DNA of 42,880 nt, taken from contig JAFUXL010000017.1 in the NCBI GenBank assembly GCA_017470905.1, positions 1 to 42,880 on the forward strand, read 5' to 3'. The stretch's first letter is position 1. Every line of letters begins with the position of its first letter. The notes beneath the pieces were generated by a model that had not been told where the DNA came from, made no database searches, and saw only the letters and a program-made list of their open reading frames with translations. This stretch comes from Ruminococcus sp. GTDB taxonomy: Bacteria > Bacillota > Clostridia > Oscillospirales > Ruminococcaceae. Below are positions 1 to 42,880 of the stretch, in pieces. The translations under genes were made by a program, and so were the position numbers.

Positions 1-65
1 ATTTCCTTCGCCAGCTTTACAGCTTGTTTTTTGAACTCCTCATCGTATTGCCTTCCTGTTCCCAT
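1..65 (-). CDS. IS3-family transposase OrfA, N-terminal fragment (cut by window edge)
   Basis: The minus strand reads M-G-T-G-R-Q-Y-D-E-E-F-K-K-Q-A-V-K-L-A-K-E and then runs off the window. The R-x-Y-x-x-E-F-K-x-x-A-V-x-L pattern is the start of the HTH_Tnp_1 helix-turn-helix domain of IS3-type OrfA proteins, which bind the IS ends. An SD (AAAGGAGAG) sits 7-8 bases before the ATG, and a promoter lies upstream at 90-119. Only 21 residues are visible, so IS3 is favoured over other IS groups mainly because the other window edge carries an IS3-type OrfB tail. Confidence 0.75.
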   Translation of the reverse strand, partial: MGTGRQYDEEFKKQAVKLAKE

Positions 66-89
66 TTTTGACACTCTCCTTTGATTTTT

Positions 90-119
90 ATTATACTTCG
101 TTTGTTGGGATCGTGTCAA
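90..119 (-). promoter_or_regulatory. Transposase promoter, -35 inside the IS terminal repeat
   Basis: Minus strand TTGACA (114-119), 18-base spacer, TATAAT (90-95). The -35 box overlaps the inverted repeat, so transposase binding at the end could repress its own transcription (inference). Confidence 0.6.
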
Positions 120-271
120 GTTTTATTATACAGCATCAATTATAGCAACACACTGTCTGTTTTGCAAGAACAAATTTTGAAAATTATGTTTTAAAATAAA
201 CAAATTTATTATATTTTGTTGTAAAAAAGAAAAAACATGATAACTTGTATACACTGTATGAAAATTCAGGA

Positions 272-300
272 TTGACAAGTTTTCAGAAACGTGCTATGAT
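272..300 (+). promoter_or_regulatory. Sigma-A-type promoter of the tetR-like pseudogene
   Basis: TTGACA (272-277), 17-base spacer, TATGAT (295-300), about 37 bases before the start codon at 337. The rest of 133-271 is AT-rich and shows no gene. Confidence 0.6.
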
Positions 301-336
301 AATAAAATCATCATGCCGCAATTAAGGAGGAAAATC

Positions 337-900
337 ATGAATACAAAGAATAATCAGCGTTTCCGCCTGACAAAACGGTTATTTCATGAAAGCCTGATAA
401 GACTTTTGCAGAAAAAACCGCTGTATGAAATTACTGTCAGTCAGCTTTGCAGTGATTCCGAACTCAACCGTTCCACCTTTTACAAATATTATGAAAATGT
501 GAGGAATGTTCATGAGGAACTTGAACAGGAAGCTGTTTCGCAGAGTGAAGCTTGTATTCAGGGAGTGAAAACCATTGATGAGGAATCTGTAATTCTCCAG
601 CTTGAGAAGCTGTTGTCTTATATTCGGGAACACGCTGAGCTGTATCTGCTGCTGCTTGAAAACAGTGCAGACGACGATTTTCCTTATAAGCTGATTCACA
701 GTGCAATGGAATTTGTCATGCATATGCCCTAACTGCTCCGTGAGGAATGGCAGGGAAAAGAAGATTATTGTTTTGTCTATATCATTTCCGGCTCTCTGAC
801 CGTTATCAGGAAATGGCTGAAAGACGGACTGAAAGAGTCTCCGCATGAAATCGCTTCTGTGATTTACCAGCTTGCCGTCAACTGCCTGAAACTTGATTGA
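337..900 (+). pseudogene. TetR/AcrR-type transcriptional regulator, interrupted by an in-frame stop
   Basis: Read through, this is a 187-residue TetR-family repressor: an N-terminal HTH (about residues 10-55, with L-N-R-S-T-F-Y-K-Y-Y typical of the recognition helix) and a helical C-terminal ligand/dimer domain. The frame is broken by TAA at 730-732, after M-H-M-P. The same frame then continues without a stop as L-L-R-E-E-W to TGA at 898-900, and this tail reads as a normal TetR C-terminal helix pair. One base change explains the damage. The start is ATG 337, set by the SD AAGGAGG; an earlier ATG at 313 has none. It lies 12 bases before the phosphatase gene and shares its promoter. The first 131 residues could still be made and bind DNA, but probably without normal dimerisation. 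Confidence 0.8.
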
Positions 901-912
901 GGAGGAATATGT

Positions 913-1689
913 GTGAACACCATCATCTGCAAAAGCATAAAAAATCTGCGTGACCTCGGAGGTATCGGAACTTCTGACGGAACACAGACAAAATCCGGCT
1001 GCTTTCTGCGGAGCGGAAAACTTGACCGGATAACTGAAAAGGATATTGAAATATTAAAAACAGAATATCATCTGTCTGCCGTCATTGACCTGCGGACAGA
1101 AACAGAACACAGAGAAAAGCCTGATATTTTTATTCCCGATATAACCCATTATACATTACCTGTTTTTGATGAAGCCGCCGCCGGAATTACTCACGAATAT
1201 GATACGGATAACGGCGATTACAGCCGTATTCCCAATCTTACAAATTTATATCGGACAATGGTATCGGAAAAATATTACAGTAATCTGTCCGCAATTTTCC
1301 AAATTCTTTGTGAACGAAAAGCCTCTGACGGTGCTGTCCTGTTTCATTGCACCGAGGGGAAAGACCGCACAGGCATGATTTCTATGATACTATTGTCATT
1401 GCTCCATGTTCCGACAGAAAATATTCTGAATGATTATCTGCTGACAAATGCCGTTTGCCGGAAAAAGGCTGTGCGCTATTATTGGCTTCTCCGCATTATA
1501 AAACATAACAGGACTGCCGCTGAACAAGTAAGGGACGTATTTCTCGCAAAGGAGGAATATCTGCTTTCGGCATATAATGCTATTCTGGAAACATGGGGCA
1601 GTATGGAAAGCTTTGCCGAAAATGCCTTGCAGATAAATCATGAGCAGTTATGCCGCTTTATTGCAGAATTTACCTGTCGTCTCCCATAG
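913..1689 (+). CDS. Tyrosine/dual-specificity protein phosphatase (Y_phosphatase3 family)
   Basis: 258 residues with GTG start after SD GAGGAGG. It contains N-L-R-D-L-G-G near the N-terminus (residues 11-17) and the P-loop H-C-T-E-G-K-D-R-T-G with nucleophile Cys146 and Arg152, both diagnostic of the family related to IphP and LipA/PtpB-like phosphatases that hydrolyse phosphotyrosine or other phosphoesters. No signal peptide or membrane segment, so it is cytoplasmic. It is co-transcribed with the broken tetR-like gene, which suggests the regulator once controlled it. Length and motifs are intact. The substrate is unknown; some members act on phosphoinositides or sugar phosphates. Confidence 0.88.
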   Translation: MNTIICKSIKNLRDLGGIGTSDGTQTKSGCFLRSGKLDRITEKDIEILKTEYHLSAVIDLRTETEHREKPDIFIPDITHYTLPVFDEAAAGITHEYDTDNGDYSRIPNLTNLYRTMVSEKYYSNLSAIFQILCERKASDGAVLFHCTEGKDRTGMISMILLSLLHVPTENILNDYLLTNAVCRKKAVRYYWLLRIIKHNRTAAEQVRDVFLAKEEYLLSAYNAILETWGSMESFAENALQINHEQLCRFIAEFTCRLP

Positions 1690-1705
1690 TGAAATTTATG
1701 AAAAG

Positions 1706-1746
1706 CAGCTGTATCTCCTTTCAGGTTCGGAGATACGGCTGTTTTT
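1706..1746 (+). terminator. Rho-independent terminator after the phosphatase gene
   Basis: Stem 1706-1718 pairs with 1729-1741 (CAGCTGTATCTCC with GGAGATACGGCTG, one G-U pair), followed by TTTTTC. Confidence 0.85.
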
Positions 1747-1809
1747 CATTGTACAAAAAAACCGAAATATCGGCTGCGCCTGTGATAACTGCAATCAAAT
1801 TATCAGATG

Positions 1810-2784
1810 TCAGTATTGCTTATAATAACCGTGCATTTTGTCCAGTTCTGCCTTAATGTCATCAATCAGCGGAGCAGGAGAGAGAACCTTCACCCATGCC
1901 CCTTGTGAAAGAAGGTACATTACAATGCCGTGTCCGTAATTGACTTCCGCCTCGATAGTATATTTATTGCCGTCCTTTTCGGTTATTTTAGCTGTGGGAA
2001 GTCTGTCAAGTATTGCCTGTACGGAAAGTCCCGTAAATTCAAATTTTATATTTACATTGTCGCCGGGGAACATAAACTGATTTTTTTCTCTCAAATCGCC
2101 CTCGTCAAAATCGTATTTTCTTTCAAGCTGAAATTTTTCACGATGCTCCGTTATTGCAGAAATTCTGTCTATTCTGAAATATATCGGCTTGAAATTTCTG
2201 TCATCGGACTTATACGCTATCAGGTAAAAATAATACTCGCTGAACATAACAGCCACCGGTTTTATCCTATGCTTTACCTCGTCACGGTTCATCCTGAAGT
2301 ATGTTACAGTAATCATCTTTCTGGTTTCTATCGCATTGATAATCCGCCACAGATTATCAATAACGCTCGGACAGTCTGATTTTACCTCGTGGTAATGATA
2401 CACTTCCTTGCGGATAATATTTTCCATTACCGGTTTATCTGCAATTGTCGTGAATTTTTTCAGCTTTGAAATGATGCCCAGAATTTCCTCTTTATTCAAA
2501 GCCCTGCTCCCTATGAGTATCTTCACAAGCGCAAAAAGCTCCTTGTTTTTCAGAAATTCATCATTACTGAGTACATACGCCTTATGTTTGTATGAATAGT
2601 TCAGCTCCGAATTGTTCATCAGCTCACGGTGTTCCGAAAGAAAATTCTGTATCTCCGAAATATCACGGCTTATGCTTTTTGCGGATACTCCGTATTCATT
2701 TGCAAGCTCCTGAGTTTTTACAGCTTCTCCTCTCAGCAAACGCATGAATATTTCAAGTATTCTGTCGGTTTTTTCGTATTCCAT
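1810..2784 (-). CDS. WYL-domain transcriptional regulator (HTH + WYL)
   Basis: 324 residues. The N-terminus (about 5-60) is a DeoR/HTH_11-type winged helix with L-A-N-E-Y-G-V-S-A-K-S-I-S-R-D-I as helix-turn-helix. Residues about 140-225 form the WYL domain, including F-Y-L-I-A-Y and Y-F-R-I-D-R-I, followed by the WCX C-terminal extension. WYL regulators sense nucleotide or nucleic-acid-like ligands and often control defence or DNA-damage genes; none of that can be read here. The start ATG follows SD GGAGGAAG. It lies downstream of the macrodomain gene on the same strand but has its own extended -10 promoter and a palindrome that could be an autoregulatory operator. No truncation is seen. Confidence 0.88.
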   Translation of the reverse strand: MEYEKTDRILEIFMRLLRGEAVKTQELANEYGVSAKSISRDISEIQNFLSEHRELMNNSELNYSYKHKAYVLSNDEFLKNKELFALVKILIGSRALNKEEILGIISKLKKFTTIADKPVMENIIRKEVYHYHEVKSDCPSVIDNLWRIINAIETRKMITVTYFRMNRDEVKHRIKPVAVMFSEYYFYLIAYKSDDRNFKPIYFRIDRISAITEHREKFQLERKYDFDEGDLREKNQFMFPGDNVNIKFEFTGLSVQAILDRLPTAKITEKDGNKYTIEAEVNYGHGIVMYLLSQGAWVKVLSPAPLIDDIKAELDKMHGYYKQY

Positions 2785-2812
2785 ATTTCTTCCTCCATAC
2801 AGTATTTTTTCT

Positions 2813-2843
2813 ATTATAACATACTATATGGACAGATGTATGT
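2813..2843 (-). promoter_or_regulatory. Extended -10 promoter and palindromic operator candidate before the WYL gene
   Basis: Minus strand TGT-TATAAT (-10 at 2813-2818, extended by TGn). No good -35. The adjacent 25-bp imperfect palindrome ACATAC-13-GTATGT at 2819-2843 occupies the -35/spacer region, where a repressor or activator would bind. Confidence 0.45.
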
Positions 2844-2863
2844 CCCGGTAAAAAATTTTCCTG

Positions 2864-2974
2864 TTATAACCACACCACGGCTCCGCAGAAGAAACCATCA
2901 GGCAGATAACTGACGGTTTTGAGTTCGTTTTTCAGATGCTCAATTTTTGCCGAGTAATCTCCTGTAAATTTCAT
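2864..2974 (-). pseudogene. Short ORF overlapping the macrodomain gene; possible sirtuin (SIR2) N-terminal stub
   Basis: A 36-codon ORF starts at ATG 2974, inside the 3' end of the macrodomain gene, with GGAGGA five bases ahead. It begins M-K-F-T-G-D-Y-S-A-K-I-E-H-L-K-N-E-L, which resembles the N-terminal helix of SIR2-family proteins encoded next to zinc macrodomains. The tail (ending G-A-V-V-W-L) does not match and then stops. The good SD and 35-base overlap suggest a real translational-coupling site for a gene mostly lost by deletion. The alternative is a chance ORF. The sirtuin link rests on about 20 residues and on operon context, so it is tentative. Confidence 0.35.
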
Positions 2975-3710
2975 AATCCTCCTCCTTGAAAACATTGAAA
3001 ATCACTTTTATATCATGGCTCATGCAAAATTCCCTCACTGTTTTTACGGCAATTTCGGCGGCTTCCTTATTCGGAAACCCGAAAACTCCCGTTGATATAC
3101 AGCAGAAAGCAATACTTTCAATATTATTTTTCACGGCAATTTCCAGACAGCTTTTATAGCAGCTTTCAAGCTGTGCGCAATGCCCGGCAGTAAGCTCTCC
3201 CTGAACGATTGCGCCGACTGTATGGATAACATAATCGCACGGCAGATTATATGCTGGAGTAATTTTAGCCTGTCCTGTAGGCTCCTCGTGACCCTGCTGC
3301 CTCATAATCCTGTCACATTCAAGGCGCAGGCGCACTCCCGCAAACGTATGAATACAGTTGTCTATGCAGCTGTGGCACGGAACATAACACCCCGTCATTC
3401 CCGAATTTGCGGCATTTACGACAGCACCGCATTTCAGCGTTGTTATATCCCCTTTCCAAAGATAAATACTTTTCTCAATAGGAATAAGATTTTCTGCATC
3501 CGTTATACCCTTTTCTTCGGTCAGTACGGTTAAATATTCGTCCTCGGCTTTTAAAAATTCATCATCGGCATACGCAGCAGAACGGATATTCACAAGACTT
3601 CTGTAAAGCCTGAACCTTTCGCCCTCGTCGTCGGGAATTTCGATATTTTTAATATCATTTCTTTCTGACAAAAGATAATTTATCAGATATTCCGACTTAT
3701 TGCCATTCAT
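2940..3710 (-). CDS. Protein-ADP-ribose hydrolase, zinc-dependent macrodomain
   Basis: 256 residues. An N-terminal helical extension of about 80 residues is followed by a macrodomain (about 83-250) with G-D-I-T-T-L, V-V-N-A-A-N-S (97-103) and G-V-F-G-F-P. The Cys/His cluster P-C-H-S-C-I-D-N-C-I-H (111-121), just after the Asn-containing loop, is the signature of the zinc-containing macrodomains found with SirTM-type sirtuins. These remove ADP-ribose from proteins. SD GGAGTG and a good promoter (3749-3777) support the start. The sirtuin, GcvH-like and lipoate-ligase partners usual for this operon are absent, apart from a possible stub immediately downstream. The enzyme itself looks intact. Confidence 0.88.
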   Translation of the reverse strand: MNGNKSEYLINYLLSERNDIKNIEIPDDEGERFRLYRSLVNIRSAAYADDEFLKAEDEYLTVLTEEKGITDAENLIPIEKSIYLWKGDITTLKCGAVVNAANSGMTGCYVPCHSCIDNCIHTFAGVRLRLECDRIMRQQGHEEPTGQAKITPAYNLPCDYVIHTVGAIVQGELTAGHCAQLESCYKSCLEIAVKNNIESIAFCCISTGVFGFPNKEAAEIAVKTVREFCMSHDIKVIFNVFKEEDYEIYRRLLGKN

Positions 3711-3748
3711 AACATCACTCCGTTTACTTTTCGGTTTTTCATGTATCT

Positions 3749-3777
3749 ATTATATCATGGCATAATAATATAATCAA
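3749..3777 (-). promoter_or_regulatory. Sigma-A-type promoter of the macrodomain gene
   Basis: Minus strand TTGATT (3772-3777), 17-base spacer, TATAAT (3749-3754), 38 bases ahead of the start codon. Confidence 0.7.
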
Positions 3778-3863
3778 GTACACACTTCGCTGTCATAATA
3801 GACAATAATGCTGCGGTGATTTTGTGCATTGCTACAAAGTTTTTTTAAATGATAAAAACCGGC

Positions 3864-3892
3864 TTGATTTCCGACATTTATATATATATAAT
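3864..3892 (+). promoter_or_regulatory. Sigma-A-type promoter of the LRR-transglutaminase-dockerin pair
   Basis: TTGATT (3864-3869), 17-base spacer, TATAAT (3887-3892). It lies downstream of an in-frame ATG at 3849, which therefore cannot be the start; ATG 3915 with SD AAAGGAG is. Confidence 0.7.
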
Positions 3893-3914
3893 AAAATTAA
3901 AGGAGTTGTTGCTT

Positions 3915-6299
3915 ATGAAAAAACGCAGAATACTGACCGCCGCCGTGTTTGCACTGTGCATTGGAGCAGTGCCGATACAGGCACTCCCCTGCTCCGTGCC
4001 TGCTGTCACGGCAATTGCAGAAAATGCAGAAACAGCTGAAACCATCGAATACAACGGCATGACTTTTGAAATTCAAAAAAGAACAGTCAAACAGCTTGTA
4101 ATGATTTCATACAACATAGACGACTTGGAAGAGGGTTCAATGGCAGGAATGCCCTATTATGTTGGTGATAAAAAAGTTATCGGAGTAACAAAGGAGCTGT
4201 CTGAAAAAATGTTGAATACATTATATGTTCCCTACGGTATGAGATACTTCGATGAAGAAAGCCTGAACTCCTGTGAAATAATCACGGTTGACAATGTAAC
4301 ATATGCAATCTTTCCTGAAGATATTTATGAACTTTATCTTACTTCATACAGCGAAAATGAAGAAGATTTAACAATTCCCGAAACTGTTGACGGATTAAAC
4401 CTTATCGGAATAAAACAGAGTGCATTTCAGGGAAATACGACAATTAAAAATATCACTCTGCCTGATACGCTTGAATATTTTGAAAGCGATATTTTTGCGG
4501 ACTGCACTGCTATTGAAAATATCAATATCCCTGAGTCAATTAATGTAATTCCAAACGGCACTTTCAGAAACTGTCCCAACTTAAAATCAAGAAATGTCGA
4601 ACTTCGTGAAGATTTAATAATATCAAAAAGTGCTTTTGATGATTCTTTCAGACTTCCTTTATACCTGACATCTTATGATTATGCAGATAATTCAGACAGC
4701 TGCTATAACATAACTGTTTCCACAGACGAAAACGGTGATAATTTTATCACTTTGGAACAGGCAGCATTTTTCAGAAGAACACCAAACATGAAAATTATCT
4801 TTCCGGAAACGATAAACGAACTTCCTGTAAAAGCTTTTGGTACAAATTTTGTATTCAGCAGCATAAATATAGCTTCCGTTGAATTTCCCGAATTTTTGGA
4901 CAATATTAACACAACTGCCTTTAATAATAAAGGAATTGAACCAATAATAAATGCAGAAAATGCAAAAATCGCAGACAATGCTTTCGTATGTACGGGAACC
5001 AAAGAACTTTATCTGAAAAATCCCGAACAAATAGGCAATGGTGCTTTTATCCAATGCAATAACCTGAAAAAAGTGGCTTTCAGCGACTGCACAGGAAATC
5101 TGACAATTGGCAGCAAAGCTTTTGCAAGCAACGCAAATCTGCAATCATTCGTAATCAGCGGAAATCCCGACACACTGACATTGGGTGAGGATTTGTTCAA
5201 AGACTGTACCGCCCTTGAAGAAATAATTCTCCCTGATTCCTGCAAGGAAATAACGATAGGCAAAAATGCTTTCACTGATATGCAGGTTAAAGGTGCTGTC
5301 AGCGTAAACGGCAACGGATTTATCGGCAGGAATGCTTTTCAGAACTGTCCTTTAGAAAGCGTAACTATAAACGGAGATGCGGAAATTCAGGACAGTGCCT
5401 TTGCAAACTGTAAGAACCTCAGAGAACTTACAATAGGTGGCAAAGCAAATCTTTCAAGAAACGCTTTCATGGACTGCACCGCACTGGAAAATATAAATAT
5501 AGACATATCCGGTCAAATTGACAAAGAAGCGTTCAATGGCTGTGAAAACCTCATGACTATCAACGGAGAACAGGTTTTTGACGAGAAAACAGGAGATTTC
5601 ATACCCGAATACAAGGATTTCATAATGGAAAACTTCAATCTTTCCGATGACATAGGATTTATCAACCGGTATGTGCAGGCAAATGTTACAAAAATTATCA
5701 GTGAAAATATTACTGATGATATGAACGATATGCAGAAAGTTAAAGCCCTGCATGACTGGGTATGCAATCATACTTCATACAGTACCGCCGGACAGGAAAG
5801 CCACAATGATGCGGCTATTCTTATGAACAATACGACAGTATGTGAGGGATATGCAAGAATGTGCAATCTGCTCTATCACGAAGCAGGACTTACAACTTAC
5901 TATGCAGCAGGTGTCAATCATGCATGGAATATCGTGAACATTGACGGACACTACTTCCATGTAGACAGCACATGGAACGACAGTTCATCATCATACGAAT
6001 GGTTCTGCAAATCGGACAGCGAAATGAAAAATGCAGGCGGAAGTCACGCAAGCTGGAAAACAGCCGTTCTTTCGTCTCTGCACGAATTTCAGGGTAATAT
6101 CACTCCTGAATGTAAGTACAGCATGGGCGATATGAATACGGACGGCAATATAAATATCGCCGATATGGTAAAATTAGAGAGATATATTCTCAATGCTGAG
6201 AAACCCGACAGCAATCTGGTTTTGTCTGACCTGAATTTTGACGGCGTGACAGATACTTTTGATATGATTGAAATGAGAAAGAAAATAACTGATAATTAA
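3915..6299 (+). CDS. Secreted BspA-like LRR protein with transglutaminase-like domain and dockerin
   Basis: 794 residues. A signal peptide (M-K-K-R-R-I then a hydrophobic core) is followed by tandem LRR_5/BspA-type repeats to about residue 560 (repeated A-F-x-x-C-x-x-L-x-x-I/V-x-I). A transglutaminase-like domain follows with Cys643 (T-T-V-C-E-G-Y), His669 (N-H-A-W-N) and Asp684 (V-D-S-T-W). The C-terminus is a type-I dockerin with two Ca loops (G-D-M-N-T-D-G-N-I and S-D-L-N-F-D-G-V-T). The dockerin predicts attachment to a cellulosomal scaffoldin. BspA-like repeats bind host or surface proteins in other bacteria. The transglutaminase-like triad could crosslink or cleave proteins; which is not decidable here. 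It is followed 15 bases later by a close paralogue. Confidence 0.9.
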   Translation: MKKRRILTAAVFALCIGAVPIQALPCSVPAVTAIAENAETAETIEYNGMTFEIQKRTVKQLVMISYNIDDLEEGSMAGMPYYVGDKKVIGVTKELSEKMLNTLYVPYGMRYFDEESLNSCEIITVDNVTYAIFPEDIYELYLTSYSENEEDLTIPETVDGLNLIGIKQSAFQGNTTIKNITLPDTLEYFESDIFADCTAIENINIPESINVIPNGTFRNCPNLKSRNVELREDLIISKSAFDDSFRLPLYLTSYDYADNSDSCYNITVSTDENGDNFITLEQAAFFRRTPNMKIIFPETINELPVKAFGTNFVFSSINIASVEFPEFLDNINTTAFNNKGIEPIINAENAKIADNAFVCTGTKELYLKNPEQIGNGAFIQCNNLKKVAFSDCTGNLTIGSKAFASNANLQSFVISGNPDTLTLGEDLFKDCTALEEIILPDSCKEITIGKNAFTDMQVKGAVSVNGNGFIGRNAFQNCPLESVTINGDAEIQDSAFANCKNLRELTIGGKANLSRNAFMDCTALENINIDISGQIDKEAFNGCENLMTINGEQVFDEKTGDFIPEYKDFIMENFNLSDDIGFINRYVQANVTKIISENITDDMNDMQKVKALHDWVCNHTSYSTAGQESHNDAAILMNNTTVCEGYARMCNLLYHEAGLTTYYAAGVNHAWNIVNIDGHYFHVDSTWNDSSSSYEWFCKSDSEMKNAGGSHASWKTAVLSSLHEFQGNITPECKYSMGDMNTDGNINIADMVKLERYILNAEKPDSNLVLSDLNFDGVTDTFDMIEMRKKITDN

Positions 6300-6314
6300 A
6301 AGGGTGTGCCGCTT

Positions 6315-8387
6315 ATGAAAAAACAAAGAATACTGACCTCATTTATAATTGCCGCTTGTGCGGTGATAATTCCGATACAGGCTCTCCCCTGCCCCGTGCC
6401 TGCTGTCACGGCAATTGCGGAAACATCTGATACGATTGAATACAGCGGCATGACGTTTAAAATCCGTCAGCGAAACGAAAATGAGCTTATACTCATTTCC
6501 TACAGCGGAAATGAAGAGGATTTAATAATCCCTGAAACCATTGACGGAAAAACAGTAACGGCAATTGAAAGTAAAGCATTTTGGGAAAACAGAGAAATTG
6601 TAAACGTCACACTTCCCGATACGATAGATTATTTCGGTTATGATGTTTTTGCATATTCTTATGTTGAAAACATAAATATTCCGAAATCCCTGAAAGTTAT
6701 TCCTGCCGAAACATTTTATCGATGTACCTATCTTGAAAACGTTGAATTTCATGATGACATAATTTGTATAGCAGAAACGGCATTTAACTATACATATATC
6801 GAACCCGACAGCAGTCTTATCTGTGACGGTGCAGGTACTTCCTACTCCCCTTTCAAGAAAAATTATGATGAATGGGAATTGGAAATCAGTGCTGACGAAA
6901 ACGGAAATTATTCCGTGAAACTGATTGGATATTCACCGAAATCCTCATACGCTGATTTAGTTGTTCCTGATGAATATTTCGGATTTCCTGTTTATACAGT
7001 GAACCTTTCGTCAGACAAGTCATACAAGTTCAACTCAGTAGAATTTCCGTCAGGTCTTTCGGAATGTTCGGCAAACTGCCTTAAAGGTCATACGGAACTT
7101 AAAAATATTACCTTCAAAAGCAGCGATTTGACAATAGGCGATAATGCGTTCAGCAATACAGGGATTACCGAACTTACTCTGCATGGTTCGGCTGAAATCG
7201 GCAAACAGGCTTTTTACGGCTGTAAAGACCTTAAACAGATAACATTTGACGGAGAACCGGAGATTATAACGATAAATGAAAGTTCCTTTGCCGAATGTAC
7301 TTCACTTGAAAAAGTAATCATTCCCGAAAGCTGCAAAAAGATTATCATAGGCAAAAATGCTTTTCAGAATACAAGTATAAAAGAAATCGAAATAAACGGC
7401 GACTGCAAAATTGAAACAGATGCCTTTAAATATGCTCCCCTGAAATCCATAACCTTCAACGGAAATATTGAAACTGTTCTTTCCTCTTTCGGAAACTGCA
7501 ACAAACTCGAAACAGTAAAAATATCAGATAAATCCAATTTTGCCGCAAATACTTTCATGAACTGCACTAAGATTAAAAATATTGATGTAAACTTATCCGA
7601 AAAAATTTCAGGAGAAGCATTCAATAGCTGTACAAACCTCATGACCGTCAACGGGGAGCAGGTCTTTGACAGCAGTACGGGCGATTTTGTGCCGAAATAC
7701 AAAGACTTTATCATGAAAAGCTTTAACCTTTCCGATGATATTGGATTTATCAACCGGTATGTGCAGGCAAATGTTAAAAAAATCGTCAGTGAAAACATTG
7801 CTGATGATATGAACGATATGCAGAAAGTTAAAGCCCTGCATGACTGGGTATGTCAGCATACTTCATACAGCCCTGCCGGACAGGAAAGCCACAATGATGC
7901 GGCGATTTTAATGAACGATACAACAGTCTGTGAGGGATATTCAAGGCTCTGTAACCTGTTATACCATGAAGCAGGATTGGGAACATACTATGCGACAGGT
8001 GTCAATCATGCATGGAATATCGTAAACATTGACGGACACTATTTCCACATTGACAGCACATGGGACGACAGCTCATCATCATACGAATGGTTCTGCAAAT
8101 CGGACAGTGAAATGAAAAATGCAGGCGGCAGTCACGCAAACTGGAAAACTGCCGTTCTTTCGTCCTTGCACGAATTTCAGGGTAATATCACTCCCGAATG
8201 CCCCTATTCTATGGGCGATATGAACACGGACGGAAATATAAATGTCGCCGATATGGTAAAATTAGAGAGATATATTCTCAATGCCGAGAAACCCGACAGT
8301 AATCTCGTTTTGTCTGACCTGAATTTTGACGGCGTAACGGACGCTTTTGACATGATTGAAATGAGAAAGAAGATAACCAATAATTAA
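6315..8387 (+). CDS. Secreted BspA-like LRR protein with transglutaminase-like domain and dockerin (paralogue)
   Basis: 690 residues, with the same order as the gene before it: signal peptide, BspA-like LRRs (fewer repeats), transglutaminase-like domain with Cys539, H-A-W-N and D-S-T-W, then a dockerin almost identical to the first. The signal-peptide end and the last ~220 residues are nearly identical between the two genes, while the LRR block has diverged and shortened. This is the pattern of tandem duplication followed by LRR diversification and possibly gene conversion at the 3' ends. Start ATG 6315 is chosen by analogy with the first gene; a GTG at 6306 adds only three residues. The SD (AAAGGG) is weaker. 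With only 15 bases between the genes they are one operon. Confidence 0.9.
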   Translation: MKKQRILTSFIIAACAVIIPIQALPCPVPAVTAIAETSDTIEYSGMTFKIRQRNENELILISYSGNEEDLIIPETIDGKTVTAIESKAFWENREIVNVTLPDTIDYFGYDVFAYSYVENINIPKSLKVIPAETFYRCTYLENVEFHDDIICIAETAFNYTYIEPDSSLICDGAGTSYSPFKKNYDEWELEISADENGNYSVKLIGYSPKSSYADLVVPDEYFGFPVYTVNLSSDKSYKFNSVEFPSGLSECSANCLKGHTELKNITFKSSDLTIGDNAFSNTGITELTLHGSAEIGKQAFYGCKDLKQITFDGEPEIITINESSFAECTSLEKVIIPESCKKIIIGKNAFQNTSIKEIEINGDCKIETDAFKYAPLKSITFNGNIETVLSSFGNCNKLETVKISDKSNFAANTFMNCTKIKNIDVNLSEKISGEAFNSCTNLMTVNGEQVFDSSTGDFVPKYKDFIMKSFNLSDDIGFINRYVQANVKKIVSENIADDMNDMQKVKALHDWVCQHTSYSPAGQESHNDAAILMNDTTVCEGYSRLCNLLYHEAGLGTYYATGVNHAWNIVNIDGHYFHIDSTWDDSSSSYEWFCKSDSEMKNAGGSHANWKTAVLSSLHEFQGNITPECPYSMGDMNTDGNINVADMVKLERYILNAEKPDSNLVLSDLNFDGVTDAFDMIEMRKKITNN

Positions 8388-8405
8388 ATGTTTACAGAAA
8401 TTTAA

Positions 8406-8434
8406 TTGAATTTCTTTGAAGAATATGATATAAT
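8406..8434 (+). promoter_or_regulatory. Sigma-A-type promoter before the unknown 184-residue gene
   Basis: TTGAAT (8406-8411), 17-base spacer, TATAAT (8429-8434). A short inverted repeat (AGAAATT/AATTTCT, 8397-8416) overlaps it and may weakly end the upstream transcript. Confidence 0.6.
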
Positions 8435-8467
8435 TATCATATAAATACAAAGGAAGGAGAGGATTTT

Positions 8468-9025
8468 ATGAAAAAATATGCTGTTTACAAGTCCGACACG
8501 GGCTATTACTGCCGTGAATATGTCGAAACCATGGAACAGATTGCAGGTACGGCATTTGAACACTTTGTAACAGAAGAAAAGCTGCCGATTATTATTGACT
8601 CAGGGGGAGGCTATTCGGAATTTTCCGAAAAGGATTACCGTTTTGTCAAAATAATCGAAACAGACAAAGAACCGCCTCTCCCCGTTGAGAAAATGTATTT
8701 CAAGAATAAGAAGGATTTCAAGCTTGGCTGGATGTCGCCCGACGGAGATACATATTCATGCGACTATACAGGACACACAAAGGCTGCAAAATATCTTGCC
8801 GCAAAATTTTTCCCAGGCTCAAAGCTGCCCGAGCGTGCGCTCGGAAAGGGCGGCTGGCTGAAGATAATCGACTCGTGGAACGGAACTGAACGTGAACACA
8901 GTCAGTTTGTCTATTCACTGTCAGGAAAAATAACCAAGCGTCAGGCAGACAGGCTCTTTGACCTCGGTCTTTATAACAATACGGAAGTAAGAGAAATGAT
9001 AAAAGAATGCGAAAACGACTGGTAA
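8468..9025 (+). CDS. Unknown protein, 185 residues
   Basis: I do not recognise this protein. It is cytoplasmic by appearance (no signal peptide or membrane segment). It has an excellent SD (AAGGAAGGAG) and its own promoter. The middle (about residues 75-125) contains G-W-M-S-P-D-G-D-T-Y-S-C-D-Y followed by G-H-T-K-A-A, a pattern of a small beta-rich element plus helix seen in uncharacterised Firmicute proteins. The C-terminus has K-I-T-K-R-Q-A-D-R-L-F-D-L-G-L-Y, which reads like a helical interaction segment. Neighbours on both sides have their own promoters, so context gives no function. Coding is supported by length, SD and codon use like the neighbours. Confidence 0.75.
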   Translation: MKKYAVYKSDTGYYCREYVETMEQIAGTAFEHFVTEEKLPIIIDSGGGYSEFSEKDYRFVKIIETDKEPPLPVEKMYFKNKKDFKLGWMSPDGDTYSCDYTGHTKAAKYLAAKFFPGSKLPERALGKGGWLKIIDSWNGTEREHSQFVYSLSGKITKRQADRLFDLGLYNNTEVREMIKECENDW

Positions 9026-9063
9026 TCCGACAAATTAACGAAATTTCTCATATTTTGCCTTTA

Positions 9064-9093
9064 TTTCCCTCGCCGCAGGCGGGGGAAAATTTG
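9064..9093 (+). terminator. GC-rich hairpin, terminator or dispersed palindrome
   Basis: Stem TTTCCCTCGCC (9064-9074) pairs with GGCGGGGGAAA (9078-9088) around a 3-base loop. The U-tract is poor (ATTTGT). The core CCCTCGCC-3-GGCGGGGG recurs at 12284-12314, so it may be a dispersed element rather than a simple terminator. Confidence 0.5.
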
Positions 9094-9264
9094 TCATGGC
9101 TCTGAATTTCCTGCACAGCCGCAGACGGCGAAACCAAAAAATAGAAATTCCGGGTTTTATTTATAAATTATATATAAAAAAATATAAATCGGCTTAAACA
9201 GGTATTTCTGCACATTTTTTTCCTGTCCGAAGTGCCAAATATATTTTTTTTTACAAAAGAGATA

Positions 9265-9293
9265 TTGACATTTTTCATAAAATATTGTATAAT
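9265..9293 (+). promoter_or_regulatory. Consensus sigma-A promoter of the DivIVA-like/hydrogenase-like operon
   Basis: TTGACA (9265-9270), 17-base spacer, TATAAT (9288-9293). Both hexamers are perfect, predicting strong expression. Confidence 0.8.
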
Positions 9294-9378
9294 AAAATCT
9301 GATATATGCGGAGTACCTTTCCGACATTATGACAGCCCCTACATGGCTTAAAATAAAAGACGCAGGAGGAATTAATGT

Positions 9379-10452
9379 ATGCAGTCCGATTCAAAATTCA
9401 TAAGAACCGTCACTTTCGGAGGTTTTGACAAAAATGACGTAAATAAACGGCTCAATTCCCTTTACAGACAAATATATGAACTGAAGAACGAACTCAGAGA
9501 AACCAAGCTTAAAGCAGAAAAATACAAAAACGGTACGTCCGAGGAAAAAACTCACGAAATCGTACTCGGAGAAGAAAGAAAAAAACTTACCGAATTACAG
9601 GTGCAGAATGAGGAAATTTCCGAAAAGCTTAAAAGTACCGCACACGAATTAATACAGAAGGACGAGAAAATAAAAGCCCTTGAAAAAGAAAATAATTCCC
9701 TCAGAAACGAACTCAAGGACGCTAAAAACGAAATAGAGGGGCTCAGGGCAGGCGACGACGATGCCGAAATCAGCACGGTTTTCATGGAGGCTAAAAAATC
9801 CGCCGACCTGATAAAAGCCTCTGCCAACGAAAAGGCTAAGGCTACCGAGGAAAATACAAGAAAGCTCTGCGAAAATACCATAAAGGATGCCGACAATCAG
9901 GCTGCACGAATAATCTATGAGGCTGAAAGAAAAGCCGCAGAAACAGAGGCTGATGCTCTCAACAAAGCCGAAATTATAAAAGCCTCCTCCGATAATCTCC
10001 GTGCATCAATGGCTAAGGACGTTGCAAAAATATACAAGGAAATAGCAGACCTCAAAAAAGCCTTTGAGGTGTTCGCCGAAGAGGGCTACAGCCTCCTTGA
10101 TGACTCGGAAAATCTCCTGAAAAAGACGGACGGAGAACTCCGCAGAGGAGAAGTCCCCGTTTTCAGAGTACCAGGACATATCGAGCCGAAATATCCCGAT
10201 GAACCCGAATTTCTCCCCGTTGACCATGATTATGTTGTCAAAGAGGAAACTGTGAAACCACCAAAGCCCGAAAATCCCGAAAATTCATCAAATTCCCTCG
10301 ATAAATTACAGCAAATGGCGGCGGCTCTGGAGGACGATACAAAGCCCGAAAAAACAGACAATTCAACATCAGCAAGGAACAAAAACGATAAAAAAGGCGG
10401 CGGAATAGACCTTGATGCTCTTATGCAGCAGGCTGCCGCCCTTGACGAATAA
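9379..10452 (+). CDS. DivIVA-like coiled-coil protein
   Basis: 357 residues. The N-terminus has F-G-G-F-D-K-N-D-V-N-K-R-L, matching the DivIVA/GpsB start (hydrophobic loop plus V-x-x-F/R-L), then a long coiled coil to about residue 245 with alternating charged residues. A proline-rich acidic stretch follows, and two short similar motifs near the C-terminus (L-D-K-L-Q-Q-M-A-A-A-L-E and L-D-A-L-M-Q-Q-A-A-A-L-D) are the last recognisable elements. DivIVA proteins sit at curved membranes and recruit partners; the C-terminal motifs are plausible partner-binding peptides (inference). Start ATG 9379 is set by AGGAGG; an ATG at 9374 is out of frame. The hydrogenase-like gene follows 28 bases later, so the two are probably co-transcribed. 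Confidence 0.75.
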   Translation: MQSDSKFIRTVTFGGFDKNDVNKRLNSLYRQIYELKNELRETKLKAEKYKNGTSEEKTHEIVLGEERKKLTELQVQNEEISEKLKSTAHELIQKDEKIKALEKENNSLRNELKDAKNEIEGLRAGDDDAEISTVFMEAKKSADLIKASANEKAKATEENTRKLCENTIKDADNQAARIIYEAERKAAETEADALNKAEIIKASSDNLRASMAKDVAKIYKEIADLKKAFEVFAEEGYSLLDDSENLLKKTDGELRRGEVPVFRVPGHIEPKYPDEPEFLPVDHDYVVKEETVKPPKPENPENSSNSLDKLQQMAAALEDDTKPEKTDNSTSARNKNDKKGGGIDLDALMQQAAALDE

Positions 10453-10480
10453 ATCTTCGGTATATTAAGGAGCTGTTTAT

Positions 10481-12154
10481 ATGAATGATATAATTATTGT
10501 AAGACCTGAAAAATGCGTGGGCTGCAACGCATGCGTAAGAAGCTGCCCCGCTCCCGAGGCAAACGTTACAAAAATGCTTGATGACGGCAGATTTGTTACT
10601 ACGGTAAATACCGAACGCTGCATAGCCTGCGGCGAATGTGTAAAGGTCTGCGGTCACGGCGCAAGAGATTACCTCGATGATACAGAAGCCTGCATGACGA
10701 GAATTGCAAAAGAAAAGGTTATTATCCTTGCCGCACCCTCGATAAAGTCTGTATTTCCGACTCAGTGGAAGGGTATACTCGACTGGTTCAGAAAAAAAGG
10801 CTGTATAATCTATGACGTTGCGCTCGGTGCTGATATATGCACATGGGCGCACCTGCGTGCAATCGAAACGAAAAAGGTGGGAAATATAATCACTCAGCCC
10901 TGTGCGGCTATAGTGAATTATATAGAGACATATCAGCCCAAGCTCCTGATGAACCTCTCCCCCGTTCACAGCCCGATAGCCTGCGCCGCAACCTACATAA
11001 AGAGATACAAGAACCTTAACAACCCCATAGCCGTACTCAGCCCCTGTATCGCAAAGAAGAGCGAATTTATCGAGACGGGTCTTATCGACTACAACGTTAC
11101 ATTCAAAAAGCTTGTTGAATATTTCGACAGGAACGACATAAAGCCCTCCTCGCATTCGGCTGCGGAGCTTGAATATCTCTTTGACGACCAGCAGGGTCAG
11201 CTCGGCGGAATTTATCCCCGTCCCGGCGGACTGAGAGACAATCTCCTTGCGCATAACTTTGATTTTTCAATCTCAACGTCTGAGGGCGTACACAAGGTAT
11301 ATCCCGAGCTTGATATGTACGCAAGTATGCCCGAATACAAGCACCCCGAAATATTCGACGTTCTTTCCTGCGAATTTGGCTGCAATATAGCACCCGGCTC
11401 AGGCTCGACCCAGACGGTTTTTGATGTACTCGCTTCAATGAAAAATGTTGAAAAGGAAGCTAAGAAGAGAAGAAAAACAGGTGTTTTCCGTTCGGGCGAG
11501 GACAGGCTTTTCAAAAGATTTGACGAAGAACTCAAGCTCTCCGATTTCATGAGAAGCTACAAGCCCCTCAAACCCACTCCCATTCCCACGGACAAGCAGC
11601 TCAACGAGGTATATGAACTCATGGGCAAGCATACCGAGCAGGACAGAACCTTCAACTGCCATGCCTGCGGCTACAGGTCGTGCCGTGAAATGGCTATTGC
11701 AATATGCCGTGGCATCAATACTCCCGACAACTGCATAGTACACGCTAAATCCGTCCTCACCGCAAGACACAGCGAACTCTCCGCACAGCACGAAAAACTC
11801 TCGGAAATTACAAATGTCTGTATCGAGCTTTCGGAGCGTCTCAAAAACAGCGTTGACTCAATCACGCAGAATATCGACAATATAGACAAGTCCACATCAA
11901 AAACCAAGGACAGGGCTGATGTCGTGAACAATCTTCTCAAGAATGTGGTCGTTTTCTGCAACGAAAATCCCTCTATGGACGAAAATACCGTAAGTCAGAT
12001 GATTAATATTCTCGAAACCACAATCAAGGCATTCAGCAAGCTTGATGACAATGTAAATACAACCAACGAAAGCTCCGCTGTAATTAATACTTCAATCTCT
12101 GAAATAACCAAACTTGTAAGCGAACTCAACGATACCCTCCACAAGACCTCATAA
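10481..12154 (+). CDS. Sensory-type [FeFe]-hydrogenase homologue with coiled-coil C-terminus
   Basis: 557 residues. There are two [4Fe-4S] ferredoxin motifs (Cys12/15/18/22 and C-I-A-C-G-E-C-V-K-V-C at 47-57). The H-cluster domain keeps all four ligand cysteines: Cys141 (T-Q-P-C), Cys189 (S-P-C-I-A-K-K-S-E), Cys297 and Cys301 (L-S-C-E-F-G-C). The proton-shuttle Cys next to the first ligand is missing (Pro), as in sensory/group C-D enzymes. A further Cys-rich motif, C-H-A-C-G-Y-R-S-C with a later C (about 384-412), is a Fes-type cluster domain. The last ~130 residues are a heptad-rich helical region resembling a chemoreceptor signalling coil; there is no PAS domain. Ruminococcus is known to have a putative H2-sensing HydS. 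SD AAGGAG; strong terminator after it. Confidence 0.82.
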   Translation: MNDIIIVRPEKCVGCNACVRSCPAPEANVTKMLDDGRFVTTVNTERCIACGECVKVCGHGARDYLDDTEACMTRIAKEKVIILAAPSIKSVFPTQWKGILDWFRKKGCIIYDVALGADICTWAHLRAIETKKVGNIITQPCAAIVNYIETYQPKLLMNLSPVHSPIACAATYIKRYKNLNNPIAVLSPCIAKKSEFIETGLIDYNVTFKKLVEYFDRNDIKPSSHSAAELEYLFDDQQGQLGGIYPRPGGLRDNLLAHNFDFSISTSEGVHKVYPELDMYASMPEYKHPEIFDVLSCEFGCNIAPGSGSTQTVFDVLASMKNVEKEAKKRRKTGVFRSGEDRLFKRFDEELKLSDFMRSYKPLKPTPIPTDKQLNEVYELMGKHTEQDRTFNCHACGYRSCREMAIAICRGINTPDNCIVHAKSVLTARHSELSAQHEKLSEITNVCIELSERLKNSVDSITQNIDNIDKSTSKTKDRADVVNNLLKNVVVFCNENPSMDENTVSQMINILETTIKAFSKLDDNVNTTNESSAVINTSISEITKLVSELNDTLHKTS

Positions 12155-12159
12155 AACGG

Positions 12160-12194
12160 AAAGACCTGCAAGTGAATGCGTGCAGGTCTTTTTA
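12160..12194 (+). terminator. Rho-independent terminator after the hydrogenase-like gene
   Basis: AAGACCTGCA (12161-12170) pairs perfectly with TGCAGGTCTT (12181-12190), followed by a T run. Confidence 0.9.
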
Positions 12195-12283
12195 ATTCGT
12201 TCCGTTTATGAGTAAATATAAAACTATAATTGAGCGAATTTAAAATTTTTCGTGATAATATACAAAAAAGCATAATAAAAAAC

Positions 12284-12314
12284 ATTGTTCCCTCGCCTTC
12301 GGCGGGGGAACAAT
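12284..12314. repeat. 14-bp palindromic hairpin element
   Basis: ATTGTTCCCTCGCC (12284-12297) pairs with GGCGGGGGAACAAT (12301-12314), one G-U, loop TTC. On the minus strand it is followed by GTTTTTT, so it could terminate leftward transcription, yet no leftward gene is near. The core is shared with 9064-9088. Confidence 0.65.
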
Positions 12315-12494
12315 GACAAAATATAAAAATTTTTGTGCATAGCTTTAAAATGCTCATTTACAGTTGATTGTTATTTTTTTCAGGCAATAAACTTTTTGTA
12401 TAATAATTATCTGCGATTTATAGTAATTCTTACTAAATTTATCAATCTAAAACCATGTATTTCCATGTTTTTCATTTTTATTTTGATTTCCCCC

Positions 12495-12523
12495 TTGACA
12501 ACATATCAAAAAAATGATATACT
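12495..12523 (+). promoter_or_regulatory. Sigma-A promoter with internal inverted repeat, kinase/vWA/PP2C operon
   Basis: TTGACA (12495-12500), 17-base spacer, TATACT (12518-12523). The spacer contains ATATCA and TGATAT half-sites about 6-7 bases apart, well placed for a repressor. Confidence 0.65.
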
Positions 12524-12659
12524 ATATTATAAGTAATTTTATACAAATACAGGTTAAATTATATACTTTTCGTATGCTGACTGCGCCGCTTTAATCACTT
12601 CTGAGCATATGAATTTTTAATGGCATCTTTAACAAGCTTAATCAGGAAGGATGAATTCA

Positions 12660-14009
12660 ATGATTGAACTCGAAATTGGTCAGGAGGTAGAGCTTGAATA
12701 CGGAGGCAGAGCCGCAATAACGGGCATAATAGGCAAGGGCATTCACGATGTCGTTTATATAGCCTCCTATAACGGCTCTCAGTGGGCTTTGAAATGGTAT
12801 GACACCGAAAAGCTCGACGACCCCGAGAGAATGTGGAAAAATCTCAAGGACAACATATCGGACGGAGCTCCAAACAATAAATTTATATGGCCTAAGCATA
12901 CCACAAAAAAATACCCCGACGGCTCGTTCGGATTTCTCATGGAAATGAAACCCGAAAGCTTTGAGTATTTCAGCGATATACTCAAAGGCTACAAGGTCGT
13001 GAACGAACCCGAAACAGGCAGGGCAAACAAGAAAAATGTCAGGTTTTCAAGCCTGTTCTCCATGACCACCGCCGCCCTCAATATAGTGAACGCTTTCAGA
13101 AAGCTTCATCAGTCGGGAAAAACCTATCAGTATCTCGATGACGGCGGCTTCTTCGTAAATGCCGATACGGGTGCTGTTCTCGTCGGCGGCTGCGACCACA
13201 TAGTAAAGGACGGTTCGGCAGGTCCCATAAAGAGCGGTATGCCGGGATATATGGCTCCCGAACTCGTAAGAGGCGAAACCTCCCCCGATATAAATACCGA
13301 CAGATATACCCTCGCCGCATCGCTCTTCAAGCTCCTTTTCCGAGGCGACCCCCTCGAAGGAAAAAAAGTTGTCACCGATATATGCCTCACGGAAGAGGAA
13401 GTTCTCAGGCATTACGGTGAAGATGCCGTTTTCGTCTATGACCCCGAAAACGACTCCAACCGCCCCGTGAGAGGTGTTCACGACAGCGTGATGAAATTCT
13501 GGGAAACCTACCCCGATTATGTAAAAAATGTGTTCACAAGGGCATTCACCGAGGGTCTGAACGACCCCTCAAAGCGCATTGACGAAACCGAGTGGCAGAT
13601 GGTTCTTATCCGCCTCAGAGCCGAGGTCATACAGTGTCCGATGTGCGGAAGAACCAATTTTTCACACTTCTTCGACAAGGCTGACCACAAGACATACAAA
13701 TGCACCAATTGCAGAGAGGAAATACCTACCCTCGAAATGTCTCACAGAAAATGGAGAATGCCGCTTTTCAAGGGTGCAAAGCTCTATGAATGCGATATAT
13801 ATTCCGACTCCAACGATTTCCTTACGGTTGTCGGCGAGGTTGTTGAAAATAAACTGCGCCACGGTGTGTTCGGCATAAAAAATTGTTCCGACAGAAAATG
13901 GAAGGTCAAAATGCCCGATGTAGCCTATCATGACGTAGACCCCGGAAAGGGTTTCCCTATCTGGCAGGGTATGGAAATTGATTTCGGAGAAATAAAAGCA
14001 AAAATGTGA
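12660..14009 (+). CDS. Ser/Thr protein-kinase-like protein with C-terminal zinc ribbon (TerY-P triad kinase)
   Basis: 449 residues. The kinase fold is visible but divergent: Gly loop G-I-I-G-K-G, ATP-site Lys in W-A-L-K-W-Y, a catalytic loop reduced to Y-L-D-D-G-G-F-F-V-N (Asp and Asn kept, HRD lost), G-C-D-H in place of DFG (Asp kept), then Y-M-A-P-E. After the kinase, C-P-M-C and C-T-N-C about 25 residues apart form a zinc ribbon, followed by a beta-rich tail. Start ATG 12660 has SD AGGAAGG nine bases ahead; ATG 12651 abuts the SD and is unlikely. Kinase + vWA + PP2C in one operon is the TerY-P phosphorylation triad known from tellurite/stress (Ter) systems. Activity is plausible because the key Lys, Asp and Asn remain. 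Confidence 0.82.
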   Translation: MIELEIGQEVELEYGGRAAITGIIGKGIHDVVYIASYNGSQWALKWYDTEKLDDPERMWKNLKDNISDGAPNNKFIWPKHTTKKYPDGSFGFLMEMKPESFEYFSDILKGYKVVNEPETGRANKKNVRFSSLFSMTTAALNIVNAFRKLHQSGKTYQYLDDGGFFVNADTGAVLVGGCDHIVKDGSAGPIKSGMPGYMAPELVRGETSPDINTDRYTLAASLFKLLFRGDPLEGKKVVTDICLTEEEVLRHYGEDAVFVYDPENDSNRPVRGVHDSVMKFWETYPDYVKNVFTRAFTEGLNDPSKRIDETEWQMVLIRLRAEVIQCPMCGRTNFSHFFDKADHKTYKCTNCREEIPTLEMSHRKWRMPLFKGAKLYECDIYSDSNDFLTVVGEVVENKLRHGVFGIKNCSDRKWKVKMPDVAYHDVDPGKGFPIWQGMEIDFGEIKAKM

Positions 14010-14027
14010 CCCTCTTTCAGGGGTCAC
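14006..14027 (+). promoter_or_regulatory. Inverted repeat overlapping the kinase stop codon
   Basis: GTGACCC (14006-14012) pairs with GGGTCAC (14021-14027). The TGA stop lies inside the stem, and no U-tract follows. Within the operon it may tune mRNA decay or the kinase:vWA ratio (inference). Confidence 0.4.
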
Positions 14028-14096
14028 TCACAGGCATCTGCCTGATAAACGGTCATGCTGCCCGCAGCAGCCATATTTGAAGGGAGTAATTACTTT

Positions 14097-14894
14097 ATGA
14101 GCAATAATAGAGAAAACACAAAGCCTGCTTCTGCATTTGACTTTGACGATGACGACCCCCTCGGTGCTACCGAGGTCTCAAAGAAAAGTCTTGTTATATT
14201 CTTTCTCATAGATACATCAGGAAGCATGAAGGGAAAGAAAATGGGTGAGCTTAATACCGTTATGGAAGAGCTTATCCCCGAAATAAGAAGAGTCGGCGAG
14301 GCGGATACGGACGTAAAGCTTGCCGTTCTTACCTTTTCCACAGATGTAAAGTGGATGTATTCCGCACCTATATCAATAGAAGAATTTGAATGGTCAAAGC
14401 TCAATGCCGACGGCGTTACAAGCATGGGCGCAGCGTTCTCGGAGCTTTCCGCACGAATGTCAAGAAACAGCTTCCTCAATTCCCCCTCTCTCTCGTTCGC
14501 ACCCGTTATATTCCTCATGACAGACGGTTATCCCTCGGACGATTACAGAGTCGGACTTAAAGCTTTGCAGGCTAACAGCTGGTATAAATTCGGTCTTAAA
14601 GCCGCACTTGGCATAGGCAACGAGGCAAATGACGAAATGCTCGCAGAATTTACAGGCACCAAAGATACCGTTGTCCATGCATATTCGGGAAGTCAGCTTG
14701 CAAACATGATTAAGATAGTTGCCGTTACAGCATCGCAGATAGGAAGCAAGAGTATGACGCTCTCCGAAGAAACAGACAAGGAGCTTACCGAAGAGGACGT
14801 ACTCACCGCAAAGCAGAAGCTCCTCGGCGAACAGATACAGGGTCTTGTAAATCAGGACGACTCAAACGACATTTCCTTCGATACAGGCTGGTAA
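14097..14894 (+). CDS. vWA-domain protein, TerY-like
   Basis: 265 residues, consisting of one von Willebrand A domain with a complete MIDAS: D-T-S-G-S near residue 41, Thr in G-V-T-S-M-G, and Asp in M-T-D-G-Y-P. This is the TerY type of cytosolic vWA, with no signal peptide or membrane anchor. Acidic flanks (D-F-D-D-D-D near the start; an E/D-rich tail) may be regulatory or phosphorylated. Start ATG 14097 follows GAAGGGAG; an upstream in-frame TTG at 14055 has no SD. It lies 87 bases after the kinase and 41 before the PP2C gene. In triads of this kind the vWA is thought to be the scaffold whose state the kinase and phosphatase set. Confidence 0.88.
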   Translation: MSNNRENTKPASAFDFDDDDPLGATEVSKKSLVIFFLIDTSGSMKGKKMGELNTVMEELIPEIRRVGEADTDVKLAVLTFSTDVKWMYSAPISIEEFEWSKLNADGVTSMGAAFSELSARMSRNSFLNSPSLSFAPVIFLMTDGYPSDDYRVGLKALQANSWYKFGLKAALGIGNEANDEMLAEFTGTKDTVVHAYSGSQLANMIKIVAVTASQIGSKSMTLSEETDKELTEEDVLTAKQKLLGEQIQGLVNQDDSNDISFDTGW

Positions 14895-14935
14895 TTCCCG
14901 TCAGCCCGTAATAAACCGAAAGGAGTGCAGTTTTT

Positions 14936-15835
14936 ATGTTTAAAGGTTTCAGCAACTCCGTAAGGGGTGCAAGCCATGAAAAAAGAAATCTCGTTTGTCA
15001 GGACAGCTCGGCATACAAGACCTGCGACAGATACGCAATAGCCGTTGTTGCAGACGGTCACGGAAGCAAGAAGCATTTCAGAAGTCATCTCGGTTCAAAG
15101 GCTGCCGTTGAGGCAACCATAGAGACTATCGAAAAATTCTATGCCGACCCCGACAGATTTGAAGAATGCTTTCAGGCAAATCCGAAGCTTGTCATACAGA
15201 ATATAGAAAAGCAGGTCATTTCGCTCTGGAATGACAAGGTTTTCGCACATATATCGGAAAATCCCGTCACAAGAGAGGAAAAGAGCGATTTTACGAACGA
15301 TGAATTTTCAAAGATACCCGTTGAGTCCTATTACGGCTCTACGCTTATCGCAGCGGTCATGGGAAGAAAATTCTCTTTCGGCTTTCAGCTCGGTGACGGA
15401 AGTCTTGTTGCCGTATTCGAGGACGGCGAAACCGTCATGCCCATAGGGGATGATGAGTCCGCTCCCGCAAATATAACGGCATCCATATGCAATTCAAACG
15501 CATCGAGAATGTTCAACAGCTTTTATGAGCCGAACAGAAAAATTCTCGCCCTCCTCTGTTCGACCGACGGACTTTATACATCATTCGGCAGCGACAACGA
15601 TTTTCTCGACTATCACACGATAATCGCAGGACAGCTCCACAATGCAAAGGATTTTGAACCGTCAATCGTGAAGAATATAACCAAGAGGACACATTTCGGA
15701 ACGGAGGACGATATATCCCTTTCGTGCGTATTCGATGAACAGCTTGCCTTTGACAAGCTTGAGGATTTGCAGAAAACCATTGCGAAAAATAAAGAAAAGG
15801 CTGCCGCACGAAAGGCAAAGCTTCTCAACAGATAA
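14936..15835 (+). CDS. PP2C-family Ser/Thr phosphatase of the TerY-P triad
   Basis: 299 residues with the PP2C metal-binding motifs in order: Q-D-S-S, V-A-D-G-H-G-S, G-S-T-L-I-A-A-V, Q-L-G-D-G-S-L, C-S-T-D-G-L-Y and G-T-E-D-D-I-S-L. The three Asp metal ligands are present, so it should be an active Mn/Mg-dependent phosphatase reversing the neighbouring kinase. The C-terminus ends in a basic helical tail (A-A-A-R-K-A-K). It is cytoplasmic. SD AAAGGAG. It is the last gene of the operon, closed by a terminator eight bases after the stop. Confidence 0.9.
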   Translation: MFKGFSNSVRGASHEKRNLVCQDSSAYKTCDRYAIAVVADGHGSKKHFRSHLGSKAAVEATIETIEKFYADPDRFEECFQANPKLVIQNIEKQVISLWNDKVFAHISENPVTREEKSDFTNDEFSKIPVESYYGSTLIAAVMGRKFSFGFQLGDGSLVAVFEDGETVMPIGDDESAPANITASICNSNASRMFNSFYEPNRKILALLCSTDGLYTSFGSDNDFLDYHTIIAGQLHNAKDFEPSIVKNITKRTHFGTEDDISLSCVFDEQLAFDKLEDLQKTIAKNKEKAAARKAKLLNR

Positions 15836-15842
15836 ATATCAG

Positions 15843-15871
15843 GCCATAGCACCAAAAGCTATGGCTTTTTT
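15843..15871 (+). terminator. Rho-independent terminator closing the kinase/vWA/PP2C operon
   Basis: GCCATAGC (15843-15850) pairs with GCTATGGC (15858-15865), followed by TTTTTT. Confidence 0.9.
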
Positions 15872-15963
15872 ATATATTATTTCGCCTGCGGCACGGAAAA
15901 CGGCATATTAATTGCCAAATCGTGGTATAATCAATGAAATTTAGATGAAAACCAAAAAATCTA

Positions 15964-15992
15964 TTGCATTTTTTGCGGGAAAATGATATAAT
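15964..15992 (+). promoter_or_regulatory. Sigma-A-type promoter of rlmB
   Basis: TTGCAT (15964-15969), 17-base spacer, TATAAT (15987-15992). A leader hairpin (ATGCCG ... CGGCAT) follows at about 16006-16026. Confidence 0.65.
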
Positions 15993-16041
15993 AAATTTTG
16001 TACTATGCCGCTTTATTTTCGGCATGGCATTATAAAGAACA

Positions 16042-16060
16042 AAAGGAGAGGGCATCGCCC
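16042..16060 (+). promoter_or_regulatory. Hairpin-bridged ribosome binding site of rlmB
   Basis: The SD AAAGGAGA lies about 20 bases before ATG 16071, too far for normal use. Between them GGGC-ATC-GCCC (16050-16060) can fold, shortening the effective spacing to about 10. No other in-frame start is available, because TGA precedes the ATG in frame. Confidence 0.5.
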
Positions 16061-16070
16061 GATTTGATTT

Positions 16071-16838
16071 ATGTATAAAAAGAACACAAAAGAAGATAAT
16101 TCCGAAAACGATATAATTTTCGGCAGAAATCCCGTGATTGAAGCCCTTAAGTCGGATATTCCCATAGATACGGTCTACATAGAGGGCAGCGGAGGAAGTC
16201 TTAATCTTATCCGCAGTCTTGCAAAGGAAAAGGGTATCCCCGTTAAAGATACCGACTCGAAAAAACTCTCACGTCTTTCGGAGGGCGCATCTCATCAGGG
16301 TGTAGCAGCAACAGCAGCCTGCGGAAGATACGTTCAAACAGAGGATATTCTTGAAATATCCCGACAGAAAAATACAAAGCCTTTTATTATAATATGTGAC
16401 GAAATAGAGGACCCCCACAACCTCGGCGCAATAATCCGTACCGCCGAAACATCGGGCGCAGACGGTGTTATAATCCCGAAAAGACGCAGCGCAGGGCTTA
16501 ATTCAACGGTTTTCAAGACCTCGGCAGGGGCGGCAAGCTATGTCCCCGTTGCAAGAGTTCCCAACCTTGCCGCCGCAATCGACAAGCTGAAAGAAAACGG
16601 CGTATGGATTTACGGCACGGATATTTCGGGGAGTGATTACTATTCCACGGATTTTTCGGGCGGCTGCGCCCTCGTAATCGGCTCTGAGGGCTTCGGCATG
16701 AGCAGGCTCATAAAAGAAAAATGCGACTTCATGATAAAGCTCCCAATGCTCGGAAAAATAAATTCCCTCAACGCCTCCGTTGCGGCAGGAATATTCATGT
16801 ATGAGGTTCTCCGCCAGCGCAGGGCAAAGGAGGGATAA
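16071..16838 (+). CDS. rlmB: 23S rRNA 2'-O-ribose methyltransferase, SpoU family (RlmB-like)
   Basis: 255 residues. The N-terminal substrate-binding domain begins I-I-F-G-R-N-P-V-I-E-A-L, typical of RlmB. The C-terminal SPOUT (trefoil-knot) domain has all three motifs: N-L-G-A-I-I-R-T-A-E, I-G-S-E-G-F-G-M and S-L-N-A-S-V-A-A-G-I. RlmB methylates the ribose of G2251 in the 23S P-loop using SAM. The exact position is by family; a paralogue such as TrmH-like YacO is the same group. Translation probably uses a hairpin-bridged SD. It is followed one base later by the next gene, so the two are co-translated. Confidence 0.9.
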   Translation: MYKKNTKEDNSENDIIFGRNPVIEALKSDIPIDTVYIEGSGGSLNLIRSLAKEKGIPVKDTDSKKLSRLSEGASHQGVAATAACGRYVQTEDILEISRQKNTKPFIIICDEIEDPHNLGAIIRTAETSGADGVIIPKRRSAGLNSTVFKTSAGAASYVPVARVPNLAAAIDKLKENGVWIYGTDISGSDYYSTDFSGGCALVIGSEGFGMSRLIKEKCDFMIKLPMLGKINSLNASVAAGIFMYEVLRQRRAKEG

Positions 16839-16839
16839 C

Positions 16840-19182
16840 GTGTCGGAAAATAAAGTCGATGACATAAACAAGAACAGAAGCCCGGCAGATGACTTTAAGC
16901 CGCTCGACCTCACCGATGCCGACAAGGTCGCAATGGTTCGCCCCGAAGATGTCAGCATAACGGAGAAAACTGTCATCAAGAAAATAAACCCCAAGGGCGA
17001 GGCTTTCCCCGAACAAGACCCCGTACCCCAGATAAGAAGAATGAGCGACTCCACAAGGGCGAGAGAGCTTGAAAAATTAAAGAAAAAAAGCCGTAACAGG
17101 AACGATTTCAACACCCCCTACGGCAAGGATACCCCGGAGGGCGAATACGTCTTTACGCCCCCCAAGTTCAAAAAGAAAAAGCGCACACGCAGAATTATTA
17201 TAAACGAATTTGAAAGCCCGGAGGGACAGAAGAATATAACCGATATTGTTCCCTCCCCGAGAGCTGTAGAGGCTACAAGACCCGTACAGCCTGCTCCCAG
17301 AGCCGACAAGACCGAAATAGACCTGTCGCAGACCCGTGGTGTTGAAAATATTGATGTTTATCTCAGTCAGCAGACCGAGGAATATTACAACGAGAGAGTA
17401 AAGGAAAAACGTACTAAGCGTATAGTCGATTTTAACTACTACGGCGATGTCGAGGATGTCGGACTGGATATAATGGAGCTGAAAAGCATTATCTCCTCAA
17501 GAGTGATATTATTGTCGCTCCTTTGCATATTCAGTCTGTATATAATGCTGTGCAACCAGTTCAGGCTCCCGATAGTGGATATTCTAAGCAGAAAGAATAT
17601 TTATTCCTACCTCACGGCACACCTCATAACGGGAATACTTGCGGTCTGTACCTCAACGGCAGTAATATCAAAGGGCATAAAAAATCTCTTCAAATTCAAG
17701 GCGGACAGCGACTCAATGACCGCCGTGACCGCAATATCCTGCATAACGGCACTTGCCGCAGCCTTTTTCAGACCCGATATGGCACAGAGAGAGATAATTC
17801 AGGTATATATGCCCGTGGGAATAATATCTCTCCTGTTCAATGCAATAGGAAAGCTTTTAATACTGCAAAGGGCAGAGAGAAATTTTGATTTCGTCTCGTC
17901 AAGCTTTGACAGACACGGAGTTGTATACGTCCGCAACGAGGAACGTGCCGAACGTCTTACACGAGGGACACTGGGCGATTTTCCCATACTTGCGGCGATG
18001 AGAAAGACGGATTTTTTAACGGACTTTCTGCGATATACATACTCGTCCGACATAACGGACGCATTTTCCAAAAAAGCCGTTCCCATATGTCTCATATTTT
18101 CGGTACTGCTGTCCTGTGTCCTCACATTCATAAGAATGGGAACGCTCCTTTCCCTCGATGCGCTTGCATTCGGTACGGCAATATATAATATGCTCATATG
18201 TGCATCTTCATGCATAGGACTGCCGCTTGCCGTGAATATACCGCTTGAAAGAGTATCAAACGAGACACTTAAAAATGACGGCATACTGCTCGGCTATCAA
18301 AGTGTTGACGATTTATACGATGCAAATTCAATGCTCATAGATGCCGAAAAGCTTTTCCCCGACGACTCGCTGAAAATAGCAGGCGTTAAGATATTCGCAA
18401 ACACCAAGGTCGGCGAGGCTCTCCTCGAAGCCGCAAGCATAGCCTACTACGGCGAAAGTATTCTAAAGAGACTGTTTAAAGATATAGTCGATGCAAACGG
18501 CGGAAGAGTACTCAATGTCGATAATTTTGCCTATGAAGAGGGCGGTTTCTGCGGCTGGATAAATAACAAGCGTGTACTCCTCGGCGGAAGAGAGCTGATG
18601 GAAAGACACAGCATAGAGGGTATCCCGACAAAATCAAAGGAAGCCGAATATGCCGCCTCAGTGCAGGAGGTAATTTATCTTTCGGTTTCGGGAAATGCTG
18701 CGGCTATGTTTATTATCGACATCAAAGCAGATAAGGATATTAAAAAATCCATGCAGAAGCTTGCAAGAAATAAGGTCTATCTGATAATTAAAAGCGTGGA
18801 CTCTAACCTGAACGCAAAGAAATTATCCCGCCTTTTCCATTTTCCGCAGGAGATGATAAGAATTATCCCGAATAAGCTCCATGACGATTTTGATAAAGAA
18901 ACATCACGAACCATAAGAATGAGCGCATCAATGGCTTGCACGGGAAAATTCACGTCCTTTGCACAGCTTATTCTCGGAACCAAGATAATACAGTCCTCCG
19001 CAGTTATGGGGCTCATATTCCAGACTGTTTCGATAATAGTGGGATTTGTTGTTTCCCTTGTGCTTATACTCTCTAAATCCTTTGAAAACGACTATATTTA
19101 TATGTCAACATCTGCAATGGTGCTTTACAATCTGCTGTGCGCCCTGTTCACGGGCATAGCAGTGAGCCTGAAAAAATTATGA
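16840..19182 (+). CDS. Multi-pass membrane protein, degenerate P1B-type-ATPase homologue
   Basis: 780 residues, GTG start after SD GGAGGG. Residues 1-215 are charged and low-complexity (cytoplasmic). Membrane segments lie near 222-240, 258-278, 292-310, 320-342, 413-432, 440-465, 720-745 and 755-775. The order matches a P1B ATPase: helix with S-C-I-G-L-P where CPC-x-L-x-T-P would be, then K-N-D-G-I-L-L like the family K-x-G-I-L. Next comes L-I-D-A-E-K-L-F-P-D-D in place of the D-K-T-G-T box (Asp501 aligned with the phosphorylated Asp), an N-domain-like V-L-L-G-G-R-E-L-M, and degenerate counterparts of TGDN and GDGxND. Key catalytic residues are gone, so pumping is unlikely. A sensor or scaffold role is possible. 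Co-translated with rlmB. Confidence 0.68.
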   Translation: MSENKVDDINKNRSPADDFKPLDLTDADKVAMVRPEDVSITEKTVIKKINPKGEAFPEQDPVPQIRRMSDSTRARELEKLKKKSRNRNDFNTPYGKDTPEGEYVFTPPKFKKKKRTRRIIINEFESPEGQKNITDIVPSPRAVEATRPVQPAPRADKTEIDLSQTRGVENIDVYLSQQTEEYYNERVKEKRTKRIVDFNYYGDVEDVGLDIMELKSIISSRVILLSLLCIFSLYIMLCNQFRLPIVDILSRKNIYSYLTAHLITGILAVCTSTAVISKGIKNLFKFKADSDSMTAVTAISCITALAAAFFRPDMAQREIIQVYMPVGIISLLFNAIGKLLILQRAERNFDFVSSSFDRHGVVYVRNEERAERLTRGTLGDFPILAAMRKTDFLTDFLRYTYSSDITDAFSKKAVPICLIFSVLLSCVLTFIRMGTLLSLDALAFGTAIYNMLICASSCIGLPLAVNIPLERVSNETLKNDGILLGYQSVDDLYDANSMLIDAEKLFPDDSLKIAGVKIFANTKVGEALLEAASIAYYGESILKRLFKDIVDANGGRVLNVDNFAYEEGGFCGWINNKRVLLGGRELMERHSIEGIPTKSKEAEYAASVQEVIYLSVSGNAAAMFIIDIKADKDIKKSMQKLARNKVYLIIKSVDSNLNAKKLSRLFHFPQEMIRIIPNKLHDDFDKETSRTIRMSASMACTGKFTSFAQLILGTKIIQSSAVMGLIFQTVSIIVGFVVSLVLILSKSFENDYIYMSTSAMVLYNLLCALFTGIAVSLKKL

Positions 19183-19186
19183 TTTC

Positions 19187-19228
19187 AAGGGAACTCTGAC
19201 CGCTGTTTCTGCGGTCATGTTCCCTTTT
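19187..19228 (+). terminator. Terminator or attenuator between the pseudo-ATPase and LCP genes
   Basis: AAGGGAAC (19187-19194) plus GACCGC (19198-19203) pair with GCGGTC (19211-19216) plus GTTCCCTT (19219-19226), followed by TTTT. No promoter is evident between it and the next gene, so readthrough or attenuation may feed the LCP gene. Confidence 0.75.
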
Positions 19229-19249
19229 GCCATAGAAAGGAAGGAAAGA

Positions 19250-20656
19250 ATGTCCGTAATACACAAGCACGATGCTGAAAATGAAATAGAAAACACCGAC
19301 AACGAATCAACCATGAATATCCCGAAAATCTATCCGACTCCTCCGCCCGCATCACAGCCGAATTATAATCGCCCCAATTATAACCAGCCCAACTACAACC
19401 AGCCGAATTATAACCAGCCGAATTATAACCAGCCGAATTATAACCAGCCGAATTATAACCAGCCCAACTACAACCAACCGAATTATAACCAACCCAATTA
19501 CAACCAGCCCAATTATAACCAGCCGAATTACAACCAGCCAAATTACAACCAGCCGAATTACAACCAGCCGAATTACAACCAGCCAAATCCAAATTATAAT
19601 AATATGAAGTATAACCAGTCACAAACACAAAACAGGAGCAATTCCCCGAAAAAGAAAACAGCCAAATCCACTCCCCAAAAATCAAAAAATTCAGGCAAAA
19701 AAAAGCACCTGCTCCCGAAACCGATAAGAAAATTAATAGCCTTTCTGCTCACAGTGCTGATAATACTTTTCGTGATATATTCAGTCATTGTAATCGGAAT
19801 TATCAGAAATATCAATTACGAGCCGACAGGAAGCCGTTCACGCACACAAGGCTCAATATCATCCGGAGCGGTGACAAATATCCTGCTCATCGGCACGGAC
19901 AGCCGCACTCCCGATGAAAGGGGCAGGGCGGATACTACCATGCTTCTGTCAATAAACAGCCGTACAAACCAGATTACGCTTACATCATTCATGCGTGACA
20001 GCTATGTAAATATCCCCGACTACGGCTGGGATAAACTCAATGCATCGTACACAGATGGCGGTGCGGAGCTTCTCATGGATACTATAGAGAGAAATTTCAA
20101 CTTAAAAATTGACAATTATATCCTTGTGAATTTCATATCCTTTGCGGCGATAGTTGACTCCGTGGGCGGTGTCGATTTGAGCATAACGGACGAAGAAGCC
20201 ACAGAGATAAATAATATCCTCATGGCAGAGGTGAATGAGATTATGGGCGATGATATGTTTTCAGACCTCCTCGAAACAGGCGGAAACATTCACCTCAACG
20301 GCAAGCAGGCTCTTTCATATTCAAGAATAAGATATGTCGGAAATGCTGACTTTGAACGCACCGAAAGACAGAGAAAAATTATGAATATCATGCTCGGCAA
20401 GCTCGAAACACTCAGACCGAGTATAATGAAGGAAGTCGCAAAAAACGTAATGCCGACCATGACCACTAATATGAGCAAATTCAGGCTTTATCTTCTCTCG
20501 CTGAAAGTACCTTTCCTCATAAGATACGATAACGAACAGCTGCAGATACCTGCGGACGGCACTTTCTACGGCGATTTCACGGACAGCGGAGATGTTCTTA
20601 AAGTGGATTTTGATACAAATTACAGCATATTAAGGAGCAGAATATTCGCACAATAA
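19250..20656 (+). CDS. LytR-CpsA-Psr (LCP) family cell-wall ligase with NYNQP repeat
   Basis: 468 residues, start ATG 19250 after SD AAGGAAGG (an ATG at 19217 has no SD). Residues 38-112 are 15 pentapeptide repeats N-Y-N-Q-P, in the cytoplasmic tail. A basic stretch and one membrane segment (about 160-190) follow, then the extracellular LCP domain with I-L-L-I-G-T-D-S-R, R-A-D-T-T-M-L, F-M-R-D-S-Y-V, D-S-V-G-G-V-D and S-Y-S-R-I-R. LCP enzymes move undecaprenyl-linked glycopolymers (teichoic acid, capsule) onto peptidoglycan. The conserved Asp/Arg set is intact. The repeat tail is far longer than usual for LCP proteins. Expression probably depends on readthrough of the terminator ahead. Confidence 0.9.
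   Translation: MSVIHKHDAENEIENTDNESTMNIPKIYPTPPPASQPNYNRPNYNQPNYNQPNYNQPNYNQPNYNQPNYNQPNYNQPNYNQPNYNQPNYNQPNYNQPNYNQPNYNQPNYNQPNPNYNNMKYNQSQTQNRSNSPKKKTAKSTPQKSKNSGKKKHLLPKPIRKLIAFLLTVLIILFVIYSVIVIGIIRNINYEPTGSRSRTQGSISSGAVTNILLIGTDSRTPDERGRADTTMLLSINSRTNQITLTSFMRDSYVNIPDYGWDKLNASYTDGGAELLMDTIERNFNLKIDNYILVNFISFAAIVDSVGGVDLSITDEEATEINNILMAEVNEIMGDDMFSDLLETGGNIHLNGKQALSYSRIRYVGNADFERTERQRKIMNIMLGKLETLRPSIMKEVAKNVMPTMTTNMSKFRLYLLSLKVPFLIRYDNEQLQIPADGTFYGDFTDSGDVLKVDFDTNYSILRSRIFAQ
19361..19585 (+). repeat. 15 x 15-bp coding minisatellite (NYNQP)
   Basis: Fifteen in-frame copies of a 15-base unit (AAT TAT AAC CAG CCG with silent variants); the first copy encodes N-Y-N-R-P. Copy number can change by slippage without breaking the frame. 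Confidence 0.95.
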
Positions 20657-20657
20657 C

Positions 20658-20683
20658 AAAAGGGGCTTTCGCAGCCCCTTTTT
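20658..20683. terminator. Bidirectional terminator between convergent genes
   Basis: AAAAGGGGCT (20658-20667) pairs with AGCCCCTTTT (20673-20682). It has A and T tracts on both sides and serves the LCP gene and the leftward pyrophosphorylase gene. Confidence 0.9.
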
Positions 20684-20700
20684 AATATATAATTTATGAA

Positions 20701-21912
20701 TTATATCTCAATTCCGTTGTATATGAGCAGTTCCCTTGCGCTTTCAACGGAGTCAATACCCGTCTGGTTTTTGACGGGAGCAAATTCTCTCCTGCGGTCA
20801 ACCTCATAGGCAAGACAGTTTTCCTGAAGCTTTACCATATCGAGGGCAAGCGTTTCAAATTTATATGCGTTAGGCTCTTCAGGGTCTATGATATTTCCCT
20901 TTTCATTCATATATTTGATTTTCTTGAATGCACGGTGCAGCGGAAGCTTAACCGACAATGTTCCGTCAAGCTTGTCAACTCTGAAAAGATAATTCAGTAT
21001 AACCCCGTAATTATATGAAAGCGTTCCGTCAGGCTCACGGCTTGTGAGCATTTCTTCCGTCATCTCGTAATATTCCACAATAGAGGGTCTGCCGTCCTCA
21101 AGGCATAAAACGCCGACCTTTTCATCAGGCGCAGCCTTTGCGACAACCTTTGCGCCCGAAACCTTGCCCGAGTCGATTACCGCACCTATGAAGCACGGGT
21201 CTGCAATTCTCTGGAGGACGTTATCCACTGCGAAAACATTAAGCCATTCTATGCCCTTGCTGCGCACTATGTCGAGCATACCCGTCTTGTCCATAGAGAT
21301 ATACCAGCCGCCGTTTCCGTTGGGAGCAGTAAGGATTTTATCCCTTGCAGAGAGCATTAATTTTCCGTGAGTATCGAGCGTGGGGAGCTGTTCCTGAACG
21401 AAAAACCAGATATTTTCCCTGCTGTATCCGAAATAATCGTGTTCCTCAAAAAATTCCCTGGTTTTCTTGTTGTTGTCAACACTTGTCATAACGAAAAGCG
21501 GAACGTACACTCCTGCCATTTCCGTGACTTCAAGGAGGTTGTTTATAAGGCATTCAAAGATATAGAGTTCACGGTTAATGCCGATATTGAAAGTCCCCTT
21601 TGGCTTATCGAAGCCGAGTCTGCTGCCCTGACCGCCTGCAAGGAGGACTGCCCCGACCTTTCTCTGTTTTATTGCATCAAGGCCGATTTTGATAAATTTA
21701 TCTCTGTTTTTGGAAATTTCATCAAGTGTTTCCGCAAACAGGGGCTGAAATTTTCCTCGTTTTTCCTCATGACCGTTATTATTCAGGACGGAAAAATCAA
21801 GCTTTGCGAATTGTTCCTTCAGACCTGCGATTTCCGACACCGTGAGATTTTTTATATGATTAATGAGATGATGCTGTTTTAATCTTTCAAGAGTTTCAAG
21901 AATTTTCTCCAT
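20701..21912 (-). CDS. UDP-sugar pyrophosphorylase (UDPGP family)
   Basis: 403 residues. The nucleotide-binding signature L-L-A-G-G-Q-G-S-R-L-G-F-D-K-P-K-G (about 93-109) defines the UTP:sugar-1-phosphate uridylyltransferases of the UDPGP type (UAP1/AGX and UGP2-like), distinct from bacterial GalU and GlmU. It makes UDP-GlcNAc, UDP-GalNAc or UDP-glucose from the sugar phosphate and UTP; sequence alone does not settle which. Cytosolic. SD AGGAGC and a clean promoter upstream. It stands alone, convergent with the LCP gene, and may supply precursors for cell-wall glycopolymers. Confidence 0.85.
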   Translation of the reverse strand: MEKILETLERLKQHHLINHIKNLTVSEIAGLKEQFAKLDFSVLNNNGHEEKRGKFQPLFAETLDEISKNRDKFIKIGLDAIKQRKVGAVLLAGGQGSRLGFDKPKGTFNIGINRELYIFECLINNLLEVTEMAGVYVPLFVMTSVDNNKKTREFFEEHDYFGYSRENIWFFVQEQLPTLDTHGKLMLSARDKILTAPNGNGGWYISMDKTGMLDIVRSKGIEWLNVFAVDNVLQRIADPCFIGAVIDSGKVSGAKVVAKAAPDEKVGVLCLEDGRPSIVEYYEMTEEMLTSREPDGTLSYNYGVILNYLFRVDKLDGTLSVKLPLHRAFKKIKYMNEKGNIIDPEEPNAYKFETLALDMVKLQENCLAYEVDRRREFAPVKNQTGIDSVESARELLIYNGIEI

Positions 21913-21951
21913 ACAAATAGCTCCTCATGAATAAAATAATTCCGTGTGTAT

Positions 21952-21980
21952 ATTTTATCATATTTAATGCACAATGTCAA
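21952..21980 (-). promoter_or_regulatory. Sigma-A-type promoter of the UDP-sugar pyrophosphorylase gene
   Basis: Minus strand TTGACA (21975-21980), 17-base spacer, TAAAAT (21952-21957), 40 bases ahead of the start. Confidence 0.75.
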
Positions 21981-21997
21981 GACGATTATAAAATAAA

Positions 21998-22018
21998 TGC
22001 GGAGAACCGGCTCCGCAT
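21998..22018 (-). terminator. Second hairpin downstream of the GH9-GH16 gene
   Basis: ATGCGGAG (21998-22005) pairs with CTCCGCAT (22011-22018). On the minus strand TTATTTTATAAT follows, so it can act as a back-up terminator just before the next promoter. Confidence 0.6.
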
Positions 22019-22092
22019 TATAATAATTCATTGGTTTCCGCCTGATAATTTTCCGTGATACAGGCAAATTCAGCAATTTAAATATTTTATAT

Positions 22093-22128
22093 AATGAAAG
22101 AACCGCACCGAGGTGCAGTCCTTTCATT
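22093..22128 (-). terminator. Terminator hairpin after the GH9-GH16 gene
   Basis: A 17-bp stem (22093-22109 with 22112-22128, two G-U pairs) with a 2-base loop, followed on the minus strand by an AT-rich stretch rather than a pure T run. Confidence 0.7.
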
Positions 22129-22167
22129 TTCCTTGGGAGGATTTCATTAAGTTAAAGAGGAACGGGA

Positions 22168-25100
22168 TTACTGATTGTTATATGTTACCCACTGATAACG
22201 TGCAGTAAGGGGAGTATTTCCGTCAAAGGGACTGAGCCATTCGTCAACACCTGTACCCGGCCATGTGTTCATCATAATTCTGCCCTTGGTTGAGGGGATA
22301 TTGTCGTTTGCGGTATAAACTGCCTTTCCGTCAACGTACCATGTGATATGGTCGGGCTGCCAGTCAAATCCATAGGTGTGATAAGACTCCGATGCATCAA
22401 AGCCGAGGTCATACATATACTCATGGTTGCCCTTGCTGTCGGTGTAGTAATTGAACTGAACCCTTGTTGTATCCTTGCCGAGAATTTCAATATCTATCTC
22501 GTCCCAGGGATTATTTTCGGAGGGACCCGTGTATGTGAAGAACGATGAAACAACACCGTCATTCCTGATAGCCTGCATTGAAGTTTCGTAGTATCCGTAG
22601 CCGTATGTATCGGCGGTTCTGTACTCTGCACCGGAATAATTATACTTGCCCGAATGGTCTTTGTCTATCGTGAGACTGAGAACTCCGTCTGCGAACGATG
22701 TATTCTGCTTATACCAGCCGCAGTCGAAACAGCTTCCGTTAGTCCAGCCGTCAGATGCGAAGAATAAAGGAGTTTCGCCCTTTGTGAAGTCTGCAACTGC
22801 CGTAGCGTTTGCATTCATGGGAGTGCCGAGGTCGGGTATTCCGTTCTTATCCGCAGCAGGAGGAGCTGTCGTAGTCTGTTCTGTGGGAGGAGTTATCGTC
22901 GGGTCGCCGTTGAGATAAGACTCAGGAAGCTTGTCAATTGCCTTTGCATCGTATTTCTGTATCGAGAGAGCGTCCTTGCCTGTGATACCGCTGCCGTTCT
23001 CGAAAACATCTCCCTGCATCATGCCCTTGTATTCAAGGGGATATTTCGAGCTGTTTGCAAGATACTGGAGAATAGCAACCGCATCAGAGATAGTTACCTT
23101 GTTGTCGCAGTTTGCATCGCCCCAGAGGAAATCGCCCGACGGATTAACGTCCGCAATTGTGGTTGTGGTTGTAACAGCATCAGCAGGAGCAGAAGTGGTG
23201 GTCGTCTGTCCTTCAACCGGCTGAGGGTCGGGAATATCCGCATTTTCGTCCGTGAGCGTGAGGAGATATGTAAGGGGTGAATTCCAGTAGATGGTTATTT
23301 CATTTGTCGAATAGCTTTCGGAATTGTCAACATAACGCTTTGCTGAGGGCAAATCCTGACAATAAGCCTTAGCTGCGCTGTCCTCAAGATTGGAGTTTAC
23401 ACCGCCTACGAGCATACCTCTCATAGCCTCGCCCTTAGCCATTGAGGGACGGTGGTGGGGATTTTCGGGGGAAACCGTGCCGAAGCCTGTAACGAAGCAG
23501 GTGCTTACGGGGTTCGTTCCGAGGAGATAATCAAGCTGTGCGTCAGCGGCATTGAGATATGAGCTGTCGCCAGTGAGCTGATAGGCAAGACCGAGGATTA
23601 TACCTGCATTTGCAACGGTCATATTGCTGCCCCAGTCAAATTTACTGAGTGCAACACCGTAGGATGAATTTCCCGAAGCGGTTCTGAACTTGTCAGCCTG
23701 TGAGATAACCGCACTCTTTGCGCTGGTGTAAACCGATGACTCAACATCAGCACTGGGGTCTGTGAGGATAGCTATATTGCCGTAATCGCCTACTGTTGCC
23801 CAGTCAAGACCCTTTGAAGCAGAGCCGAGAGCATTGAGATACTTTGAATTTTTTGTAGCACGGTAGAGCTGTGCGGCAGCCCAGTAGCGTTCGTCCTTAT
23901 CGGACTTGTCGCCGTATTCGCCCGTAACTATGTCTTCGGGGTTCTGGAATACGAGGTTGGGGTTCTGTTCGAGCCAAGCCCATGCCTTTTCCGCACGGGC
24001 GAGACAGTCGTCTGCGAAAGTCTTGTCTATATCCTTATAAAATTCATATGCAAGAGCCATTGATGCGGCAAAATCCGCTGTAGCCGTTGATGATACGGGG
24101 GTAACGATAAGGGGCTTTGTCTCCTCTTCGGGCATAACATATCCGGGGAAGGTATCACAGCTTACCTTATGGTAAACACCGCCGTCTGAAGCCTGCATTT
24201 TCTTCATCCATTCGAGTTCAAAGCGAGCCTCATCGAGAATATCGGGAGTACCGTTTCCGCTTTCGGGGATACCTATGCTGTCGCTGTAAGCATTGGGATT
24301 TGTCTGATATGCATAGAGCAAATCCGCAACAGCCTTTGCCGCAGGGACTACATAACGTCCGAAGTCGCCTGCATCGTGCCAGCCGCCGCTTACGTCAATC
24401 TGTTCGCCCGTGCCGTAAACCGTAGCCACAGTGTTATGGCATACACCGTGCCCGAATGTGCTGTCATGCACTTCAACGCCGCACCTCTGAAGATATAACA
24501 TTCTCACACTGTCATCGAGGAGGTTATTGTAAACATCGTCACCGATTTCAAAGGTATACGAGGGGTCGAGATTACCGCATTTTATGTAATATTTTCCTGC
24601 GTCCGTGACTGCGGAAAAATCGCCCGTATAATTCGTCTCGTCAGCGGAGGAATTGACCGTTTTATTTTCGAGCGTACCCGTGTATACGGTCTGACCCGAT
24701 GCCGCATTTATAACGGAAAATTCGGTTTCGCTTGTTATGTCACGGAATACTGCTGTTTTCCTGCTGTCGGGCTTATAGCCTATCTGGTTGAGATTTATCG
24801 AAGGGGCATAGGGTCTTGATGCCGCATAATCAACATTGCTGTCGTCAACGAGTTCAAGCGATACGTTGTCGAGGAATATCTTGTGTTCGGGGAGTTCGCC
24901 CTCGTGCTTTTCCTGAATACCGCAGTTGAACACGAGCTTTGCCATTATATCGGTTTCTTCCTCCATGGTAAATTCATAATCAACAGTCTGGGGAGTTGAA
25001 GTGAGTTCAAGACCCTTCCATGTGTAAGCCTGATAAGTTCCGCCGTTCTGCTGTATCATGCATTCGATGAAGCGGTCTGTGGTGGAGGATATGTCATATT

Positions 25101-25398
25101 TAAGTCTGTAAACGCCGTTCTGATAAAGGGGTACAATGTCGTAGAACACCTGTACGGCATAGTTTACCTTTCCGACATTGCTTACGGTAAGGGCAAGCTG
25201 ACCGTTTTCTGTGGAAAGCGAACAAGCACCGCCGCTTTCCTTGTAAGTACCCCAGCCCGAAATACCGCTTTCAAAGGTGGAGTTGCTGATGATGTTTCCT
25301 GCTGCGTAAACGGGCGCATAGGACACGGGCAGAGCCGAAGCAATCATCGTCACAGCTGCGATTGAAGCGGCTATTTTCTTAAATGTTTTCCTGTTCAT
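22168..25398 (-). CDS. Cellulosomal multidomain glucanase: CBM4-GH9-dockerin-GH16
   Basis: 1076 residues. Signal peptide 1-33; CBM4_9 about 34-185; Ig-like (CelD_N) about 200-285; GH9 about 290-715 with catalytic G-G-W-H-D-A-G-D-F (Asp342, Asp345), N-P-H-H-R-P-S (646-652) and acid Glu700 in S-T-N-E-I-T-I. A Thr-rich linker follows, then a dockerin (about 758-832, G-D-A-N-C-D-N-K-V-T and I-T-G-K-D-A-L). A second Thr/Pro linker leads to a C-terminal GH16 domain (about 865-1076) with D-E-I-D-I-E (Glu967, Asp969, Glu971). GH9 cleaves cellulose and GH16 mixed-linkage beta-1,3-1,4-glucan, so one chain attacks both, held in the cellulosome by the internal dockerin. SD GAGAGGA. No convincing promoter is seen upstream. 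Confidence 0.95.
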   Translation of the reverse strand: MNRKTFKKIAASIAAVTMIASALPVSYAPVYAAGNIISNSTFESGISGWGTYKESGGACSLSTENGQLALTVSNVGKVNYAVQVFYDIVPLYQNGVYRLKYDISSTTDRFIECMIQQNGGTYQAYTWKGLELTSTPQTVDYEFTMEEETDIMAKLVFNCGIQEKHEGELPEHKIFLDNVSLELVDDSNVDYAASRPYAPSINLNQIGYKPDSRKTAVFRDITSETEFSVINAASGQTVYTGTLENKTVNSSADETNYTGDFSAVTDAGKYYIKCGNLDPSYTFEIGDDVYNNLLDDSVRMLYLQRCGVEVHDSTFGHGVCHNTVATVYGTGEQIDVSGGWHDAGDFGRYVVPAAKAVADLLYAYQTNPNAYSDSIGIPESGNGTPDILDEARFELEWMKKMQASDGGVYHKVSCDTFPGYVMPEEETKPLIVTPVSSTATADFAASMALAYEFYKDIDKTFADDCLARAEKAWAWLEQNPNLVFQNPEDIVTGEYGDKSDKDERYWAAAQLYRATKNSKYLNALGSASKGLDWATVGDYGNIAILTDPSADVESSVYTSAKSAVISQADKFRTASGNSSYGVALSKFDWGSNMTVANAGIILGLAYQLTGDSSYLNAADAQLDYLLGTNPVSTCFVTGFGTVSPENPHHRPSMAKGEAMRGMLVGGVNSNLEDSAAKAYCQDLPSAKRYVDNSESYSTNEITIYWNSPLTYLLTLTDENADIPDPQPVEGQTTTTSAPADAVTTTTTIADVNPSGDFLWGDANCDNKVTISDAVAILQYLANSSKYPLEYKGMMQGDVFENGSGITGKDALSIQKYDAKAIDKLPESYLNGDPTITPPTEQTTTAPPAADKNGIPDLGTPMNANATAVADFTKGETPLFFASDGWTNGSCFDCGWYKQNTSFADGVLSLTIDKDHSGKYNYSGAEYRTADTYGYGYYETSMQAIRNDGVVSSFFTYTGPSENNPWDEIDIEILGKDTTRVQFNYYTDSKGNHEYMYDLGFDASESYHTYGFDWQPDHITWYVDGKAVYTANDNIPSTKGRIMMNTWPGTGVDEWLSPFDGNTPLTARYQWVTYNNQ

Positions 25399-25587
25399 AA
25401 TAAATTTCCTCTCAAGTTATATTTTCCTCCTGCCAGTGCTAAAGGCATTCGGAATGGTTTCTTTAACTGTATATATCATACTGCAAATAAGCCCGAAAGT
25501 ATATAATTTTCATGACAAAAATGGTAAAATAATGACGTATGTTAATAATTTATGAATTTTCTGTTTTCAAGCTGTGATTAAAGAAAA

Positions 25588-25612
25588 GTCTCTCCGTATT
25601 CAACGGAGAGAC
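25588..25612. repeat. Perfect 10-bp hairpin in the GH9/PL1 spacer
   Basis: GTCTCTCCGT (25588-25597) pairs with ACGGAGAGAC (25603-25612). A weaker hairpin of similar sequence (TCTCC/GGAGA) follows at about 25628-25652, suggesting a duplicated structured element in the 293-base spacer between the two secreted-enzyme genes. Confidence 0.6.
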
Positions 25613-25655
25613 ACGGAAATAAAAAATATCTCCCCTTATGCGGCGGAGAGACGGT

Positions 25656-25688
25656 AAAAAGCCCGTGACGGCTTGCCACGGGCTTTTA
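25656..25688 (-). terminator. Rho-independent terminator after the pectate lyase gene
   Basis: AAAGCCCGTG (25658-25667) pairs with CACGGGCTTT (25677-25686), with an A/T tract on each side. It sits four bases beyond the stop. Confidence 0.85.
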
Positions 25689-25691
25689 ATA

Positions 25692-28625
25692 TTATGCTAT
25701 AAGCTTTCTGAGAGCAATCATGTCATAAACATCAATTATTCCGTCATCATTGAGGTCAGCATTTATGTAATCTATTTTTGCATCAGGCATTGCGAGCAGC
25801 CATCTCTGCAAATCAAGCATATCAGCAACACTGACTGTTCCGTCAAGGTTCACATCGCCTCTGTTTACCGTGAGGTCAACTAGTGCTGTGGTAACTGTTG
25901 TAACGGGAGCTTCTGTTGCCGCAGCCGTTGTGGTTGTTGTTGTCGTAATCGTTGTGGTGGTTGTAGTTGTCGTAGTAGTGGTGGTTGTAGTTGTTACTGT
26001 AGTGGTTTCCGTTATGATATTCCAGTCCTGACAGGGGCTGTTCGTGGGCTGCCACTGCTGAACATTTGCGCCACTGTTTTTGGATGCCGCACCGACTTCA
26101 ACAAGACATTTGTCCTTTGATGCGTGAGTGATTATGCTGTAAGAGCCGTCAAGATTTTTGGTAAATCTGAAAAGCTGTGAGCTGTCCTTTGAGGAATATG
26201 CAGCTATATCAATATTGCTGCCGTCGGCACTTCCCTCTGCTTTAAGGGCATAGCCCTCGTCCTGAAGAGAACGTATCCAGTAATAGTTGCCCGAACCGAA
26301 GGCTTTGAGTGTCCATTTCTGGCAGTCGTAGCCGTTTGAACCCCACTGCTGAACATTTGAGCCGTCAGCCATTGAGCCGTTTACAATATCCATTACCATG
26401 CCCGAATTAACATTCTCAAATGTGTAGACATATTTTGTATCCATAGCCGTTCCGGGGTCTGAAACGGATTCAAATATCCAGTCCTGACAGTTCACGCCGT
26501 TGGACTCCCATTCCTGAACGTTTGCGCCCGAGTCCTTGCTTGCGTTTGCGATTTCAACCGTAGAGCCTTCGCCCGAAACCCTTGTGAAGATTTTATAGCT
26601 TCCGTCTGAATTTGCGGCAATCATGAACTGCTGGTTAGTACCGCCGTTGTATTTGTAGATGTCGATATTTGTGCCGTTGTCGGTTTTCTTTCCTGCAACG
26701 TCGAGAACATAAGTGCCGCCGTCACCGACTGCGGAAACGATATAATAATAACCGTCACCCGCACTGCAAAGCTTCCATATGTCGTGTATATCAGTGCCGT
26801 TTGAACCCCACTGCTGAACATTTGCGCCGTTCTGTGCAGATGCGCCCTCAACCTGCATATAAAGACCCGAATTTACATTCTTTATACGGTAGCATGAACC
26901 TTCTGTGAAAGCTGCCGCTGTAGGCTTTGCAGGTGTCATGGGACCGCTGGGAGCTTCGGAATATCCTGCGCTCGGAACTCCTGCCTTTGCAAATCTGAGG
27001 TACATATAATTGTTCTTTGATGTCTGACAGCCGCTGTAATTATTGCAGTAGGTTTTTGCATTGTCTGCGGTAAGCTTTACATAGTCATAATTTGTAGTTG
27101 CTTTCCATGTGCCGACCTTTGCGTATGAGGGATTTGAAGAAGTACCCTGTCCTGCTGTAAGGCGGTTTACCTTGCCCGATGATTTAGAACCGGAGTCGAG
27201 GAAGTATCCGAGGTTCTGGTCTGTAGAAGAGGGAGCGTTCCAGTCGCAGCATACGTTGCCGCTTGTGGAATTGTTCTCATAATAGCAGTTTTCTGCGAAG
27301 ATGTTTGTATTTGCCTGAACGGTATAAGCCATAGAAAATTCGCTTACATAGTTATTCAGACTGTGGTAGTATCCCCAGCGCATAAGTCCGGGCGCACGGG
27401 TAAGTGTTTTATAGAATTTATTGGACGCAAGCGTCATGCGTGGATAGCCGTTATACTGTGAATAATTCTTTGCGCTGCTGTCGGGATAGCCGAGGATAAT
27501 GCCGTATTCGTGAAGTCCGAATGAACAGTCCGAAACTGTGCAGTAATCCGCATAGTAGCAGCAGGCGAGGAATTTGTCCTTATCGCTGACGGAATTATCC
27601 GTACCGTAAGGATTATATCCGCTGTGTCCCGTGAAAGTCACATGGTCAACCCAGAGGTTCTGACCGCCTCTGAAATAAACCATGATATTATCGTTGCCGT
27701 TTGCTTCTGCTGAATGCTGAATATCGAAATTCTTGATTATGACATTGCTGCCGTTGCCCTTGTTTGACTGTTCGGTGGTGAATGCGACATTATTGAGCGT
27801 ATGCGCATTGTAGCTGCCGATAATGGTCTTGTTCGAGGCAACCTGTATTCTGCCGGGAGCAGTATATTTCTGACCGAGGCTGTCCTTGGAGAAGCTGTTG
27901 AGAGAAATATTCTTGGTAACAACGATAGTATAAGGCGTTGTTGACTCGGCATATTTTTTGAGGTCGTCAAAGGTCTGGACTTCGACTACCTGTCCGAAGA
28001 GACCGCCTATGTCACCTGCCTTGATATTATTCGTGTTGTCGTTTTTGCAGTAGCCTGCGAAGCCCTGCAAGCCGTCTGTATTGAGCAGCCACAGCTGATT
28101 GTCCGCACCCGTATAATTTGCGAGTGTCATTCCCGAATTTCCCTGTGTGAGAGCGAGGGAGGTATCGGAATAATTCACTATTTTGTAATAGAGATTATTT
28201 CCGAGGTGGTCGGTCTTGACGGGTACTACATACCAGTGCTGTGTCTTATCGGACTCACTGCCGTAGATTATAACGTCCGTACCTGCCGAAACGCTGTAAT
28301 TATTGGGGGTAAGCAGTCTGCCCGACTGAGCGTTTATGATTTTGAAGAAAGTACCTTTCGAGTCGCTGCCAACCCAATCAAAATGCCATGAGGGGGAGAG
28401 GTCGTTTCCGATAGCCTTTACGGAGAGGGCTGAACCATCAGTCGTACCGTTTTCCGTGAGGACTTTGGAATTGTCCTTTGTGGCAATATTCATGAGCTGT
28501 GCGGGATAGTCCGTGGATATTGCCGATGCGGTCATGCCTGACGTGCCGAAGAGAGGGAGCAGCCACGATACGAGCATGACCAGCGACAGGACGACAGCCT
28601 GCCGCATAAGAGAAACCTTTTTCAT
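25692..28625 (-). CDS. Cellulosomal pectate lyase: RICIN/CBM13-PL1-CBM13 pair-dockerin
   Basis: 977 residues. Signal peptide 1-36; an N-terminal ricin-B-like (CBM13) region about 40-185; PL1 right-handed beta-helix about 194-545 with N-L-W-V-D-H-V-T-F (323-331) and the Arg-containing R-A-P-G-L-M-R-W-G-Y-Y-H. Two further ricin-B-like domains (about 575-885) show repeated Q-x-W motifs (V-Q-Q-W, C-Q-D-W). A linker of more than 20 Thr follows, then a dockerin (about 925-977, G-D-V-N-L-D-G-T-V and A-D-L-N-D-D-G-I-I). It beta-eliminates polygalacturonate with Ca2+, and the CBM13 domains bind side-chain sugars. The dockerin links it to a scaffoldin. SD AAGGAGG and a consensus promoter support the start. 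Confidence 0.93.
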   Translation of the reverse strand: MKKVSLMRQAVVLSLVMLVSWLLPLFGTSGMTASAISTDYPAQLMNIATKDNSKVLTENGTTDGSALSVKAIGNDLSPSWHFDWVGSDSKGTFFKIINAQSGRLLTPNNYSVSAGTDVIIYGSESDKTQHWYVVPVKTDHLGNNLYYKIVNYSDTSLALTQGNSGMTLANYTGADNQLWLLNTDGLQGFAGYCKNDNTNNIKAGDIGGLFGQVVEVQTFDDLKKYAESTTPYTIVVTKNISLNSFSKDSLGQKYTAPGRIQVASNKTIIGSYNAHTLNNVAFTTEQSNKGNGSNVIIKNFDIQHSAEANGNDNIMVYFRGGQNLWVDHVTFTGHSGYNPYGTDNSVSDKDKFLACCYYADYCTVSDCSFGLHEYGIILGYPDSSAKNYSQYNGYPRMTLASNKFYKTLTRAPGLMRWGYYHSLNNYVSEFSMAYTVQANTNIFAENCYYENNSTSGNVCCDWNAPSSTDQNLGYFLDSGSKSSGKVNRLTAGQGTSSNPSYAKVGTWKATTNYDYVKLTADNAKTYCNNYSGCQTSKNNYMYLRFAKAGVPSAGYSEAPSGPMTPAKPTAAAFTEGSCYRIKNVNSGLYMQVEGASAQNGANVQQWGSNGTDIHDIWKLCSAGDGYYYIVSAVGDGGTYVLDVAGKKTDNGTNIDIYKYNGGTNQQFMIAANSDGSYKIFTRVSGEGSTVEIANASKDSGANVQEWESNGVNCQDWIFESVSDPGTAMDTKYVYTFENVNSGMVMDIVNGSMADGSNVQQWGSNGYDCQKWTLKAFGSGNYYWIRSLQDEGYALKAEGSADGSNIDIAAYSSKDSSQLFRFTKNLDGSYSIITHASKDKCLVEVGAASKNSGANVQQWQPTNSPCQDWNIITETTTVTTTTTTTTTTTTTTTITTTTTTTAAATEAPVTTVTTALVDLTVNRGDVNLDGTVSVADMLDLQRWLLAMPDAKIDYINADLNDDGIIDVYDMIALRKLIA

Positions 28626-28675
28626 TGTCTTTAGCCTCCTTAGATAATGATATTACAGAAAAATCTGTTGCATAC

Positions 28676-28704
28676 ATTATATCATAATAAATCGCACTTG
28701 TCAA
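28676..28704 (-). promoter_or_regulatory. Consensus sigma-A promoter of the pectate lyase gene
   Basis: Minus strand TTGACA (28699-28704), 17-base spacer, TATAAT (28676-28681). Confidence 0.8.
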
Positions 28705-28802
28705 TAAAATACAGTAATATTGCAGAAAATATAAAATTTTTCTTTAATTAATTATTATTTTTAAATTATTAAATATAAATATTTAATTTTATTAAGATGC
28801 AG

Positions 28803-28844
28803 AAAAACGGGCTGTTGCACGCAGCAGCGCAGCAGCCCGTTTTT
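28803..28844 (-). terminator. Rho-independent terminator after the metal-binding lipoprotein gene
   Basis: AAAAACGGGCTG (28803-28814) pairs with CAGCCCGTTTTT (28833-28844). The loop contains repeated GCAGC/GCTGC. Confidence 0.85.
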
Positions 28845-29830
28845 CAGGAGAGATGTTCTTTGATAAGATTGTAATTTTCGTTCATAAGAGAAAGATAGTT
28901 CGTTCCGTCCTGTATATCTTTTTTCCTGACGGACTGAATGGAATTTAATTTAACCATATCGCAGTTTTTATTTTTGCAGTTATCCACGACAGCCCTCGCA
29001 ACAGAGCCGTCCGAACTTTCGAGTTCAAAGACGGCATTGCAGCCGAGTTCGTCAATTTTTCCCGACAAAAAGGCGACTGTTTCAAAGCTTGCCTCAATAT
29101 CTGCGGAACAGCCCAAAAATGCCGCATAATAATCAAGCCCGTAATCCTCCGTGAAGTATCTGAAAGGGAAACGGTCTGCGAATATAAGCGTTTTCTCCTG
29201 CATATTTTCAAAAAGCACCGTGAATTTTTCATCAAGGCTTTCAAGCCCGGACTTATATTTATTTAAATTATTTTCATAATCCGCTGAATTTTCGGGGTCT
29301 GCGGCGGAAAGGGCATTTTCTATTTCATCGCAGAAAATTTCCGCATTTTTAAGCGAAAGCCATGTATGCTCATCGTATTCTTTATCCTCATCGCAGTCTT
29401 CATCGCTCTGCATACCCTCTTTAAGCTCCTCCTCCACTGCGGAGCTTCCGAGAATGTCAATAAGATTTATTATCCGCATATTTTTATTCACGGCATTTTC
29501 GAGAACATCATCAACCCAGTATTCGGACTCGCCGCCCGTATAAAGAAAAATATCGCACGAGGAAATTTTGATTATATCCTCCGCAGACGGCTGAAAGCTG
29601 TGCATATCATTGCCGTTGGAGAGCAGGTATGTAAGGTTTACTTCATTTTCATGTTCGCCGAGGATATTCCTCACCCAGTCATATCCAGGAAAGACCGTGC
29701 AGACTATATCGAGCCTGTTTTCGTCCTCGCCCGAAGCCTTTATGGAATTGCTGTGAATATTATTTCCGCAGCCTGTCAGCACAGCCGCACACAAAAGACC
29801 CAAAGCCGATAAGAATAATTTCCGTGACAT
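28844..29830 (-). CDS. Metal (Zn/Mn-type) ABC transporter substrate-binding lipoprotein, ZnuA-like
   Basis: 328 residues. Lipoprotein signal with lipobox L-T-G-C (Cys21). Cluster A-I fold: His77 in N-D-M-H-S-F-Q-P and His155 in D-E-H-T-W-L-S are two of the usual metal ligands. The third His position reads Asp (A-D-R-F-P-F instead of H-D-A-F), and the loop before His155 is acidic (E/D-rich) rather than His-rich. So metal preference may differ from classic ZnuA; Mn or Fe is possible. No ABC permease or ATPase gene is adjacent. A perfect AAAATGAT-1-ATCATTTT palindrome lies between promoter and gene, indicating repression by a Fur/Zur/MntR-type regulator. Confidence 0.85.
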   Translation of the reverse strand: MSRKLFLSALGLLCAAVLTGCGNNIHSNSIKASGEDENRLDIVCTVFPGYDWVRNILGEHENEVNLTYLLSNGNDMHSFQPSAEDIIKISSCDIFLYTGGESEYWVDDVLENAVNKNMRIINLIDILGSSAVEEELKEGMQSDEDCDEDKEYDEHTWLSLKNAEIFCDEIENALSAADPENSADYENNLNKYKSGLESLDEKFTVLFENMQEKTLIFADRFPFRYFTEDYGLDYYAAFLGCSADIEASFETVAFLSGKIDELGCNAVFELESSDGSVARAVVDNCKNKNCDMVKLNSIQSVRKKDIQDGTNYLSLMNENYNLIKEHLS

Positions 29831-29848
29831 AATGACCTCCCGAAAATA

Positions 29849-29865
29849 AAAATGATAATCATTTT
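29849..29865 (-). promoter_or_regulatory. Fur-family-like operator
   Basis: Perfect palindrome AAAATGAT-A-ATCATTTT, 20-36 bases downstream of the -10 box. It closely resembles the Fur/Zur consensus core ATGATnATCAT, and its position would block initiation or early elongation. Confidence 0.7.
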
Positions 29866-29885
29866 CAATTTATCCGTGAGTATAT

Positions 29886-29913
29886 ATTATATCACACTTC
29901 GGGAAATTGTCAA
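29886..29913 (-). promoter_or_regulatory. Sigma-A-type promoter of the metal-binding lipoprotein gene
   Basis: Minus strand TTGACA (29908-29913), 16-base spacer, TATAAT (29886-29891). Confidence 0.75.
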
Positions 29914-29947
29914 GTGCTTTCGGTAATTATTCACAAAAAATTCACAA

Positions 29948-30430
29948 TTAAAGCTTCAGGACGATTTCCTTGCCGTCCGATTTATATTCATCTGCATTAA
30001 TACCGCATTTTTTAAACATGAAAGCCGCAGCCTTTGAGCTGTCCGTATCGGCATATTTATTGCTGAGATAAACTATTCTTTTTATTCCCGACTGAATGAT
30101 AGCCTTTGCGCACTCATTGCACGGATAGAGCGTAACATAGAGAGTACAGCCGTTCAAATTCGACGAATTGCGGTTAAGAATGGCATTGAGTTCGGCATGG
30201 CAGACGTAGGGATATTTTGTATCCAGTGTGCTTTCGGCGGAGCGTTCCCAAGGCATTTCGTCATCATCGCAGCCGATTGGCATACCATTATAGCCCACCG
30301 ATACGATTTTATGCTCATCGTTGACAATACAAGCCCCGACCTGCGTATTACTGTCCTTGCTTCTCTGTGCAGAAAGCAAAGCAACTCCCATGAAATACTC
30401 GTCCCAGTTTATATAATTACTTCTCTTCAT
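29948..30430 (-). CDS. dCMP deaminase (ComEB-like)
   Basis: 160 residues. The zinc deaminase motifs are complete: C-H-A-E-L-N-A-I with His78 and catalytic Glu80, and P-C-N-E-C with Cys104 and Cys107. S-N-T-Q-V-G-A-C-I-V-N and G-Y-N-G-M-P are typical of the dCMP/ComEB branch. It converts dCMP to dUMP for thymidylate synthesis, as a cytosolic oligomer usually regulated by dCTP/dTTP. SD AAGGGGTG. A repeat-rich spacer lies upstream and no clear promoter was found there. Confidence 0.92.
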   Translation of the reverse strand: MKRSNYINWDEYFMGVALLSAQRSKDSNTQVGACIVNDEHKIVSVGYNGMPIGCDDDEMPWERSAESTLDTKYPYVCHAELNAILNRNSSNLNGCTLYVTLYPCNECAKAIIQSGIKRIVYLSNKYADTDSSKAAAFMFKKCGINADEYKSDGKEIVLKL

Positions 30431-30598
30431 AACAACACCCCTTAGTTAATTCATAATTCATAATGCATAATTCATAATTAAATGCTTTCGGCATTACGAA
30501 TTTTATCAGGAAAATATTTTACTCCCTTTTACAAAAGTGTTCCTGCGATAAATCAAAATTTAATTAATGCATAATTCATAATTAAGAATTATTGGAGT

Positions 30599-30690
30599 AA
30601 ATCAGAATTTATCGCCGTAGGCGACACATCAATTATTCACTATTCATTATTCATTATTCACTAAGCAGCTATGCTGCTAAATTCTGATTT
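30599..30690. repeat. 92-bp element with perfect 13-bp terminal inverted repeats
   Basis: AAATCAGAATTTA (30599-30611) is matched by TAAATTCTGATTT (30678-30690). Between them lie a TCGCC-GTA-GGCGA hairpin, tandem ATTCATT units and GCAGC-TAT-GCTGC. The layout is like a MITE, or a long hairpin. A related partial end occurs at about 30548-30562. Confidence 0.55.
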
Positions 30691-30824
30691 ATCTTATTCA
30701 ACACAAAAGCAAAAAGGGGCTTATTTTATGTCTTTATATTTTATTTTATGTTATTTTTCTGCATATCATACGGCATTGCCGCAGGCAATCCCGATTATAC
30801 ATTATGAATTATGCATTATGCATT

Positions 30825-30858
30825 AAAAAAGACCGACCCGTTAAAGAGAGCCGGTCTT
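30825..30858 (-). terminator. Rho-independent terminator after tRNA-Gln
   Basis: AAGACCG (30829-30835) pairs with CGGTCTT (30852-30858). On the minus strand it ends in TTTTTT. Confidence 0.8.
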
Positions 30859-30865
30859 AATCAGT

Positions 30866-30937
30866 TGGGGCGGCGGGATTTGAACCCACGCAGTGACAGA
30901 GTCAAAGTCTGTTGCCTTACCGCTTGGCTACGCCCCA
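30866..30937 (-). tRNA. tRNA-Gln (anticodon TTG)
   Basis: 72 nt. Acceptor stem TGGGGCG pairs with CGCCCCA; D-arm AGCCAAGCGGTAAGGC; anticodon stem ACAGA/TCTGT with loop CTTTGAC (anticodon TTG); T-arm GGGTTCAAATCCC. The U1-A72 pair is typical of bacterial tRNA-Gln. CCA is not encoded. It has its own promoter and terminator. Confidence 0.95.
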
Positions 30938-30954
30938 GCAACACCAACTGATTA

Positions 30955-30983
30955 ATTATACCACAGAAAGATTAATAAATCAA
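30955..30983 (-). promoter_or_regulatory. Sigma-A-type promoter of tRNA-Gln
   Basis: Minus strand TTGATT (30978-30983), 17-base spacer, TATAAT (30955-30960). Confidence 0.75.
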
Positions 30984-31029
30984 GCATAAAATTAAATAAT
31001 TATTTTTTAACAAATATATTCTCTAAAAA

Positions 31030-33414
31030 TCAGGCTGTCTCCTCTTCCTTTGAGAGAATTTTCTTTATGCAGTTTACAAAAATCGTAAGATAGCGCAGAA
31101 CGGGGTCGGCTATAATCGAGAAATTCACGCATAGGAGAGCGCATTTAAGGCTCATTGCCGAGATACCAAAGAAGCTGCTTGCGAATACCATGCAGATTGC
31201 AAGACCTACCGCACAGAAAATCCATATTCCCCATTTCAGGCTGTTCATGGGCTTGCTAATCATGAATAAAATCATAAGTCCGACAATGCAGAGCAGAATG
31301 GTAGATGCCGTGGCAATGTCGCTTTCTTCCGAGTTGAAAATATTTCCGAATATAACCATGGCGACAACCACAATCGTATCCGTAATGCCCGCAGGGAGGG
31401 CTTTTAGCATTACATTTGTTATGAATTTACCCTTGATTAAATCCCTGTTCGGTATCTGTGACAGCGCAAAGGCAGGCAGTCCGATAGTGAACATACTTAT
31501 AAGCGAAATCTGCGAGGGTTTGAGAGGATATGAAAATCCTATGAAGATAGAAATAACAGAAAGCAGGAGAGAGAAAATATTCTTTACAAGGAAAAGACTT
31601 CCCGAACGTTCGAGGTTATTTACAACCTTTCTGCCCTCCATTACGACATCGGGCATTTTTGCGAAATCCGACTCAAGCAGAACGAGCTGAGATGCCTGAG
31701 CAGCCGCATCACTTCCCGAAGCCATAGCAACCGAACAGTCCGCATCTTTAAGGGCAAGAACATCGTTTACGCCGTCACCCGTCATGGCAACGGTTTTTCC
31801 TGCGGATTTCAAAGCCCTTACGAATTTTCTTTTCTGGTCGGGGGTAACACGTCCGAAAACGGTATATCTCAAAATCGCATCACTTATTGAATTATCCGTT
31901 GTGAGGGTAGAGGCATCTATATAATTTTCGGCATTTTTAATTCCTGCCTGTTTTGCAATTTCCGATACGGTAATGGGATTATCGCCCGAAATTACCTTTA
32001 TTTCAACGCCCTGCTCCGAGAAGAATTTGAATGTATCGGGGGCATTTTTTCTTATGGGATTTGCAAGCGTGATAAAGCAAAGCGGAACTGATTTATTAAC
32101 AAGAGCCTTGCCGTCCAGAATACCGTCATATGCGGCAAAGACAAGCACACGATAGCCTCTGCGGCTTTTTTCCTCGATAGTCTTTCTGTATTCGGATATA
32201 TCGTCTTTAAGGATAAATTCGGGCGCACCGAGAACAAAAGAACCCTCCTCAAACGATGCGCTGCTGTATTTGAACTCCGAGGAAAAACCTGTATATGAGA
32301 CAATTTTTCTTCCCGACGGGCTTTTGAAATAATTCTTCATAGCCGCCATTGTAGCGTTATCGGCGGACTGGCTTGCGGCGAAATCGCTTATAATTGCCGT
32401 GAGTGCCGTGACAGACGCATTTCCCACGGGAATAATATCCGAAACAGCCATATTTCCCTCTGTAATAGTACCCGTCTTATCCACACACAGTACATCTACC
32501 CTTGCAAGCGTTTCGATGCATTTCATATCGTGGACGAGAACTTTTTCCTTTGCAAGCCTCATTGCGCTTATGGCGAGGGTAGTGCTTGCAAGCAGGAACA
32601 ATCCCTCGGGTATCATGCCTATAACAGCGGCAACCATAGACAATATACTTGCCCTGAAATCTGCGCCGTTGAGGACGTACTGCTGGTAGAAAAGGGCTAT
32701 TCCTATGGGGATAATAATTATTCCGACAGTTTTTACAATTCTGTTCAATGAACGTATCATTTCGGACTGTTCGCCGCTTTTGGATTTTTTAGCCTGTATG
32801 GTAAGCTGTGAGATATAGGAGTCTCTGCCGACCTTTTCGAGCCTTGCACGGCAGAAGCCTGAAACTATGAAGCTTCCCGACATAAGGCTGTCGCCCGCAT
32901 TTTTTACAATTTCATCGGACTCACCTGTTAAAAGCGACTCGTTGACCGAAACACTTCCGTCAATTACAACAGCATCCGCACTTATCTGATTGCCTGCACG
33001 GAACACGGCGACATCATCGAGAACGAGGTCTTTAGAGAAAACGCTGACTTCAATCCCGTCACGCATGACGGTAGTAACAGGTGCGTTTAGTACGGATAAT
33101 TTATCGAGGACGGCTTTCGAGCGCAGCTCCTGAATTATACCTATGAGGGCATTTGCTATAATTATAGGCAGAAAGGTCAAATCCCTGTATGAGCCTGTAA
33201 TAATTATCAATACGGCGAGGACGGCAAATATGAAATTGAAATAAGTAAAGACATTATCCCTTACAATTTCGGAGACCGTTTTCGAGGGAGGGTCGGGCGG
33301 AGTATTGTCAAGACCCTGTGCTATTCGTTCCTCCGCCTGTGCAGTAGTAAGACCAACATTCGGGTCGGCATTAAATCTTTCGATTAGGATATTTTCTTCT
33401 TCGTTCATATACAA
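31030..33414 (-). CDS. P-type cation ATPase, CtpE/CaxP-like (PEGL motif)
   Basis: 794 residues. Full P-type set: L-T-G-E-S in the actuator domain, D-K-T-G-T-I-T phosphorylation box, S-G-D-N, and T-G-D-G-V-N-D-V-L-A-L hinge. There are about ten membrane helices, no metal-binding N-terminal domain and no CPC. The M4 helix has P-E-G-L, as in mycobacterial CtpE and pneumococcal CaxP, both linked to Ca2+ transport, rather than the P-E-G-L-P/I-P-x-L of classic P2 pumps. It therefore probably moves Ca2+ or another divalent cation (inference by family). SD GGAAGG eight bases before the first ATG. It is divergent from copA with promoters back to back. Confidence 0.88.
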   Translation of the reverse strand: MYMNEEENILIERFNADPNVGLTTAQAEERIAQGLDNTPPDPPSKTVSEIVRDNVFTYFNFIFAVLAVLIIITGSYRDLTFLPIIIANALIGIIQELRSKAVLDKLSVLNAPVTTVMRDGIEVSVFSKDLVLDDVAVFRAGNQISADAVVIDGSVSVNESLLTGESDEIVKNAGDSLMSGSFIVSGFCRARLEKVGRDSYISQLTIQAKKSKSGEQSEMIRSLNRIVKTVGIIIIPIGIALFYQQYVLNGADFRASILSMVAAVIGMIPEGLFLLASTTLAISAMRLAKEKVLVHDMKCIETLARVDVLCVDKTGTITEGNMAVSDIIPVGNASVTALTAIISDFAASQSADNATMAAMKNYFKSPSGRKIVSYTGFSSEFKYSSASFEEGSFVLGAPEFILKDDISEYRKTIEEKSRRGYRVLVFAAYDGILDGKALVNKSVPLCFITLANPIRKNAPDTFKFFSEQGVEIKVISGDNPITVSEIAKQAGIKNAENYIDASTLTTDNSISDAILRYTVFGRVTPDQKRKFVRALKSAGKTVAMTGDGVNDVLALKDADCSVAMASGSDAAAQASQLVLLESDFAKMPDVVMEGRKVVNNLERSGSLFLVKNIFSLLLSVISIFIGFSYPLKPSQISLISMFTIGLPAFALSQIPNRDLIKGKFITNVMLKALPAGITDTIVVVAMVIFGNIFNSEESDIATASTILLCIVGLMILFMISKPMNSLKWGIWIFCAVGLAICMVFASSFFGISAMSLKCALLCVNFSIIADPVLRYLTIFVNCIKKILSKEEETA

Positions 33415-33555
33415 ATAACCTTCCTTTAAAATATGCTTTTTCTACGAATGAGCATTTTAAAATAATTGACAAAAATTTTTGTATTTTGTTTTTATTATAC
33501 TTTTTTGTATATTATCCCGAACAGTTTTAAGTTTGCTCAATTATAGCTTTATGTC

Positions 33556-33584
33556 ATTATATCATAGTATTAACAAAAATTCAA
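33556..33584 (-). promoter_or_regulatory. Promoter of the CtpE/CaxP-like ATPase gene
   Basis: Minus strand TTGAAT (33579-33584), 17-base spacer, TATAAT (33556-33561). The -35 box is only three bases from that of the copA promoter. Confidence 0.7.
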
Positions 33585-33587
33585 CTC

Positions 33588-33616
33588 TTGCAAAAATTTT
33601 TTCTTTGTGATATAAT
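33588..33616 (+). promoter_or_regulatory. Promoter of copA
   Basis: TTGCAA (33588-33593), 17-base spacer, TATAAT (33611-33616). The leader to the start codon is about 100 bases. Confidence 0.7.
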
Positions 33617-33723
33617 TAACTATGAATTATAATTCGGCAAAGAATAATAAAAACCTTTCCCCGGCAAGCGGCTGAGGAATGATAAAATTAATTATGAATT
33701 ATGCATTAGAAAAGAGGTTTATT

Positions 33724-36219
33724 ATGGAAAAATATGATGTGACGGGTATGAGCTGTGCCGCCTGCTCCGCAAGAGTTGAAAAAGCCGTGTCGTCCGTTGA
33801 GGGCGTTACCTCATGCGCAGTAAATCTCCTGACAAATTCAATGAATGTTGAGGGCAGCGCAAACAGCGAAATTATAATAAAAGCCGTACAGGACGCAGGC
33901 TACGGCGCAAGCCTGCACGGCGAAAAAAATTCCGAAAATATCTCCCATGATACCGATACTGCAAGAATGAAAAACAGACTGATTTCGTCTGTTGTTTTTC
34001 TGATTGTCCTGATGTATATATCAATGGGTCATACGATGTGGAATTTCCCCGTTCCCGGCTTTCTTGACGGAAACTGCATTGCAATCGGCATAGCGGAATT
34101 AATCCTCTCCGCCGTAGTTATGATAATCAACCAGAAATTCTTCATAAGCGGATTTAAAAGCCTTGTTCACAAAGCCCCGAATATGGATACTCTCGTTTCT
34201 GTCGGTTCGGGAGCGTCATTTGTATGGAGCGTGATTGTATTATTTTCCATGACAAAATATCAGCTTGCAGGCGATACGGAAAAGGTAATGCAGGGTATGC
34301 ACGGATTTTATTTCGAGTCCGCCGCAATGATACTTACCCTCATAACGGTCGGAAAAATGCTGGAGGCTCATTCAAAGGGAAAGACCGCAGATGCATTAAA
34401 ATCCCTCATGAAGCTTGCTCCCGAAACTGCTGTAATCGAGCGTGACGGAAAGGAAATAACCATTCCGGCATCACAGATAAAAAAGGACGATATATTCTTA
34501 GTCCGCCCCGGAGACAGAATACCAGCCGACGGTATTGTCATAAGCGGCAGCAGTGCGGTGAATGAGTCCTCCCTCACGGGCGAAAGCATACCATCCGAAA
34601 AATCCGCAGGAAGCGAAGTCTCTGCGGCTGCCGTTAATTTAACGGGATTTATGAAATGCAGGGCTGTCAGGGTCGGAGAGGAGACAAATTTCTCAAAGAT
34701 AATAAAGCTTGTCGAGGACGCATCGGCAACCAAAGCCCCTATCGCAAAAATTGCCGATAAGGTATCGGGAGTATTCGTCCCCACGGTTATAATCATCGCA
34801 TTAATCACAACTGCCGTATGGCTTATTGCAGACAAAGATACGGGCTATGCGCTCGCAAGGGGAATATCCGTCCTTGTGATAAGCTGTCCGTGCGCACTTG
34901 GACTTGCCACACCTGTCGCCATAATGGTCGGAAACGGCATGGGCGCAAAAAACGGCATACTATTCAAGACGGCTGTATCCCTTGAGGAAACGGGCAAAGC
35001 GCAGATTATCGCCCTCGATAAAACAGGCACGATAACTTCGGGCGAACCGTCCGTTACAGATATTATCCCATACGGAAAATATACAGAAGAAGAATTAATT
35101 AAATATGCCTCGTCAGCAGAAAAAATGAGCGAACACCCCCTCGCCGAAGCCGTTGTCAAATACGCAAATGAGAACAATATATCAACGATTGAGACAGGCA
35201 GTTTCAAGGCACTTTCGGGCAGCGGTATAGAGGCTTGTTGCGGAGATATTAAAATTTCGGGCGGAAGTCTGAGATATATCAGCACTCTGACGGAAATACC
35301 CGATGATATAGTCAGAAAAGCCGATGAACTCTCCGAACAGGGCAAAACTCCGCTGCTGTTCACGGAGAATAATAATTTAATGGGAATAATCGCCGCCGCC
35401 GATACAATCAAGCCCGACAGCAAACAGGCTGTCGGGGAACTCCGCAGTATGGGCTTAAAGGTCATAATGCTAACGGGCGACAACGAAAAAACCGCCCGTG
35501 CGGTAGGAAATGCTGCCGGTGTCGATGAAATTGCCGCAGGTGTTCTCCCCCATGAAAAAGAAAATATTATCCGCCGCCTTAAAAAATCGGGAAAGGTAAT
35601 AATGGCAGGTGACGGAATAAACGATGCTCCTGCCCTCACACGTGCAGATATTGGTATCGCAATAGGTACGGGAACAGACGTTGCAATTGACTGCGCAGAT
35701 GTAGTACTAATGAAAAATAATCTCTGCGACATTCCCTCCGCAATAAGACTCAGCCGTTACGTAATGCGGAATATAAAGCAAAATCTTTTCTGGGCATTTA
35801 TATATAACATCATAGGCATACCGCTTGCGGCCGGCTTATGGATACCGATATTCGGCTGGACGCTCAATCCGATGTTCGGGGCGGCAGCTATGAGCCTTTC
35901 AAGCTTCTGCGTGGTTACTAACGCTCTCAGGCTGAATTTAATAAATATCCACGACACGAAAAAGGACAAGCCCGTTAAAAATCCCGTCACGGATATAAAT
36001 ATAAACGATGACAGGACTAAGCGTACAATTAAGGTAAAAGGCATGATGTGCGGTCATTGCGAAAAACGAGTGCAGGACGCTCTCGAAAAGCTCCCTGCCG
36101 TTGATAACGCTGCGGCTGACCATGAAAAGGGAATTGTTATCCTGTCTCTGAACGGCGAAGTTTCCGACAGCGAACTCAAAACCGCAGTTGAACAGCAAGG
36201 ATATAAGTTTAATGCATAA
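33724..36219 (+). CDS. copA: Copper-exporting P1B-type ATPase with N- and C-terminal HMA domains
   Basis: 831 residues. N-terminal HMA domain with G-M-S-C-A-A-C (Cys11, Cys14); eight membrane helices; S-C-P-C-A-L-G-L-A-T-P in the transport helix; T-G-E-S; D-K-T-G-T-I-T; S-E-H-P-L-A-E; T-G-D-N; G-D-G-I-N-D-A-P-A-L. An extra HMA domain with G-M-M-C-G-H-C-E-K-R-V sits at the C-terminus (about 765-831), as in some clostridial CopA proteins where a copper chaperone is fused on. It exports Cu+. Start ATG 33724 has SD AAAGAGG and the first HMA begins right after; an in-frame ATG at 33679 would add a non-conserved stretch. No copZ or csoR gene is adjacent. Confidence 0.95.
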   Translation: MEKYDVTGMSCAACSARVEKAVSSVEGVTSCAVNLLTNSMNVEGSANSEIIIKAVQDAGYGASLHGEKNSENISHDTDTARMKNRLISSVVFLIVLMYISMGHTMWNFPVPGFLDGNCIAIGIAELILSAVVMIINQKFFISGFKSLVHKAPNMDTLVSVGSGASFVWSVIVLFSMTKYQLAGDTEKVMQGMHGFYFESAAMILTLITVGKMLEAHSKGKTADALKSLMKLAPETAVIERDGKEITIPASQIKKDDIFLVRPGDRIPADGIVISGSSAVNESSLTGESIPSEKSAGSEVSAAAVNLTGFMKCRAVRVGEETNFSKIIKLVEDASATKAPIAKIADKVSGVFVPTVIIIALITTAVWLIADKDTGYALARGISVLVISCPCALGLATPVAIMVGNGMGAKNGILFKTAVSLEETGKAQIIALDKTGTITSGEPSVTDIIPYGKYTEEELIKYASSAEKMSEHPLAEAVVKYANENNISTIETGSFKALSGSGIEACCGDIKISGGSLRYISTLTEIPDDIVRKADELSEQGKTPLLFTENNNLMGIIAAADTIKPDSKQAVGELRSMGLKVIMLTGDNEKTARAVGNAAGVDEIAAGVLPHEKENIIRRLKKSGKVIMAGDGINDAPALTRADIGIAIGTGTDVAIDCADVVLMKNNLCDIPSAIRLSRYVMRNIKQNLFWAFIYNIIGIPLAAGLWIPIFGWTLNPMFGAAAMSLSSFCVVTNALRLNLINIHDTKKDKPVKNPVTDININDDRTKRTIKVKGMMCGHCEKRVQDALEKLPAVDNAAADHEKGIVILSLNGEVSDSELKTAVEQQGYKFNA

Positions 36220-36240
36220 TTCATAATTCATAATTAAATT

Positions 36241-36476
36241 GCCTGCGGCAATTCAGGGGGCTTGGGGGAAAAGCCGCCGCCTTGCCGCAAACGAGCGAAC
36301 GACAGTGAGTGAGTGCGGCAAGACAAAAAGCGGCTGTGTTCCCCCATTCAAGATATTAAATCGCCTGCGGCAATTCAGAGGGCTTGGGGGAAAAGCCGCC
36401 GCCTTGCCGCAAACGATCGAACGACAGTGAGTGAGTGCGGCAAGACAAAAAGCGGCGGCGTTCCCCCATTCAAGAT
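36241..36476. repeat. Two tandem copies (period 122 bp) of a palindromic GC-rich element
   Basis: Copy 1 starts at 36241 and copy 2 at 36363. They are about 114 bases each, with only a handful of substitutions. Each folds end to end: GGGGG with CCCCC, GCCGCCGC with GCGGCGGC (imperfect in copy 1), CTTGCCGCA with TGCGGCAAG. The GC content stands out from the AT-rich flanks. The second copy ends 11 bases before the pullulanase start. Confidence 0.85.
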
Positions 36477-36487
36477 AAGGAGCAAGT

Positions 36488-38641
36488 ATGAAAATAGAGT
36501 ATATTCATGAGCCTACGGACTTGCAGTGCGGTCAGGCTGTAATCGCTATGATAACGGGCAGAAGCACAGACGATGTAATAAAGCTTTTAAACAATGACAG
36601 AGAAACCGACTTGAAGGATATGAAAAATGCCCTTAAATATTACGGCTTTGAAGTATCGGATATGAAAACCCCTGTTCACGACAAGTCACAGCTCCCCGAT
36701 TTATGCATGCTAAGTATTGAAACTCCACGCTGCTGGCACTGGTCATTGTATCATGACGGAATATTCTATGACCCCGAACACGGAGTACTTGACGATTTCC
36801 CTGTATCGGGACGGAAATATTTCTGGGAGATAAAAAGAATATCCGATAAATCCTTTGCGAAAGCCGACAGGAAATATTATTACGGCGGCGAACTCGGTGC
36901 GATATATTCAAAGGAAAAAACGGTCTTTCGTACATGGTCTCCATATGCGGAGAGTATAAAATTAAATCTATATACCGACTGTATTTGCGATGATTTTATA
37001 TCCTGTCCCATGAAAAATACGGGGAACGTATGGGAAACCGAAATAAAAGGCGATTTTGAGGGCTTCTATTATACCTATACCGTAAGAATTTACGGCACCG
37101 AGCATGAAACCATTGATATATACGCAAAATCCGCAGGAGTGAACGGAAAGCGTGGAATGATATTCGACAGCAAAAAGACCAATCCCGAAAACTGGGATAA
37201 GTCCTCCCCTGTCGTTCTTGAAAATTATAACGATGCAGTGATATATGAAATGCACATAAGGGATTTTTCAACGGATATTTCGGGAGATTTCAGATACAGA
37301 GGGAAATTTCTGTCATTCTGCGAGGACAACGAAAGGCTTGATTATATAAAATCGCTCGGTATAACTCATATACACCTTCTGCCCGTCATGGATTTCGCCT
37401 CGGTCGATGAAGCCAACCCGTCATTCAACTGGGGATACGACCCTCTGAATTATAATATCCCGGAGGGTTCGTATTCGACAGACCCCTTTGACGGCAGAAA
37501 AAGAGTTAAAGAATTAAAAGAATTAATCCTGTCCGCCCACAAAAAAAATCTCGGAATAATCCTCGATGTAGTCTATAACCATACATTTTCCGCCGAAAAT
37601 TCGCCATTTTTCAAAATTTTTCCGCATTATTTCCACAGACACGATGAAAACGGATTTTCAAACGGTTCGGGCTGCGGAAACGAAATCGCCACGGAAAGAC
37701 TCATGATGCGCAGATTTATATGCGACAGCCTTTGCTATATCGCAGAGGAATATAAAATTGACGGCTTCAGGTTCGATTTAATGGGGCTTATGGATATAAA
37801 AACTTTGAATTTGTGCGCCGAAAGACTTAAGCTTATAAATCCGAATATCATTCTCTACGGCGAGGGCTGGACGGGAGGTATTTCTTCACTTGACGAGAAA
37901 TTCAGAGCCATGCAGAAAAATGCAGGCCTGCTCCCCGATTTTGCGATGTTTTCGGACTATATAAGAGATACGGTAAAGGGCAGCGTTTTCAATGATTTGG
38001 ACACGGGATATGTAAACGGAAACCATATCGGAGCATATGAGCGCATGAAGTCAGCCCTCTGCGGAAATACCGGTTATATGCCGATAAATTATGTCGAATG
38101 TCACGATAATCTTACATTTTACGATAAGCTGAAAATTTCAATGCCCTGTGCGGACGAAGATGATATTATTTCAGCCGATAAAATGGGGGCGGCAATTATT
38201 ATCTTATCGCAGGGCATACCGTTCATTCAGGCAGGGCAGGAATTTCTGCGCAGCAAGCCGACTGACGGCGGATACGAGCATAACAGCTACAAATCCCCCG
38301 ACAGCGTAAACTCGATAAAATGGGATAATCTGACGAAATACAGGGATATATCTGATTATTACAGGGGGCTTTTCGCCATAAGAAAAAAATATCCCTGTTT
38401 CCGCAGAGCAGATAAAATAAATTTCAGAGACACGGACAACGGCATTATAATCATGAATACAGGTAATTTTATTTTTATAATCAATCCCACGGACGGAGAT
38501 TTTGAGATAAATATCGGCGGCGAAATCCTTGCGGACAAGCACAAAGCCTCGGATATGCCTGTTTATGTCACGGAAAATAATTCAATATGCGAAAGAAAGG
38601 GCATAATTCTTATCCATCTGACTGCACAAAAAAATAAATAA
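36488..38641 (+). CDS. Type I pullulanase (GH13) with N-terminal C39-like cysteine-peptidase domain
   Basis: 717 residues, no signal peptide, so cytoplasmic. Residues 1-115 look like a C39-like papain-fold domain: D-L-Q-C-G-Q-A-V-I-A-M-I-T-G with Cys14, C-W-H-W-S-L-Y-H-D-G with His84, and F-Y-D-P with Asp95. A CBM48-like region (about 130-240) follows, then the GH13 barrel with F-N-W-G-Y-D-P (pullulanase type I signature), D-V-V-Y-N-H, G-F-R-F-D (nucleophile Asp430), Y-G-E-G-W (acid Glu459) and V-E-C-H-D-N (Asp540). It debranches alpha-1,6 links of glycogen, starch or maltodextrins. The frame is continuous across the fusion, and the start has SD AAGGAG. The peptidase-like half is unexpected for a pullulanase. 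Confidence 0.88.
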   Translation: MKIEYIHEPTDLQCGQAVIAMITGRSTDDVIKLLNNDRETDLKDMKNALKYYGFEVSDMKTPVHDKSQLPDLCMLSIETPRCWHWSLYHDGIFYDPEHGVLDDFPVSGRKYFWEIKRISDKSFAKADRKYYYGGELGAIYSKEKTVFRTWSPYAESIKLNLYTDCICDDFISCPMKNTGNVWETEIKGDFEGFYYTYTVRIYGTEHETIDIYAKSAGVNGKRGMIFDSKKTNPENWDKSSPVVLENYNDAVIYEMHIRDFSTDISGDFRYRGKFLSFCEDNERLDYIKSLGITHIHLLPVMDFASVDEANPSFNWGYDPLNYNIPEGSYSTDPFDGRKRVKELKELILSAHKKNLGIILDVVYNHTFSAENSPFFKIFPHYFHRHDENGFSNGSGCGNEIATERLMMRRFICDSLCYIAEEYKIDGFRFDLMGLMDIKTLNLCAERLKLINPNIILYGEGWTGGISSLDEKFRAMQKNAGLLPDFAMFSDYIRDTVKGSVFNDLDTGYVNGNHIGAYERMKSALCGNTGYMPINYVECHDNLTFYDKLKISMPCADEDDIISADKMGAAIIILSQGIPFIQAGQEFLRSKPTDGGYEHNSYKSPDSVNSIKWDNLTKYRDISDYYRGLFAIRKKYPCFRRADKINFRDTDNGIIIMNTGNFIFIINPTDGDFEINIGGEILADKHKASDMPVYVTENNSICERKGIILIHLTAQKNK

Positions 38642-38686
38642 TTTTTTGTATAATCGGTACAAATTGCTGTTTTAAAAGAAAAATCA

Positions 38687-38715
38687 TTGACTATATTTTT
38701 TCAATGATATATAAT
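38687..38715 (+). promoter_or_regulatory. Sigma-A-type promoter of the DUF2079 gene
   Basis: TTGACT (38687-38692), 17-base spacer, TATAAT (38710-38715). The 119-base leader contains a CTGAATT-7-AATTCAG hairpin at about 38761-38781. Confidence 0.65.
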
Positions 38716-38834
38716 ATAAGCTGTAGTGCTTTCCGCTTGTTACTGCGGTATGGCATATGTTCTGAATTATCATTTAATTCAGGGTCAGGTGATGATAATT
38801 TGGTAAAATTTAATACAAGAGGTGGAAAATCCTA

Positions 38835-41012
38835 ATGAGCAAACGCAAAAAATCAAACCATGCGAAAACTTCTCCCGCCGCCGAGGAAAATTCTCCAAAG
38901 ACCGAAATCCCTGCGGCTGAAAAATCCCCTCCGCCTGCGGACGATACCGCCCCTCGAACGGAGGAAATAACCGAAAATCCCGATAATCCCGAAAGCACGG
39001 ACGGTGCGGATAATGCGGACAACACGGAAATAACGGATAATCCCGAAAATGCGGAAATCAACCTCAATGAAGCACCGCCGCAGAAGCTGACATTCAGGCT
39101 GATAATCGAACGCATTAAAAATTTCCTTGAAAAATTCGGAATACCCGATATGCTGCTGATACGTTTCCTGACAGCTTATTTCTTCGTTGCCGGATATAAT
39201 CTCACAATCGCAAGGTCACAGGAAATCGACCCGATAAACGGCTGGAAGGATTATGTGGAAACCAACAGCCTGCTGAAATCTTTCCTGATAATACTTGTAA
39301 TATTCCTGCTGTATTCGATTATATACGACCGGCTGCCGAAAAAAGCCCGGTATGCCGACCATATCGGTGCGATTATAGCAATAATTTTCTTCGACCTCGA
39401 ACTGCTGTGGAATATAGACAATTTCCAGTTTTCAATGGCAGTTGCCTGCGTTTCTGCGGTATTCATCTATTATATACTCGGAAAATCGGACGGAAGCAAG
39501 CTCTTCCGAAAATTAAGCTGGAAAATTTCGGGCATTTTCGTACTCCTCGTGACGGGGCTGATGATATTCTTCATCTCGCTCACAACGATATGCCACCACA
39601 AGGTTTTCGGCACATCAGCCTTTGATTTCGGAATATTCGTTCAGATGTACCACTCACTCGCAGAAAATCTCACTGCGGTCACTACCTGCGAAAGAGACAA
39701 GCCCCTTTCGCATTTCTACGTACACGCATCATATATCTATTACATTCTCGTACCCTTTTACAAGCTTTTCCCGAAAGAGGAAACACTCCTCATTGCTCAG
39801 GCAGTCCTTGCAATGGGCGGAGCAGTACCCACGTTCATGATTGCGAAAAATCATGATTTCAAGGGCATATCGCTTATCGGAGTATGCTTCATGTATATTT
39901 TCTGTTCGGGTCTTATACTCCCGAATTACTATGATTTCCATGAAAACGCATTCCTCCCCACACTGCTCATGTTCATGATATGGGCAGCCGACTCAAAAAA
40001 ATACAAGATATTCTTTGTGTTTGCCGCACTCGTCTGCATAGTAAAAGAGGAAACATCGCTGTATGTCGTATGCGTTTCAATGATGATGTTCTTCGCAAAC
40101 AAGGGCGACAAAAAACGCTGGCTCTGGCTCATAAGCACTGTCGTAAGCGGTGTATACATGACACTTATAACACGCTGGCTTACCAAAAACGGCGACGGCG
40201 AAATGATGACAAGCTACCGTTTCGGAAAATTCCTCATAAATGACGGCGATGGTCTTGGAAGTATAGTCAAAAACGTCCTCACAGACCCCGGCTACTTCTT
40301 CAGCTCCCTCATAAGGGAAAGCAATCTGCTGTTCTTCGTTGAAGTAATGTTCCCGCTGCTCTTCCTGCCATTCTTTACAAAGAAGATAGAAAGATATTTC
40401 CTCATGCTCCCGTTCATCATAACGAACCTTACAATAGGCGCAAGCTACGGCTATGCGGAAAATATCAGCTTCCAGTATATCTTCGGTCCTGTATGCCCCC
40501 TGATATACATGAGCATAATAAATCTTGACGACATCAATGAAAAGAAACAGGATATTGCATTCGTTTCGGGAATAACATCTCTCATAATCGCATTCGGCTG
40601 GACTACGACAAAAATCAGATACTACGAAAGATACAAGGAGGACGAGGCGCATTTCAAAAATGTCGAGGCACTTCTTGACGGTGTTCCGAAAGATGCAGCC
40701 GTAGCGTCCGAGGCTTTTCTCCTCCCTCACATGGCGGACAGAGACAGAATATATCTCCTTGATATGAATGATGCGATAAAGAACGAGGACGACCCCTCAC
40801 AGAACCGCCTTACCGAACCGGGAAGATATGAATACCTCGTATTCAACTACAATTCGGAAATTCACAACCTCTGCATACCGATTTTTGAAGAAATGGGATT
40901 TTCTCTCTACAGCGAGATACCCGAAAAAATCGTAATCTATCACAACGACAGATTTGACGAGGCTGAATGGTACAATGCAGACTCCAAATACGGAGACTAT
41001 ACAAATAAATAA
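38835..41012 (+). CDS. DUF2079 polytopic membrane protein with acidic N-terminal tail
   Basis: 725 residues. The first ~85 residues are a low-complexity Pro/Glu/Asn/Asp-rich tail (N-P-D-N-P-E, N-A-D-N-T-E). About 12 membrane helices follow, with DUF2079 hallmarks F-D-F-G-I-F-V-Q, H-F-Y-V-H-A-S and N-Y-Y-D-F-H-E-N-A-F. The C-terminal ~110 residues are soluble, probably extracellular. The family resembles GT-C-type polyprenyl-sugar glycosyltransferases in fold; its reaction is not established. SD AGAGGTGG. It stands alone between a pullulanase and decayed mobile DNA. Confidence 0.85.
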   Translation: MSKRKKSNHAKTSPAAEENSPKTEIPAAEKSPPPADDTAPRTEEITENPDNPESTDGADNADNTEITDNPENAEINLNEAPPQKLTFRLIIERIKNFLEKFGIPDMLLIRFLTAYFFVAGYNLTIARSQEIDPINGWKDYVETNSLLKSFLIILVIFLLYSIIYDRLPKKARYADHIGAIIAIIFFDLELLWNIDNFQFSMAVACVSAVFIYYILGKSDGSKLFRKLSWKISGIFVLLVTGLMIFFISLTTICHHKVFGTSAFDFGIFVQMYHSLAENLTAVTTCERDKPLSHFYVHASYIYYILVPFYKLFPKEETLLIAQAVLAMGGAVPTFMIAKNHDFKGISLIGVCFMYIFCSGLILPNYYDFHENAFLPTLLMFMIWAADSKKYKIFFVFAALVCIVKEETSLYVVCVSMMMFFANKGDKKRWLWLISTVVSGVYMTLITRWLTKNGDGEMMTSYRFGKFLINDGDGLGSIVKNVLTDPGYFFSSLIRESNLLFFVEVMFPLLFLPFFTKKIERYFLMLPFIITNLTIGASYGYAENISFQYIFGPVCPLIYMSIINLDDINEKKQDIAFVSGITSLIIAFGWTTTKIRYYERYKEDEAHFKNVEALLDGVPKDAAVASEAFLLPHMADRDRIYLLDMNDAIKNEDDPSQNRLTEPGRYEYLVFNYNSEIHNLCIPIFEEMGFSLYSEIPEKIVIYHNDRFDEAEWYNADSKYGDYTNK

Positions 41013-41119
41013 AAATGACCCCGAAGTAAAGACGGGTGCTCATAAAGAAGTTTTTATAATTTGAAGATAAGGTTGCGTAACCTGGGCGGTTATGCAGCCT
41101 TTCTCTTTTTGTCGTACTT

Positions 41120-41208
41120 CTACAGTGACCCTGAGCCTTTTCTGCATCTTCATAGAGCCTTGTGAACAGCCTGTCAAGCTCTGCGATACGCCAGGAGTGT
41201 CCAAACAT
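41120..41208 (-). pseudogene. Serine-recombinase remnant
   Basis: The minus strand encodes R-I-A-E-L-D-R-L-F-T-R-L-Y-E-D (41146-41190), which matches the linker/coiled-coil region of large serine recombinases (pattern R-I-x-E-L-D-x-L-F-x-x-L-Y-E-D). No other part of the gene is present. The match is short but specific. It probably marks an old integrative element. Confidence 0.4.
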
Positions 41209-41213
41209 GGATA

Positions 41214-41405
41214 TTATAAAAAATCCGCTAAACCAAGAGGAAATTCACGTTTTGGGTCAGAAATCCTTAACTTATAAACAGCCGTATTAAACTTGTTATA
41301 CGCATCAGCGAACACAGAAAGGACTGTGGATAATGTTTCAACTGAACGTGGAAAACATCTGCTTCGTCCTGCAAGGAGAGGAATATAGTGCCTGAAATCA
41401 GCGTT
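41214..41405 (-). pseudogene. DDE-type transposase, C-terminal fragment
   Basis: About 63 residues ending at TAA: F-R-H-Y-I-P-L-L-A-G-R-S-R-C-F-P-R-S, then V-F-A-D-A-Y-N-K-F, ending A-D-F-L. This resembles the end of a transposase common in gut Firmicutes (the R-H-Y-I-P-L-L-x-R-R-S-R-C-F tail). The catalytic core upstream is absent: the frame extends to 41495 but with unrelated residues. I cannot assign the IS family. Confidence 0.5.
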
Positions 41406-41479
41406 TACTATGCAGAGTGTGTTTATATTCAGCTCTGTACGGGCTGGAGGAATGTTCGGACGATGATGAATAACACCAA

Positions 41480-41514
41480 AACAGGACGTTGCCATTGATT
41501 GGTAACGTCCTGTT
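41480..41514 (-). terminator. Strong hairpin after the SMC-like gene
   Basis: AACAGGACGTT (41480-41490) pairs perfectly with AACGTCCTGTT (41504-41514), and the stem extends inward by GCCA/TGGT. On the minus strand it is followed by TTGGTGTTATT, so it is likely the terminator of the gene ending at 41522. It could instead be an IS end. Confidence 0.6.
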
Positions 41515-41521
41515 GCTATTA

Positions 41522-42746
41522 TTAAAAAAGGGAAAGCTGTTCTGACAAATAATATGCGTGTTCCATGTGCTGCTTTGCCTCGGCTTCCAGTATTTCCACA
41601 TTTGACAGAGGAAGACTCTTAAAGCGAAGCTGATACACCATATCGAAAAAACTCGTTACAGCAGCTGTGCCAAGATGTGTCAGGCAGATCAGCTGAATAT
41701 GAAAATGCCGTGCAATACGGAACATCGGTTCAAGAAGATGCGGCGATGAAATCGGTCCGAACGGATTGTCAAGAATCAACACACCGCTTGTGGTGTTCAG
41801 ACTGCTCGTCAGACTCCTTGTGTAATTCATTACGGAAACAATCAGCGAAAACAATACAACAAACTGCTCTCCGCCGGAATTGGCTTTCAAAGCATCCTGC
41901 CATGAACGATAACGGCTGTTTTGTATATTCTTATCGATCTTGAAAACAGTGATTGGAATGATTTCTTTGCCGATATAGCAATTCAGCAGCCGTCTGATTT
42001 CCAGACGGTCGTGATGTGCTTTTGCTGAAGTTTCCTGCTCAGACAAATATTTTTTTACTTGTTCTGTAATATATTGATTGATTCTTTCGGCTGTCTGTTC
42101 GCTCATTGGTTCAATGAAAGGCAAATCAATTTGTATCATCTGTTTTTTTGTATTACCGATCTGTATCGTTGATTTCTTTGACAGAATCGTAAGATTTTCA
42201 TACAGCCGCCCGACACGTTGGAGACAATTTGTCACAAGCTGTTTTCTGCTGTCTTCAACATCTTTAAGTAACACAGCAAGCTGAGCGATACGAGCCTGAT
42301 ACCGTCTTATGTCACCTTCTGTACGCTCATAAAGCGTAAAGTATTTATCTCCTGTGATATCATGATTGTCGATAACGGATAATATACCATCAAGCGTTCC
42401 CGTAAACAAGTTGTGTATGTTTCTGAATGGCTCAAGTACACCACGATGATACTTCTTTGTTTCACTCTCCGCCTGTTTAAGCTGTTCAATACAATTCTCT
42501 ATCTTATCACGCAATTTGTTGGTATCTTGCAGAATTTCCGAATGCTTTGGAGGGTAGTCTGCTATTTCTTCTGTAAATCTTTCTGCATATCCAGCAGTAT
42601 ATTTGCGGTCTGTATTCAAATCTGTCAGCTTATCATTACATTTTTTTATGATTTTTTCGGAATCGTCTAAAACAGATTTACATTCCGTTATACGGCGTTC
42701 AAAATCCGAACCGACTTCCGATCGCGGCAGAAGCTCGGTATGATTT
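41522..42746 (-). pseudogene. SMC/Rad50-like ATPase, C-terminal part, truncated by IS3 insertion
   Basis: The frame is open from the IS border at 42746 to the stop at 41522 (about 407 residues), with no proper start. It begins N-H-T-E-L-L-P and continues as a long coiled coil. It ends in an ABC-ATPase head: signature N-S-G-G-E-Q-F (near 41880), then L-I-L-D-N-P-F-G (Walker B with Asn where the catalytic Glu normally is) and L-I-C-L-T-H-L (switch His). The tail ends S-E-Q-L-S-L-F. This matches the C-terminal half of large SMC-like 'chromosome segregation ATPases' of Firmicutes, related to condensin-like and defence SMC systems. The N-terminal ATP-binding half must lie beyond the IS, so the gene is inactivated unless a fragment is used. 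Confidence 0.7.
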
Positions 42747-42880
42747 TGTCAATAATACTTGACACATTTTTCTCGAACAGATTTCAAGCAGGAAGCTTTA
42801 GTGACTCATAGTAAAGGCGTCTCTTAACAGCAGGCGGCAGACCGTCGTTAACGGTGCATATTCTCCTGTTTGCCCAGTAG
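42747..42880 (-). mobile_element. IS3-family insertion sequence, 3' end (body continues right of the window)
   Basis: The outer tip is at 42747 (TGTCAATAATACTTGACAC, 42747-42765), matching the other IS terminus at 113-132. It sits inside the SMC-like gene. On the minus strand the very tip reads TTGACA pointing outward, a -35-like hexamer that could create a promoter with a suitable flank. No -10 at the right distance is seen here. Confidence 0.75.
42784..42880 (-). CDS. IS3-family transposase OrfB, C-terminal fragment (cut by window edge)
   Basis: The last 31 residues are visible: Y-W-A-N-R-R-I-C-T-V, then G-L-P-P-A-V-K-R, then Y-Y-E-S-L-K-L-P-A and TGA. The Y-x-N-x-R-I-C pattern followed by G-L-P-P-A-x-K-R and the Y-Y-x-S-L-K end is the C-terminus of IS3-type OrfB (rve/DDE integrase). 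The stop lies 37 bases inside the IS tip, a normal distance for this family. Confidence 0.7.
   Translation of the reverse strand, partial: YWANRRICTVNDGLPPAVKRRLYYESLKLPA

What the first reader, a model, noticed from the sequence alone, without database searches (positions are those of the whole stretch)
36488..36835. C39-like cysteine-peptidase domain fused to a cytoplasmic pullulanase
The first ~115 residues of this GH13 type I pullulanase carry Q-C-G-Q-A (Cys14), H-W-S-L-Y-H (His84) and F-Y-D-P (Asp95), in the spacing of C39-like papain-fold peptidases, and run straight into the starch-debranching enzyme. Family knowledge: C39-like domains process leader peptides or act as deamidases; pullulanases do not normally carry one. 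Inference: the domain may self-process, modify a glycogen-associated protein, or bind a peptide.
Basis: partly seen in the sequence, partly recalled or inferred. Interest (0 to 1): 0.78.

Follow-up and report, generated by a model that had tools for sequence, protein, structure and literature searches.

The report
Small thiol-enzyme fused to glycogen debrancher
In a few Ruminococcus genomes, a tiny papain-like protein of unknown role, which many relatives make as a separate protein, has been joined end to end to the front of a starch/glycogen-debranching enzyme.

The parts
36488..36838 (+). C39-like domain, residues 1-117 (homologue of a stand-alone protein family)
36509..36511 (+). Glu8, at the oxyanion-Gln position (Cys minus 6)
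   Evidence: 70 of 70 E-type copies; end-point offsets of the structural alignments to PCAT1 Q15 and LahT Q21 (residue roles from passages)
36527..36529 (+). Cys14, predicted nucleophile
   Evidence: 70 of 70 E-type copies
36737..36739 (+). His84, predicted general base; invariant Cys82 two residues before
   Evidence: 69 of 69 readable E-type copies for both
36770..36772 (+). Asp95, third triad residue
   Evidence: 69 of 69 readable E-type copies
36848..36874 (+). linker, residues 121-129, predicted flexible
   Evidence: pLDDT below 50 in the full-length model
36857..38641 (+). type I pullulanase part (CBM48 + GH13), residues 124-717, and stop
36477..36482 (+). Shine-Dalgarno-like AAGGAG
   Evidence: read
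36258..36347 (+). dispersed hairpin repeat, copy 1, upstream of the fused gene
36380..36469 (+). dispersed hairpin repeat, copy 2 (tandem, 122-bp unit)

Best explanation
The domain is a captured copy of a small C39-fold protein that this bacterial family normally makes separately. In one Ruminococcus lineage its gene came to lie directly before pulA and the two joined end to end, so both parts are now made as one polypeptide with a short flexible linker. The fused copy is the only one found in these genomes. It most likely still works as a cytosolic thiol hydrolase (Cys14 nucleophile, His84 base, Asp95 orienting His), with Glu8 where C39 peptidases have the oxyanion Gln, implying altered chemistry, pH range or substrate compared with leader peptidases. 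The pullulanase part debranches intracellular glycogen beside glycogen phosphorylase. Shown: residues, family, fusion, purifying selection; fold by prediction. Inferred: catalysis, cytosolic location (no signal peptide seen by eye), retention of the ancestral role, no tight coupling of the two halves. Unknown: the substrate.
For: C39 fold. Triad invariant: C14 in 70 of 70, H84 and D95 in 69 of 69 readable E-type copies. Stand-alone copies: this subfamily in 35 of 297 family genomes (40 matched in all) and 61 of 100 genus genomes. One copy only in each fused genome. Fusion end to end: unfused genus pullulanases start FDEIDEKYYYGG-like, the fusion reads FAKADRKYYYGG. Linker pLDDT below 50. No in-frame start codon between codons 87 and 175, so the pullulanase part has no start of its own near the junction. 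dN/dS of the domain 0.10-0.17 against 0.11-0.14 for the pullulanase part. The three fused domains split from the other 66 with 99% ultrafast bootstrap. Glycogen phosphorylase in 3 of 3 fused genomes.
Against: Glu at the oxyanion position: in CvaB the engineered Q26E halved secretion at 30 C and lost it at 37 C (PMC3335142, passages), so the family may be weak or inactive as a peptidase. On the other hand the weight of that position is itself debated: Q26A and Q26N had little effect in CvaB, and in LahT the Gln lies 4.3 A from the oxyanion (PMC6363468, passages), so Glu8 may mean less than I make of it. No substrate and no widely shared neighbour found. No activity data. A FastTree rooted on very distant cousins did not recover the fused trio as a clade. 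dS is near saturation (1.1-1.4), so dN/dS is rough. The fused genomes are 73.75, 93 and 81% complete, so a second copy in missing DNA is possible.
Confidence: 0.6

Rival explanations
1. Functional coupling: the tethered thiol hydrolase acts on a glycogen-associated protein or regulates the pullulanase, and the fusion was selected for that.
For: Both halves kept under equal constraint in three diverged genomes; glycogen phosphorylase present in 3 of 3; a DUF2079 gene follows the fusion and a P-type ATPase gene precedes it in 3 of 3, so the locus is stable.
Against: No link between domain and pullulanase: 15 of 20 pullulanase-positive and 46 of 80 pullulanase-negative genus genomes carry the domain, Fisher p 0.20; in genomes at least 90% complete, 9 of 41 with the domain and 2 of 14 without it have a pullulanase, p 0.71. 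Another fusion partner is SUKH-3. In the 20 neighbourhoods (up to 16 kb) of stand-alone copies first examined, none had a close pulA; two had a weak GH13-type match (24-25% identity, about 4 and 7 kb away).
Confidence: 0.2
2. Pseudo-enzyme: the C39 fold binds a peptide or protein without catalysis, as in C39-like domains of HlyB-type transporters.
Against: Cys, His and Asp are invariant. That HlyB-type domains lack the Cys is recalled, not from a call.
Confidence: 0.17
3. Self-processing: the domain cuts the chain at a double-Gly site near the linker and frees the pullulanase.
For: GG at 133-134 follows the linker in the window.
Against: The site is DG in L031 and SG in L032; GG is also present in unfused pullulanases.
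Confidence: 0.03

Closest known systems
C39 peptidase domains of PCAT1, ComA and LahT (Pfam PF03412, MEROPS C39)
   Different: Not part of an ABC transporter; below the Pfam cut-off; Glu in place of Gln; no recurrent neighbour
Small phage C39-like proteins (Bacillus phage vB_BcoS-136 AYP68191; phrog_4049, phrog_5845)
   Same: Similar size, stand-alone, CGQ motif, His and DP; phage protein 32% identical to stand-alone copy L004, E 1e-10; best viral fold match, E 4e-10; 22 and 17 of 27 members match the two PHROGs at E<=0.1
   Different: The phage protein keeps Gln at the oxyanion position and lacks the ETPRCWHW signature
Type I pullulanase (TIGR02104; for example AmyX 2e8y)
   Same: Whole CBM48 + GH13 enzyme; 53-56% identity to unfused genus pullulanases
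   Different: N-terminal C39-like domain, not found in the 78 other loci L033-L110

Membership tests
C39 peptidases | Predicted fold matches solved C39 domains | tested here: met
C39 peptidases | Cys-His-Asp triad conserved | tested here: met
   C14 70 of 70, H84 69 of 69, D95 69 of 69 readable E-type copies
C39 peptidases | Oxyanion-hole Gln six residues before Cys | tested here: not met
   Glu8 in 70 of 70; 4 of 4 readable divergent cousins and the phage protein have Gln
C39 peptidases | Pfam PF03412 gathering score | tested here: not met
   13.7 bits against 22
C39 double-glycine leader peptidases | Part of a peptide-exporting ABC transporter | tested here: not met
   Stand-alone or fused to pullulanase or SUKH-3 in the copies read
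C39 double-glycine leader peptidases | Proteolysis after GG/GA | not testable with these tools
   needs biochemistry
Type I pullulanase | TIGR02104 above cut-off | tested here: met
   617.8 bits against 504.5
Type I pullulanase | Hydrolysis of alpha-1,6 bonds | not testable with these tools
   GH13 catalytic motifs read by eye (recalled motifs), no assay

The most novel reading that the evidence does not exclude
The Glu8/ETPRCWHW subfamily is a distinct class of small cytosolic thiol enzymes of this bacterial family with non-peptidase chemistry (deamidation, transamidation or removal of a small modifier), and its fusion to pullulanase places that activity on the glycogen particle, revealing protein-level control of glycogen breakdown.
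Probability: 0.12. Interest if true: 0.75.

Novelty: new variant of a known kind. Interest (0 to 1): 0.42.

Why it matters
It marks out a conserved, unnamed C39-fold subfamily in Ruminococcus and its relatives with a natural Gln-to-Glu change at the oxyanion position of C39 peptidases, and gives two fusion partners from which to start looking for its role. Swapping Glu8 for Gln in one small protein would test directly how much that position decides the chemistry.

Tried and rejected
Self-cleavage at GG133-134: rejected. Operon partner: neighbours of 75 distinct copies were clustered (flanks of 1.5-8 kb); the largest neighbour cluster spans 10 loci, and the larger ones look like local synteny of close relatives (for example a RadA-like gene in 9 loci and a RarA-like gene in 7; names by eye). 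Defence: PADLOC scan of 27 members gave only single matches at E 0.03-0.05. NCBIfam: only single matches at E 0.06-0.1. PDB by sequence: chance matches only. Viral contigs: pattern hits, none confirmed. Plasmids: no match. A Klebsiella phage match (H9) lies antisense to annotated genes and was dropped. MT835593, 67% identical to L004, is an unverified faecal scaffold without annotation, perhaps host DNA. Literature: four searches on this protein listed nothing describing a C39-pullulanase fusion; a fifth was on the hairpin repeat. Of papers I saw search listings, and passages only of PMC10318531, PMC6363468, PMC6959990, PMC3335142 and PMC11046441. Copies read: of the 61 genus genomes with the domain I read the sequence of 37; the other 24 are known by score and open-frame length only. 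A1 holds 27 of the 32 copies then at hand. L136 (broken frame) and L139 (22-residue fragment) were left out of the trees. Co-occurrence was tested for pullulanase only. Model coordinates were not given, so contacts of Glu8, Cys82, Arg81 and Arg109 were not examined.

Full report
WHAT IS THERE. The ORF 36488-38641 (+) encodes 717 aa and starts with ATG behind AAGGAG. From residue 126 it is a type I pullulanase (TIGR02104, E 1.5e-185) with CBM48 and GH13. Pfam sees only a sub-threshold Peptidase_C39 match (E 0.057).

A STAND-ALONE FAMILY. The domain as query matched 40 of 297 genomes of the same bacterial family. Thirty-five of them have the subfamily of the window (53% identity or more), four only a divergent cousin, one only a fragment (sequences read). 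In the genus 61 of 100 genomes match. A phylum sample gave 2 of 398, both in the family. Apart from fusions, the copies I read (L002-L030; L149-L189) are free-standing proteins of about 115-130 residues. Of 75 distinct fetched copies, 70 have Glu at position 8 (E type; one of these is the short fragment L139), four are cousins with Gln, one is frame-broken. In the E type Cys14 is present in 70 of 70, and His84, Asp95, Cys82 and Arg81 in 69 of 69 readable. One cousin has Cys in place of Asp95. The cousins are 30-36% identical to the window domain; a Bacillus phage protein, also with Gln, is 28%. In CvaB, Q26E halved colicin V secretion at 30 C and lost it at 37 C, but Q26A and Q26N had little effect (PMC3335142, passages), and in LahT the Gln lies 4.3 A from the oxyanion (PMC6363468, passages). 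The natural Glu is therefore a clear departure from C39 enzymes, but its effect cannot be read off.

THE FUSIONS. Fused to pullulanase: the window genome, L031 (Ruminococcus sp. RGIG7051, sheep rumen) and L032 (Ruminococcus sp. UBA4383), 72 and 79% identical to the window protein. They are 3 of the 61 genus genomes with the domain, by open-frame length and by matching coordinates. The other 78 loci L033-L110 show no domain match. In the genus 20 of 100 genomes have a pullulanase at E<=1e-60, 18 above the family cut-off. Unfused genus pullulanases begin with a short stretch such as FDEIDEKYYYGG; the window fusion reads FAKADRKYYYGG, so two complete genes appear joined with about five extra residues. 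In the full-length model residues 121-129 have pLDDT below 50 and pTM is 0.77: a flexible tether. No in-frame start codon lies between codons 87 and 175. A second fusion joins the domain to SUKH-3 (PF14433, E 7e-8 and 1.6e-8) in L170 and L171. Close relatives L155 and L157 have the free gene in the same place, after the same upstream gene family and before the same RarA-like gene.

SELECTION AND DESCENT. Among the three fusions dN/dS is 0.10-0.17 for the domain and 0.11-0.14 for the pullulanase part, with dS 1.1-1.4, near saturation. An unrooted ML tree of 69 domains separates the fused three from the other 66 with 99% ultrafast bootstrap. A FastTree rooted on the very distant cousins did not show them as a clade, which I take as long-branch rooting. 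The evidence fits one fusion followed by maintenance of both halves.

FUNCTION. The triad argues for thiol catalysis; Glu8 may argue against ordinary leader-peptidase chemistry. E-type copies also share Arg81, Cys82, His98 and Arg109; the four cousins lack these except for His98 in one. Glu8 may pair with one of the arginines (inference). No neighbour cluster spans more than 10 of the 75 copies. Domain and pullulanase do not co-occur beyond chance: the domain is in 15 of 20 pullulanase-positive and 46 of 80 pullulanase-negative genus genomes (p 0.20); in good genomes a pullulanase is in 9 of 41 with and 2 of 14 without the domain (p 0.71). Each fused genome has two glycogen phosphorylases, so the pullulanase probably works on internal glycogen. 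The simplest reading is that the fusion keeps the only copy of a small useful enzyme; coupling to glycogen is possible but unproven.

SELF-PROCESSING. The GG at 133-134 is DG and SG in the sister fusions and is present in unfused pullulanases. Rejected.

KNOWN OR NEW. The fold and both parent families are known. No model in Pfam, NCBIfam, PHROGs or PADLOC names the Glu8 subfamily (phrog_4049 and phrog_5845, of unknown function, match weakly, best E 6e-7), and the literature searches made (open-licence PMC only) listed no such fusion. I file it as a new variant of a known kind.

Noticed in passing
window 36258-36347 and 36380-36469; L031 5579-5674; L032 3551-3646: A dispersed palindromic element of about 96 nt (two stacked stems, a 3' bulge, conserved GTGAACG-type loop) lies just upstream of the fused gene in all three genomes. 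Model R1 finds 149, 150 and 103 copies in G000, G716 and G749 at E<=1e-4 (only 150 candidates are scored per genome, so lower bounds) and none among the 150 scored candidates in G019 and in G135 of the same genus. On 44 copies the stems covary: 152 cells changed on both sides against a shuffled mean of 46 (the alignment was fitted to the structure). No Rfam match for the window copies. Copies often stand in tandem; by mechanical ORFs, most of 20 copies lie between or at the ends of ORFs.
   Followed up: partly
G716:C91:33840-36134 and G749:C215:1740-4034: Two GlgC-like halves lie in one open frame of 789-798 aa, the second scoring lower (possibly GlgD): a second fusion of glycogen genes in two of the three fused genomes. 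The window genome showed only a weak GlgC match.
   Followed up: no
L170 2254-3114 and L171 2950-3810: The same domain fused to SUKH-3 (immunity-protein family), with a SUKH-1 gene just upstream in L171.
   Followed up: partly
G019:C32:1234-2906 (L140): The pullulanase gene of a same-genus relative is split over two frames; sequencing error or real.
   Followed up: no
window 22168-25398 and 25692-28625: A GH9 plus GH16 protein with CBM4_9, and a pectate lyase with ricin-type lectin repeats and a dockerin: probably secreted plant-fibre enzymes.
   Followed up: no
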